A stretch of DNA of 43,284 nt from a bacterium. GTDB taxonomy: Bacteria > Armatimonadota > Chthonomonadetes > Chthonomonadales > JAMCWF01. Positions 1 through 43,284 of the stretch are shown piece by piece (positions within the stretch are counted from its first letter, which is position 1; every line of letters begins with the position of its first letter). Below the pieces are notes generated by a model. That model did not search any database and had not been told where the DNA came from. It worked only from the letters and a program-made list of their open reading frames with translations. Location of the stretch: positions 1-43,284 of the forward strand of contig JAKBZR010000019.1 of the NCBI GenBank assembly GCA_021842405.1, given 5' to 3'. A program made the position numbers and the translations under genes.

Positions 1-19
1 TGAGTTCATACTATATCTT

Positions 20-53
20 ACCATATAACCATTCATATGTCAAGTTATATGGT
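20..53. repeat. AT-rich perfect inverted repeat (10-bp arms)
   Basis: ACCATATAAC at 20-29 pairs exactly with GTTATATGGT at 44-53 across a 14-nt loop. It lies at the window edge with no gene around it, so its role (terminator stem, operator or repeat end) cannot be decided. No T-run follows on either strand. Confidence 0.5.
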
Positions 54-63
54 GTGCACTACA

Positions 64-112
64 CTAGCCTGCGAGCTACCTCTGAGCCGCGAGCGTGAGC
101 GAGCGTACACAC
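64..112 (+). repeat. 49-bp dispersed repeat, inverted partner at 6781-6829
   Basis: This 49-bp stretch recurs in reverse complement at 6781-6829 with one mismatch. The core GAGCCGCGAGCGTGAGCGAG also appears at 6710-6729. Both copies are intergenic and contain no reading frame I believe in. It is a dispersed repeat of unknown origin, separate from the two MITE-like families described elsewhere in this list. Confidence 0.75.
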
Positions 113-245
113 TGACTGTTTATGCCTAACGATAATCCCATTCTCGTTCTCCACGTCATCACCCGCAATACTCAATTCATTCCATTTAAGCCTTACTTCA
201 GAACTGACCGGGAACGTATACTTGATGCGAAGCGTATTTCTGTTT

Positions 246-372
246 GATAGTGCGCGGTACGAGCCCCGTCTATCTCAAAACTTAATAAAGTCCCACCCGG
301 TGCAGTTCTGCCGAGGTGGGGAGTCCTACCAGAAGAACGCTTCGCCGAGTAGTAAGTGCGGGGCGTTCTTTT
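246..372 (+). ncRNA. Possible structured RNA ending in a terminator-like hairpin
   Basis: Three successive stems can be drawn: GATAG (246-250) with CTATC (270-274); CCCACC (292-297) with GGTGGG (315-320), extended inside by CGG/CCG; and AGAACGC (334-340) with GCGTTCT (363-369), followed by a short T-run at 369-372. The order of two stems and then a terminator-like stem resembles a small RNA or a leader. I matched it to no known riboswitch class. It stops about 160 bases before the comEA-like gene, so it could be an independent small RNA or the 3' end of an upstream transcript. Structure was judged by eye only. Confidence 0.3.
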
Positions 373-373
373 A
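334..373 (+). terminator. Putative intrinsic terminator
   Basis: A seven-bp stem AGAACGC/GCGTTCT with a 22-nt loop (which can pair further through CGC/GCG) is followed by TTTTA. The stem is modest and the T-run short, so this is a weak terminator prediction. It would end a plus-strand transcript before the comEA-like gene. Confidence 0.35.
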
Positions 374-535
374 TTGCCTCCCAATTCCCAACCCCCTTAG
401 CAGGAATATTTTAGGTTCAACTGGAATAGATCACTTTAGATTCATTGAAAGAAGAGGCCCATTGCCTCTCACACCATCGCAATCGTAACGCAGAACTCGG
501 TTAAAAACCGCCGAATATAAGGAGGAAACATTGCG

Positions 536-1246
536 ATGAAAACCCAGTTCCCGAAAGAGCGATTGGGGGTCATCATCCTGGTGGTCGCACTGATCGGTGG
601 TGCGTTCGCCTATTTCTTGCGGGCCGGCCGGACCTCCGAACAGGAGATCGAGGTAATCAGCGCGAATACTACACCCAGACCCACGCCGGTTAAACCCAGC
701 CCCACCATCGCGGAGAAATCACCGACTGCCGGCAGCCCGACATGGATTCTGGTGCACGTCGCCGGGTCGGTGAAGAGGCCAGGCTTATATCGGCTGCCGG
801 CCGATACGCGTGCGGCCGACGCCGTTAAGATGGCCGGCGGCGCCGCTCAAAACGCGAACCTGGACGCCGTTAACCTGGCGGTGAAGCTGGAAGACGGACA
901 GCAACTCTACATTCCAAGCTATCAGGAACAGGCGGTAGGCACTCACGCATCCGACGCGGTTGGTCTGGACGCGGCCAATCGGGTGGGATCGAAAGGCGGA
1001 CGCGCACCGAGATCCCATGCCACGTCTGGGAAGATTCATACTCCGGCCGATGGAACAGTTAACTTAAACGCGGCCGACGATTCCGAATTGCAGCGGCTAC
1101 CTGGAGTGGGACCGGCAATGGCGCAGCGAATTCTGGACTACCGACGTAAAAACGGACGCTTTCGCAGCGTTGAAGATCTATTGAACGTCACCGGTATCGG
1201 CGAAAAAAAGTTCGCCCGATTGAAACCGCTGGTGCGGACCCAATAA
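536..1246 (+). CDS. comEA: ComEA-like helix-hairpin-helix DNA-binding protein
   Basis: The 236-residue product has the ComEA layout. A membrane anchor lies at about residues 9-28. A low-complexity Pro/Thr linker follows, then an SLBB/soluble-ligand-binding domain at about 72-130 (around VHVAGSVKRPGLYRLP). A C-terminal double helix-hairpin-helix unit at about 173-233 contains VNLNAADDSELQRLPGVGPA and a second hairpin at GIGEKKF. ComEA binds incoming double-stranded DNA at the outer face of the membrane during natural transformation. The start is well supported by AAGGAGG at 519-525, ten bases before ATG. The anchor plus SLBB plus HhH order is typical of full-length ComEA, but no comEC or comF lies in the window, so a role in competence is inferred from family alone. 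Confidence 0.88.
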   Translation: MKTQFPKERLGVIILVVALIGGAFAYFLRAGRTSEQEIEVISANTTPRPTPVKPSPTIAEKSPTAGSPTWILVHVAGSVKRPGLYRLPADTRAADAVKMAGGAAQNANLDAVNLAVKLEDGQQLYIPSYQEQAVGTHASDAVGLDAANRVGSKGGRAPRSHATSGKIHTPADGTVNLNAADDSELQRLPGVGPAMAQRILDYRRKNGRFRSVEDLLNVTGIGEKKFARLKPLVRTQ

Positions 1247-1292
1247 GCCAATAATCACAAGAGGGATTAAGAAAGTTTGGGGGTTCTTGAAA

Positions 1293-1949
1293 ATGCGGGC
1301 GGAAGAGCGCATAATCTGTCAATCCTGCGGCGCCGAATGCTACGCGCGGGATCGAATCTGCTGGAAATGCGGCGTCTCCCTGAGCGCCCCCCCACCACTT
1401 CCTGACGTGACCGCGGAACCGCTGCTCAGCCCTGAGCCGGCACCCATCGTGATGCGGCTCACTTTCTGCAAGGTTTGTGGACAGCAAAACGACGAGGAGG
1501 CCGTCGAATGCCGCAAATGTGGCAAACCGCTTGAAGTGGTGCCGCTGGGCAGCGTGCCAGAGGTAAAGCCGCTTCCGCGTAGCTGGGGTTTCGATGTGCT
1601 GGGCTTGATCTGGATCGCACTGGGGCTGGCCGCTCTGTTTGCCGGCGAGTTTTTAATAAAAACCGATCCCAAACAGCCCTACGCATCGATCGGGGATTAC
1701 ATGTGGACGCTGGTCGTGGTTTCGATCCCGGGGATTCTCGTCATCTTACGGCTGCCGCCTTGCCGGATTTTATTTCATGTGATGACAGTGATGGCGTTCA
1801 TCTTCTGGCTTGAACCCGGCATCATCTGGTTTATCGTGGCCGCCTACCACAACACCAATCTGCAGAAAGCGCTGTTTTGGATCGCAATTTTGAGTGTGCT
1901 CAGTATCGTCAGCTTCTATACCGTGCGCCAGAACGACGAGTTTGATTAA
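1293..1949 (+). CDS. Double zinc-ribbon, multi-pass membrane protein
   Basis: The product is a protein of unknown function with two CxxC...CxxC zinc ribbons (Cys9/12/23/26 and Cys59/62/73/76) joined by a proline-rich linker. About four hydrophobic segments follow, at roughly residues 101-122, 138-155, 160-185 and 193-211. The ribbons would lie in the cytoplasm if the first segment spans inward-out. I chose ATG at 1293; an in-frame TTG at 1287 is possible, and neither has a strong ribosome binding site. It follows the comEA-like gene by 46 bases and may share its transcript. A second protein of the same general design (ribbon plus membrane segments) lies at 23515-23994. The function cannot be inferred. 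Confidence 0.75.
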   Translation: MRAEERIICQSCGAECYARDRICWKCGVSLSAPPPLPDVTAEPLLSPEPAPIVMRLTFCKVCGQQNDEEAVECRKCGKPLEVVPLGSVPEVKPLPRSWGFDVLGLIWIALGLAALFAGEFLIKTDPKQPYASIGDYMWTLVVVSIPGILVILRLPPCRILFHVMTVMAFIFWLEPGIIWFIVAAYHNTNLQKALFWIAILSVLSIVSFYTVRQNDEFD

Positions 1950-1991
1950 ACAGCGATATGTCTTAATATGAATTTGCCTGTTTAACCCATT

Positions 1992-3032
1992 TCATCGCGC
2001 CCAATTCCGGCTCAGGTATTCAAAAAAGTAGAGCGCGTTATCAATCGGCACGTTGCTAGGAATGTGGTTGCCGACCGCGAAGAAAAATCCGGGACAGCCT
2101 TTCGCCAGTTTCAGCGTCTCATCAATCTCGCGCCGGATATCCTCCTTGGTTCCAAAAGTGAGAGTGCGGCAATCCACTTTGCTCCCCACAATCACCTTCG
2201 ACTTCCCGTACCGCTCCACCACGTAATCCAGATCGGTAATCGGCTCAAAGATCAGCCCGTCAGCGCCGGCTGACACCACATCGTCCACAAACAGCGTGAA
2301 GTCGCCGTCGGAGCAGAAAAGCACCGTTTTGCCCGCCCGATGCAGCTCATCCCAAAATCGCCGGTAGTGAGGGATGATCGCCTTGCGGTAAAATTCGGGG
2401 TTCATAAAGGGGCCGGCCGTCCATACAAAATCGTCATGCTGAATGAATACCTGGATGGACGTTTTCGCCCAGGCTTGAACGTGAATCATAGTCAACTCGG
2501 CAAAGCTCGCCAACACCCGCTCAAAGCGCTCGGCATCGGCCGCGGCCGTAAGCAGCATATCCCAACCGAAGGCTTCTATCGCACCCGAAATGATCGTTTT
2601 ATAGTATCCGCCGGTATAGATCTGGTTTGGATTTTCCCGTTGGCCCGACCGGTATATCCGCTCATAATATTCAGCCAGCTCCGATATCGATTCCAAGCCG
2701 TATTCCGCCGCCGCATCAAAGCTCAACACCTCTTCCGGATCATCGAACGGACATCGCACCGTATCCCGGCGATCAATTCCACCCTCCAGGAACTCGGCGT
2801 GGCCCATATCGGTGACCCGCCCCCGGCTCCCCCAATCCACCGGCCCATCGTTGGTCACCCACAGCAGATCGAGCGCCCATTCATCGTTAAAATGCCGCCA
2901 CGCGCTGGGATCGGTTTTTGGATCCCGGCCGGTGACCGCTCGAATTAAGGCGTAGTTGCTACAGTACTCGGTGTGCGCTATGCGCTCCGGTGAGCGCAGG
3001 CCGATCGCCTCCAGCCCGATGGTGACGCTCAT
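1992..3032 (-). CDS. Uroporphyrinogen decarboxylase (URO-D)-like methyltransferase family protein
   Basis: The 346-residue protein matches the URO-D superfamily group that includes corrinoid methyltransferases (MtaA/CmuA-like) and many environmental paralogues, not true HemE. Visible hallmarks are the SDGDFTLFVDDVVSAGADG region, the IFEPITDLDYVVERYG region and the C-terminal VGNHIPSNVPIDNALYFFE, which is typical of this paralogous group. It probably acts on a methyl donor or corrinoid in the cytoplasm, but the substrate is unknown. The start is placed by GAAGG about ten bases upstream of ATG, inside the end of the preceding DUF4434 gene. The two genes are separated by only three bases, so they are almost certainly co-transcribed. 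No corrinoid protein gene is nearby. Confidence 0.8.
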   Translation of the reverse strand: MSVTIGLEAIGLRSPERIAHTEYCSNYALIRAVTGRDPKTDPSAWRHFNDEWALDLLWVTNDGPVDWGSRGRVTDMGHAEFLEGGIDRRDTVRCPFDDPEEVLSFDAAAEYGLESISELAEYYERIYRSGQRENPNQIYTGGYYKTIISGAIEAFGWDMLLTAAADAERFERVLASFAELTMIHVQAWAKTSIQVFIQHDDFVWTAGPFMNPEFYRKAIIPHYRRFWDELHRAGKTVLFCSDGDFTLFVDDVVSAGADGLIFEPITDLDYVVERYGKSKVIVGSKVDCRTLTFGTKEDIRREIDETLKLAKGCPGFFFAVGNHIPSNVPIDNALYFFEYLSRNWAR

Positions 3033-3035
3033 CGC

Positions 3036-3980
3036 TCATTGACCTTCCACTCTCTTCAACCAGTTGAGGTAATCCAGATAAAATTGCACCGAGCTGGGAT
3101 GCCCGCAATGTTGTGGGCTGCCGGCCGGGTTCATCAACCCATGGGTCTGGTAGCAGAGCGCCTTTTCAATATGCGGTCCGATTAGCCTTAATTGCTCTTC
3201 AACCCGCTCCATTTTCGCCGGGATGAGCGGGCTTTGGTAGACGGCGCCCTCAAAATCAAATATCTCGATGTCGGCCCAAAGCGGTAACCCGGCTCGACGA
3301 TGCAGCCGTTCCAGCCGGCCGTAAATTTCCGGCAACTGCTCCAGCCGCGTCTTTTGCACGCCGATCTCATCCTGGTAGGCGATGAAATCCACCCCCAAAC
3401 GCTGGAGCTGCTCCACGAAGCAGTCGGTCTCCGTCACTTTGTTGGTGCCGTAAGGGGCGATCAGAATTTTGGCGCCGGGCGAAATGGCGCGCAAGTGGGC
3501 GGCAAAGGTAGCGGTGAAGCCGACGTACTTTTCGCTGAACTGACCGTTGATTTCGGCCTCATTGGGGATATACCAGCCGTAAAAGGCAGCCAGGTGCCCG
3601 TACCGGCTCCACAGGTCATCGCTCAATTTCCGGTGCCAATCCAGAAAATCGGGGGCGTCGCTGGTCTCTTCGGTGGTATGGCCGTAAAAGCCGGCGCTGA
3701 CGAAAACGCGCATCTTGCGCCGGCCGGCCTCCTCCAGCACCGCTTGAATTGGCTCATTGCATGCCAGGTCCCACTGATCGGCGACGAATTTTGAGGGGAA
3801 AAAGGCGCGGTTATCCAGAGTGGAGGACATCAGCACAATGGTATCCATCTTGAGCTGGTGAATTTCAGCGACCTTGCCCCGCCACTGTTGAGCGGTAAAG
3901 AGGCGGGTTTGATCGTTCCAATAGTCGCCATCAAAGCGATTTTGATGGCGAAAATCCACCCAGGTACCTTCCAGTTTCAT
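3036..3980 (-). CDS. DUF4434-like (TIM-barrel, glycosidase-like) protein
   Basis: The 314-residue protein begins with KLEGTWVDFRHQN and contains MDTIVLMSSTLDN, a YGWYIPNEAEI segment near the middle and IAPYGTNKVTE. This pattern fits the DUF4434 family, which is related to (beta/alpha)8 glycoside hydrolases. The acidic residues of PNEAEI sit where such barrels place a catalytic glutamate. I see no signal peptide, so it is probably cytoplasmic. It is directly followed, three bases later, by the URO-D-like gene, suggesting a shared pathway, perhaps for an uncommon sugar or methylated compound. Enzyme activity is not established for this family. A GGAGGA lies about 15 bases upstream of ATG, somewhat far for an ideal ribosome binding site. 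Confidence 0.65.
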   Translation of the reverse strand: MKLEGTWVDFRHQNRFDGDYWNDQTRLFTAQQWRGKVAEIHQLKMDTIVLMSSTLDNRAFFPSKFVADQWDLACNEPIQAVLEEAGRRKMRVFVSAGFYGHTTEETSDAPDFLDWHRKLSDDLWSRYGHLAAFYGWYIPNEAEINGQFSEKYVGFTATFAAHLRAISPGAKILIAPYGTNKVTETDCFVEQLQRLGVDFIAYQDEIGVQKTRLEQLPEIYGRLERLHRRAGLPLWADIEIFDFEGAVYQSPLIPAKMERVEEQLRLIGPHIEKALCYQTHGLMNPAGSPQHCGHPSSVQFYLDYLNWLKRVEGQ

Positions 3981-4048
3981 TCCAGCCGTTTTACATCCTC
4001 CGTTTCATTGCCCAATGGGAGATCATCCTCGAACCGCATAAATCCAAA

Positions 4049-4336
4049 CTAATTTTGTTGAAGCTCCGGCGGCAATGTCGCACCGCTGGCATCCAGCACC
4101 TTAACCCGTCTCACCGGGCCTGAGCTGCAGGCGGCAAAGGCTTTCTTTACATCGGCTTTGGTGGCATCCGGCAGTGAATCGGCAACGATGGCATATTCGG
4201 GACCGTAGACCTCGGCCACCCACATAGCCTCTTGCAGCGTGCCGGCCGGCAGCGGGATATGCCCCGCCTTCTGGGCAAGCACCTCCAAATGAATCCGTCG
4301 CCGCCCGTCCCCATCTAAGATCAGTACCTTTGCCAT
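4049..4336 (-). CDS. Short degenerate receiver-like protein
   Basis: From ATG at 4336 the product is 95 residues. It starts MAKVLILDGDGRRRIHLEVL, like the first strand and acidic pocket of a CheY-type receiver domain. AIVADSLPDATKADV is near the position of the usual phospho-aspartate, but the domain is shorter than the usual ~115-120 residues and the lysine strand is not recognisable. It may be a truncated or non-phosphorylated receiver. The frame continues upstream to 4393, but those codons fall inside an inverted-repeat element (4355-4610), so I place the start downstream. A TTG two codons earlier is better spaced from GGGAGG and is an alternative. It sits 68 bases upstream of the DUF4434 gene. 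Confidence 0.5.
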   Translation of the reverse strand: MAKVLILDGDGRRRIHLEVLAQKAGHIPLPAGTLQEAMWVAEVYGPEYAIVADSLPDATKADVKKAFAACSSGPVRRVKVLDASGATLPPELQQN

Positions 4337-4354
4337 TGCCAAATGCTCGTCAAG

Positions 4355-4610
4355 CCTCCCTATGAGAATGTTGAAAAATACCCTAACACACATCGTGTCG
4401 TCATTCCGGGGCCGCGAAGCGGAACCAGGAATCCAGGCGCCCTCTCGCTGGGTTCAACGATATAAAGGTCGTTCGCCCTTTTAGGAGAACAACAGCATCC
4501 CTACCTACCAATAGGTAGGGAACTGGATACCCGCCATCCACTCCACTGGAGTGGAGCCATGCGGGAATGACGAAGTGACCGGATCCAGCAACTTTTTAAC
4601 AACCTCCCTA
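4355..4610. mobile_element. MITE-like element, family 2
   Basis: The left end contains GAATGTTGAAAAA (4366-4378) and the right end ACTTTTTAACAACC (4591-4604), which are imperfect inverted termini shared with other family-2 copies. The interior holds GTCATTCC-type palindromes and, at about 4521-4576, the module that reads CCACTCCACTGGAGTGG inside a larger ATTCCCGC/GCGGGAAT hairpin. CCTCCCTAT occurs at both outer edges (4355-4363 and 4603-4611) and may be a 9-bp target duplication, although it overlaps the terminus on the right. There is no coding capacity. It separates the GH57 gene from the receiver-like gene. Confidence 0.6.
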
Positions 4611-4639
4611 TTTCCAGCCGGCCACCAGGTTGTTCCGTG

Positions 4640-6418
4640 CTAGTGATCTTTCGTATCCGGCAACCAGTTCTCCACCCGCAAATCGGGAAAGCAGCGGTCG
4701 GAATCTTCGGCCTCACCTAACGTATTCCAAGCCGACTGCTCGATCTCGCCGCCCTCCGCTATCTTTTCAATCAAATCGGCCAGCGCATCGAAGCGGTCGG
4801 CGTGAACCCGAAACCGCTGCTCGGCGTAATCCCGGGCCGACCAGGTGCTGATGTTGAACTGCCAATCTGAAGATTGAAGCAGCAGCAGCTCGCGCCCCAA
4901 CTGCCGCAGCACGGTTGCCAATCGTGGCTGATCATAGTATTTCTGAGTGATATCCTGCATCTTCAGCTCAGTGCGATACAGTATCTGCCAGGTCCAGCTT
5001 GTCCATTCATTTAACCATATCCAGTGGTATCCGCCTTCACCCCATGAGCCTTCCGGTAGCTCGATGACGGTGCGAGGTGGATATCGCTGGAGCCGCTCAC
5101 TGCCGGTCAATCGCTCCACCTGCGGATTTAAAGCAAGCCTTTTCACCATCTGGTACAGCCACTCGCCGCCCTCGTGCCACCAGTGGCCGAACAGCTCCGC
5201 GTCGTACATCGCAACCAAAGCCGGCGGACCGTCCGCTACTTTGCTGTTTTCCCTCAGCACATGGTAGACCATATCCGCATAGTGCTGGGCGTGCATCGGG
5301 ATGCGGGTCGCCGCCATCTCCGGATAGTAAAGCTGCTTTTTGCCAAGATCGTCGCGGGGCCAGCTTATCCGCCAGTAGCGCAGATTGCCGGGGTAGTGCT
5401 TTTTATGAAACTCCAGATACCACTCGTCACCGGGATAGCCGTGCTCGCCGCTCCAAACCTGGATGCCGGTCCTCTGGTCTCGAGCCATCACCGCAACCGG
5501 CTTTCGCGGCTCACCGGAGCTGTTCACCAATGCCGGCGCATAAGGGGAGCGGGGTCCGGTCGCCGGCGCCGATTCACGAGCAAATTGTGACCACAGCTCC
5601 TCCAGCGCTTTAAAGCGCTCCGCGTAGACTCCCAGCGCCCGACCGCCCTCAAAAAGATGAGCGTCCACCAGAAAATACTGCAGGCCGGCCTCGCCCACTA
5701 TCTCGTCCAATCCCTTCCGCAGGATCGGCTCAGGCGACCGGAACTCATCCACCGGAGCTTGCCACCGATAGCGTGGTCGGTAAGCGCACTCCGGCAGCCA
5801 GAAGCCGGACGGCTCCCGCTTGAAGTGACGTCGGTAGCTCTCAACGCCGATCGAGACCTGCGCCTTAACCGCCTGATCGGTCAGCAACAGCGGCAAGTAG
5901 GCGTGCGTGGCCGCGCTGGTCAATATCTCGATGTGTCCCTCGTCCTGAAGCCGCCGGAACGCTCCCACAAGATCGCTGTTGTAGCGCTGCTCGAAATCGC
6001 ACCACCGATCCTCATAGCAGCGTTCCCACATCCGCGCCAACCGCTCCATCTCGGCGTTGCCATTTCGGGAAAAATCGGCCGCGTCATGCTGCGCCGCCTC
6101 AATTCGCTGCATCAGATAGCCATGAAACTCTTGGCTGAATTGCCGATCGGCCAGTTGTTCGCAGAGGATGGGGGACAGGCCGATCGTTAATTTCGGTGAG
6201 ATACCCTCGTCCAGCAGTCTGTAGCAGACATTGAGCAACGGAAGGTAGCTCTCGGCGACCGCTTCGGCCAGCCAGTCGGTTCCGTGCGGGCGGGCGCCGT
6301 GAGAAAGCACATAGGGGATATGCGAGTGTAAAATCAGTGAAAAACTACCGGTTGAATCGCTGCCCAAAGCGGATCCTCTCGAGGGTGGTGATGAAAATAC
6401 GGCTTTAGGATAGCACAT
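4640..6418 (-). CDS. GH57 1,4-alpha-glucan branching enzyme-like protein
   Basis: The 592-residue protein shows the five GH57 motifs in order: HSHIPY (31-36), IGLSPILCEQL (79-89), FWLPECAY (206-213, putative nucleophile Glu210), MYDAELFGHWWHEG (404-417, putative acid Asp406) and SSDWQFNISTW (516-526). An intact DUF1957-like C-terminal helical region contributes the last motif. This group contains branching enzymes, which cut alpha-1,4-glucan and rejoin it through alpha-1,6 links in the cytoplasm to make glycogen. The length fits the family. ATG 6418 has no good ribosome binding site. A TTG at 6367, preceded by GAGAGGA six bases away, would remove the first 17 poorly conserved residues and may be the true start. 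Other glycogen genes are absent nearby. An amylase activity is the main alternative. Confidence 0.85.
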   Translation of the reverse strand: MCYPKAVFSSPPSRGSALGSDSTGSFSLILHSHIPYVLSHGARPHGTDWLAEAVAESYLPLLNVCYRLLDEGISPKLTIGLSPILCEQLADRQFSQEFHGYLMQRIEAAQHDAADFSRNGNAEMERLARMWERCYEDRWCDFEQRYNSDLVGAFRRLQDEGHIEILTSAATHAYLPLLLTDQAVKAQVSIGVESYRRHFKREPSGFWLPECAYRPRYRWQAPVDEFRSPEPILRKGLDEIVGEAGLQYFLVDAHLFEGGRALGVYAERFKALEELWSQFARESAPATGPRSPYAPALVNSSGEPRKPVAVMARDQRTGIQVWSGEHGYPGDEWYLEFHKKHYPGNLRYWRISWPRDDLGKKQLYYPEMAATRIPMHAQHYADMVYHVLRENSKVADGPPALVAMYDAELFGHWWHEGGEWLYQMVKRLALNPQVERLTGSERLQRYPPRTVIELPEGSWGEGGYHWIWLNEWTSWTWQILYRTELKMQDITQKYYDQPRLATVLRQLGRELLLLQSSDWQFNISTWSARDYAEQRFRVHADRFDALADLIEKIAEGGEIEQSAWNTLGEAEDSDRCFPDLRVENWLPDTKDH

Positions 6419-6454
6419 CCTTGTCCGCTCTGCAATTCATGCGCCGAGGAGATA

Positions 6455-6650
6455 GAATTCAGTTCTGCGGGAGGGGCTTTAGTTCGACCCCCACCCCAAC
6501 CCTCCCCGCAAGCGGGGAGGGTGTCATTGCGAGCAAAGCGAAGCAATCTCCTTCACCAGTCCCTCTTAATCCCCTCCCCCGTTTACGGGGGAGGGTTAGG
6601 GTGGGCGTGCATCCAATATGGTCGTAAATGATTCCCACAGAACTGAACTC
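6455..6650. mobile_element. MITE-like element, family 1 (196 bp, both ends)
   Basis: The termini are GAATTCAGTTCTG...CGGG at the left and CCCACAGAACTGAACTC at the right, an inverted pair of about 13 bases. The interior has two G/C-rich hairpins (CCCTCCCCGCAAGCGGGGAGG and CCCTCCCCCG/CGGGGGAGGG) and a GTCATTGCGAGC...GAAGCAATCTC palindrome. The right 45 bases, including GCATCCAATATGGTCGTAAA, match other family-1 ends at 14112, 29704 and 30526. It is non-coding and lies upstream of the GH57 gene. Confidence 0.75.
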
Positions 6651-6926
6651 ATTCAATGCAACTCGTAGGGTGGGCTGATCACTCATTTCTGAATTTAACC
6701 CACAGTCAGAGCCGCGAGCGTGAGCGAGCGGAGCGGTATCGCATTAGCACGTTGGCGATCGTCTTCTGCTGCGCGCCTCCGTGTGTACGCTCGCTCACGC
6801 TCGCGGCTCTGAGGTAGCTCGCAGGCTAGTAGATTGATTCCCCGATAACATTGAAGTACTAGGGAGAGGCCGAGGTGAGGGGGGGCGATCAATGCGGTCG
6901 AAAATCACTCCCATAAAACTGAACTC
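6651..6926. repeat. Intergenic repeat patch with 23-bp inverted repeat and a solo family-1 end
   Basis: No gene is present. A perfect 23-bp inverted repeat occupies 6708-6730 and 6788-6810 (core GAGCCGCGAGCGTGAGCGAG), with 57 bp between the arms. The right arm belongs to the 49-bp repeat also found at 64-112. The stretch ends with CTCCCATAAAACTGAACTC, closing at 6926, which is a right end of the family-1 element; I find no matching left end before it, so it is probably a truncated copy. Confidence 0.65.
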
Positions 6927-6965
6927 TTACCCTAAATAATTTGACTGATATCCTCTTCCGGTGCA

Positions 6966-6974
6966 TGTTATAAT
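6966..6974 (+). promoter_or_regulatory. Putative extended -10 promoter for trpE
   Basis: TGTTATAAT is an exact consensus -10 hexamer (6969-6974) with the upstream TG of an extended -10. A TTGACT lies at 6941-6946, but 22 bases away, too far for a standard spacer. Transcription would start about 155 bases before the trpE start codon and run through the MITE-like element at 6995-7118. Confidence 0.45.
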
Positions 6975-6994
6975 AGGTTATTTAAGCACTGGCT

Positions 6995-7118
6995 TTAGAA
7001 GGTTGTTGAAAAAGTCGCTGGCTACTGCCACATCGTCCTTCCGCCTGCCTGCCGAAAGCTCGGCGCAGGCGGAAGGAATATCCAATGGGTAATACAGCAT
7101 TTTTCAACATCCACTTAG
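6995..7118. mobile_element. MITE-like element, family 2, in the trpE leader
   Basis: TTAGAAGGTTGTTGAAAAA at the left and TTTTTCAACATCCACTTA at the right form imperfect inverted termini of the same type as the copies at 4355 and 29907-30372. The middle is a strong hairpin: CCGCCTGC (7040-7047) pairing with GCAGGCGG (7064-7071), with further pairing inside. The insertion lies between the predicted promoter and trpE, so it would be transcribed as part of the leader. An apparent upstream ATG at 7085 in frame with trpE lies within the element and is not the likely start. Confidence 0.65.
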
Positions 7119-7135
7119 AAAGCGAGCCGTTCATT

Positions 7136-8626
7136 ATGTATAACCTCACTCGTGAACAGTTCAGAGCAAAATCGAGCGAAGGCAATCTCATTCCGGTCTA
7201 CCGCGAGATACTGGCCGACCGGCTCACGCCGGTATCCGCGTTTGAGGCGATCGCGGGCGAAGGCTACGCGTTCCTGCTGGAGAGCGTGGAGGGCGGCGAG
7301 CGGCTGGCGCGGTATTCGTTCTTGGGCGCCGATCCGTTTCTGGTTTTGCGGGGTAAAGGCGCCACCGTTACGATCACCGAAGGCCGCCGAAGCCACACCT
7401 CGGTGCTGGCTCCCGGCGATGACCTCCTGACCGTCCTCAAAGACCTGATGGGGCGCTACCACCTGGTTCCGGTTGAGGGCTTGCCCCGATTTTGCGGCGG
7501 CGCGGTCGGCTACCTCGCCTATGACATGGTGCGTTTCTTCGAGCGGCTCCCTGAAACGACGGTGGACGATCTGGATATTGACGACGGCTGCCTGCTCTTT
7601 ACCGACAGCCTGCTTATCTTCGACCATGTAAAGCACCGCATTAAAGTCCTCTGCAATGCGCGGATTGCCGGCGATCCGGATGCGGCCTACGATGCGGCCA
7701 TTGCGCGGATCGAGACCCTTATTCAGCAGCTTAAAGCCCCGCCTTTGCTCAGCGCACCGGTCAAAAGCGGCGGCGAAGATCCATCGCCGCTCAAGGTGGA
7801 ATCAAACTTAACTCAGGAGCGCTATGAGGCGATCGTCCGACGCTGCAAGGAGTACATCGCGGCCGGCGATGCTTTTCAAATCGTGCCCTCGCAGCGGTTT
7901 AAAATCACCTATCACGCCCGGCCCTTTGAGATTTATCGCGCGCTGCGCTCGATAAATCCCTCACCCTATATGTATTACCTGGCTCTCGGCGATAAATATA
8001 TCGTCGGCTCATCGCCCGAAATTTTGGTGACCGTCGAGCGGGATCGGGTTCGAGTGAGGCCGATCGCGGGCACCCGGCGGCGCGGCGCCGATGAGGTGGA
8101 GGATGCGGCGCTCGAGGCGGAGCTGTTGGCCGACGAGAAGGAACGGGCGGAGCACATCATGCTGGTTGACCTGGGCCGCAACGACGTGGGCCGCGTCAGC
8201 GAGTACGGCACCGTTAAGGTGGACGAGCTGATGGTGATCGAGCGATACTCGCACGTGATGCACATCGTTTCCAATGTGAGCGGCCGCCTCTCACCCGATC
8301 GGGATGTATTCGATGTGCTGCGGGCCTGTTTCCCTGCCGGAACCGTCTCCGGCGCGCCGAAGGTTCGCGCGATGGAGATCATCGAGGAGATGGAGCCAAC
8401 CCGGCGCGGCGTGTATGCCGGCGCGGTCGGATACTTCAGCTTTACCGGCGATATGGACACCGCCATCGCAATAAGAACGGTGCTGTTGAAAGACGGCACC
8501 GCCTATGTACAGGCGGGCGGCGGTGTGGTGGCCGATTCAAACCCAACCACTGAGTATCAGGAATCGTGCAATAAAGCGAAGGCGGTTATTCATGCCTTCG
8601 AGCTGGCTGAGGCCGGGCTGGATTGA
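7136..8626 (+). CDS. trpE: Anthranilate synthase component I
   Basis: The 496-residue protein converts chorismate and ammonia (delivered by TrpG) to anthranilate, the first step of tryptophan synthesis. The N-terminal domain carries the feedback-site signature LLESVEGGERLARYSFLG (from residue 47), indicating tryptophan inhibition. The C-terminal chorismate-binding domain has SPYMYYL, GSSPEILV, RPIAGTRRRG, EHIMLVDLGRNDVGRV, FPAGTVSGAPKVRAMEIIEE and the final QAGGGVVADS. All the expected motifs are intact and the length is normal. I start at ATG 7136 (MYNLTREQF) because the in-frame extension upstream lies in the MITE-like element; the ribosome binding site is weak. It precedes a VOC gene and trpG, which supports TrpE over PabB. 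No run of tryptophan codons marks an attenuator peptide. Confidence 0.95.
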   Translation: MYNLTREQFRAKSSEGNLIPVYREILADRLTPVSAFEAIAGEGYAFLLESVEGGERLARYSFLGADPFLVLRGKGATVTITEGRRSHTSVLAPGDDLLTVLKDLMGRYHLVPVEGLPRFCGGAVGYLAYDMVRFFERLPETTVDDLDIDDGCLLFTDSLLIFDHVKHRIKVLCNARIAGDPDAAYDAAIARIETLIQQLKAPPLLSAPVKSGGEDPSPLKVESNLTQERYEAIVRRCKEYIAAGDAFQIVPSQRFKITYHARPFEIYRALRSINPSPYMYYLALGDKYIVGSSPEILVTVERDRVRVRPIAGTRRRGADEVEDAALEAELLADEKERAEHIMLVDLGRNDVGRVSEYGTVKVDELMVIERYSHVMHIVSNVSGRLSPDRDVFDVLRACFPAGTVSGAPKVRAMEIIEEMEPTRRGVYAGAVGYFSFTGDMDTAIAIRTVLLKDGTAYVQAGGGVVADSNPTTEYQESCNKAKAVIHAFELAEAGLD

Positions 8627-8663
8627 GCGGCACCAAGCGGCCCTAGAATAATGAGGTGGGCTT

Positions 8664-9080
8664 TTGAGCGGATTCACTCCCATGCTGACCGTTGCGTCGC
8701 TGAAGCGCTCCCTTGAGTTTTACCAGCGGGCGCTCGGGTTTACGGTGGAGACGGCCGATCCGCCAGCCAGCCCGGTTTTCCTTTCCCTTTTTCGCGGCGG
8801 GACGAAGCTGTTTTTGATCTCGGCCAACTCACGCCGGTCGGCCGTGTTTGCCGGGAGGAAAGGCATTCGGCTCTACCTGGAGGTGGACAACGCGGAAGAT
8901 TTATACCGCAACTGCCAGTCGGTGGGCGTAAGGATCATCAAAGAGCTTACAACGAATGAGCGTGAGGGCTATCTTGAGTTTGTCATGCGCGACCCGGACG
9001 GCTTCGAGGTGGGGGTTTATTCCCTCTTCAAGCCCGTCAATGAAACGGAATCCGGAGAGAAAGGTCGGTCTAATCTATGA
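8664..9080 (+). CDS. VOC-fold (glyoxalase/bleomycin-resistance-like) protein
   Basis: The 138-residue protein has one VOC module pair: [20 protein letters not shown] at the start and [13 protein letters not shown] near the end. The family includes glyoxalases, dioxygenases and antibiotic-binding proteins, so the activity cannot be fixed. The LEF...[15 protein letters not shown] arrangement resembles members that bind metal, but the ligands are not clear. TTG at 8664 is favoured as start because GAGGTGG (8653-8659) precedes it at a proper distance; ATG at 8682 is too far from it. The gene lies 37 bases after trpE, and its TGA overlaps the trpG ATG (ATGA), so it is translationally coupled into the trp unit. 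Confidence 0.82.
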
Positions 9081-9640
9081 TTTTAGTTTTAGATAATTAC
9101 GACAGCTTCACCTACAATCTGGTGCAGTATCTGGGTGAGATGGGGAAAGATATTCAGGTGGCGAGAAATGACAAGATCACGCTGGATGAGATTGAGGGGC
9201 TGACCCCTACCCACATCGTGATTTCACCGGGGCCCTGCACCCCCAAAGAGGCCGGCATCTCGGTCTCCCTTATCCAGCGGTTTGCCGGTAAATATCCGAT
9301 CCTGGGCGTATGTCTCGGCCATCAAAGCATCGGAGCCGCCTTCGGCGGCGAGGTGATTCGCAACTACCGGGTGCTGCACGGAAAAGTCTCAACCATCCAT
9401 CACAACGGTCAGGGCGTCTTCTTGGGACTGCCAAATCCGCTGACCGCCACCCGCTACCATTCGCTGGTGATCCGCCGCGAAACGATGCCGGATTGCCTGG
9501 AGATCACGGCCGAAACCGATGAGGGTGAAGTGATGGCGGTGCGCCACCGAGAGTTTCCGGTAGAGGGGGTGCAGTTTCATCCCGAATCGGTGTTGACGCC
9601 GCAGGGCAAGGATCTATTGCGGAATTTCTTAAATTATTGA
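9077..9640 (+). CDS. trpG: Anthranilate synthase component II (glutamine amidotransferase)
   Basis: The 187-residue class I amidotransferase releases ammonia from glutamine and passes it to TrpE. The triad is complete: Cys79 in [18 protein letters not shown], His168 and Glu170 in [14 protein letters not shown]. The oxyanion motif [12 protein letters not shown] (49-60) and the N-terminal [16 protein letters not shown] are canonical. The same protein may also serve p-aminobenzoate synthesis, as is common when no separate pabA exists. It starts within the stop codon of the VOC gene (ATGA) and ends directly against the stop codon of the convergent nicotinamidase gene with no bases between. Confidence 0.95.
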
Positions 9641-10216
9641 TCAAGAATGAAGCGGGACTAACTCTTCCGATTCCATCACCACCGCACCGGCCTTTCTCAT
9701 CTCCTGGAGCGCCTCCTCACCGTCGCCCGGCTTGACGTTCACGGCCCGAACCGCATCGCCCAACACCACCACCTCAAATCCAGCCCGGATCGCGTCCAGT
9801 GCGGTTGATTTCACGCAGTAGTCGGTGGCGAGTCCGGCAATGAATACGCGCCGGACGCCCCTCTCTTTAAGTTGCACGCTCAGTCCGGTGCCATCGAAGC
9901 CGGAGTAGGCCTCTCGATCGGCGCTCGTTGCTTTCCGAATCGAGACGGCGTTATCGCCCGGTTTTAAACGGGGATGAAGCTCAGCGCCCGGCGTTCCGGC
10001 CACGCAGTGGACCGGCCACTGCCCGCCTTTCTCTCGAAAGGAGCAGTGATCGGCGGGATGCCAATCCTGCGTCGTCACCACGGTGGAAAAGAGGGGAGCG
10101 ACGCGGTTGATGTCCTCAATCACTTGATCGCCGGCCGGCACCGCCAGCGACCCACCGGGGCAGAAGTCGTTCTGCACATCCACAATGATCAGCGCATCAC
10201 CGGGTTGAAGTTTCAA
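9641..10216 (-). CDS. pncA: Nicotinamidase (isochorismatase fold)
   Basis: From TTG at 10216 the product has 191 residues. It hydrolyses nicotinamide to nicotinate and ammonia for NAD salvage. The catalytic triad is Asp13 (IIVDVQNDFCPGGSL), Lys95 (SIRKATSADREAYSGF) and Cys134 (GLATDYCVKSTALDA). Metal ligands are seen as Asp51, His53, His57 and His70 in TTQDWHPADHC and WPVHCVAGTPG. This specific pattern separates it from general isochorismatases. The start is inferred from AGGAGA overlapping the DoxX stop codon; the longer frame to 10294 would overlap that gene. It follows the doxX-like gene by 14 bases, so the two are co-transcribed. Confidence 0.9.
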   Translation of the reverse strand: MKLQPGDALIIVDVQNDFCPGGSLAVPAGDQVIEDINRVAPLFSTVVTTQDWHPADHCSFREKGGQWPVHCVAGTPGAELHPRLKPGDNAVSIRKATSADREAYSGFDGTGLSVQLKERGVRRVFIAGLATDYCVKSTALDAIRAGFEVVVLGDAVRAVNVKPGDGEEALQEMRKAGAVVMESEELVPLHS

Positions 10217-10230
10217 TGGGATTGAGTCTC

Positions 10231-10713
10231 CTATTTCGCTTTGATACCCTGCGCCGTCACTTCGGGAGCGGCCGGCCTCGAGCCGGCGAGCCATGAATCG
10301 AGGCTGAATGTCATCGGCCCGGTCAGCAGGATAACGATTGTGCTGACCAATACGCTGAAGGGGGCGATGCTGGCAACGAATCCACGGGACAGCATAACGT
10401 GAGTCGCTACCAGCATATTGATCGCCACCGGAATGGCGGCCGGTCGGGTAAGAAATCCAACGATGAGCAAAATGCCGCCCAGAAACTCGGTAAAGCAGCT
10501 CACGTAGGCGAGCGGGGGTGCAATGCCCATCTTCGCATATATTTGTATCGTCTTCTCTAATCCGTTACCGCCGAACCAGCCGAGAACTTTGCCGGATCCG
10601 ACAATAAAAAGTGTAACGCCCACCCCCAGCCGGAGCAGAAGGATTGCGGTGTCGAGCAGATTCGCGTTATTTCCAACCAGCAGCGCGCCGACTGCGTTGT
10701 TCTTTTTCATCAT
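10231..10713 (-). CDS. DoxX family membrane protein
   Basis: The 160-residue protein has about four hydrophobic helices and the family features AILLLRLGVGVTLFIVGSGK, FTEFLGGILLIVGFLTRPAA and INMLVATHVML. DoxX proteins sit in the cytoplasmic membrane. Some are linked to quinone or thiosulfate redox chemistry, but most are unassigned, and no partner here narrows the role. The start is Met1 or Met2 (adjacent ATG codons). The gene is followed closely by pncA and preceded 97 bases upstream by the PhnB-like gene. Confidence 0.85.
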   Translation of the reverse strand: MMKKNNAVGALLVGNNANLLDTAILLLRLGVGVTLFIVGSGKVLGWFGGNGLEKTIQIYAKMGIAPPLAYVSCFTEFLGGILLIVGFLTRPAAIPVAINMLVATHVMLSRGFVASIAPFSVLVSTIVILLTGPMTFSLDSWLAGSRPAAPEVTAQGIKAK

Positions 10714-10810
10714 CTTATCCCATGGATAAATTGCGGTCGATCGCCCTCTTCCAATCGTACGATGAGCGCGCCGGCCGCCCTATCTCTATACGCAGCCCGA
10801 TTCGGTTATT

Positions 10811-11218
10811 TCATCGGATTTCGCAATGCACCATCCATTTCAGGCCGTACTTATCGGTCAGCATCCCGTAAAGCCCGAAGAACTGCTTGGCCAAAGGCTC
10901 GATGACCTGGCCGCCGGCCGACAGCTTCGTAAAGCATCTCCGCGCATCCTCCTCATCGCTCGCGCTGTAGCAGAGCACGACCGGCCCTCCTGACGCGACC
11001 ACTCCCTGCCCGCACATATCCGAAGCCATGAGCACCAGGCTGCCGTTGCGAAGGCCGGCATGCAGAATCTGATCCTGCGCCTCCGACGGCAGGTGCGCGG
11101 CCGCCGGTGAATCTTTGACCACATCCAACGTCAGCTCTCCGCCCAAACATTGCTGGTAGAAGGTCATTGCCTCGCGGCAATTACCGTTGAAGTTCAGGTA
11201 GGCATATACTTGTGACAT
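10811..11218 (-). CDS. PhnB-like VOC protein (YjdN type)
   Basis: The 135-residue protein resembles the PhnB/YjdN branch of the VOC superfamily: VYAYLNFNGNCREAMTFYQQ at the start, LGGELTL, then SDEEDARRCFTKLSAGGQV and FFGLYGMLTDKYGLKWMVH near the end. Members are small dimeric cytoplasmic proteins, mostly of unknown activity. The name does not imply phosphonate metabolism. A strong GAAGGAGAG lies just upstream of ATG at 11218. It is the first gene of a probable three-gene minus-strand run with doxX and pncA. Confidence 0.85.
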   Translation of the reverse strand: MSQVYAYLNFNGNCREAMTFYQQCLGGELTLDVVKDSPAAAHLPSEAQDQILHAGLRNGSLVLMASDMCGQGVVASGGPVVLCYSASDEEDARRCFTKLSAGGQVIEPLAKQFFGLYGMLTDKYGLKWMVHCEIR

Positions 11219-11582
11219 TTAATTCTCTCCTTCTCTATGATTTGCGTTTATGAAATCGTTCGCTATTGTAGGCAGTCTCTGTCGGATGATGACGCATTAA
11301 CCATGGCTCTCGTTGGCAGCTCATCTTTTGCCGGCTCTTCAGCTTGTCCATCGAACCAAAGGAAAGGGGTGATTGTCTGTATGCCGTGTTGTTCCTCCGA
11401 TAGCAAGCACTGCTCAACCCTTCGCCAGGCATACAACAAGTCGAGCGGATAATTGTTAGCACGAATAAATAGATTTTGTCAATGGTGCTTGCGATCAATT
11501 TTACATTAAATCGTCTGAACCATGATTGAAGGATGACCGTGATTGGGGCGGGAAGACAACTAAGTCTATTTTCAACAACCTC
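11219..11582. other. Intergenic gap, little recognisable content
   Basis: I see no supported gene. An 87-codon minus-strand frame (11235-11498) has no recognisable domain or convincing start. The only structured piece is a solo family-2 terminus, TTTTCAACAACCTCC at 11570-11584, which overlaps the stop codon of the next gene. Confidence 0.5.
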
Positions 11583-12608
11583 CTAGTTCGCATTCTTCAG
11601 CGGATAAAGCAGCTTTTGTACGGCCGGCGTGTTGAAATTCTGCATCGTTACCACCGTCACGCCGGTATCAATGTGGCGCTGCTGAATCGGCTCCTTCTTA
11701 ATCGCTCGGATCGCCAATTGCACGCCCTCGTATCCCATTTTGTAGGGGTTTTGTACGATCAGCGCTTGAATGACGCCCGCCTTCAGCTTCGCGATCTCGA
11801 TATCGGAGGCGTCAAAACCGACCAGCTTGATTTTGCCCGCCTTACCTTGCTGCTGCAGGGCGGAGGCGGCGCCCTCTACGCCGGATTGGTTGGCCGCAAA
11901 GACGCCGGCCAGGTTCGGAGTGGAGGTCATCATATTCAGCATCCTCTCCAGCCCTTTTTCCACGTTGCTCTCCGAGTAGAGTACCGGCCCCAGGTGAATG
12001 TTGGGATACTTGGCGATCTCCTGGCGGAAGCCCTGCTCCCGCTGATCCGACGATTCGGCCCCCTTGATAAAGGGCATCAGGCCGACCGTTCCCTTGCCGC
12101 CGATCAGCTTAGCGAGCGTATCGGCGGCGATCGCTCCGCCCTTCACGTTGTCGGTCGCCACGAATGCGCTGGAGATGTCGGGCGTAATGCCGGAATCGAC
12201 GGTGACGACCGGAATACCGGCCTGCTGAGCCTGCTTGACGTAACGCACCAGCGCGTGCGCATCGCAGGCTGCCATCACGATGGCGTCTACGCGCCGGTTG
12301 ATGAACGCCTGCACGATGTTGATTTGCTTAGAGACGTCGCGCTCATCTTGCGGCCCGTCCCACAGTATCTCCGCGTTATCCTCCTTCGCCGCCTGCTCCG
12401 CCCCCGCTTTAACCGTCAGCCAGTAAGATTGAAGGGTACCCTTCGGGATGACCGCGATTCGGTACCGATGGGCGCCGCCAGCCTTGCCCCCGTCGCTCGC
12501 TACCCGGCTGGATGATTTGGGGCACCCAGTCGTCGCGACCGCCACGATCGCTAAGCCAATCAGCCACTGCCACTTGCTCCGATTCGCACGCAATGACAAC
12601 GCTCTCAT
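11583..12608 (-). CDS. Sugar-binding lipoprotein of an ABC importer (RbsB-like)
   Basis: The 341-residue protein starts with a lipoprotein signal ending VAVATTGC (Cys29) and continues as a periplasmic-binding-protein type 1 fold: YRIAVIPKGTLQSYWLTVKA, RVDAIVMAACDAHALV, GIPVVTVDSGI, KLVGFDASDIEIAKLKAG and ALIVQNPYKMGYEGVQLA. These are typical of RbsB-type pentose/hexose binding proteins, anchored outside the cytoplasmic membrane. A good AAGGAGATAAGG precedes ATG. It lies 27 bases after the GHMP sugar kinase gene and is probably in one transcript, suggesting that the imported sugar is phosphorylated by that kinase. The last codons touch a family-2 repeat end. No permease or ATPase lies directly beside it. 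Confidence 0.9.
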   Translation of the reverse strand: MRALSLRANRSKWQWLIGLAIVAVATTGCPKSSSRVASDGGKAGGAHRYRIAVIPKGTLQSYWLTVKAGAEQAAKEDNAEILWDGPQDERDVSKQINIVQAFINRRVDAIVMAACDAHALVRYVKQAQQAGIPVVTVDSGITPDISSAFVATDNVKGGAIAADTLAKLIGGKGTVGLMPFIKGAESSDQREQGFRQEIAKYPNIHLGPVLYSESNVEKGLERMLNMMTSTPNLAGVFAANQSGVEGAASALQQQGKAGKIKLVGFDASDIEIAKLKAGVIQALIVQNPYKMGYEGVQLAIRAIKKEPIQQRHIDTGVTVVTMQNFNTPAVQKLLYPLKNAN

Positions 12609-12635
12609 TACCTTATCTCCTTGAATGAAGTTCCG

Positions 12636-14021
12636 TTATATCGGTATCGTTTCAACCGGGGTAAACATCGCCCCTTCCGAAGATCCATCCAGCCGCTCCG
12701 GTTTCAATCCGGTTTGCCGATGGTACTCGGTGCAGATGCGATCCAAAGCACCGTCTTCCTCAGCCCGGTTCACCAGCAGCGCCACCGCCCCGCCGGAGCC
12801 GCCGCCGGTGATTTTGGCTCCGTAAATCCCCGCCTCAGCCCCCTCTTTTTGTGCCAATTCAACCAGCAGATCGGTCTCCGGCGATCCCAGCTCCAGCTCG
12901 TTATAAGCTCGGTGAGCGGCGTGCATTAACTCACCCGCCTCGCGGCCCAGCTCCGCTGTCGGATGCTCACCTGCCGCCTGCAGGATGGAGGCCATTTTCA
13001 GCACCCGCTGGTCCTCCTTGATGGGGTGGCTGGCGCAGGCTCTGACCCGGTATATCTCGTCGGTATCCACCGAGGTGGTCGCATCCGGCAGCTCGCCGTA
13101 CTTTGTAAGGAACTCCCGGCCGGACAGCGTTTCCGGCAATTCGTCATAGATAGCGGCGAGCCGATCCGGACCCAGGTTGCAAAGGTAGCCGTTCAAGTTA
13201 TCGGAGAGCAGCAACTGCGCAATTCGGAATCCCATATAGGCGGCGACTCGCGCCCGGCGATAGCTGCTTCCGCCGACCGAGTGCTTCACCGCCGAGTTGA
13301 TCGCCAGGATTTGCCACTCATCCGGTATCGGTATGAAACCCAGCACATCGTGCGGCTGGCAGCGCAGCTCGATCAGGGCGTCCTGGCGTCCCAGCGCGGA
13401 GGTGACCTGATCCATGATTCCGCAAGGAGCGCCGACGACCCGATTTTCCACCGTCTGGCAAAGTCGAGCCAGCGATAAACCATCCATCGGAACCCGGTAA
13501 AGGTGAGCGATGGCGCGCATAGCGGCCACTTCCAGCGCGGCGGAGGAGGAGACGCCGGCGCCGGCCGGCACCTCGCTGGAGACCAGGAGGCTCAGCCCAC
13601 CTACCCGATCGCCCTGCAATCGCCCCGATTCCGCCAGCGCCATCAGGCATCCCAGTATATAGGCGGCCCAGTGAGTGGCCGGATCTTGTTGAAATAGGGC
13701 GGCTGCCTCATCGAGCGAAAGGAGGCCGCTTTGGGGGAAAAGCGCTTGCCGGCTGAAGCGGGCCTCCGGGTTGAACGGCTCCGCGGCCGGCAGCGTGGTG
13801 CGAACCTCGATCCAATCGTCTTCGGTGCGCTGGGCGACCACGTAGGCGGAATGCGCCAGCGTCGCCTCCAGCACCACCCCGCCGGAGTAGTCGGAGACGC
13901 CGCCGATGAAATCGAGCCGACCCGGCGCTCGGGCCAGCACGCACTCTCCAGCATTGAAGTACCGCTGCAACTGCGATCGGCTGGGTTGACCTGCGGTCGG
14001 CAATGAAAAGAGATCGGGCAT
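12636..14021 (-). CDS. GHMP sugar kinase (L-arabinokinase/galactokinase type)
   Basis: From ATG at 14021 the product is 461 residues. Motif 1 is ARAPGRLDFIGGVSDYSGG (30-48). This form, GRLDxxGGxxDYSGG, is closer to plant L-arabinokinases than to bacterial GalK, whose signature is GRxNLIGEHTDYN. Motif 2 is VPAGAGVSSSAALE (151-164). The putative base Asp204 is in CGIMDQ, and motif 3 is KITGGGSGGAV near residue 415. It should phosphorylate C1 of a free sugar with ATP in the cytoplasm; L-arabinose or galactose are candidates. A TTG start at 14075 would add 18 residues. It is upstream of, and 27 bases from, the sugar-binding lipoprotein gene. Confidence 0.85.
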   Translation of the reverse strand: MPDLFSLPTAGQPSRSQLQRYFNAGECVLARAPGRLDFIGGVSDYSGGVVLEATLAHSAYVVAQRTEDDWIEVRTTLPAAEPFNPEARFSRQALFPQSGLLSLDEAAALFQQDPATHWAAYILGCLMALAESGRLQGDRVGGLSLLVSSEVPAGAGVSSSAALEVAAMRAIAHLYRVPMDGLSLARLCQTVENRVVGAPCGIMDQVTSALGRQDALIELRCQPHDVLGFIPIPDEWQILAINSAVKHSVGGSSYRRARVAAYMGFRIAQLLLSDNLNGYLCNLGPDRLAAIYDELPETLSGREFLTKYGELPDATTSVDTDEIYRVRACASHPIKEDQRVLKMASILQAAGEHPTAELGREAGELMHAAHRAYNELELGSPETDLLVELAQKEGAEAGIYGAKITGGGSGGAVALLVNRAEEDGALDRICTEYHRQTGLKPERLDGSSEGAMFTPVETIPI

Positions 14022-14111
14022 CGCTTCATCCCTGGAAATTGGTGTTTTCGCTCTGATGTTCTTGGAGATGCTCAAGTATAAAGGAAACCGGGCTGGTTGT
14101 CAAACCGGAAT

Positions 14112-14219
14112 GAGTTCAGTTTTACGGGAATCATTTACGACCATATTGGATGCACCCCCCCAGTCCCTCTTAATCCCCTCCCCCGTAAACGGGGGAGGGG
14201 ATTAAGAGGGACTGGGGGG
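14112..14219. repeat. Family-1 left end followed by a perfect 30-bp hairpin
   Basis: GAGTTCAGTTTTACGGGAAT opens a family-1 end at 14112, matching the copies at 29704 and 30526. It runs into a perfect inverted repeat: arms 14156-14185 and 14190-14219, 30 bp each, with loop TAAA. No right terminus was found, so the element is incomplete or has a different internal partner. It lies upstream of the GHMP kinase gene and could block transcription reading in from the GloVer genes. Confidence 0.7.
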
Positions 14220-14313
14220 CAAGATAAAAGTACCGCCGCTAAACTCCTTCCCCCTAGGAGGGGGAAGGGCGCATACGACTTCGGTGCAGCGGTCGGCTTG
14301 CCGGTAGGCAATG

Positions 14314-14509
14314 GACTGGATTCCCGCCATCCACTCCACTGGAGCGGAGCCATGCGGGAATAACGAAGCGGCGGGCTCCGGCGAATCTTACAGCGACTTC
14401 TTAATCGAGTTTTGATGGCGCGCCATCTTCGCACTGGCCGCTTTGCAATCCCATCATAAAACTTCCGATTTTATGGCTAGAATTGCTCGATAGTGCCCAT
14501 CGTGACCGA
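14314..14509. repeat. 196-bp direct repeat, copy 1
   Basis: This copy matches 14674-14869 at an offset of exactly 360 bases. It begins with the GACTGGATTCCCGCC hairpin module and continues through GTTTTGATGGCGCGCCATC and GCTAGAATTGCTCGATAG. There are about a dozen differences. Its first part and the preceding 70 bases (14244-14375) also recur at 18917-19048. It is non-coding. Confidence 0.8.
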
Positions 14510-14559
14510 TCCTACCGGCCACAAAAGATCGCGGCTCCATGATGGAGATAGAGATTGAC

Positions 14560-14763
14560 TTAAGTGGTTGTTAAAAACACTGGAACCTATCGCTTCGTCA
14601 TTCCCGCGAAAGCGGGAATCCAGCTCCCCTGCCTAGCGGCTTGCCGGGTCGCTCATTTCGATCGGTAAAGATAGACTGGATTCCCGCCATCCACTCCACT
14701 GGAGTGGAGCCATGCGGGAATGACGAAATAGCGGGCTCCGGCGAATTTTACAACGACTTCTTA
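14560..14763. mobile_element. MITE-like element, family 2
   Basis: CTTAAGTGGTTGTTAAAAA opens at about 14559 and TTTTACAACGACTTCTTAA closes at about 14763, an imperfect inverted pair. Inside are GTCATTCCCGCGAAAGCGGG and the CCACTCCACTGGAGTGG module. The stretch GCTTGCCGGGTCGCTCATTT (14639 onward) occurs in reverse complement near 30150-30172, tying this copy to the larger element there. Confidence 0.55.
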
Positions 14764-14869
14764 ATCGAGTTTTGATGGCGCGCCATCTTCGCACTGGCCG
14801 CTTTGCAGTCCTCACTTAAAACTTCCGATTTTATGGCTAGAATTGCTCGATAGTGCTCATCGTGACCGA
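14674..14869. repeat. 196-bp direct repeat, copy 2
   Basis: This is the second copy of the repeat at 14314-14509. The first 90 bases form the right half of the family-2 element, while the remaining ~105 bases lie outside its terminus. The duplication therefore took in flanking sequence and is not explained by transposition of the element alone. Confidence 0.8.
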
Positions 14870-15017
14870 ATTGGTGTGGCTGTGACCGATCCTATCGGTC
14901 AATAGGAGGGAAATAGGACGTATAAGACCAAAATGACCGACAGGACCACCGGATTAAAGCCCGTGAAGCTGGGCCAGGTTGGCGGTTGGCACTTTGGCGG
15001 CGTTACCTTCCTATTCC
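14870..15017. other. Intergenic remainder with a small palindrome
   Basis: No gene is seen. GACCGAT-CCT-ATCGGTC at 14884-14900 is a perfect 7-bp inverted repeat. A related imperfect form, GACCGATCCTACCGGCC, occurs at 14504-14520, just past the end of the first direct-repeat copy. It could be an operator or a decayed repeat end. Confidence 0.4.
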
Positions 15018-16220
15018 CTATGAGGGACTAACAGGGGGTTCCGATGTTGTTTGTTCCGGTGTTTGCTTGCTTGGGGATGCTGCCCCCTTGATTTCAAAGA
15101 TGGTTCCATCATTGTTTGCGCCGCCTCGATAGGTTACTCCGTAGAGATTGCCATGCCTGTCCATAATTAGAGCATAGGGCCTGGCCCCATCCTTCCCATT
15201 GAAACTGTGCAGGGTGGTAAAAGTTCCAGTGGAAGTAAGTTTGAAGACGGTTCCGTTATCATGTGCCTCCCCTCCTAATGTTGTGCCGTAAAGATTGCCT
15301 TGACCATCAATTACCAAAGTATCTGGAGAAGCGCTATCCTTCCCATGGAAAATGTGCAGAATATGGAAGATTCCATTCGGAGTCAGCTTGAAGATTGTTC
15401 CACTCCAGTATGCGCCACCAGCTAAAGTTGTTCCATATAGGTTGCCCTTATTATCTATGAGTAGAATTCGTGGCCTACCCCCGTCAGTCCTCAAATTGAA
15501 CTTGTGTAGTATAGTGAGCATTCCATTGGGGGCTAGTTTAAACCCGGTTCCACACCAATGTTCATCACCGATTTTGCCGCCAAATTCTGTTGCTCCATAG
15601 AGATTGCCATGATAGGGTATAAGCAACGAACAGGGTAGGCATCCATCCTTCCCATCGAAACTGTGAATGGTGGTTAGAGTTCCGTTCGGATATAGTTTGA
15701 AGACGGTTCCATCATTACGTGCACTTCCTGCCTTAGTTGTCCCATAAAAATTGCCCTTCTCATCTATGAGAAGAGATATAGGTTCACCCATGCTTCCTGT
15801 AAAGCGGAATAAGGTAGTGAAGGCTCCGTCTTGGGATATCCTAAATATAGTCCCGTAGTGTGTACCACTTCCTTCTGTTGTTCCGTAGAGATTGTCCTGG
15901 CTATCCATTAGCAGAGCATCGGGGAATCCATTCTTTTCATTGAAACTATGTAGAATGATGAGGTCTCCGCTCGGCGTGAGTTTGAAGACGGTTCCAGCAT
16001 CGAATACGCTACCTCCGTAAGTGTTCCCATAAAGATTGCCCTTCCTGTCTCTAAGTAGGGCATCAGGCCACTTTCCATCCTTACCGTTAAAACTGTGCAG
16101 GGTAATGAAAGTTAGCTTCCTGCCAGCCGCCTCACCACTCGATGATGCAAAAATGACCGCTGCGATCGTGATAACGATTGATAGCAGCAGCAATCCTCTT
16201 TCCCGTTTTTGGGAGACCAT
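15018..16220 (-). CDS. Secreted GloVer-repeat protein 1
   Basis: From ATG at 16220 the product is 400 residues. An N-terminal signal peptide (VSQKRERGLLLLSIVITIAA then SSSGEAAG) is followed by seven tandem repeats of about 46-52 residues of the Gloeo_Verruco type (TIGR03803-like). Each repeat follows the pattern LHSFNGKDG...LL.D..GNLYGTT..GG....GT.FKL.PNG. Seven units fit a seven-bladed beta-propeller, probably extracytoplasmic. The C-terminus is a Ser/Pro/Thr-rich tail. The start is fixed by GAGGAGGATCGAAAA before ATG. The function of the family is unknown; binding or surface roles are likely. The final repeat is almost identical in DNA to that of the next gene. Codon and base use is visibly more AT-rich than the kinase and trp genes. 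Confidence 0.85.
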   Translation of the reverse strand: MVSQKRERGLLLLSIVITIAAVIFASSSGEAAGRKLTFITLHSFNGKDGKWPDALLRDRKGNLYGNTYGGSVFDAGTVFKLTPSGDLIILHSFNEKNGFPDALLMDSQDNLYGTTEGSGTHYGTIFRISQDGAFTTLFRFTGSMGEPISLLIDEKGNFYGTTKAGSARNDGTVFKLYPNGTLTTIHSFDGKDGCLPCSLLIPYHGNLYGATEFGGKIGDEHWCGTGFKLAPNGMLTILHKFNLRTDGGRPRILLIDNKGNLYGTTLAGGAYWSGTIFKLTPNGIFHILHIFHGKDSASPDTLVIDGQGNLYGTTLGGEAHDNGTVFKLTSTGTFTTLHSFNGKDGARPYALIMDRHGNLYGVTYRGGANNDGTIFEIKGAASPSKQTPEQTTSEPPVSPS

Positions 16221-16248
16221 TTTTCGATCCTCCTCAAGAAAATGCGGT

Positions 16249-17418
16249 CTACCCGTTATTTGGGGTAGCCGCCCCCTTGATTTCAAAGATGGTGCCATCA
16301 TTGTTTGCGCCGCCTCGATAGGTTACTCCGTAGAGATTGCCATGCCTGTCCATAATTAGAGCATAGGGCCTGGCCCCATCCTTCCCATTGAAACTGTGCA
16401 GGGTGGTAAAAGTTCCATCAGGAGCAAGTTTGAAGACGGTTCCGTGACCGCTTGCGCCCCCCTTCGGTGTTGTTCCGTAGAGAATACCCTGATTGTCTAT
16501 GATAAGATAATGGTGGCCTTGCCCCTCCATTACATTGAAGTTGTGGAGAGTGGTGAGTGCTCCGTCCGTGGCCAACTTGAAAATAGTTCCATCACCGTGT
16601 GCACCACCCATATATGTCGTACCATAGAGATTACCTTGCTTATCTATAATCAAAGCTTCGGGCCAATTCCCATCAATTTTATTAAAACTATACAGGGTGG
16701 TGAGTACGCCGTCTGGCGCCAGCTTAAAGATCACTCCGTCACCGTGTATCCCACCTTGATTTGTTGTTCCATAGAGATTTCCTCGGTCATCACTGATCAG
16801 AGTCCATGGGCCTTCACCATCCTTCGAATTGAAGTTATGGAGGGTGGTGAGTACTCCGTCTGGGGCCAGCTTGAAAATTGTTCCAGCAAAATGTTTGCCA
16901 CCTCCACCCGTTGTTCCATAGAGATTGCCATAACTGTTCATGATCAAACTATCGGGCCACCTCCCATCCCTAAAGATGTGCAGGGTGATGAGATTTCCAT
17001 TCGGGACTAGCTTGAAGACAGTTCCGAAACCGTATTCACCACCATCACCACAAGTCCCATAGAAATTGCCCTTCCCGTTCATCAGCAGACAATTAGGCGA
17101 ACCTCCATCACTCCCATCGAAGCTGTGCAGAGTGACAAAATTTCCATTCGGGTCAAGCTTGAAGATTGATCCGTAGCCTCCGGAGTATTTTATTCTAATA
17201 TATATACCACCATCACCACAAGTCCCATAGAAATTGCCCTTCCCGTCCATAAGCAAACAATTAGGCGAAACTCCATCCTTACCATTAAAACTGTGCAGGG
17301 TGATGAATCTTATCTTCCTCCCAGCCGCCTCGCCGCTCGATGATGTAAGCACGACCGCTGAGATCGCAATAGCAACTGATAGCAGCAACAATCCTCTTTC
17401 CCGTTTTTTGGCGACCAT
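16249..17418 (-). CDS. Secreted GloVer-repeat protein 2
   Basis: From ATG at 17418 the product is 389 residues and is built like its neighbour downstream: a near-identical signal region (VAKKRERGLLLLSVAIAISA, SSSGEAAGRK) and seven GloVer repeats. Repeats 1 and 2 share GKGNFYGTCGDGG, a cysteine-containing variant not seen elsewhere in the cluster, pointing to duplication of a single blade. The last repeat (GARPYALIMDRHGNLYGVTY) matches protein 1 exactly. The same GAGGAGG ribosome binding site and the same ~30-base spacer occur before this gene and the next, so the genes arose by tandem duplication with their spacers. It ends abruptly after IFEIKGAATPNNG, without the tail of protein 1. Confidence 0.85.
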   Translation of the reverse strand: MVAKKRERGLLLLSVAIAISAVVLTSSSGEAAGRKIRFITLHSFNGKDGVSPNCLLMDGKGNFYGTCGDGGIYIRIKYSGGYGSIFKLDPNGNFVTLHSFDGSDGGSPNCLLMNGKGNFYGTCGDGGEYGFGTVFKLVPNGNLITLHIFRDGRWPDSLIMNSYGNLYGTTGGGGKHFAGTIFKLAPDGVLTTLHNFNSKDGEGPWTLISDDRGNLYGTTNQGGIHGDGVIFKLAPDGVLTTLYSFNKIDGNWPEALIIDKQGNLYGTTYMGGAHGDGTIFKLATDGALTTLHNFNVMEGQGHHYLIIDNQGILYGTTPKGGASGHGTVFKLAPDGTFTTLHSFNGKDGARPYALIMDRHGNLYGVTYRGGANNDGTIFEIKGAATPNNG

Positions 17419-17449
17419 TTTTCGATCCTCCTCAAGAAAATGCGGTCTA

Positions 17450-18688
17450 TCAGTCGTTTGGGGTAGCCGCCCCCTTAATTTCAAAGATGGTTCCATCATT
17501 GTTTGCGCCACCCTGCCAGGTTGTTCCATAAAGATTACCTTGACTATCAATAAGAAGATCTGATGCATAAGACCCATCTTTTCTATTGAAGTTGTGCAGG
17601 ATGGTAAAGGTTCCATCCGCTGATAGTTTGTATACTATTCCGCAATTATGAGTGCCACCTTTTAGTGTTGTTCCGTATAGATTACCTTGTTTATCTATGA
17701 TTAAAGATTGCGGTTCTTCTCCATCTTTTTTATTAAAATTATGCAAGGTGGAAAATATTCTATTTGATAATAATTTAAAAACAGTTCCATAATCGTGCGA
17801 TCCACCCCATTCTGTTACTCCATAAATATCTTCATGTTTGTCGAGAATAGTAATAGACGGACATTCACCATCCTTCTCGTTGAAACTATGTATGCAATTG
17901 AGAGTTCCTTTCTCGGTTAATTTGAAAATAGTACCGTCGCTATGAAAACCACCACCCGTTGTTCCATAGATATTGCCTTCACTATCCATAAGCAGAACCC
18001 AAAGCCCACTTCCTTTCGTCACATTAAAACGATGCAAGATGATTAAAGATCCTTTCGGATTTAATTTAAAGATTGTACCGTATCTATATACTTTACCCCC
18101 TAAACCATTCGCTTTTCCTCCTAACGTAGTACCATAGAAATATCCTTTTTTATTCATAAGTAGCTCAGAAGGTCTGCCTCCATCGGTTTTTCCATTGAAA
18201 CTATGCAATATAGTAAGGGTTCCATTCAATGAAAGCTTGAAGATAGTTCCACAACCATATGCACCACCTCGATGTGTTGTACCGTATAGATTGCCCCTAC
18301 TATCCATTAATAAAGCATAGGGGGCGGATCCATCCTTTCCGTTGAAACGGTGCAGAAAGGTTATTATTCCATTCGGAGCCAATTTGAAAATGGTTCCATG
18401 ATCATTTACACCATCCTCATTTGTTATCCCATAGAGATTACCACGTCCATCAATGCATAAACTATCAGGAGTACCAGGCAAATTGAAACTATGCAAAATA
18501 AGGAAAGTTCCGGGTATACCTGCCATCTTAATTCGATGATTCAATTGCGAGTGATTAGGAATCGATAAAGCCTGAGAATTACTAGATTTACCACCTACAC
18601 CTCTATTCTGGCATCCAAATATGACCAATGTGACCCCAATAACGGCCGCCAACAGCCGCAATACACTGCCACGGTTTTTACCAGCCAT
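17450..18688 (-). CDS. GloVer-repeat lipoprotein 3
   Basis: The 412-residue protein begins with a lipoprotein signal ending LVIFGC (Cys26), so it should be lipid-anchored, unlike the two freely secreted paralogues. A 28-residue linker precedes seven GloVer repeats. Repeat 3 carries an insertion (GGKANGLGGKVYRYGT), and repeats 1 and 4 are short. The end, GGANNDGTIFEIKGAATPND, matches protein 2. It is the most diverged and most AT-rich member and is first in the transcription order, with GAAGGTGG upstream of ATG. It may anchor or assemble the two following proteins; that is only an inference from order and signal type. Confidence 0.83.
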   Translation of the reverse strand: MAGKNRGSVLRLLAAVIGVTLVIFGCQNRGVGGKSSNSQALSIPNHSQLNHRIKMAGIPGTFLILHSFNLPGTPDSLCIDGRGNLYGITNEDGVNDHGTIFKLAPNGIITFLHRFNGKDGSAPYALLMDSRGNLYGTTHRGGAYGCGTIFKLSLNGTLTILHSFNGKTDGGRPSELLMNKKGYFYGTTLGGKANGLGGKVYRYGTIFKLNPKGSLIILHRFNVTKGSGLWVLLMDSEGNIYGTTGGGFHSDGTIFKLTEKGTLNCIHSFNEKDGECPSITILDKHEDIYGVTEWGGSHDYGTVFKLLSNRIFSTLHNFNKKDGEEPQSLIIDKQGNLYGTTLKGGTHNCGIVYKLSADGTFTILHNFNRKDGSYASDLLIDSQGNLYGTTWQGGANNDGTIFEIKGAATPND

Positions 18689-18773
18689 CTTTAGCCACCT
18701 TCACCAATACCCCTCCAATTATTACAGATAACGAATATTAAAGGTTTTAGATGGGATTGTCAAGGGTTTGAAA

Positions 18774-19048
18774 GAGTTCAGTTTTGTGGGAGTGATTTTC
18801 GTTCGCCCCCCATCCTAGCCTTCCCCCTCTCAGGGGGAAGGGATCCGGACTGGGCCTTGCTGATTACTACGTCGCATCATCCACATCCTTGCCTTTCACC
18901 TCGCAACCGTTCCGTGCTCCTTCCCCCTAGGAGGGGGAAGGGCGCATACGACTTCGGTGCAGCGGTCGGCTTGCCGGTAAGTCATGGACTGGATTCCCGC
19001 CATCCACTCCACTGGAGCGGAGCCATGCGGGAATGACGAAGCGGCGGG
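18774..19048. repeat. Family-1 left end fused to a hairpin-module tract
   Basis: GAGTTCAGTTTTGTGGGAGT at 18774 is a family-1 left end. 18806-18876 matches, in reverse complement, the interior of the element at 26668-27100 (about 26819-26892), including GGGATCCGGACTGGG. From 18917 to 19048 the sequence repeats 14244-14375 with about four mismatches. No right terminus is seen. This patch fills the whole gap between the TolB-like and GloVer genes; no gene is present. Confidence 0.7.
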
Positions 19049-19058
19049 AGGACGCCGC

Positions 19059-20411
19059 TTAGGGGCCTGGAATCGGGGACCAGGCCGGATCGAAATTGTC
19101 GCCGCCGCCGTGGGTTAGGTTATGGGGATCGCTGCCGTCCGAGTTGACGACCCAGATATCGCGGCCGCTGCCGCTCGAGGTCAGGTAGAGAAGCTGCTTC
19201 CCGTCGGGCGACCATTGCGGATCGGTTACCGCGCCCTTGATGGCAATTGGAATGCGGCCGATTTCAGCCGTATTGTTAATGACCACCGGTTGTGCCAAAT
19301 TGGTCGGCATTACCGCGATGCCCAGCAATCGCCGGTTATCCGGGCTTTCCATCCGCCAGACCTCAAATGCGATCTTGGAGCCGTCGGGCGACCAAACCGG
19401 GTTCATCGCCGCAATCGTGTAGGGCGCCGCGCTCAACAGCGTGTGGGGCGCGTAATCGGGGTGATCGGCGCGAAAAACAATCAGCTTCTGGTAACCGCTC
19501 ACGGAAACGGTCGCCACCGCCAGATGGATGGAATCGGGGGACCAAGCGACGCCGGCCCGCTGGCCGCCGAAAAGCAAAAACGGCTTGGGATGGTTGGGTG
19601 TCATGATGACGACCGTCTCCGGCGGCAAAGAATGAGACGCATCGTAGCCCGATTTCGCAGCCTTCCCGTGCTGCCACCAGTCGGCTCGACCGGCGATGAC
19701 CGCATTTTCGCCTTGCGTCTCCAAGATAGCCGCCAGGGATGATCCATTTTGCGACCATGAGAATTGTCGTATGGGTGGATGAAACTCGACGTTGGTATCC
19801 TCCGCCGTTGCATTATTGCTGCCGCCCGGCGCGTTACTGTGCGTTCTCGGAGGCGGATATACCACTTTCATACTGGCACCGTTACGATTGATTCGGCGAA
19901 TGCTGCCACCGGAGATGTAGTAGATCTCGGAGCCGCTGCCGTTGAAAGCGGGGCGATCCTTGGAATCGGAGCCGATGGTCAGTTGGCGGGGAGGTTGAGC
20001 CCCTAAAAGAAAAATCTGGTACGTGTTGTGGTGCTCTTGCGCGAAAGCCACCACTTTCCCGTGGGGCGACCAGGCCGGCGATCGCTTCGGCTTCGAGTCG
20101 TTGGTGAGCATTCGCTCTCCCGTACCATTCGACCGCACCGCCACCAGATTGTCGTTGCCGTTTGCATCCTGGTGCACGTAAACGATGTATCCGGCCGTAT
20201 TGAACTTGATGCCGGCCACATTGCCGATGACTCCCTGATTGGCCTGATACAGATAAAAGCCGATCAGAAGGCCGCCCAGCACCAACGCCACCAAATATTT
20301 AGTGAGGGTTGCCCCCTTCGCCCGATTTCGAATCATCTTTCGCTCTTTCGTACTCATAAGAACCAGCTTTTCCTCTTCGCTTAATCGCTTTCGTTCCAGT
20401 ATCAAAAGCAT
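19059..20411 (-). CDS. Membrane-anchored TolB-like (PD40) beta-propeller protein
   Basis: The protein is about 450 residues. A single hydrophobic segment (KYLVALVLGGLLIGFYLY) lies near the N-terminus and anchors the rest outside the membrane. The C-terminal part has PD40/WD40-like repeats with WSPHGKVVAFAQE, WSPDSIHLAVATV, WSPDGSKIAFEVW, WSPDGKQLLYLTS and a closing DPAWSP. These propellers are typical of TolB-like and DPP-like modules that bind proteins or peptides, but no TolA, Pal or peptidase domain is here. Start choice is uncertain: ATG 20411 and ATG 20357 (MSTKERKMI) are both possible, and the latter keeps the whole anchor. The gene follows the permease by about 30 bases and may be part of that operon. 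Confidence 0.75.
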   Translation of the reverse strand: MLLILERKRLSEEEKLVLMSTKERKMIRNRAKGATLTKYLVALVLGGLLIGFYLYQANQGVIGNVAGIKFNTAGYIVYVHQDANGNDNLVAVRSNGTGERMLTNDSKPKRSPAWSPHGKVVAFAQEHHNTYQIFLLGAQPPRQLTIGSDSKDRPAFNGSGSEIYYISGGSIRRINRNGASMKVVYPPPRTHSNAPGGSNNATAEDTNVEFHPPIRQFSWSQNGSSLAAILETQGENAVIAGRADWWQHGKAAKSGYDASHSLPPETVVIMTPNHPKPFLLFGGQRAGVAWSPDSIHLAVATVSVSGYQKLIVFRADHPDYAPHTLLSAAPYTIAAMNPVWSPDGSKIAFEVWRMESPDNRRLLGIAVMPTNLAQPVVINNTAEIGRIPIAIKGAVTDPQWSPDGKQLLYLTSSGSGRDIWVVNSDGSDPHNLTHGGGDNFDPAWSPIPGP

Positions 20412-20439
20412 CAATTCATTTACGGAATAATAGGCACTT

Positions 20440-21501
20440 CTATCTCCGCTCGAAGATGCGTCGGCTCAGCGAATTGACGATGACGGTGAAGAGTAAAATA
20501 ATCCCCACAATCACCCCCTGCCACTCCGACGGACGCGGTATCGAGCTCAAATTGATGGCGGTGGTGATGATGTTCACCAGGCAGGCGCCGATTACCGCTC
20601 CGTAGACCGATCCCTCTCCACCGCTCAGGCTGCATCCGCCGATCACCGCCGCCGTGATCGCGACCAGCTCACCGCCGCTGCCGGAATCGGCATATCCCTG
20701 TCGCGTATAGCCCGCATACAGTATGCCGGCAACTCCAGCGAAAAGCCCGCTGGCGCCGTAGGCGAACGCCTTGATTTTAAAAATAGATATCCCGGATAAG
20801 CGGGCCGCCTCTTCGTTGCCGCCTAGCGCATAGACATAGCGGCCGGTGCGCGTCCTCTTCATCACCCAAGCCGCTAAAATCACCAGCGGCAGCACGATAA
20901 TGACCGGCAAGGGGATCGCATAGATCGTCCCGTGAAAAAGTGAGCTGTTGCCCAGCGCGACAAGCGGGTGAAATCCTTCCAAGTCAATCGGCAGCTCGTT
21001 ATTGCTGATCCGGGCCACGCTGCGCAGCAGGGTGAGCGAGGCCAGCGTCACCACAAAAGGGGGTAGTCTGAAAAAGTGGATGAAGCCGGCCTGTATGATT
21101 CCGATAAGGAGCGCGATGAGCAAGACTGCCACGCAGCTCACCAATATGGCGATGTTCGGGATCATCCCCCGATTGACGAACCCGTTCAGCATCAATCCCA
21201 TAAACATACCGGTCACGCCGATGATGCTGCCTACCGACAGGTCTATCCCGCCGCTGATAATGACGATTGCCTCTCCGATCGCGAAGATGGCCAGCATCGC
21301 GATCTGGCGGGAGAGGTTGAGGAAGTTTGACTGGCCGAAAAAGGAATCGCGCTCAGAAGTGAAAAAGAGATAGAAGCAGAAAAGTATATTGACGCCCAGG
21401 ATGATATTCTCCCGGGAAGTCGCGATCTGCTTCCAGCGCAATATTACGGATGGGCTGATGGATTGAGTTGTTGAGGGATCGGCTTCAGGACGAGGTGACA
21501 C
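20440..21501 (-). CDS. RbsC-type sugar ABC transporter permease
   Basis: The 353-residue membrane protein, with about 8-10 hydrophobic helices, carries the branched-chain/ribose permease signatures GEAIVIISGGIDLSVGSIIG and YVYALGGNEEAARLSGI, the latter facing the ATPase. It imports a sugar bound by the lipoprotein encoded just upstream. GTG at 21501 is a good start, with TGAGGA a few bases before it; TTG at 21504 is also in frame. The start overlaps the 3' end of the binding-protein gene by about 17 bases, showing tight coupling. No ATP-binding subunit (RbsA-type) is encoded anywhere in the window, so the ATPase must be supplied from elsewhere. Confidence 0.92.
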   Translation of the reverse strand: MSPRPEADPSTTQSISPSVILRWKQIATSRENIILGVNILFCFYLFFTSERDSFFGQSNFLNLSRQIAMLAIFAIGEAIVIISGGIDLSVGSIIGVTGMFMGLMLNGFVNRGMIPNIAILVSCVAVLLIALLIGIIQAGFIHFFRLPPFVVTLASLTLLRSVARISNNELPIDLEGFHPLVALGNSSLFHGTIYAIPLPVIIVLPLVILAAWVMKRTRTGRYVYALGGNEEAARLSGISIFKIKAFAYGASGLFAGVAGILYAGYTRQGYADSGSGGELVAITAAVIGGCSLSGGEGSVYGAVIGACLVNIITTAINLSSIPRPSEWQGVIVGIILLFTVIVNSLSRRIFERR

Positions 21502-22570
21502 CAATTTTCCTCAGTCCATTGTAAAACTCATTTACATTGGCCGGTGTGACCACTTGCACGCCGGTATCCAGGATGTTGTCCGCCGGCATGTGCAGCGCCT
21601 TTTCGGCGGCCGGTAAGCCTTTCCGGTTGAGCAGATAGAGGAATTTGGTTACCAGATAACCGAAATAGTAGGGCTTTTGAACGACGGTTGCGTCAATTTC
21701 ACCATGTCTCAACGCGGTGATGGTTCCCGGCTCCGCATCGAAGCAGATAATTTTCACCTTATTGCGGATTCCAGCCGATGTGACCGCATTGACGATTGCC
21801 GGCCCGTTATAGGAGTAAAATCCGACGAAACCGTTTATGTGCGGATACTTGTTAATGGCGTCGGTGACGTTATTGGTTGCCACCACCTTATCCTTATTGT
21901 CCTCCAGCACCTCCAGGAGGTGCACATTGCTGCCCTTTATGGCATCCTTGAATCCATCCACCCGTAATCGGGCGTTATCGGCGGTGAGGTTGCCCACGAA
22001 CCCGATCAGGTTTGCAACCGGGTATTTCGATTTAGGGAAGTACTTCAGCGCCAGCTTACCGGCCGTCTGCCCGCTCACATAGTTATTGGTGCCGATATAA
22101 GCGATTCGGTCACAGTTCACGACATCCGAATCGTAGGTGATGACCGGAATGCCTTTCGCGATTGCTTTGTTAATGTCGGGACCCAGCGCTTTGGCGTCAA
22201 TGGCTGATATCGCGATCCCATCCACCCCTTTAGCCACCGCCGATTCGAACATATTCTTCTGAATGGTTGGGTCGGCCGGCTCCGGACCTTCCCATGAGGC
22301 GTTGCAATGCAAGTCAGCCCGAGCTTTATCCATTCCCTTTACCATCACCGACCAGAAGGGAGCGATGCCGTTGGTGATAATCTGAATGTTGATTGGACCG
22401 GTTGGCTTGCGGGGCTTGTCGAACAACGAGGCGATGAGCTGCTTTTGTGAGGCGGACGGTCCGATGGTGACGGTGTGGCTTCTCACTGGCGGTTTTTGGC
22501 AGGAAACTATAGCCAGGCTCGCCAGGCCTGCTAAAACGATGCCGGAATACCGGCGCATATTCAAAACCAT
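21485..22570 (-). CDS. Sugar-binding lipoprotein of an ABC importer (RbsB-like)
   Basis: The 361-residue protein begins with a lipoprotein signal ending LAIVSC (Cys24). A type 1 periplasmic-binding fold follows: INIQIITNGIAPFWSVMVKG, GVDGIAISAIDAKALGPDI, GIPVITYDSDV, IAYIGTNNYVSGQTAGKLA, KIICFDAEPGTITALRHGEI and VVQKPYYFGYLVTKFLYLL. It should deliver a monosaccharide to the permease whose gene overlaps its end. GGAAGGGGAG upstream of ATG is a strong ribosome binding site. It is only a distant paralogue of the binding protein at 11583-12608, so the two probably bind different sugars. Confidence 0.9.
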   Translation of the reverse strand: MVLNMRRYSGIVLAGLASLAIVSCQKPPVRSHTVTIGPSASQKQLIASLFDKPRKPTGPINIQIITNGIAPFWSVMVKGMDKARADLHCNASWEGPEPADPTIQKNMFESAVAKGVDGIAISAIDAKALGPDINKAIAKGIPVITYDSDVVNCDRIAYIGTNNYVSGQTAGKLALKYFPKSKYPVANLIGFVGNLTADNARLRVDGFKDAIKGSNVHLLEVLEDNKDKVVATNNVTDAINKYPHINGFVGFYSYNGPAIVNAVTSAGIRNKVKIICFDAEPGTITALRHGEIDATVVQKPYYFGYLVTKFLYLLNRKGLPAAEKALHMPADNILDTGVQVVTPANVNEFYNGLRKIGVTSS

Positions 22571-22662
22571 TCGATGACTCCCCTTCCAGTCCTTACCTAA
22601 ACAACTGGCTCAAGTGTGTATGACAGTTCATCGCAAGCGCGCGAAATTCCTTCTGCATTTGC

Positions 22663-23472
22663 TCAATCCACCGTCAACGACTCCTCGGTGATCGCTTTTT
22701 TATCTAGTCGGTCCGGCGCCTCCTTCGGCTTGAAATCGAAGCAGGCGATCTCGGACGGGCAGTTGTATCGGAACGGCAAGCCGGTAATCCCCAGCCCTCG
22801 ATTTACGTAGAGATGCCTTTGGCCGAGATGGTACCAGCCGCTGACATAGCGGGTTCGCAAATGGTACCAGCACACCAGCTCAGGCGAAGGAAAAGAGAGC
22901 CGTATTTGTGCGCCGTGTGTGTGGCCGGAGAGCATAACGATAGGGCGATCCGGCAGCCGACGAATCATTCCGGGATGGTGGGAAAGCACGATCAGGGGGG
23001 CATCGAGTGGAGGCTCCGACAGAGCGGCCTCGATATCCGGATTGCCCTCATATAGATCGTCAATACCAACCAGCCAGAGTCCGGCCGGCAACGGCACGGC
23101 GCTATTGTTGAGCACCTGAATGCCGATATCGGTCAAGATTCGCTTTAAAACCGGTGGGTCGGCGCGATGGTCATGGTTGCCGTAGGTTGCATACACGCCG
23201 AGCGGCGCCCGCAGCGGACTGAAGACGGATTTCACCAGCGGAATCTGTTGAGAATGCGAATCGACGTAATCCCCGGTTAAAACGATGAGGTCCGGGTTCA
23301 ACGAAAGGGTTAATTCGATCGCTTTGTTCAGCAACGGTTCCGGACGTCCAAAGCCGAGATGAAAATCGGAAAGTTGAATGATGGTGAAACCGGACGCGTC
23401 GTCTGCAAGCGGTAACGGCGCCGGATATCGGTTTATCTCAATTTCGTTCGTATTATTTTGTTGAAAAAGCAT
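22663..23472 (-). CDS. Calcineurin-like metallophosphoesterase
   Basis: From ATG at 23472 (preceded by GGGAG) the product is 269 residues. The five dimetal motifs are in order: SDFHLG (Asp36, His38), TGDYVD (Asp68), GNHDHR, LSHHPG and SGHTHGAQ. This is the YkuE/YaeI-like branch, whose members are linked to lipid or membrane phosphate chemistry, but the substrate here is unknown. No signal peptide or N-terminal anchor is visible, which differs from many YkuE members. It is 92 bases upstream of the sugar-binding lipoprotein gene and 42 bases after the zinc-ribbon gene. Confidence 0.88.
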   Translation of the reverse strand: MLFQQNNTNEIEINRYPAPLPLADDASGFTIIQLSDFHLGFGRPEPLLNKAIELTLSLNPDLIVLTGDYVDSHSQQIPLVKSVFSPLRAPLGVYATYGNHDHRADPPVLKRILTDIGIQVLNNSAVPLPAGLWLVGIDDLYEGNPDIEAALSEPPLDAPLIVLSHHPGMIRRLPDRPIVMLSGHTHGAQIRLSFPSPELVCWYHLRTRYVSGWYHLGQRHLYVNRGLGITGLPFRYNCPSEIACFDFKPKEAPDRLDKKAITEESLTVD

Positions 23473-23514
23473 TTGCGCTCCCGATCGGTTTTTTGAAAAT
23501 TGCAAAGGATTATT

Positions 23515-23994
23515 TTAAGGCCCTAAGCCGCCCCCCAATCCGCCACCTCCCAGACTCTGCTGGTGCAACTGCGATTTCAAAACACTTCCCAGCGATCCAA
23601 AACTTGAAATGAAGGCCGCTCCGGCCAGCATAAAAAGTATCGTCTGAATGACGCCGGATATCATGCTCCAAAAGATACAAACCCGTCCAACCCTTATACG
23701 GAAAGGATCCCCGCACATGATAAAGGCCATCCCGATCGGCAAGCCGAAGTAGGGGAAAAGCAATCCCATCCACATCGCCGAACGATTGGCGGCCGCCTCG
23801 TCGAGAAGGCTTGCTTGCATCGGTTTAGCCGGGGGCACCCGATCCGCCGCATAGGGGGGTTGATTGGGTGCGTGCGGTGCACTGGTTTGGGATATGGGAT
23901 TCAAGGCCGCGCCACATCGCCAGCACTGGCTGACCGTATTAAAATTGTTCGCGCCGCAACTCGGGCATACAAGGCGATCCGAAAAAGTTGGCAA
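23515..23994 (-). CDS. Zinc-ribbon membrane protein of unknown function
   Basis: The 159-residue protein has one N-terminal zinc ribbon (Cys10/13/24/27, CPSCGANNFN and CWRCG), a Pro/Ala-rich linker and two hydrophobic segments (about 73-93 and 105-131). The C-terminal tail is rich in Gly and Gln and ends GGGGLGGGLGP. TTG is favoured as start because AGGAG lies six bases before it; no ATG fits. Its design parallels the double-ribbon protein at 1293-1949. Function unknown. Confidence 0.75.
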   Translation of the reverse strand: MPTFSDRLVCPSCGANNFNTVSQCWRCGAALNPISQTSAPHAPNQPPYAADRVPPAKPMQASLLDEAAANRSAMWMGLLFPYFGLPIGMAFIMCGDPFRIRVGRVCIFWSMISGVIQTILFMLAGAAFISSFGSLGSVLKSQLHQQSLGGGGLGGGLGP

Positions 23995-24325
23995 TGATGG
24001 CTCCTCTCGATGGATGGCCGACGATAGGACGGTTCAGCGATCCATTCTTGTCATTGTTATCGGTAAAGCCGCGGTCTTCAACCACCAATCGGGGACTCAA
24101 TCGAAACATTGATTGGGCATCCCCTTGAAAAACCGCTGGTTTCACGCTCATCCAGTTGACTCCCCAGCGTGAATTGGTCTATTCTTTCTAGCGTATGATA
24201 CCTGAAAGGGCGCATCATCAACTGGAAACCTGAAATTCGCTTATCAGAAGGGCACTGGTTGAGGAAAGTATCATCACCCAAAACGTAGGTGCGTTCCGTC
24301 CCAAGATAGAAAGGGGAAGAATTGA
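23995..24325. other. Divergent intergenic region
   Basis: The region between the minus-strand zinc-ribbon gene and the plus-strand repeat protein gene has no supported gene and no repeat-family member. A possible plus-strand promoter is TTGACT (24156-24161) with TATTCT (24180-24185) at an 18-base spacing, which would give a leader of about 130 bases. That match is weak. Confidence 0.35.
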
Positions 24326-24964
24326 GTGCGAAAGTGGGATAAGGAGTCTATTGCAGCCGAGATTCACGCTTTACACGAAGCCGGGCAGGATCTTAACTAT
24401 TCAACCATCAGCCGGAGTTACATTGCGCTTCTGCGCGCCGCTGCCCGATACTTCGGCTCTTGGCGTAGCGCGGTGGAGTACGCCCAGATCGACTACGATT
24501 CGGTACGGAAATATCGGCGTTGGACCCGAGAGCGGATCATCGAGCGTATCCAGGAACTGCATAAACGGGGAGAGGATTTAAGCTGGCGGCGTGTGAGCTC
24601 CGCCCTCGATCCACAACTCGCGGCCGCAGCAACCAAGCAGGTACATTTCGGTTCCTGGCGCGCTGCCATTCACGCGGCTGGCCTTGACTATGATGTGATT
24701 CGGCGGTATCAGCGCTGGGATCACGACACGGTGATCAGGAAACTTCAGTCCATGCATGCGGAAGGTAAGAGCCTGAACGCAAAGAGCGTAGAGCAAGCCG
24801 ACATCACGCTGATTACCGCAGCCCGCCGACGCTTTAAAACCTGGGATCGAGCATTGACTGCTGCCGGATTGAATGCGAAAGAGATCGTGTTGCGATCTCC
24901 ATACCGGCGAAGCGGCAACAAAAACAAAAAGGAAAAGGTGGCCGGTAAGGTGGCCGCAAAATAG
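24326..24964 (+). CDS. Triple homing-endonuclease-associated-repeat protein
   Basis: The 212-residue protein is made of three tandem units of about 62 residues. Each begins with a basic residue and Trp (KWDKESIAAEIHALHEAG; RWTRERIIERIQELHKRG; RWDHDTVIRKLQSMHAEG) and ends with an aromatic-Gly/Lys-Ser/Thr-Trp block (FGSWRSAVEYAQIDYD; FGSWRAAIHAAGLDYD; FKTWDRALTAAGL). This matches the helical repeat that often accompanies HNH homing nucleases (PF18780-like) and is thought to bind DNA. No HNH or other nuclease motif is present. A Lys-rich tail (SGNKNKKEKVAGKV) follows. GTG is the start, with AAGGGGAAG upstream. A DNA-binding role is inferred; targets are unknown. A strong hairpin terminator follows. 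Confidence 0.75.
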   Translation: MRKWDKESIAAEIHALHEAGQDLNYSTISRSYIALLRAAARYFGSWRSAVEYAQIDYDSVRKYRRWTRERIIERIQELHKRGEDLSWRRVSSALDPQLAAAATKQVHFGSWRAAIHAAGLDYDVIRRYQRWDHDTVIRKLQSMHAEGKSLNAKSVEQADITLITAARRRFKTWDRALTAAGLNAKEIVLRSPYRRSGNKNKKEKVAGKVAAK

Positions 24965-25053
24965 CTCCTCTCAGCAAGCGACCCGAACCGGTCGTATCCA
25001 TTGCGGAACTGCCTGTCTGAATCGAAAGGCAGATGTTTCAATGTGAGAGCGGA

Positions 25054-25087
25054 ATGATAGGGGCTTCCAACCGGAGGCCCCTATCAT
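25054..25087. terminator. Bidirectional hairpin terminator
   Basis: ATGATAGGGGC (25054-25064) pairs perfectly with GCCCCTATCAT (25077-25087), and the stem can extend inward with TTCC/GGA. It lies between the convergent repeat-protein and sulfatase genes. It has no long T-run, but its symmetry and position suit termination of both transcripts. Confidence 0.7.
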
Positions 25088-25112
25088 AATCAAAGGCTGT
25101 TGAATTCCAATT

Positions 25113-26579
25113 TCAGATTCGATGCCGCGCGGCAAGCAGATCGGCCCAATCGCTTCGCCCGGTTTCTTTCAGTCGATTCAGATAGGCTGGCAGCTCGCCC
25201 CGCACATGCCAGGGACCGCCCTCCCCGATAACGGTCCACATAGGATCGGTGGCGCTGGTGGAGCGCCGCATCATCTCCATGTGCCAGGTCTCCAGCATAG
25301 AGAGCGCACGCTGGGTGACCTCCGGTTTTTTATCGGCGAGGTCGGACTGCTCATGCGGATCCGCCTCGATATCGAAGAGCATGGTATCCGGGAAGCCATG
25401 GTAGCCGTCGTGATAGCTTCGAATACAGAGGTAGTCCTCAAAGCGCACCGCCCGCTGGCAGCTCCACGCACCTTGTGAAACCACTAAGTAGGGCCGGCCC
25501 CGCTCGGCTCCGTTTTTAAACGCTTCGGCGAAGCTCTCACCGTCCCAGTGCCCCGGCACCGCTTTGCCCAGCAGCTCCACCACGGTTGCCGCCATATCCA
25601 CGTGATAGTGCAGCGCCCGATCCACCCTTGCATCGCCGGAATGGGTGATCCCGGGCCACCGAATGATCAAGGGCAGCCGAGTCGTGATTTGATCGGCGGT
25701 CTGGTGATCCCCGTAAATGTTGAGCTCACCCAGGTTCTCCCCGTGATCGGCTGAGATGATGATGGCGGTCTCATCTAAAACGCCCAGATCCGCCAATTTG
25801 TCGAAAAGACGGCCGATGTAGTGGTCAGCGTATAAGACGCCGGTGTCGTAGCCGTCAAACATCCGCTTGACCGCATCCATTGAATCCATCAGAGTGGGCC
25901 ATCTCGGCCACTGCTTGGCCCACTCGCCAGCCGGCCCAAATCCAGCGACCTCTTGTGCGGAGTGCGGCCCGCAGTTGCGCCAGTGCCGCTGCCGGACCTC
26001 CTCGCTCAACCAGTCCGGCGCCGGCTCATCCTTGAAGGGGTCGCCGAACTCTTTCGGTGTCCGATAGGGGCCGTGTGGGTCCCAAAAGTTCACATGCAAA
26101 AACCAGTTGTCCTGCCTTCCGTTGCGCTGCAGCCAGTCCAACGCGATGGGCGCTACCTCGTCGGCGCGCTCCATGCCACCCTGACCGGGATTGTAAACCT
26201 CCGAAAAATTTGCGTACCAGTGCCAGGCGGAGTGCCGCTCACCGAAAGGACTGACCGTAACCGTCTTAAGCCCGGCCTGCCGCAGGCAGTGCATCCAACT
26301 GGAATGCCCCAATTGCGACTGAAAGCCGCGGTTTATCCCCTGCAAAAACGGATCGGCCGCCAATCCGCCGTGGTTGATGACCCCATTATGAATCCCAAAA
26401 CGGCCGCCGAACAGAGCGGTTCGACTGGGTAGGCAGGGCGCATCGGAGGCGTAAAAGTTTTCAAACCGAACCCCCTCCGACGCGATCCGGTCAATGTTGG
26501 GGCTGGTGCGGCGATGGTAACCGTAACATCCCAAGTGGTCCGCTCTTTGCGAATCGATATCAATGTACAAAACGCGCAT
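25113..26579 (-). CDS. Cys-type sulfatase
   Basis: The 488-residue protein is of the alkaline-phosphatase/sulfatase superfamily. The sulfatase signature is [15 protein letters not shown] (47-60 region); Cys49 of C-x-P-S-R should be converted to formylglycine. Metal-site segments are [18 protein letters not shown] at the N-terminus, FWDPHGPY and [20 protein letters not shown]. The C-terminus has the usual [15 protein letters not shown]. It removes sulfate from sugars or other esters; the substrate is not predictable. There is no visible signal peptide, so it may act in the cytoplasm. A formylglycine-generating enzyme is not encoded nearby. GAGAGG precedes ATG. It ends at a shared hairpin terminator. 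Confidence 0.92.
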
Positions 26580-26667
26580 CCGTTTCCCTCTCCCAATGGA
26601 TTATGTGAAAACGCCATATCCCATGTAGTCTACCTGAACGGCTGATCGGTTAGGGCGATCCGGGAAT

Positions 26668-27100
26668 GAGCTCAGTTCTCTGGGTAATTTAGGCGGGTGT
26701 TGCAGGGTGGTGTGTCTTGACCCCCATCCCGACCTTCCCCCTGGGAGGGGGAAGGAGCACGGAACGGTTGCGAGGAGGAAGAGAGTAGGACAAGTTTAAG
26801 GTGGAAGGCAAGGATGGGGTGCGACGCAGTAATCGCCAAGACCCAGTCCGGATCCCTTCCCCCTCCGAGGGGGAAGGCTAGGATGGGGGTCGGCCTAATG
26901 CACTCCCAAGCCCCCCTTCTTCTCCCAGGCCAGGATGGGGTACGAGTCAATCAATGGAAGAAACAAGGGTAATCATTAGAGTACACCCGTCAACCCCCAT
27001 CCCGCCCTTCCCCCTAGGAGGGGGAAGGAGTTCGGAACGGTTGCGAGGGGGAGGGTTAGGGTGGGGGTCGAACGAAAATCATTCCCACAGAACTGAACTC
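26668..27100. mobile_element. MITE-like element, family 1 (433 bp)
   Basis: The ends are GAGCTCAGTTCTCTGGG at 26668 and CCCACAGAACTGAACTC closing at 27100, an inverted pair. The interior contains three or more CCTTCCCCCT/AGGGGGAAGG hairpins and the tract GTGCGACGCAGTAATCGCCA, shared in reverse complement with 18806-18876 and with 30605-30645. It occupies most of the gap between the sulfatase and aldolase genes and is non-coding. Confidence 0.75.
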
Positions 27101-27170
27101 TTTCCGATCCGGTTGGGCAGGAATAGCGGGGTTATCGGCTAAAATGAGTTGTTGGTATAGGTATTCCAGC

Positions 27171-27199
27171 CTGCGCATTCGGTCTGATCTGCGCATTCG
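27171..27199. promoter_or_regulatory. Paired 11-bp direct repeat before the aldolase gene
   Basis: CTGCGCATTCG occurs at 27171-27181 and again at 27189-27199, a period of 18 bases. It lies 37 bases before the aldolase start. Direct repeats of nearly two helical turns can be regulator sites, but no promoter around them is clear. Confidence 0.3.
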
Positions 27200-27235
27200 A
27201 TGCAAATCACCCATTTCGAAGGAGCCATTTTAACT

Positions 27236-28003
27236 ATGAGGACTAACACCGTAAAGAGCGCCCTGTCGTCCGAAACTCCGCAAATCGGAACCTGGCTTTC
27301 CCTGTTCAGCCCGGCCGCCGCCCGCTACATGGCGCGGGTAGGCTTTCACTGGCTCACGCTCGATATCGAGCACAGCGCCGTAAACTGGGAAACGGCCGCC
27401 CTAATTTTTGGAGCGGTTGCCGATGCGGGAGGGGTTCCGCTGGCCCGCGTTCCCGCCAACCGCCCGGAGTGCGCCAAGCGGGCGTTGGATGCCGGCGCTT
27501 TCGGATTGATCTTCCCGATGATCTGCTCTACGGCTGAAGCCGAGCAGGCCGTCGCTTCCGCCAAATACCCGCCTCTCGGGCAGCGCAGCGTGGGAGGCGG
27601 CATGCACACGCTTAACTTCGAAGCAACCTCGACCGAATATTATCAAAAAGCGAACAATGAGATTTTAGTCGCGATTCAGATCGAGCACCTCAGTGCGGTG
27701 GAGCGATGCGATGAGATTCTCGGCGTGCCGGGCATTGATGTGGCATTTGTGGGACCGAACGATCTGCTCGCCTCGATGGGCTGTCGGCCGGCGATGGATA
27801 CCGATGATCCCCGATTCGTTGAGGCTTTACGGGCTGTAAGGGAGGCGGCCGACCGCCACCATGTCGCCTCCGGCATTCACGTGGGGGATGTGGAGCTGGC
27901 GCGCAAGCGATTGGCTGAGGGCTGGCATTTTATCGCGGTGGCGAGCGAGCAGGGCTTTATGCTCCAGAAGGCGAGTGAGACGGTGAAGGCGCTGATCGGC
28001 TGA
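27236..28003 (+). CDS. HpcH/HpaI-type aldolase
   Basis: The protein has 255 residues from ATG 27236, which follows AAGGAG by 11 bases; an upstream ATG at 27200 is less likely. It belongs to the class II pyruvate aldolase family (HpaI / GarL). Motifs include GTWLSLFSP, FHWLTLDIEHSAVNWE, PLARVPANRPECAKRALDAG, GLIFPMICSTAEAEQAV, AIQIEHLSAVE and VAFVGPNDLLASMG. The metal ligands should be the Glu and Asp in the IEH and GPND regions. It cleaves 2-keto-3-deoxy sugar acids or related hydroxy-keto acids to pyruvate and an aldehyde. A role in degrading sugar acids fits the glycosidase and sulfatase genes around it, but the substrate is not fixed. Confidence 0.9.
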   Translation: MRTNTVKSALSSETPQIGTWLSLFSPAAARYMARVGFHWLTLDIEHSAVNWETAALIFGAVADAGGVPLARVPANRPECAKRALDAGAFGLIFPMICSTAEAEQAVASAKYPPLGQRSVGGGMHTLNFEATSTEYYQKANNEILVAIQIEHLSAVERCDEILGVPGIDVAFVGPNDLLASMGCRPAMDTDDPRFVEALRAVREAADRHHVASGIHVGDVELARKRLAEGWHFIAVASEQGFMLQKASETVKALIG

Positions 28004-28008
28004 AAGCG

Positions 28009-28032
28009 GCCCAATCCGCCTTCTGATTGGGC
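28009..28032. terminator. Hairpin after the aldolase gene
   Basis: GCCCAATC (28009-28016) pairs with GATTGGGC (28025-28032) over an 8-nt loop, starting six bases after the stop codon. There is no T-run after it on the plus strand, so an intrinsic terminator is plausible but not certain. Confidence 0.45.
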
Positions 28033-28223
28033 AAAATACACGGAGGGACGCTTCGAGGTTCCAACAAACTGAGAGCGATAGCCAAACCGGTGAAGAATAC
28101 GGTCCCACTCTAGCCCTTCTCCATGTTCTGGTATAAATCGGAGGAATGTGTAACCCATGTCTTCTGGCTATACAAATTGTGGCGAGGGGGAACCGCAATT
28201 GAAGAAGGGCTGACTGCCGATCG

Positions 28224-29483
28224 TTAAGCGGTGGGAGTCAGCGGGATGCTCGTCTTGATCCGCTGGTTGTAGGTGACGCCGCCCAGCAGGTCGTCAAGCG
28301 AATCGGGAGTATCCACCCAGCGGCCGTCCGACTTGATTAAATTGATCAGCTCCTCCACCCCGCGCTCCTGCGGGATACCGGTCTTTACCATCTCGCGGCC
28401 GCGGTAGAGCGCAATCACGCCGCCCGCTTTGCCCACGTATCCGTAGTCGGCATCGGCCATCTCGCCGGGACCGTTCACGATGCAGCCCATCACCGCGATG
28501 TCCAAGCCGACCAAATGCCCGGTTGCCCGCTTGACCTGAGCCAGAACGGTCGGCAGATCGAACTTGGTGCGGCCGCAGGAGGGGCAGGCGATAAACTCGA
28601 CCTTGGTTTTACGCAGATTGAGCGATTGCAGGATGTCATAGCAAACCGGCAGTTCATTAAGGGGATCTTCCGCCAGCGATACCCGAATGGTATCGCCGAT
28701 GCCCTCCGCCAGCAGGGTGCCGATGCCGGTGGTGCTCTTGATGCGGGCGTACTCGCCGTCACCCGCCTCCGTCACGCCGAGATGGAGCGGATAGACGGCG
28801 CCGCGCTCCCGCATCCGCTGGGCCATCAACCGGTTGGCCTGGATCATAATCGGTACCCGGCTGGCCTTCAGCGAGATGACTAGATTGCGGAAATCGTGCC
28901 GCTCGCAAATCTCGATGTACTCCATCGCCGACTGAACCATCCCTTCCGGGGTGTCCCCATAGGTCACGGTCAATCGCTCGGCCAAGCTGCCATGGTTGAC
29001 TCCGATGCGCATGGCGATATCCCGCTCCTTGCAGGCGCGGATAACCGGCAGCAGTTCCCGCTCGATCTCCTCCAACTCGGCATCAATCTCAGCCTGCGAG
29101 TAGTCTTCGGTGCGCCGAACCGGCTTGCGAAAGACGAACAGTCCCGGGTTGATACGGACTTTATCCACGGTGCGGGCCACCTCGACCGCAATTGCGCTGC
29201 CCTGATGGTGGACATCGGCCACCAGTGGAACCTCCACGCCGCGCCGCTTCAACTCAGCCCGGATTTCACCGAGGCATTGCGCCTCCTGCATGGAAGGGGT
29301 TGTGACCCTCACGATTTCGGCACCGGCGCGATAGGCGGCGACGATCTGCTCCACACAGCCGGCCACGTTGCGGGTCTCCTCCGTGATCATGGTTTGTACG
29401 ACTATCGGATTATCGCCGCCGATAGTGACATTGCCTACCCTCACCGGTCGGGTTCGCAATCGGGAGGTTACAACCGGGATCAT
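28224..29483 (-). CDS. ispG: 4-hydroxy-3-methylbut-2-en-1-yl diphosphate synthase
   Basis: The 419-residue IspG (GcpE) makes HMBPP from methylerythritol cyclodiphosphate in the MEP pathway of isoprenoid synthesis, using a [4Fe-4S] cluster. Cluster ligands are visible: Cys300 and Cys303 ([12 protein letters not shown]), Cys334 and Glu341 ([17 protein letters not shown]). The N-terminal barrel has [45 protein letters not shown] and [12 protein letters not shown]. This is the shorter bacterial form without the plant-type insert. A good AAGGAGATTTAAGG lies upstream of ATG. It is a single-gene unit flanked by the aldolase gene and a family-1 element 23 bases upstream of its start. Confidence 0.96.
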
Positions 29484-29506
29484 GCCTTAAATCTCCTTAA
29501 TCGAGA

Positions 29507-29644
29507 GAGTTCAGTTCTACGGGGATAATTTATGATAATATTGGATGCACCCCCACCCTGACCCTCCCCCTTTAAGGGGGAGGGAATTGATTATTGCTAT
29601 AGGGATAAGAGCCTGCTGCCTAAATTACCCAGAGAACTGAACTC
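29507..29644. mobile_element. MITE-like element, family 1 (138 bp, minimal form)
   Basis: GAGTTCAGTTCTACGGGGAT at the left and CCCAGAGAACTGAACTC closing at 29644 give a near-perfect inverted terminus of 12-13 bases. The body contains GATGCACCCCCACCCTGACC and a short CCCTCCCCCTTTAAGGGGGAGGG hairpin. This is the simplest complete copy and the best model for the family. It lies just upstream of ispG and so may contain or disrupt its promoter. Confidence 0.8.
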
Positions 29645-29880
29645 ATTCACTCATACCCTTAATCAGGCGAAATAGTTTACCGGTATTATACCTATTGAGG
29701 AAAAAGTTCAGCTTTGCGGGAATCATTTACGACCATATTGGATGCACCCCCACCCTAACCCTCCCCCGTAAACGGGGGAGGGGATTAAGAGGGACTGGGG
29801 GGCAAGATAAAAGCATCGCCGCTAAACTCCCACTCCCTCTCCGCTTGCGGGGAGGGAGTGGCCCATACACACATTGGGGT

Positions 29881-29915
29881 GAAACCCTAAAGGTTTTCAA
29901 AACCTTTAGGGTTTC
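29881..29915. repeat. 35-base perfect palindrome
   Basis: Arms GAAACCCTAAAGGTTTT (29881-29897) and AAAACCTTTAGGGTTTC (29899-29915) are exact reverse complements around a single C. It runs directly into the 78-bp tandem array and may be the structure from which the array grew. Confidence 0.85.
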
Positions 29916-30140
29916 GGTGGTTGTTGCAAAAGTGGTTGAAACTCGCCGTTTAGTCATTCCCGCGAACGCGGGAATCCACTCCCCTAGGGTTTCGGTGGTT
30001 GTTGCAAAAGTGGTTGAAACTCGCCGTTTAGTCATTCCCGCGAACGCGGGAATCCACTCCCCTAGGGTTTAGGTGGTTGTTGCAAAAGTGGTTGAAACCC
30101 GCCGCTTCGTCATTCCCGCGAACGCGGGAATCCAGTCCAT
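29907..30140. repeat. Three 78-bp tandem repeats
   Basis: Units begin at 29907, 29985 and 30063 with TAGGGTTTCGGTGGTTGTTG. Units 1 and 2 are identical; unit 3 differs at several positions. Each unit carries a family-2 terminus and a GTCATTCCCGCGAACGCGGG palindrome. The units abut without spacers, so this is not a CRISPR array. Confidence 0.88.
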
Positions 30141-30525
30141 CTTTACCGATCGAAATGAGCGACCCGGCAAGCCGTGCGAGCGAAACAATTCCCCATTGGT
30201 AATAATCAGATTGCTTCGTCGCTTTGCGACTTCTCGCAATGGCAGGTGAACATCCGCATCCCGGCAAGCCGCTAGACAGGGAACTGGATTCCCGCCATCC
30301 ACTCCACTGGAGTGGAGCCATGCGGGAATGACGAAGTGGCAGGATACACCGACTTTTTCAACAACCACTTAAGGGGGAGGGTGTCATTGCGAGCGAAGCG
30401 AAGCAATCTCTTCCCCCAGCACTCTCACAGAATTGGGAAAAGAGTTGTCTGCCTGGCGGCAGACAGGGAGTGAGGGACTTCTGCCTAAATTACCCAGAGA
30501 ACTGAACTCTTATGTGGGCGAGAAA

Positions 30526-30672
30526 GAGTTCAGTTTTACGGGAATCATTTACGACCATATTGGATGCACCCCCACCCCGGCCCTCCCCCGTCAACGGGGG
30601 AGGGGATCCGGACTGGGTCTTGGCGATTACTACGTCGCACCCCATCCTCGCCTTCTACCTTAAACTGAACTG
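30526..30672. mobile_element. MITE-like element, family 1, against the GH2 stop codon
   Basis: GAGTTCAGTTTTACGGGAAT at 30526 and TTAAACTGAACTG ending at 30672 are the two inverted ends. The interior has CCCTCCCCCGTCAACGGGGGAGGGG and the shared GGATCCGGACTGGGTCTTGG tract. Its right end directly touches the TAA of the GH2 gene, so the element may act as that gene's terminator. Confidence 0.7.
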
Positions 30673-33240
30673 TTACCTCGCAAAAACCTGGAACTCCCAT
30701 AACGAGTAGCCGAATTGGGTGCCGCGCGCTATTCCGTCCATCCTCACCCAGCGGGCCTCTACCGGCTGAAACCGGATCGTCTCGATGCCGCCTTTTCCGC
30801 TGTGGGTGGAGTAAACGTTCTGCCAGCGCTTGCCGTCGGTTGAGACCTGAATGCGATAACTCTTTCCATAGGCGGTCTCCCAATACAGCACGACGCGGCT
30901 GATCTGCTGAACGCGGCCCAGGTCTACCGCCAGCCATTGCGGGTCGCTGAATTGTGAGGACCAGCGGCTGAACCAGGAGCCATCCACCGCAAATCGGGGC
31001 GGGTAGTCGCCGCGGGCATCGTTGATAAATGAGGATGCGGAGGTTCGGCAGCCCAGCGCCAGATCGGTTAGCCTTTGCGCTTCCTCCGATGAGATGACCT
31101 CAAATTTGCGGAAGCTTTTCACCGTCTCGCCCGTTTTGGCAGCCATATCCGCTACCAGATGATAACGGCCTAGCGGTACCGGATATTCGGCCGGTATCTG
31201 CTTTATCTGTTGGCCGAGCGGCTCGACCTCGAAGGGCGTGGTGGTCTCCCAGAGCGTGCGCGATTCGGAAGGATCGGTTATCTTAAACCGAATGCGACCG
31301 CCGCGCCGCCGATAAAGATCGTTGGTGATGATGATTCGAACGGATCGCTTGACGCCCGACCCCACCTTCTCGGTGTAGTCGTCAATCATGACACCCAGCG
31401 GCGATTCGGCGTTCCGCATATACTCCCGAAATCGGGGCTCCAGCGTCAAATTCTGTATGTCCACGAAATTGTCGCTGGTTTGCCCGCCCGGTCTGGAGTA
31501 GGTTAAATAACAGAAGTACTGGACGGCGGCCGCCAATCGAGTGGCGCGCCAGAATTCAGTCAACACCGCATAGTGGTAGGCGCAAAACTCCCACCGCTCG
31601 GCCGGGGCGGCGTCGGGTCCCAATCGCGCCGCGTATAGCGCTTCGGTGAGGCGGGTGGGCGTTCCATCCCGGTTGACCCAGAGCCAGTCGTACTCGTTGA
31701 TGACGACCGGCGAGGGGCGTAAAATGGTATCAACCTGCTTTTTTTCGAGCGCGCTGCCCAGCTCATAGAGTCGGAAGCCGTCGCGGATGTAGAGGTAGGG
31801 GTGAACCTCCACTGCGTCGCCGATTTGGATGGGCGGGGAATAGCCGTTATCCCATGGCCGGTTGGAGAGATCCATCGGGCGCACCGTCTCGATGATTTTC
31901 GCCAGCCTCGGTTCGAGGGTCTCATTGCATGCATCCCAAACCACGATCGAGGGATGATTCCACCGCTCCTGCAGCCACTCCCGAAATTCGGTGATCAGCT
32001 CCTGGTCGCTCCAGCGCTCATCGAAGCCCCAGATCGGGTACTCATCTTGGAGGAGCCAGCCGATCTCGTCGGCGAGATCGTACCAGAACTCGGGAAACGG
32101 CGCGATGCAGACCCGCGCCGAGTTTAAGTGAAGCTCTCGCTTGGGCAGCTCCAGCAGTTTCCGTACCCACTCCCTATCCCACGGCAGGCCAGCACGCTTC
32201 GGATCCTCAAAAAAGCGGAACATGCAAAAATTGCTGCCGCGCAGAAAGTAGGTCATCCCATTCAACCGCACATAACCGCTCCGCACATCATTGTGATACT
32301 CGCGCATGCCGAAGCGCGCCTCCAGCGTATCGGCGCCGGTGTCACACCGCAAAACGTAGAGAAAGGGATTCTCCGGCGACCAGTGCGTCGGATTCTCCAG
32401 GTGGATGGATGTGGTGATGGTCTTTCCCGAATTCGGGCCAATTTCAACCGATTTAGTCTCCGATTTTGCAGCAGGTTGCCCGCTTTTCCACTCCCGCACT
32501 GAAAACTGGATGTTGGGTCGCGCGGTCGTTGGCTCGCTATTTTGCAGGCTGACCTGAACCTCGATGCGGCTCTTCTCGATATTCGGCGCGACCTGAAGGC
32601 CGGTTATGAAGGGGGATTCCATTAACGTCAAAGAGACCGAGTCGTAAATGCCAGGAATCCATTTTATGCGCTCGTAGTCGGTCCCCGGCGGAACCCAATC
32701 CGGCAGCGCGTTTTTCCAGGCGCCGATCCGGATGACGATCGTGTTTTCGGCGTCGGCGCGCAACAGCCGGGATACGTCGAACCGACCCGGCGTGAAACAG
32801 CCCAGATGCTCCCCGGCCGGCGCTCCGTTCACCCAAACTTTGGCGCCGAACTGCGCCTTGTTGACTTTTAATTGAGCGACCGAAACCGGCCCCTTTAACA
32901 AGAAGCGGCGGCGATACCAGAAGGCCTGGCGCTCCGGACTTTCCACCCCGACATTCTGGAAGGCCGGCGCCGCCAAGTCGGCCAAACCCGGAACCGGCAC
33001 CGTGGCGGCGTATTCCGTCGGCTCGGTATCCATGCCGCCCTGCGCGATCTCCCATCGGCCGTCCAGAGAGAGGATGCGCCGCTTCCCCAGCGCGGTTTCG
33101 GCCGGCGTCTCAACTGAACGAGGGGGATCACTTTGAATTGAATGATTGCGATCAATCCCGAGGTGAGGTGCGAGCGCTTTTGCGGCGCCCGAAAAGAGGA
33201 TGCCGGAGAGGAACTGCCTTCTGCCGATTTTAAAAGCCAT
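30673..33240 (-). CDS. Tat-exported GH2 glycosidase with C-terminal F5/8-type (CBM32-like) domain
   Basis: From ATG at 33240 the product is 855 residues. Twin arginines in GRRQFLSGILFSG (6-18) mark a Tat signal. The middle has GH2 order: a jelly-roll sugar-binding domain (LKVNKAQFGAKVWVNGAPAG), an immunoglobulin-like domain, then the barrel with WNHPSIVVWDACNETLEPR (putative acid/base Glu in CNE) and SPVVINEYDWLWVN (putative nucleophile Glu in NEY). The last ~130 residues form a discoidin/CBM32-like module (ARGDYPPRFAVDGSWFSRWS, VDLGRVQQISRVVLYWE). It likely removes beta-linked sugars from polymers outside the cell; beta-galactosidase, mannosidase and glucuronidase all remain possible. The frame extends to 33417 but lacks coding character there. 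AAGGA precedes ATG. Confidence 0.88.
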   Translation of the reverse strand: MAFKIGRRQFLSGILFSGAAKALAPHLGIDRNHSIQSDPPRSVETPAETALGKRRILSLDGRWEIAQGGMDTEPTEYAATVPVPGLADLAAPAFQNVGVESPERQAFWYRRRFLLKGPVSVAQLKVNKAQFGAKVWVNGAPAGEHLGCFTPGRFDVSRLLRADAENTIVIRIGAWKNALPDWVPPGTDYERIKWIPGIYDSVSLTLMESPFITGLQVAPNIEKSRIEVQVSLQNSEPTTARPNIQFSVREWKSGQPAAKSETKSVEIGPNSGKTITTSIHLENPTHWSPENPFLYVLRCDTGADTLEARFGMREYHNDVRSGYVRLNGMTYFLRGSNFCMFRFFEDPKRAGLPWDREWVRKLLELPKRELHLNSARVCIAPFPEFWYDLADEIGWLLQDEYPIWGFDERWSDQELITEFREWLQERWNHPSIVVWDACNETLEPRLAKIIETVRPMDLSNRPWDNGYSPPIQIGDAVEVHPYLYIRDGFRLYELGSALEKKQVDTILRPSPVVINEYDWLWVNRDGTPTRLTEALYAARLGPDAAPAERWEFCAYHYAVLTEFWRATRLAAAVQYFCYLTYSRPGGQTSDNFVDIQNLTLEPRFREYMRNAESPLGVMIDDYTEKVGSGVKRSVRIIITNDLYRRRGGRIRFKITDPSESRTLWETTTPFEVEPLGQQIKQIPAEYPVPLGRYHLVADMAAKTGETVKSFRKFEVISSEEAQRLTDLALGCRTSASSFINDARGDYPPRFAVDGSWFSRWSSQFSDPQWLAVDLGRVQQISRVVLYWETAYGKSYRIQVSTDGKRWQNVYSTHSGKGGIETIRFQPVEARWVRMDGIARGTQFGYSLWEFQVFAR

Positions 33241-33437
33241 AAAGTGAGTGTCCTTTTCGATTCGGTGGGTTTTTATTGGATCATGGATTACACAGGGGTC
33301 GTGAAGTTCCCCCCATTCGTCGAACCGTTCAAATCGGTTTTTTATGCATAATTCAAGTGTATTTGCCTGGGATTGCTCTCCGGTGCAACCGTTGATAGGC
33401 ATGGGTTCATCTAACAATACGCTTATTTCATATAACG
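33241..33437. other. Intergenic gap between the GH2 gene and gajB
   Basis: I see no gene, repeat-family member or convincing terminator here. Comparison with the other flank of the defence genes (37090-37270) shows no shared direct repeat, so no attachment site is supported. Confidence 0.4.
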
Positions 33438-35363
33438 CTACAATTCAATCCCCATTTCAATAAGAAATCTCGAAGGCTGTTTTTGCCATCCAAAAACTTG
33501 CGCCGAAAAAGTTAATGTTAAACTCTCTTGAGCACGCGTTATTGCAACGAAGCAGTTACGCCGTTCTTCCTGCATCTCAAGCGAATGGTCACCCTTCTTC
33601 ACGGCAGCCCAACTAGGAAGTTGATCCTCTACCATCCCTATCAGATAGACATGCCCAAATTCCATGCCCTTTGACGCATGAATGGTGAAACACGGAATGG
33701 CATCTGGTGGTTTCAACGGTGTTTTGGATGTAAGGTCGAGTTCGTGAAGGAACTGATGAAGGCTTACTTCTTCACCTTCGAACTTCTTGGTGACCTCCGA
33801 CAGAATCTGCATCCAGACTTCACGCTCTTCCTCAAATTCATTGAACGCGCTCTCCTCTTGCTGTATTCCATCTTGCAATTCAGTCGCCCACACCAATAGT
33901 TTATTCGCGAAGTCGCGGTAATTTAGTGAAGTAAGTAACGGCTTGATGCCGGCATCAAGTAAGTCTCGCGTTTTCTTCTCCAAGACTTCCCGGCGTCTTA
34001 CCTCATTCAACCATGCACGCAAAAAGTCCTCTCCATCTGCAGATGCGCGGGAGAGAACCGGGGGCACTTCTACGCGTATACCTTCAATTTCATAAAACGC
34101 CTTTGAAAGCCGCGCGAGAGATTGTTTGTCTTCTTTCGAATTTACGAGACGAAGGATAGCATGCAGCATCCTGAGCGGGGCACTTCTGAACTCATCTTTG
34201 CGGGCTGCAAAATAAACTGGAATACATGATTCTTCAAGTTTGTGCCCCGCCAATTCCACAAGTCTCTTCGTCCTTGCAAGCACGACGCAGTTTACACGAT
34301 CTTGCGGTTCTTTCTGTGCTATGTCCTCTGCAAGCCACGCGATTTCTTCATCAATGTTGCCAAAATGGAAGACACGCACGACACTTCCGCTTTCGCCCTG
34401 TTTGACAGCCGTTAACGGCTTCTTGCCAGCGGATCGATTGAGATTTTTCTCAATCAATGCATTGGCAAGTTCAATAACGAGACGTGGACAACGGTAGTTT
34501 TCCGGAAGTTGCAATTCAGAAATGGAGAAATCGTCACGTAGCGATTGAATCCACTTGGGACTTGCGCCGTTCCATTGATAGATAATCTGATCATCATCCG
34601 CCACAACAAACAACGTGGAGGAGTCAGGCTTCGCGATAAGAGAGAGAATCCGGTATTGCGAATGATTAGTATCCTGAAACTCATCAACAAGGATATGTTT
34701 ATAAACTTTCCGGATGTGCTTGACGAGGAAGGGATGTTTACTCAGAAGGTCAAGAGATTCGGCGATCAGACTGGGAAAATCGAGGGAATTTGTGTGACGA
34801 AGTGCTTCCCTGTAGGCAGTGTAGACCCGTGCCAATGAGATGGCGTTTTCTACATTGGATTGCTGAAGTAAAACTTCCGCCTCCTCCGAGGGAACACACT
34901 GATCAAGAAGTCTGGTAACCGCTGGAAGAAGTTGGGCAGCCATGAAATGTTCAGGCAGCGAAGTGGAAAGGTCCTTTCGTAATTGCTCCAGAACATCATC
35001 AAGCAAGGCTTCTCGATCGGCATCATTCGAAAGTATCTGGAAATCCGGACGGAAACTGAGATGGTTGCCATGCTGCTGAAGAAGTTCAGCCGCATAGGAA
35101 TGAAAGGTTGTAAGTCGCACGCGACTGAATTCTTTGGGAACCAGTTCTTCGACCCTGCTACGCATCTCAGCGGCGGCCTTGTTGGTAAAGGTTAGTGCAA
35201 GGATTCTGAAATACTGGCCTTTGGATTCCTCAAGGATTCGGGCAATACGGTAAGTCAGAACTCGTGTCTTGCCTGAGCCAGGACCAGCCAAAACCAGAAG
35301 AGGCCCTTTGTTCCACAATACGGCTTCACGCTGGTTTTCGTTCAGTGAGGATAAATCGAGCAT
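33438..35363 (-). CDS. gajB: Gabija protein GajB, UvrD/Rep-type helicase
   Basis: The 641-residue protein is a superfamily 1A helicase. Motifs are Q motif LNENQREAV, Walker A LAGPGSGKTR (25-34), LTFTNKAAAEMRSR, motif II ILVDEFQDTN, motif III VVADDDQIIYQWNGA, LPENYRCP, TIHASKGMEFGHVYLIGM and motif VI VAITRAQESL. In Gabija, GajB works with the nuclease GajA in a large complex that blocks phage. It is longer than the ~494-residue Bacillus cereus GajB. The start is fixed by GGAGG five bases before ATG 35363, one base after the gajA stop codon, so translation is coupled. Base composition is clearly more AT-rich than panB or GH2 beside it, which suggests transfer. A plain UvrD role is unlikely because of the pairing with gajA. 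Confidence 0.92.
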   Translation of the reverse strand: MLDLSSLNENQREAVLWNKGPLLVLAGPGSGKTRVLTYRIARILEESKGQYFRILALTFTNKAAAEMRSRVEELVPKEFSRVRLTTFHSYAAELLQQHGNHLSFRPDFQILSNDADREALLDDVLEQLRKDLSTSLPEHFMAAQLLPAVTRLLDQCVPSEEAEVLLQQSNVENAISLARVYTAYREALRHTNSLDFPSLIAESLDLLSKHPFLVKHIRKVYKHILVDEFQDTNHSQYRILSLIAKPDSSTLFVVADDDQIIYQWNGASPKWIQSLRDDFSISELQLPENYRCPRLVIELANALIEKNLNRSAGKKPLTAVKQGESGSVVRVFHFGNIDEEIAWLAEDIAQKEPQDRVNCVVLARTKRLVELAGHKLEESCIPVYFAARKDEFRSAPLRMLHAILRLVNSKEDKQSLARLSKAFYEIEGIRVEVPPVLSRASADGEDFLRAWLNEVRRREVLEKKTRDLLDAGIKPLLTSLNYRDFANKLLVWATELQDGIQQEESAFNEFEEEREVWMQILSEVTKKFEGEEVSLHQFLHELDLTSKTPLKPPDAIPCFTIHASKGMEFGHVYLIGMVEDQLPSWAAVKKGDHSLEMQEERRNCFVAITRAQESLTLTFSAQVFGWQKQPSRFLIEMGIEL

Positions 35364-35364
35364 A

Positions 35365-37089
35365 TTAACCTCCGGCCAATTGGACGACACGGGTGATGAT
35401 GTCTCGAATAGTCTGGGGAATGGCGTCGACACTGCGTTGTCGAATCTCCGTTGCCAATGCTTGAGCAAAGGCAGGTTTACCTCCGACCTGCTTAATGGCC
35501 GCCTTAATCAACAGATCAGCCTTCTTGACAGTATCGCCAGCCGCTTGGGTAGTAATATGATTTTGGTCTGAAGAGGGTACCATGTTAGTTATAAAATTAT
35601 TATACCCATTGTACCAGAATTCTTGTTCTATATCTGGATGAACCAATGTCCGAGCTCGATCAGCAAGAGTTTCACCACTTTCAAGATAACTATTTGCACG
35701 ATTGATATAATTATTTCCGGCTGCATCGCCATCAGCCATCAAGAACCACTGTATACCTAATGCTTTCGCAAATTTGATAAAAGGTTCGCCTTTGTCTATA
35801 GCTTGGCTAATTTCGACAACAGAAATGCTGGTCTGATCCTGAGAATATCCCATTATTTCAAAAAGCAGGGGCATAAGATGAAAATCGGATTCCCCTTCCA
35901 CCAGTAGCCAGCAGCGAGAGAACAGATAATATCCTCTTGTGATACGAATGCTGTAGTTTATCGCCTGAATCTCACGAGGAGTCAGATGATGATCTTCTAT
36001 TCGTCCTACTCTCGTTTCCCCATTATCTTTGTATAGCCTACGAATCGCCTTGATTGGAACTTTAGAGACAAGATCACCGGAGTGTGTCGTAACAAGAATT
36101 TGACCGGACATACTTTCCAGAAATGAACCAAGAGAGCGTATCGCTGAAGGATGAAGGTGTGCTTCCGGTTCTTCAAGCGAAAGAATTGCGGTGGATTCAG
36201 GAGTATAGGCTTCGGCAAGGTTAGTAGCTGCGAATGCTTGGAAGAGCATCAATACTGAAAGGCTCTGGGTTCCCTCACCATGCCGATTAAGGGGAAGTTT
36301 AGCGCCGCTGGCGGATTTCAGGTGTACTTGTATCTTTCCGACCATATCGAATACCCGTGTTGGAATTGCTTCCAACACTACGGGATTTGTCGAAGCCAAC
36401 TGAACCATCCGTCCGGCATCGGCGATTTTCTGCATGACTTCTGCTAGTCCCGTGTTTGCACCGATGACGGAGTCGTTGACCTCTTGAAGCATCTTCTCGA
36501 GTTCTTCCCGCTTATCGTCGGGGAGTTGGATTGATTTCAGGAAACCGGACCAGAACTGCCCGCGCTGTCCGAACTCCTGCGAAGCATCGCGGAGCGCCGA
36601 AAGGAAAAAAAGTGGAACAAAATTTGAAATCAGATTGAGCGGTGTCGAGCTTTTGGGTATTAACTCATGTCCGCTTGAATTGAGAAAGATCCGCTTTGTT
36701 TCAAACGATGCAGAATCAGGATTGAAAGCTCCTTCCGCCTGTAACCAGATATGGGACAATCCATTCGCCTCCAACTGAATTACTTCACTCATCTGCCGGA
36801 TAATGGCATCAGGCCATTCATTTTCCTGTTCCTCTGCGAAATGCAGGGTAATTTTGATCGGTTGTGCCGTTTGCGGCGTGGCATTCGCATCAACCAGATA
36901 AAAATCGTATTCGGAAAATTGGCTGGCATGTCGGAAGCCAAAGCTTCGTGTCAGAGCCAGCTTTATAGCTTCCAGTACGGTTGACTTGCCCGTGTTGTTC
37001 TCGCCAATAAGCACCGTCAACCCATCAAGAGGAAGATTCAACGAGCGGATTCCGCGAAAGTTCTCTATCTTGAGCTCTACCAGTTTCAT
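35365..37089 (-). CDS. gajA: Gabija protein GajA, OLD-family ATPase-TOPRIM nuclease
   Basis: From ATG 37089 the product is 574 residues, close to the 578 of the type GajA. The N-terminal ABC-like ATPase has Walker A IGENNTGKS (28-36), signature region LNRHGEGTQSLSVLML (267-282), Walker B AILSLEEPEAHLHP (301-314) and an H-loop THSGD (His336). The C-terminal TOPRIM domain has LLVEGESDF (Glu398 and Glu400), MADGDAAGNN (Asp453 and Asp455) and HPDIEQEFW. Key catalytic residues are present, so the nuclease should be active. GajA nicks DNA and is restrained by nucleotides in healthy cells; phage infection releases it. A class 2 OLD protein with an adjacent UvrD-like gene is the definition of Gabija. 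The longer upstream frame to 37176 has no coding features. Confidence 0.93.
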   Translation of the reverse strand: MKLVELKIENFRGIRSLNLPLDGLTVLIGENNTGKSTVLEAIKLALTRSFGFRHASQFSEYDFYLVDANATPQTAQPIKITLHFAEEQENEWPDAIIRQMSEVIQLEANGLSHIWLQAEGAFNPDSASFETKRIFLNSSGHELIPKSSTPLNLISNFVPLFFLSALRDASQEFGQRGQFWSGFLKSIQLPDDKREELEKMLQEVNDSVIGANTGLAEVMQKIADAGRMVQLASTNPVVLEAIPTRVFDMVGKIQVHLKSASGAKLPLNRHGEGTQSLSVLMLFQAFAATNLAEAYTPESTAILSLEEPEAHLHPSAIRSLGSFLESMSGQILVTTHSGDLVSKVPIKAIRRLYKDNGETRVGRIEDHHLTPREIQAINYSIRITRGYYLFSRCWLLVEGESDFHLMPLLFEIMGYSQDQTSISVVEISQAIDKGEPFIKFAKALGIQWFLMADGDAAGNNYINRANSYLESGETLADRARTLVHPDIEQEFWYNGYNNFITNMVPSSDQNHITTQAAGDTVKKADLLIKAAIKQVGGKPAFAQALATEIRQRSVDAIPQTIRDIITRVVQLAGG

Positions 37090-37203
37090 CAACAGATCAT
37101 ACCTTTCGAAAACAATAAATCCGAGAACGGAAGTAAGGTAAAACCTCTTCGTGGGAAATACTAAATCCCAATCCAATCACATGGAGAAAATTTTACCATG
37201 TCG

Positions 37204-37209
37204 TATAAT
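37204..37209 (+). promoter_or_regulatory. Possible -10 element before panB
   Basis: TATAAT is within CGTATAATACC, 62 bases before the panB start codon. No good -35 hexamer is found at the proper distance. Read on the other strand it gives GGTATTATACG, so it could also serve gajA. Weak evidence. Confidence 0.25.
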
Positions 37210-37270
37210 ACCAGTTTGTTCACCAGCTTTTTGGAAATCCAAGCCGCTCTGGAGTAGAATGATAGGTAAT

Positions 37271-38071
37271 ATGGACAACAAAGTCACCGTGCCTCGGATC
37301 ACGGAGGCGAAAAGCAACCGCGAAAAGATCGTGGCCGTCACCGCCTACGATTGGGCGATGGCGCGGCTGGTGGATGCGGCCGGCGTGGATATCGTGCTGG
37401 TCGGCGATTCAGTGGCGACCACCTCGTTGGGATACGAAACCACCCTGCCCGTCACGATGGACGCTATGATCCATCACGCCGGCGCGGTCAGCCGCGGGGT
37501 GGAGCGGGCGCTGGTGGTGGCCGATATGCCCTTTTTATCGTATCATCTGGATGATCGAGAGGGGGTTTTGAACGCGGGGCGCTTTCTCAAGGAGGCCGGC
37601 TGCCAGGCGGTCAAGCTGGAGGGCGGAAGCGCTCGCGCCGCCCTAGTCGAGAAAATGGTCTCGCTGGGAATACCGGTTATGGGTCATCTCGGTATGACGC
37701 CGCAATCGGTTCACGTATTCGGCGGGCATCGCCAGCAGGCCCGGGATGAGCAGGCGGCCCATCGGTTGCTGGAGGACGCCGCGGCTTTGCAAGAGGCCGG
37801 CGCCTTTGCGCTGGTGCTGGAGCTAATCCCCCATTCGCTGGCCGCCGAGGTCACCCGCACGCTTCACATCCCAACCATCGGAATCGGCGCCGGACCCGAT
37901 TGCGACGGTCAAATTCAGGTGCTGCATGATTTGATCGGCCTGATACCGGAACAGCAGTTCCGCCACGCCCACCGCTACCTCAACGGGGGCGAGTTGATCC
38001 AGCAGGCCGTTTCTCAATATGCCGAGGAGGTCCGGCAAAACCGTTTTATGAGAAAGGCGGTTGGTAGTTGA
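37271..38071 (+). CDS. panB: 3-methyl-2-oxobutanoate hydroxymethyltransferase
   Basis: The 266-residue PanB adds a hydroxymethyl group from methylenetetrahydrofolate to ketoisovalerate, giving ketopantoate, the first step of pantothenate (vitamin B5) and CoA synthesis. Signatures are VTAYDWAMARLVDAAG, DIVLVGDSVATTSLGY, TLPVTMDAMIHHAGAVSRG, VADMPFLSYH, AVKLEGG, GHLGMTPQSVH and PTIGIGAGPDCDGQI. All active-site segments are intact. I start at ATG 37271, where similarity begins; the frame runs open upstream to 37151 with no coding features. The ribosome binding site is poor. The gene is followed by panC after a 222-base gap that holds a decayed repeat element. Confidence 0.95.
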   Translation: MDNKVTVPRITEAKSNREKIVAVTAYDWAMARLVDAAGVDIVLVGDSVATTSLGYETTLPVTMDAMIHHAGAVSRGVERALVVADMPFLSYHLDDREGVLNAGRFLKEAGCQAVKLEGGSARAALVEKMVSLGIPVMGHLGMTPQSVHVFGGHRQQARDEQAAHRLLEDAAALQEAGAFALVLELIPHSLAAEVTRTLHIPTIGIGAGPDCDGQIQVLHDLIGLIPEQQFRHAHRYLNGGELIQQAVSQYAEEVRQNRFMRKAVGS

Positions 38072-38117
38072 CGATTGTACCTATTACGCCGACCGTAATA
38101 TATTTAACATTATGAAT

Positions 38118-38232
38118 AGATTCCGTTCTCTGGATAATTCAGTTGGAAGGCTCTCATCCCTATCCTCGCTCCAAGTTTGTAGAGGGGGAATGTATCCCTC
38201 CCCCTTGAGGGGGTGGGGTAGGGTGGGGGTGA
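38118..38232. repeat. Decayed family-1 element between panB and panC
   Basis: GTTCTCTGGATAATTCAG at about 38125 resembles the family-1 end GTTCTCTGGGTAATTTAG seen at 26675. It is followed by CCCTCCCCCTTGAGGGGGTGGGG and TAGGGTGGGGGTGA. No clear right terminus is left. The remnant lies inside the probable panB-panC transcript. Confidence 0.5.
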
Positions 38233-38293
38233 ATCTTCTGTGTCTATTGATAGATGTCCCCATTAATATCTCTTCAAGAGTTGAAATGAACCG

Positions 38294-39136
38294 ATGAGAG
38301 TTATCAATACGATACATGGTTTGCGAGCCTACCTCAGCTCAATCCGAGAGCAACGAATGACGGTTGGCCTGGTTCCGACAATGGGCGCGTTTCACGAGGG
38401 ACACCTCGCCCTGATGAGGCGCTCATTGGAAAACGGCGACTGCACCATAGTCAGCCTGTTCGTTAACCCGACCCAGTTCGGTCCTAAGGAGGATTTCGAG
38501 AAATACCCCCGCGATTTCAATCGCGACAGCCAGTTGGCCGCCGATCTGGGCGTTCATGCCCTGTTTGCGCCGCCGGCTTCCGAGATGTACCCGGAAGGCT
38601 TTCAGACCAACATTTCGCTGCCGAAAATCTCGTCCCGATACGAAGGTGAAATTAGGCCGGGACATTTCGATGGGGTTGCTACCGTCTGTGCCAAGCTTTT
38701 CAATCTGGTTCAGCCACAACGCGCCTATTTCGGCCAAAAGGACTACCAGCAGTGCGTCCTCATACAGCGAATGGTATCCGACTTGAATTTCAATATGGAG
38801 ATCGTGCCGGTGCCGACCGTGAGGGAGCCGGATGGGCTGGCCATGTCATCCCGCAATGCTTTCCTGAGCCCGGAGGAGCGGACGGTGGCGCCGGATCTGT
38901 ATCTTGCGCTGCGTCAAGCGGCTGAATTGGCTGAGCAGCGGGAGCGTTCGGCGGCGGCGATCAAAGAACGAGCCATTCATTTGCTGTCTGAAGAGCCGAC
39001 GATCAAGGTGGATTATATCGAGGTGGCTGATGCCGAATCGCTGGAGCCGTGTGATCTCGTTGACCGCTCGACCGTCATCTTGGGCGCAATCCGGCTGGGA
39101 AGCACCCGCCTGATTGACAACATCCTTTTAAAGTGA
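38294..39136 (+). CDS. panC: Pantothenate synthetase
   Basis: The 280-residue PanC joins pantoate and beta-alanine with ATP to give pantothenate. The HIGH-type motif PTMGAFHEGHLAL (28-40), SLFVNPTQFGPKEDFEKYPR, GHFDGVATVCAKLFN, AYFGQKDYQQCVLI and the KMSKS-like AMSSRNAFLS are all present. The length is normal for the bacterial enzyme. ATG 38294 is used; upstream bases give only a weak ribosome binding site. It follows panB on the same strand, and its stop codon overlaps a GTG that may start der, so panC and der appear to be coupled. No panD is present in the window. Confidence 0.95.
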   Translation: MRVINTIHGLRAYLSSIREQRMTVGLVPTMGAFHEGHLALMRRSLENGDCTIVSLFVNPTQFGPKEDFEKYPRDFNRDSQLAADLGVHALFAPPASEMYPEGFQTNISLPKISSRYEGEIRPGHFDGVATVCAKLFNLVQPQRAYFGQKDYQQCVLIQRMVSDLNFNMEIVPVPTVREPDGLAMSSRNAFLSPEERTVAPDLYLALRQAAELAEQRERSAAAIKERAIHLLSEEPTIKVDYIEVADAESLEPCDLVDRSTVILGAIRLGSTRLIDNILLK

Positions 39137-40536
39137 GCGCTTCAATGTCACCACCTTTGGTTGCGATCGTTGGCCGTCCGAACGTCGGAAAATCCACCCT
39201 CTTTAATCGGCTGGTCGGTAAGCGGGTGGCCATTGTGGAGGATACGCCCGGCATCACCCGCGATCGGCTCTATGCTAGCGCCAACTGGAACGGCCGCGAT
39301 TTTTTTGTGGTGGATACGGGCGGCATCCTAATGGATACGGACGATCCACTAACCGAGCAGGTGCGGTTGCAGGCTGAAATCGCCATTGAAGAGGCGAACG
39401 TCATTATCTTCATGGTGGATGCGAAGGATGGACTCACTCCAACCGACATTGATGTGGCCGACCGGTTGCGCGGCTCCGACCGTCCCGTTTTGCTGGCGGC
39501 CAACAAGGTGGATAATTCACAGTTAGCGATGGATGCGGTGGAGTTTCACTCATTGGGATTGGGAGAGCTTTACACCGTTTCTTCATTACACGGACACGGC
39601 GTAGCCGACTTACTGGACTCGATCGTCAGCCATTTCGAGCCGGAGCCAGCATCCTCCGATTTAGAGGACGACATCCTGAAATTAGCCATCATCGGGCGAC
39701 CCAACGTGGGCAAATCCTCCCTGCTGAATGCGATCCTTGGTTCCGAGCGCGCAATCGTAAGCCCGATACCCGGCACCACACGGGATGCGGTGGATACCTT
39801 GGTCACCTACAACGACCGCCCCATCGTTTTGATTGACACGGCCGGCATTCGGAGAGCCGGTCAAATTCAGGGCTCGGTGGAGTACTACACATTCTTGCGC
39901 GCTCAAAGCGCCATCGAACGATGTGATATTGCGCTGCTGGTCACCGATGCGAGTGAATTTCTCACCGATGGGGATAAGCGGGCTGGCGGGCTGGCTCACG
40001 ATATGGGCCGAGGGTGCGTGGTGGTGGTGAACAAGTGGGATCGGGTGGATCCAGGCATTACTTATGGAAAGCCACCAAACCGCCGCCTGATTCTGGAGTT
40101 CACCGATGCCATGCGGAAACAATGCGGATTCCTGCACTATGCCCCGCTGGTATTTGTCTCCGCCGCCCAGTGTTTCAGCATTCGGGAGGTGTTGGATACG
40201 GCACTGTCGGCGGCGGAGTTCTTCCATCTTCGCATACCGACCGGTGAACTCAACCGCCTCATCAGCCTGGCTGAAGAGGATCACCCGCTCATGGAGCACG
40301 GCCGCGCCTTTCACATCTATTACGCTACAATGCCAGCGGTGAAGCCTCCCACCGTGTTGCTATTCGTGAACGACCCCGACCACCTCCATTTTTCCTATCG
40401 GCGTTATCTGGAAAATCGGATACGCGGCGCTTATGGTTATGAGGGAACGCCCATCGTGATTAAGGCCAGACGAGCCGGCGCTGAAACACAGGGCGGAGGA
40501 GCGGGTCGCAGCGGTCGCTCCGCTAAGAACGAGTGA
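39133..40536 (+). CDS. der: Ribosome-assembly GTPase Der (EngA)
   Basis: The 467-residue protein has the two tandem GTPase domains unique to Der, needed for 50S ribosomal subunit maturation. Domain 1: GRPNVGKSTLFNRLVGKR, DTPGITRDR, DTGGI, NKVD. Domain 2: GRPNVGKSSLLNAILGSER, PGTTRDAVDT, DTAGIRRAG, NKWDRV. A KH-like domain follows (HIYYATMPAVKPPTVLLFVN, FSYRRYLENRIR), then a basic Gly-rich tail. GTG at 39133 overlaps the panC stop codon by four bases (GTGA); ATG at 39145 is the other candidate start and loses only four residues. It is an essential housekeeping gene. Confidence 0.96.
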   Translation: MSASMSPPLVAIVGRPNVGKSTLFNRLVGKRVAIVEDTPGITRDRLYASANWNGRDFFVVDTGGILMDTDDPLTEQVRLQAEIAIEEANVIIFMVDAKDGLTPTDIDVADRLRGSDRPVLLAANKVDNSQLAMDAVEFHSLGLGELYTVSSLHGHGVADLLDSIVSHFEPEPASSDLEDDILKLAIIGRPNVGKSSLLNAILGSERAIVSPIPGTTRDAVDTLVTYNDRPIVLIDTAGIRRAGQIQGSVEYYTFLRAQSAIERCDIALLVTDASEFLTDGDKRAGGLAHDMGRGCVVVVNKWDRVDPGITYGKPPNRRLILEFTDAMRKQCGFLHYAPLVFVSAAQCFSIREVLDTALSAAEFFHLRIPTGELNRLISLAEEDHPLMEHGRAFHIYYATMPAVKPPTVLLFVNDPDHLHFSYRRYLENRIRGAYGYEGTPIVIKARRAGAETQGGGAGRSGRSAKNE

Positions 40537-40546
40537 GAACGAATAG

Positions 40547-43284
40547 ATGGCGGATCCAACCGGTACTGGCTTCAAATCCAACCAACCATCGCCTTCAGCC
40601 GATGAGCGGTTAGACAGAGAGCTGCTGGCGGCTGGATTTCAAGACGCGAGGAGAGCACGAGCGATCTTACATGCTTTAGCCGGGCAGGGCGTAACCGATG
40701 ACGATGTGGCGAAATTGCTGCCCAATCTGCTGGCGGCGGCGGTCAAATCGCCGGACCCGGATCGGGCGCTCAACAACTTGGAGCGGTGGACATCCCGATT
40801 GAGCTCGCGCGTGACCTACTTTAATGCTCTCGCTCGTAGCCCTTCGATGCTGACCGCCTTCTTCTATTTAACCGGCGCCAGCCAGTACTTTGCCGATCTC
40901 ATCATCGCCAACCCGGAGTATGTGAACGTGTTGGGTGACGCCATTCGAGGGCACCCTACCAATCTGCATCGCTCGCGGCAAGCGCTCCAACGAGAAGTTA
41001 GTAATATCATAAATGCCTCCACCGACTTTTACCAGCGGATGGATTCGTTGCGCCGCCTCAAACAGCGGGAGATGCTGCGAATTGGAATACGCGATATTTT
41101 ATCGCTGGCTGATATGCCGGAAACGGCGCGGGAGTTTTCGCAGCTTGCCGATGTCTGCATTCACGAAACCACCCGTCTGGCGGTAGACCATCTAAACAGC
41201 AGCGGCACCCCAGTGGAGCTGACGCATTTTGCGGTGATCGGGATGGGTAAGTTAGGCGGTGAGGAGCTGAACTACAGTTCCGATGTGGATTTGATCTTCA
41301 TCTACTCCGATCAGGTGGCGGAGCAAAAACAGGAAGCGGCCTACCTAAAGCTCGCCGAAATACTGGTAGACCTCCTGTCGAAGGATACGGTTAGCGGTCG
41401 GTTATTTCGGGTGGATACGCGCTTGCGGCCGGAGGGGCGGTTTGGCTCAATCGCCCGTTCGATGGCTGGCAGCCGCGCCTACTACGAATCTTGGGCCGAA
41501 AGTTGGGAGCGACAATCGTTGCTGAAAGCGCGGACGGTGGGTGGCGGCCGCCAACTCGGGGATGATTTCATGCGGATGATTGATGAATTTGTGTACCAAC
41601 CCCATATCAGCCCTCGATTTTTAGAGGAGATTCAGCAGAACAAACGCCGCATTGAGAAGCGGGCCGCCATTCGAAATGAGACCGATTGCAACATTAAGAC
41701 CGGCTTCGGCGGCATCCGTGATATCGAGTTTGCCGTCCAAATCCTGCAGCTTGAATACGGTGGCGCTCATCCCCGCATTCGGTGCGCCAATACTTTAAGG
41801 GCGATCACGTGCTTGCAGCAGGCCGGCCTGCTTGCCAACACGGCGGCTCGCGATCTGACCGACGATTACATCTGGCTGAGAACCTTGGAGCACCGGCTTC
41901 AGCTTCTCTACGACCTTCAAACGCAAAAGCTGCCCGCCGGTCTGGATGAACGCCGGCGTTTAGCCCGAAGGATGAACTACCCCGATCTCGAAACGTTTGA
42001 AACCGATATGGAGCGCCGCCGCAGCCGGGTTCATGCGCATTCGGATAGGATTATATTCGGCGCCGAAAAAAAAGGCGACCAGCCATCCAACCGCCTCCAA
42101 GACCTGGTGGACACGATTGATGATGAGGCAAGCCGCCGCGAGCTGGGCGCCTGGCTGTCCACAAACGGGTTTCGTGAAACGAGCCGGGCTTTTCAAATCC
42201 TGCGAACCGCCGCAGTGGGCACCGAGTACGGGTTAAGCCGCCCCGATGTAAAGCAGCGATTTTTAAGTCTGGCCCCTCATTTGCTGGAAGCCGCAGCCCG
42301 CAGTCCGGATCCCGACAACGCGTTGCTGGGCATCGAGGAGCTGGCGCAGGCTGTCCCCAATCGCGCCGCGCTCTATGCCTCCCTAATTGAGGGCAGTGAG
42401 CTTATGAACCGGCTCATTCGGCTGGCCGCCTGTAGCCCACACACGGTTAAGGTGCTCGCCAATCACCTGGAGTGGTTGGAGCTGCTGGTCAGTGAGGAGA
42501 TATTAGAGGAGCGGCCAAAGCGACGCGCTGAACTGCTCGATGCCCTAAATCGGCGGTTGAAGGGCCGGAAGGGCGCCGCATTTTATGATGAATTGACTCG
42601 CTTTTTGCTGCGTGAATGGCTGCGGATATCGGCACGGGACGTATGGGATGAGGTCTCCTGGCAAATTACGGCAACTGACCTGACTTCGGTGGCTGAGAGC
42701 GCACTGCGGGCTTTACTAGAGCGGGTGATAGTCGGGCTTGCTCCAGTGGATAGGGAATCGGCCGAATCGGTTGCCATTATTGGAATGGGTAAGCTGGGCG
42801 GCCGGGAGTTGGCCTATCTATCCGATTGGGATTTGTTATTCGTTTACGATGAGCGGCTGCCCAACGCAGCGGAAATCGCGAATCGGGTGGCTGAAAAGAT
42901 AGTCTCGGCCGCTCCGGAATTGCGCGCTCGGAGCGCGATGGTGGAGATAGATGCGCGGCTGCGGCCGGAAGGACGATTCGGGGCGCTGGCGCGTGGAATT
43001 GACGGCTATCTTCAGTACTATGAGCAGAGTGCGCAGACCTGGGAGAGGCAGGCGCTCATCCGGGCGCGCCCGATTGCCGGTAGTGCGCGTACTGCTCGCC
43101 GCTGGCTAAAGATTACGCAAAGCTACGTCTACCACCATCCTTTGAGTGAAAACGATCTGGCGGAGATTCAGGCGATGAAATATCGGGTGGAAACGGAACG
43201 AGTTGATAGAAACTCACCCGATTTGAACTTGAAATTGGGACCCGGCGGGATGAGTGATATTGAATTTCTCGTGCAGGCGAGGCA
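40547..43284 (+). CDS. glnE: Bifunctional glutamine synthetase adenylyltransferase/deadenylase (3' end outside window)
   Basis: The frame is open from ATG 40547 to the window end, giving 912 residues of a protein usually around 950-1000, so only the last part is missing. GlnE adds AMP to glutamine synthetase when nitrogen is plentiful and removes it when scarce. Two nucleotidyltransferase domains are visible: the N-terminal one with GMGKLGGEELNYSSDVDLIF (from about 232) and the later one with GMGKLGGRELAYLSDWDLLF (from about 746). Each is followed by a DxRLRPEGRFG segment and a GGxxDIEF block (GFGGIRDIEFAVQ; GPGGMSDIEFLVQ). Both halves keep the D-x-D pair, so both activities are probably intact. 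The gene follows der by ten bases. Confidence 0.95.
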   Translation, partial: MADPTGTGFKSNQPSPSADERLDRELLAAGFQDARRARAILHALAGQGVTDDDVAKLLPNLLAAAVKSPDPDRALNNLERWTSRLSSRVTYFNALARSPSMLTAFFYLTGASQYFADLIIANPEYVNVLGDAIRGHPTNLHRSRQALQREVSNIINASTDFYQRMDSLRRLKQREMLRIGIRDILSLADMPETAREFSQLADVCIHETTRLAVDHLNSSGTPVELTHFAVIGMGKLGGEELNYSSDVDLIFIYSDQVAEQKQEAAYLKLAEILVDLLSKDTVSGRLFRVDTRLRPEGRFGSIARSMAGSRAYYESWAESWERQSLLKARTVGGGRQLGDDFMRMIDEFVYQPHISPRFLEEIQQNKRRIEKRAAIRNETDCNIKTGFGGIRDIEFAVQILQLEYGGAHPRIRCANTLRAITCLQQAGLLANTAARDLTDDYIWLRTLEHRLQLLYDLQTQKLPAGLDERRRLARRMNYPDLETFETDMERRRSRVHAHSDRIIFGAEKKGDQPSNRLQDLVDTIDDEASRRELGAWLSTNGFRETSRAFQILRTAAVGTEYGLSRPDVKQRFLSLAPHLLEAAARSPDPDNALLGIEELAQAVPNRAALYASLIEGSELMNRLIRLAACSPHTVKVLANHLEWLELLVSEEILEERPKRRAELLDALNRRLKGRKGAAFYDELTRFLLREWLRISARDVWDEVSWQITATDLTSVAESALRALLERVIVGLAPVDRESAESVAIIGMGKLGGRELAYLSDWDLLFVYDERLPNAAEIANRVAEKIVSAAPELRARSAMVEIDARLRPEGRFGALARGIDGYLQYYEQSAQTWERQALIRARPIAGSARTARRWLKITQSYVYHHPLSENDLAEIQAMKYRVETERVDRNSPDLNLKLGPGGMSDIEFLVQAR

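Follow-up and report, generated by a model that had tools for sequence, protein, structure and literature searches.

A tandem triplet of seven-repeat GloVer genes in an Armatimonadota bacterium and the predicted fold of its products

Repetitive beta-propellers amplified from single blades have been surveyed previously (PMC9218822), including a 14-blade chain that makes two rings. The Gloeo_Verruco (GloVer) tandem repeat proteins, NCBIfam family TIGR03803, are spread over Acidobacteria, Proteobacteria, Armatimonadota and other groups, and the main text of that survey does not mention them. They resemble the surveyed propellers in having near-equivalent blades and 7- and 14-blade forms, but in the survey blade numbers form a continuum with a bias towards a median, whereas the GloVer counts fall mainly on 7 and 14. 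Among solved structures the nearest fold is virginiamycin B lyase (Vgb; PDB 2z2n and 2z2p), which likewise has seven blades but is an asymmetric enzyme, in contrast to GloVer proteins, where no blade-specific conserved residue is seen. The PLL and PHL proteins of Photorhabdus (PDB 5mxe, 6rgg and 8q81) are propellers for which sugar binding is a feature, and they have no family in common with the proteins studied here. The ScyD/ScyE family (NF033206) shows weak similarity to two of our three proteins, A and C, at 22.7 and 36.1 bits against a cut-off of 80, so that they are not members.

Here we describe three GloVer genes in a 43,284-nucleotide stretch of contig JAKBZR010000019.1 (the window). 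Like other members of TIGR03803, their products have the family repeat far above the cut-off, in seven copies, and are predicted to be secreted; they depart from the family in lacking both a C-terminal sorting domain and an Ig-like tail, in the putative lipoprotein among them and in forming a low-GC tandem triplet.

Three genes, their transcription and export

The three genes adjoin each other on the minus strand with intact reading frames and are read in the order A-B-C:

17450..18688, minus strand: gene A, a putative GloVer lipoprotein of 412 aa with seven repeats, transcribed first (TIGR03803 E 1.1e-96)
16249..17418, minus strand: gene B, a presumably secreted GloVer protein of 389 aa with seven repeats (TIGR03803 E 3.9e-106)
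15018..16220, minus strand: gene C, a presumably secreted GloVer protein of 400 aa with seven repeats (TIGR03803 E 9.9e-99)

Each protein matches TIGR03803 in 7 separate stretches (316-347 bits, E 1e-96 to 4e-106), well above the curated cut-off of 44 bits. A, B and C thus belong to a known family and are ordinary for it, and an earlier reading of the sequence alone had described them correctly as three tandem GloVer genes with exactly seven repeats each, in position, strand and counts. A whole-genome search placed all 21 confident GloVer repeats within A, B and C; outside them there was a single weak match. The listed open reading frames of B and C begin too far upstream, since their long N-termini come from out-of-frame reading of the last blade of the preceding gene. 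The true starts are ATG 17418 for B and ATG 16220 for C, each preceded at 8 nt by a perfect AGGAGG (17432-17427 and 16234-16229, respectively).

The intergenic gaps are 31 bp between A and B and 28 bp between B and C, and a well-placed sigma-70-like candidate promoter lies upstream of A, although promoter-like sites are no commoner in the region than in shuffled sequence:

18735..18763, minus strand: candidate promoter of A, TTGACA-17-TAATAT, 10 of 12 matches

At the two ends of the cluster the gaps are much wider, with 370 bp of repeat-rich DNA between A and a PD40 gene that lies upstream, and about 940 bp between C and a galactokinase-like gene, which makes it likely that A-B-C is a single transcription unit. 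Membership of the PD40 propeller gene in this operon was considered and ruled out by the 370-bp gap with its repeats and promoter; its orthologues in two other genomes also lie on contigs apart from their GloVer genes.

The N terminus of A carries the following elements:

18611..18622, minus strand: lipobox-like I-F-G-C, residues 23-26 of A, found in the translation by inspection
18515..18610, minus strand: linker from the presumed lipid-modified Cys to the propeller of A, with low pLDDT to about residue 50

The Phe at position -2 of this motif is unusual. The linker, some 30 residues long, precedes the ring, whereas the signal peptides of B and C are of the ordinary kind, each ending near SSGEAAG. 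By inspection, these features support the earlier description of the first product as a lipoprotein and of the other two as ordinary secreted proteins, and we infer that A is anchored by a lipid.

One anchored and two free propellers had also been taken to suggest a surface assembly. Neighbouring GloVer open reading frames are present in 19 of 118 loci, at least two of which are frameshift fragments. Three genes in succession in an Acidobacteriaceae locus (L096) all have ordinary signal peptides, four genes stand in tandem at L094, and L092, L099 and L121 each have two lipoproteins; the pattern of one anchored plus two free members was not found in any other tandem cluster of the 118 loci. As the other clusters are all-secreted or all-lipoprotein, tandem GloVer genes recur but mixed anchoring is no conserved design, and the idea of a surface assembly was not borne out in that form. 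The three proteins might still assemble with each other or with a partner, with the lipoprotein as anchor and B and C as the outer parts of a surface complex, and the tight spacing, the one candidate promoter and the mixed anchoring are what such a complex would lead one to expect. We regard this as decidedly unlikely, because the arrangement is not kept at the loci named above, most sampled GloVer loci have no adjacent second copy, and tandem duplication by itself accounts for what is seen.

Predicted fold and repeat number

AlphaFold2 models of A and C were built from a 73-sequence alignment. The model of A (mean pLDDT 86.9, pTM 0.84) has 28 strands arranged as seven four-stranded blades, and that of C is of similar quality (mean pLDDT 89.2, pTM 0.86). 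In A, the N-terminal strand is built into the last blade as its fourth strand, the usual 3+1 "velcro" closure:

17474..18508, minus strand: propeller of A, in which strand 61-67 closes the last blade (373-405), from the strand list of the model

Low confidence is found mainly in the signal peptide, the linker of A, an insertion loop of A near residue 195 and the C-terminal tail of C. The models cover A and C, and B is 58% identical to C with the same repeat layout. The prediction supports closed, 3+1 sealed seven-bladed beta-propellers for A and C; these models and the Foldseek matches agree with the propeller fold that had been proposed from the repeats, and neither model took another form.

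The top Foldseek match for both proteins was Vgb, with a target TM of 0.85 for A and 0.80-0.83 for C at an identity of 12-14%. The best matches further include gluconolactonases, DFPase and Drp35 and the propeller lectins PLL and PHL, which reach a target TM of about 0.67-0.69 with C at an identity of 12-15%. Searched by sequence, the PDB gave no convincing relative, and Pfam gave weak propeller-type matches only, SGL and Lactonase among them below threshold.

We counted repeats in two sets of complete open reading frames. The first comprised those with at least three repeats from 79 loci and the window (n = 102), and it was ranked by a seven-repeat query and is thus biased against short forms. 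Seven repeats were found in 95 of the 102, A, B and C included, and fourteen in one; elsewhere alone the figures are 92 of 99 and one. The other six include frameshift-split neighbours (4+4 at L120, 5+3 at L083), a frame broken by an ambiguous base (L081) and a protein in which a degenerate first blade can be seen (L094). Where the flanks of these loci hold a second GloVer gene, it likewise has seven repeats. The second set consisted of relatives in the same phylum, mostly of the same order, taken on any partial match and not selected for length, and a gap of two spacings was read as one missed blade. Here, 28 complete frames had seven repeats, 4 had fourteen and twelve had other numbers. Among these twelve, L152 and L163 are frameshifts, L135, L148, L150 and L171 reach 7 or 14 when degenerate blades are counted, and the exceptions that stand after inspection are L143, L155 and L157. 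The frameshift-split genes at L083, L120, L152 and L163 may be assembly errors in repeats or decaying genes.

Repeat number hence does not vary freely among relatives but is 7 or 14, matching the number of blades in the predicted fold and in agreement with one ring or two. This indicates that the family is built in units of one ring. Since seven is a family-wide property, three sevens in succession are to be expected and are not special to this locus.

The variable face and possible binding

Conservation was examined in 122 seven-repeat GloVer proteins with 854 blades. At each conserved position the degree of conservation hardly differs among the seven blades, the residue composition at each position is likewise near-uniform from blade to blade, and no residue conserved in one blade alone was seen in this set. 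An enzyme with a single central site is expected to show blade-specific conserved residues, and the uniform conservation thus gives no sign of a catalytic centre. This bears directly on the alternative that A, B and C are extracytoplasmic enzymes, lyases or lactonases, whose active site would lie in the central channel. The best structural matches, Vgb, SMP-30/gluconolactonases, DFPase and Drp35, are in keeping with such a role, as are the sub-threshold SGL and Lactonase matches, but sequence identity to these enzyme folds is just 10-18%, and an asymmetric metal or acid-base site would need the kind of single-blade residue that the 122 proteins do not show. We therefore consider an enzymatic role very unlikely.

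The seven match positions with the highest entropy (20, 35, 42, 36, 18, 40 and 17) are without exception within the DA and BC loops or next to them, and in any propeller these two loops belong to the same face. Variable positions were chosen by entropy, and the face was assigned from propeller topology and not from model coordinates. Tyr, Trp and His make up 14-24% of residues at six of these positions and 8% at position 17, against a background of 7.6%, whereas the variable positions of the opposite, bottom-loop face have 1-4%; the odds ratio for the family is 11.6. In the 21 blades of the window, these residues occur at 36 of 125 places on the face versus 6 of 83, and with Phe included the odds ratio is 6.0 (p 1e-5). 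Pairwise identity among A, B and C is 76-80% at scaffold positions and 15-24% at variable-face positions; the bottom-loop variable positions likewise differ (26-33% identity), so that the excess of divergence on the face is modest. The size of the aromatic enrichment is moderate. A Cys occupies the variable-face position 42 in 15% of blades (A2, A6 and C4 in the window, and L081), and some relatives (L081) have a C....C insertion in the DA loop; disulphides across blades are possible.

Judged from these residue patterns, the variable aromatic face could be a surface for multivalent binding carried by a constant frame, and variable aromatic loops suit protein-protein contacts too. Elsewhere in the family there are fusions to Ig-like, FG-GAP, IPT/TIG, CBM96 and RHS modules, which fits an extracellular role. 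Two genomes of the same order encode proteins of more than 2000 aa with seven GloVer repeats (L162 1-6321 and L169 2931-8999), the former also with a CBM96 module and RHS/YD repeats. In the neighbourhood of A, B and C, no gene points to a substrate. The distant flanks of the cluster (11583-14075 and 20440-22570, minus strand) hold sugar-type ABC transporter pieces (binding proteins and a permease) and the galactokinase-like GHMP kinase, and no ATPase gene was identified beside these transporter pieces.

The reading that we prefer, and which we hold to be evenly balanced between right and wrong, is that the tethered ring and the two released ones serve as binding modules that are multivalent and non-catalytic. 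A small operon, tandem-duplicated within this lineage, would make three envelope proteins, each a single closed seven-bladed beta-propeller; A would be held at the membrane by its lipid and flexible linker, and B and C would be released beyond the inner membrane. On a scaffold identical in kind across seven blades, each blade would present the same variable, Tyr/Trp/His-rich loop positions on one face. By analogy with propeller lectins, the rings may bind a ligand, most likely a glycan or other extracellular polymer, and the three copies, having diverged on the variable face, might recognise different or modified ligands. Both binding and ligand class are inferred.

With a clear predicted fold, a ring of constant size and a candidate surface for binding, what was an uncharacterised repeat becomes a family open to testing and, if binding proves true, GloVer would constitute a large natural set of seven-fold binders. 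The wider proposal, which is tentative and which we regard as doubtful, is that GloVer serves in nature quite generally as a scaffold for recognition rings, in which the seven-blade frame stays invariant and one hypervariable face, rich in aromatic residues, does the binding. Such rings would be gained, and multiplied by tandem duplication into an exported lectin-like repertoire, and in this genome they would have come in as a low-GC cassette whose three copies then diversified on the face. No paper naming the GloVer family was found in the searched literature and, together with the lack of a convincing PDB relative, this means that the assignment of the fold, the rule of 7 or 14 repeats and the pattern on the face have perhaps gone unreported, although a negative literature search is no proof of novelty.

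Duplication, base composition and surrounding DNA

In the tree, A, B and C are united in a single clade (SH-aLRT 96) in which B and C are paired (87), and the nearest other entry by path is L066. The three genes are lineage-specific tandem duplicates, and self-BLASTN located the repeated DNA as follows:

16025..17708, minus strand: duplicated unit of last blade, intergenic gap, signal peptide and first blade, in copies 17708-17223 and 16508-16025 that are 79% identical in DNA
15071..16445, minus strand: final blades of B (16445-16260) and C (15256-15071), with 95% identity across 186 bp

Blades B7 and C7 are 98% identical, and this near-identity points to a recent conversion or duplication. 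The inner blades show a small excess only of same-position similarity, indicating that amplification of blades overlaps with that of whole genes.

A, B and C have a GC3 of 30-49, compared with 63-78 in most neighbours. Their GC content lies 11.4 points below that of the flanks, a larger deficit than at all 100 other GloVer loci (mean -0.6), and the DNA around the nearest homologue, L066, is about 50% GC. As the genes are AT-rich compared to their surroundings, the simplest reading is that they were probably acquired by horizontal transfer from a lower-GC source. Synteny with L066 is absent, its contig starting inside the GloVer gene, and a search for the empty site in the only congeneric genome (64% complete) gave no galactokinase match and weak PD40 matches.

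Base composition also bears on the possibility that the genes are recently acquired duplicates, triplicated without a selected role while blade and gene amplification goes on neutrally. The low GC3, the outlying GC deficit and the recent near-identity of B7 and C7 are consistent with this, as is the finding that new propellers are amplified continually (PMC9218822). In our view it is unlikely, considering that none of the three frames is broken, that each gene has a good Shine-Dalgarno site and a signal peptide, and that the scaffold has been kept while the loops diverge.

Direct repeats flank the cluster (BLASTN within the window):

14244..14375, minus strand: downstream copy, 97% identical to the upstream copy
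18917..19048, minus strand: upstream copy

We dismissed these as a specific mark of insertion, since related repeats lie elsewhere in the window and genome. They belong to the second of two intergenic repeats ('cattcccgcatggctccgctccagtggagtggatggcgggaatccagt'), which flanks the cluster in direct orientation and is also present at 14671-14727, 4522-4575 and 30262-30344. The other is a palindromic repeat of about 140 bp, found at 14108-14255 and at many genome sites (40 places scored of 410 first-look candidates). At its end it carries 'actgaactc...TTGACA' and may thereby supply a -35 box to downstream genes, among them the galactokinase-like gene and possibly gene A.

Elsewhere in the window, an open reading frame at 24326-24964 (plus strand) carries HNH_repeat, a homing-endonuclease-associated repeat. 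A complete Gabija anti-phage pair occupies 33438-37176 on the minus strand (GajA 37176-35365 and GajB 35468-33438; PADLOC E 8e-180 and 3e-250, respectively); its GC3 of 44-48 is also low and suggests a second acquired unit.
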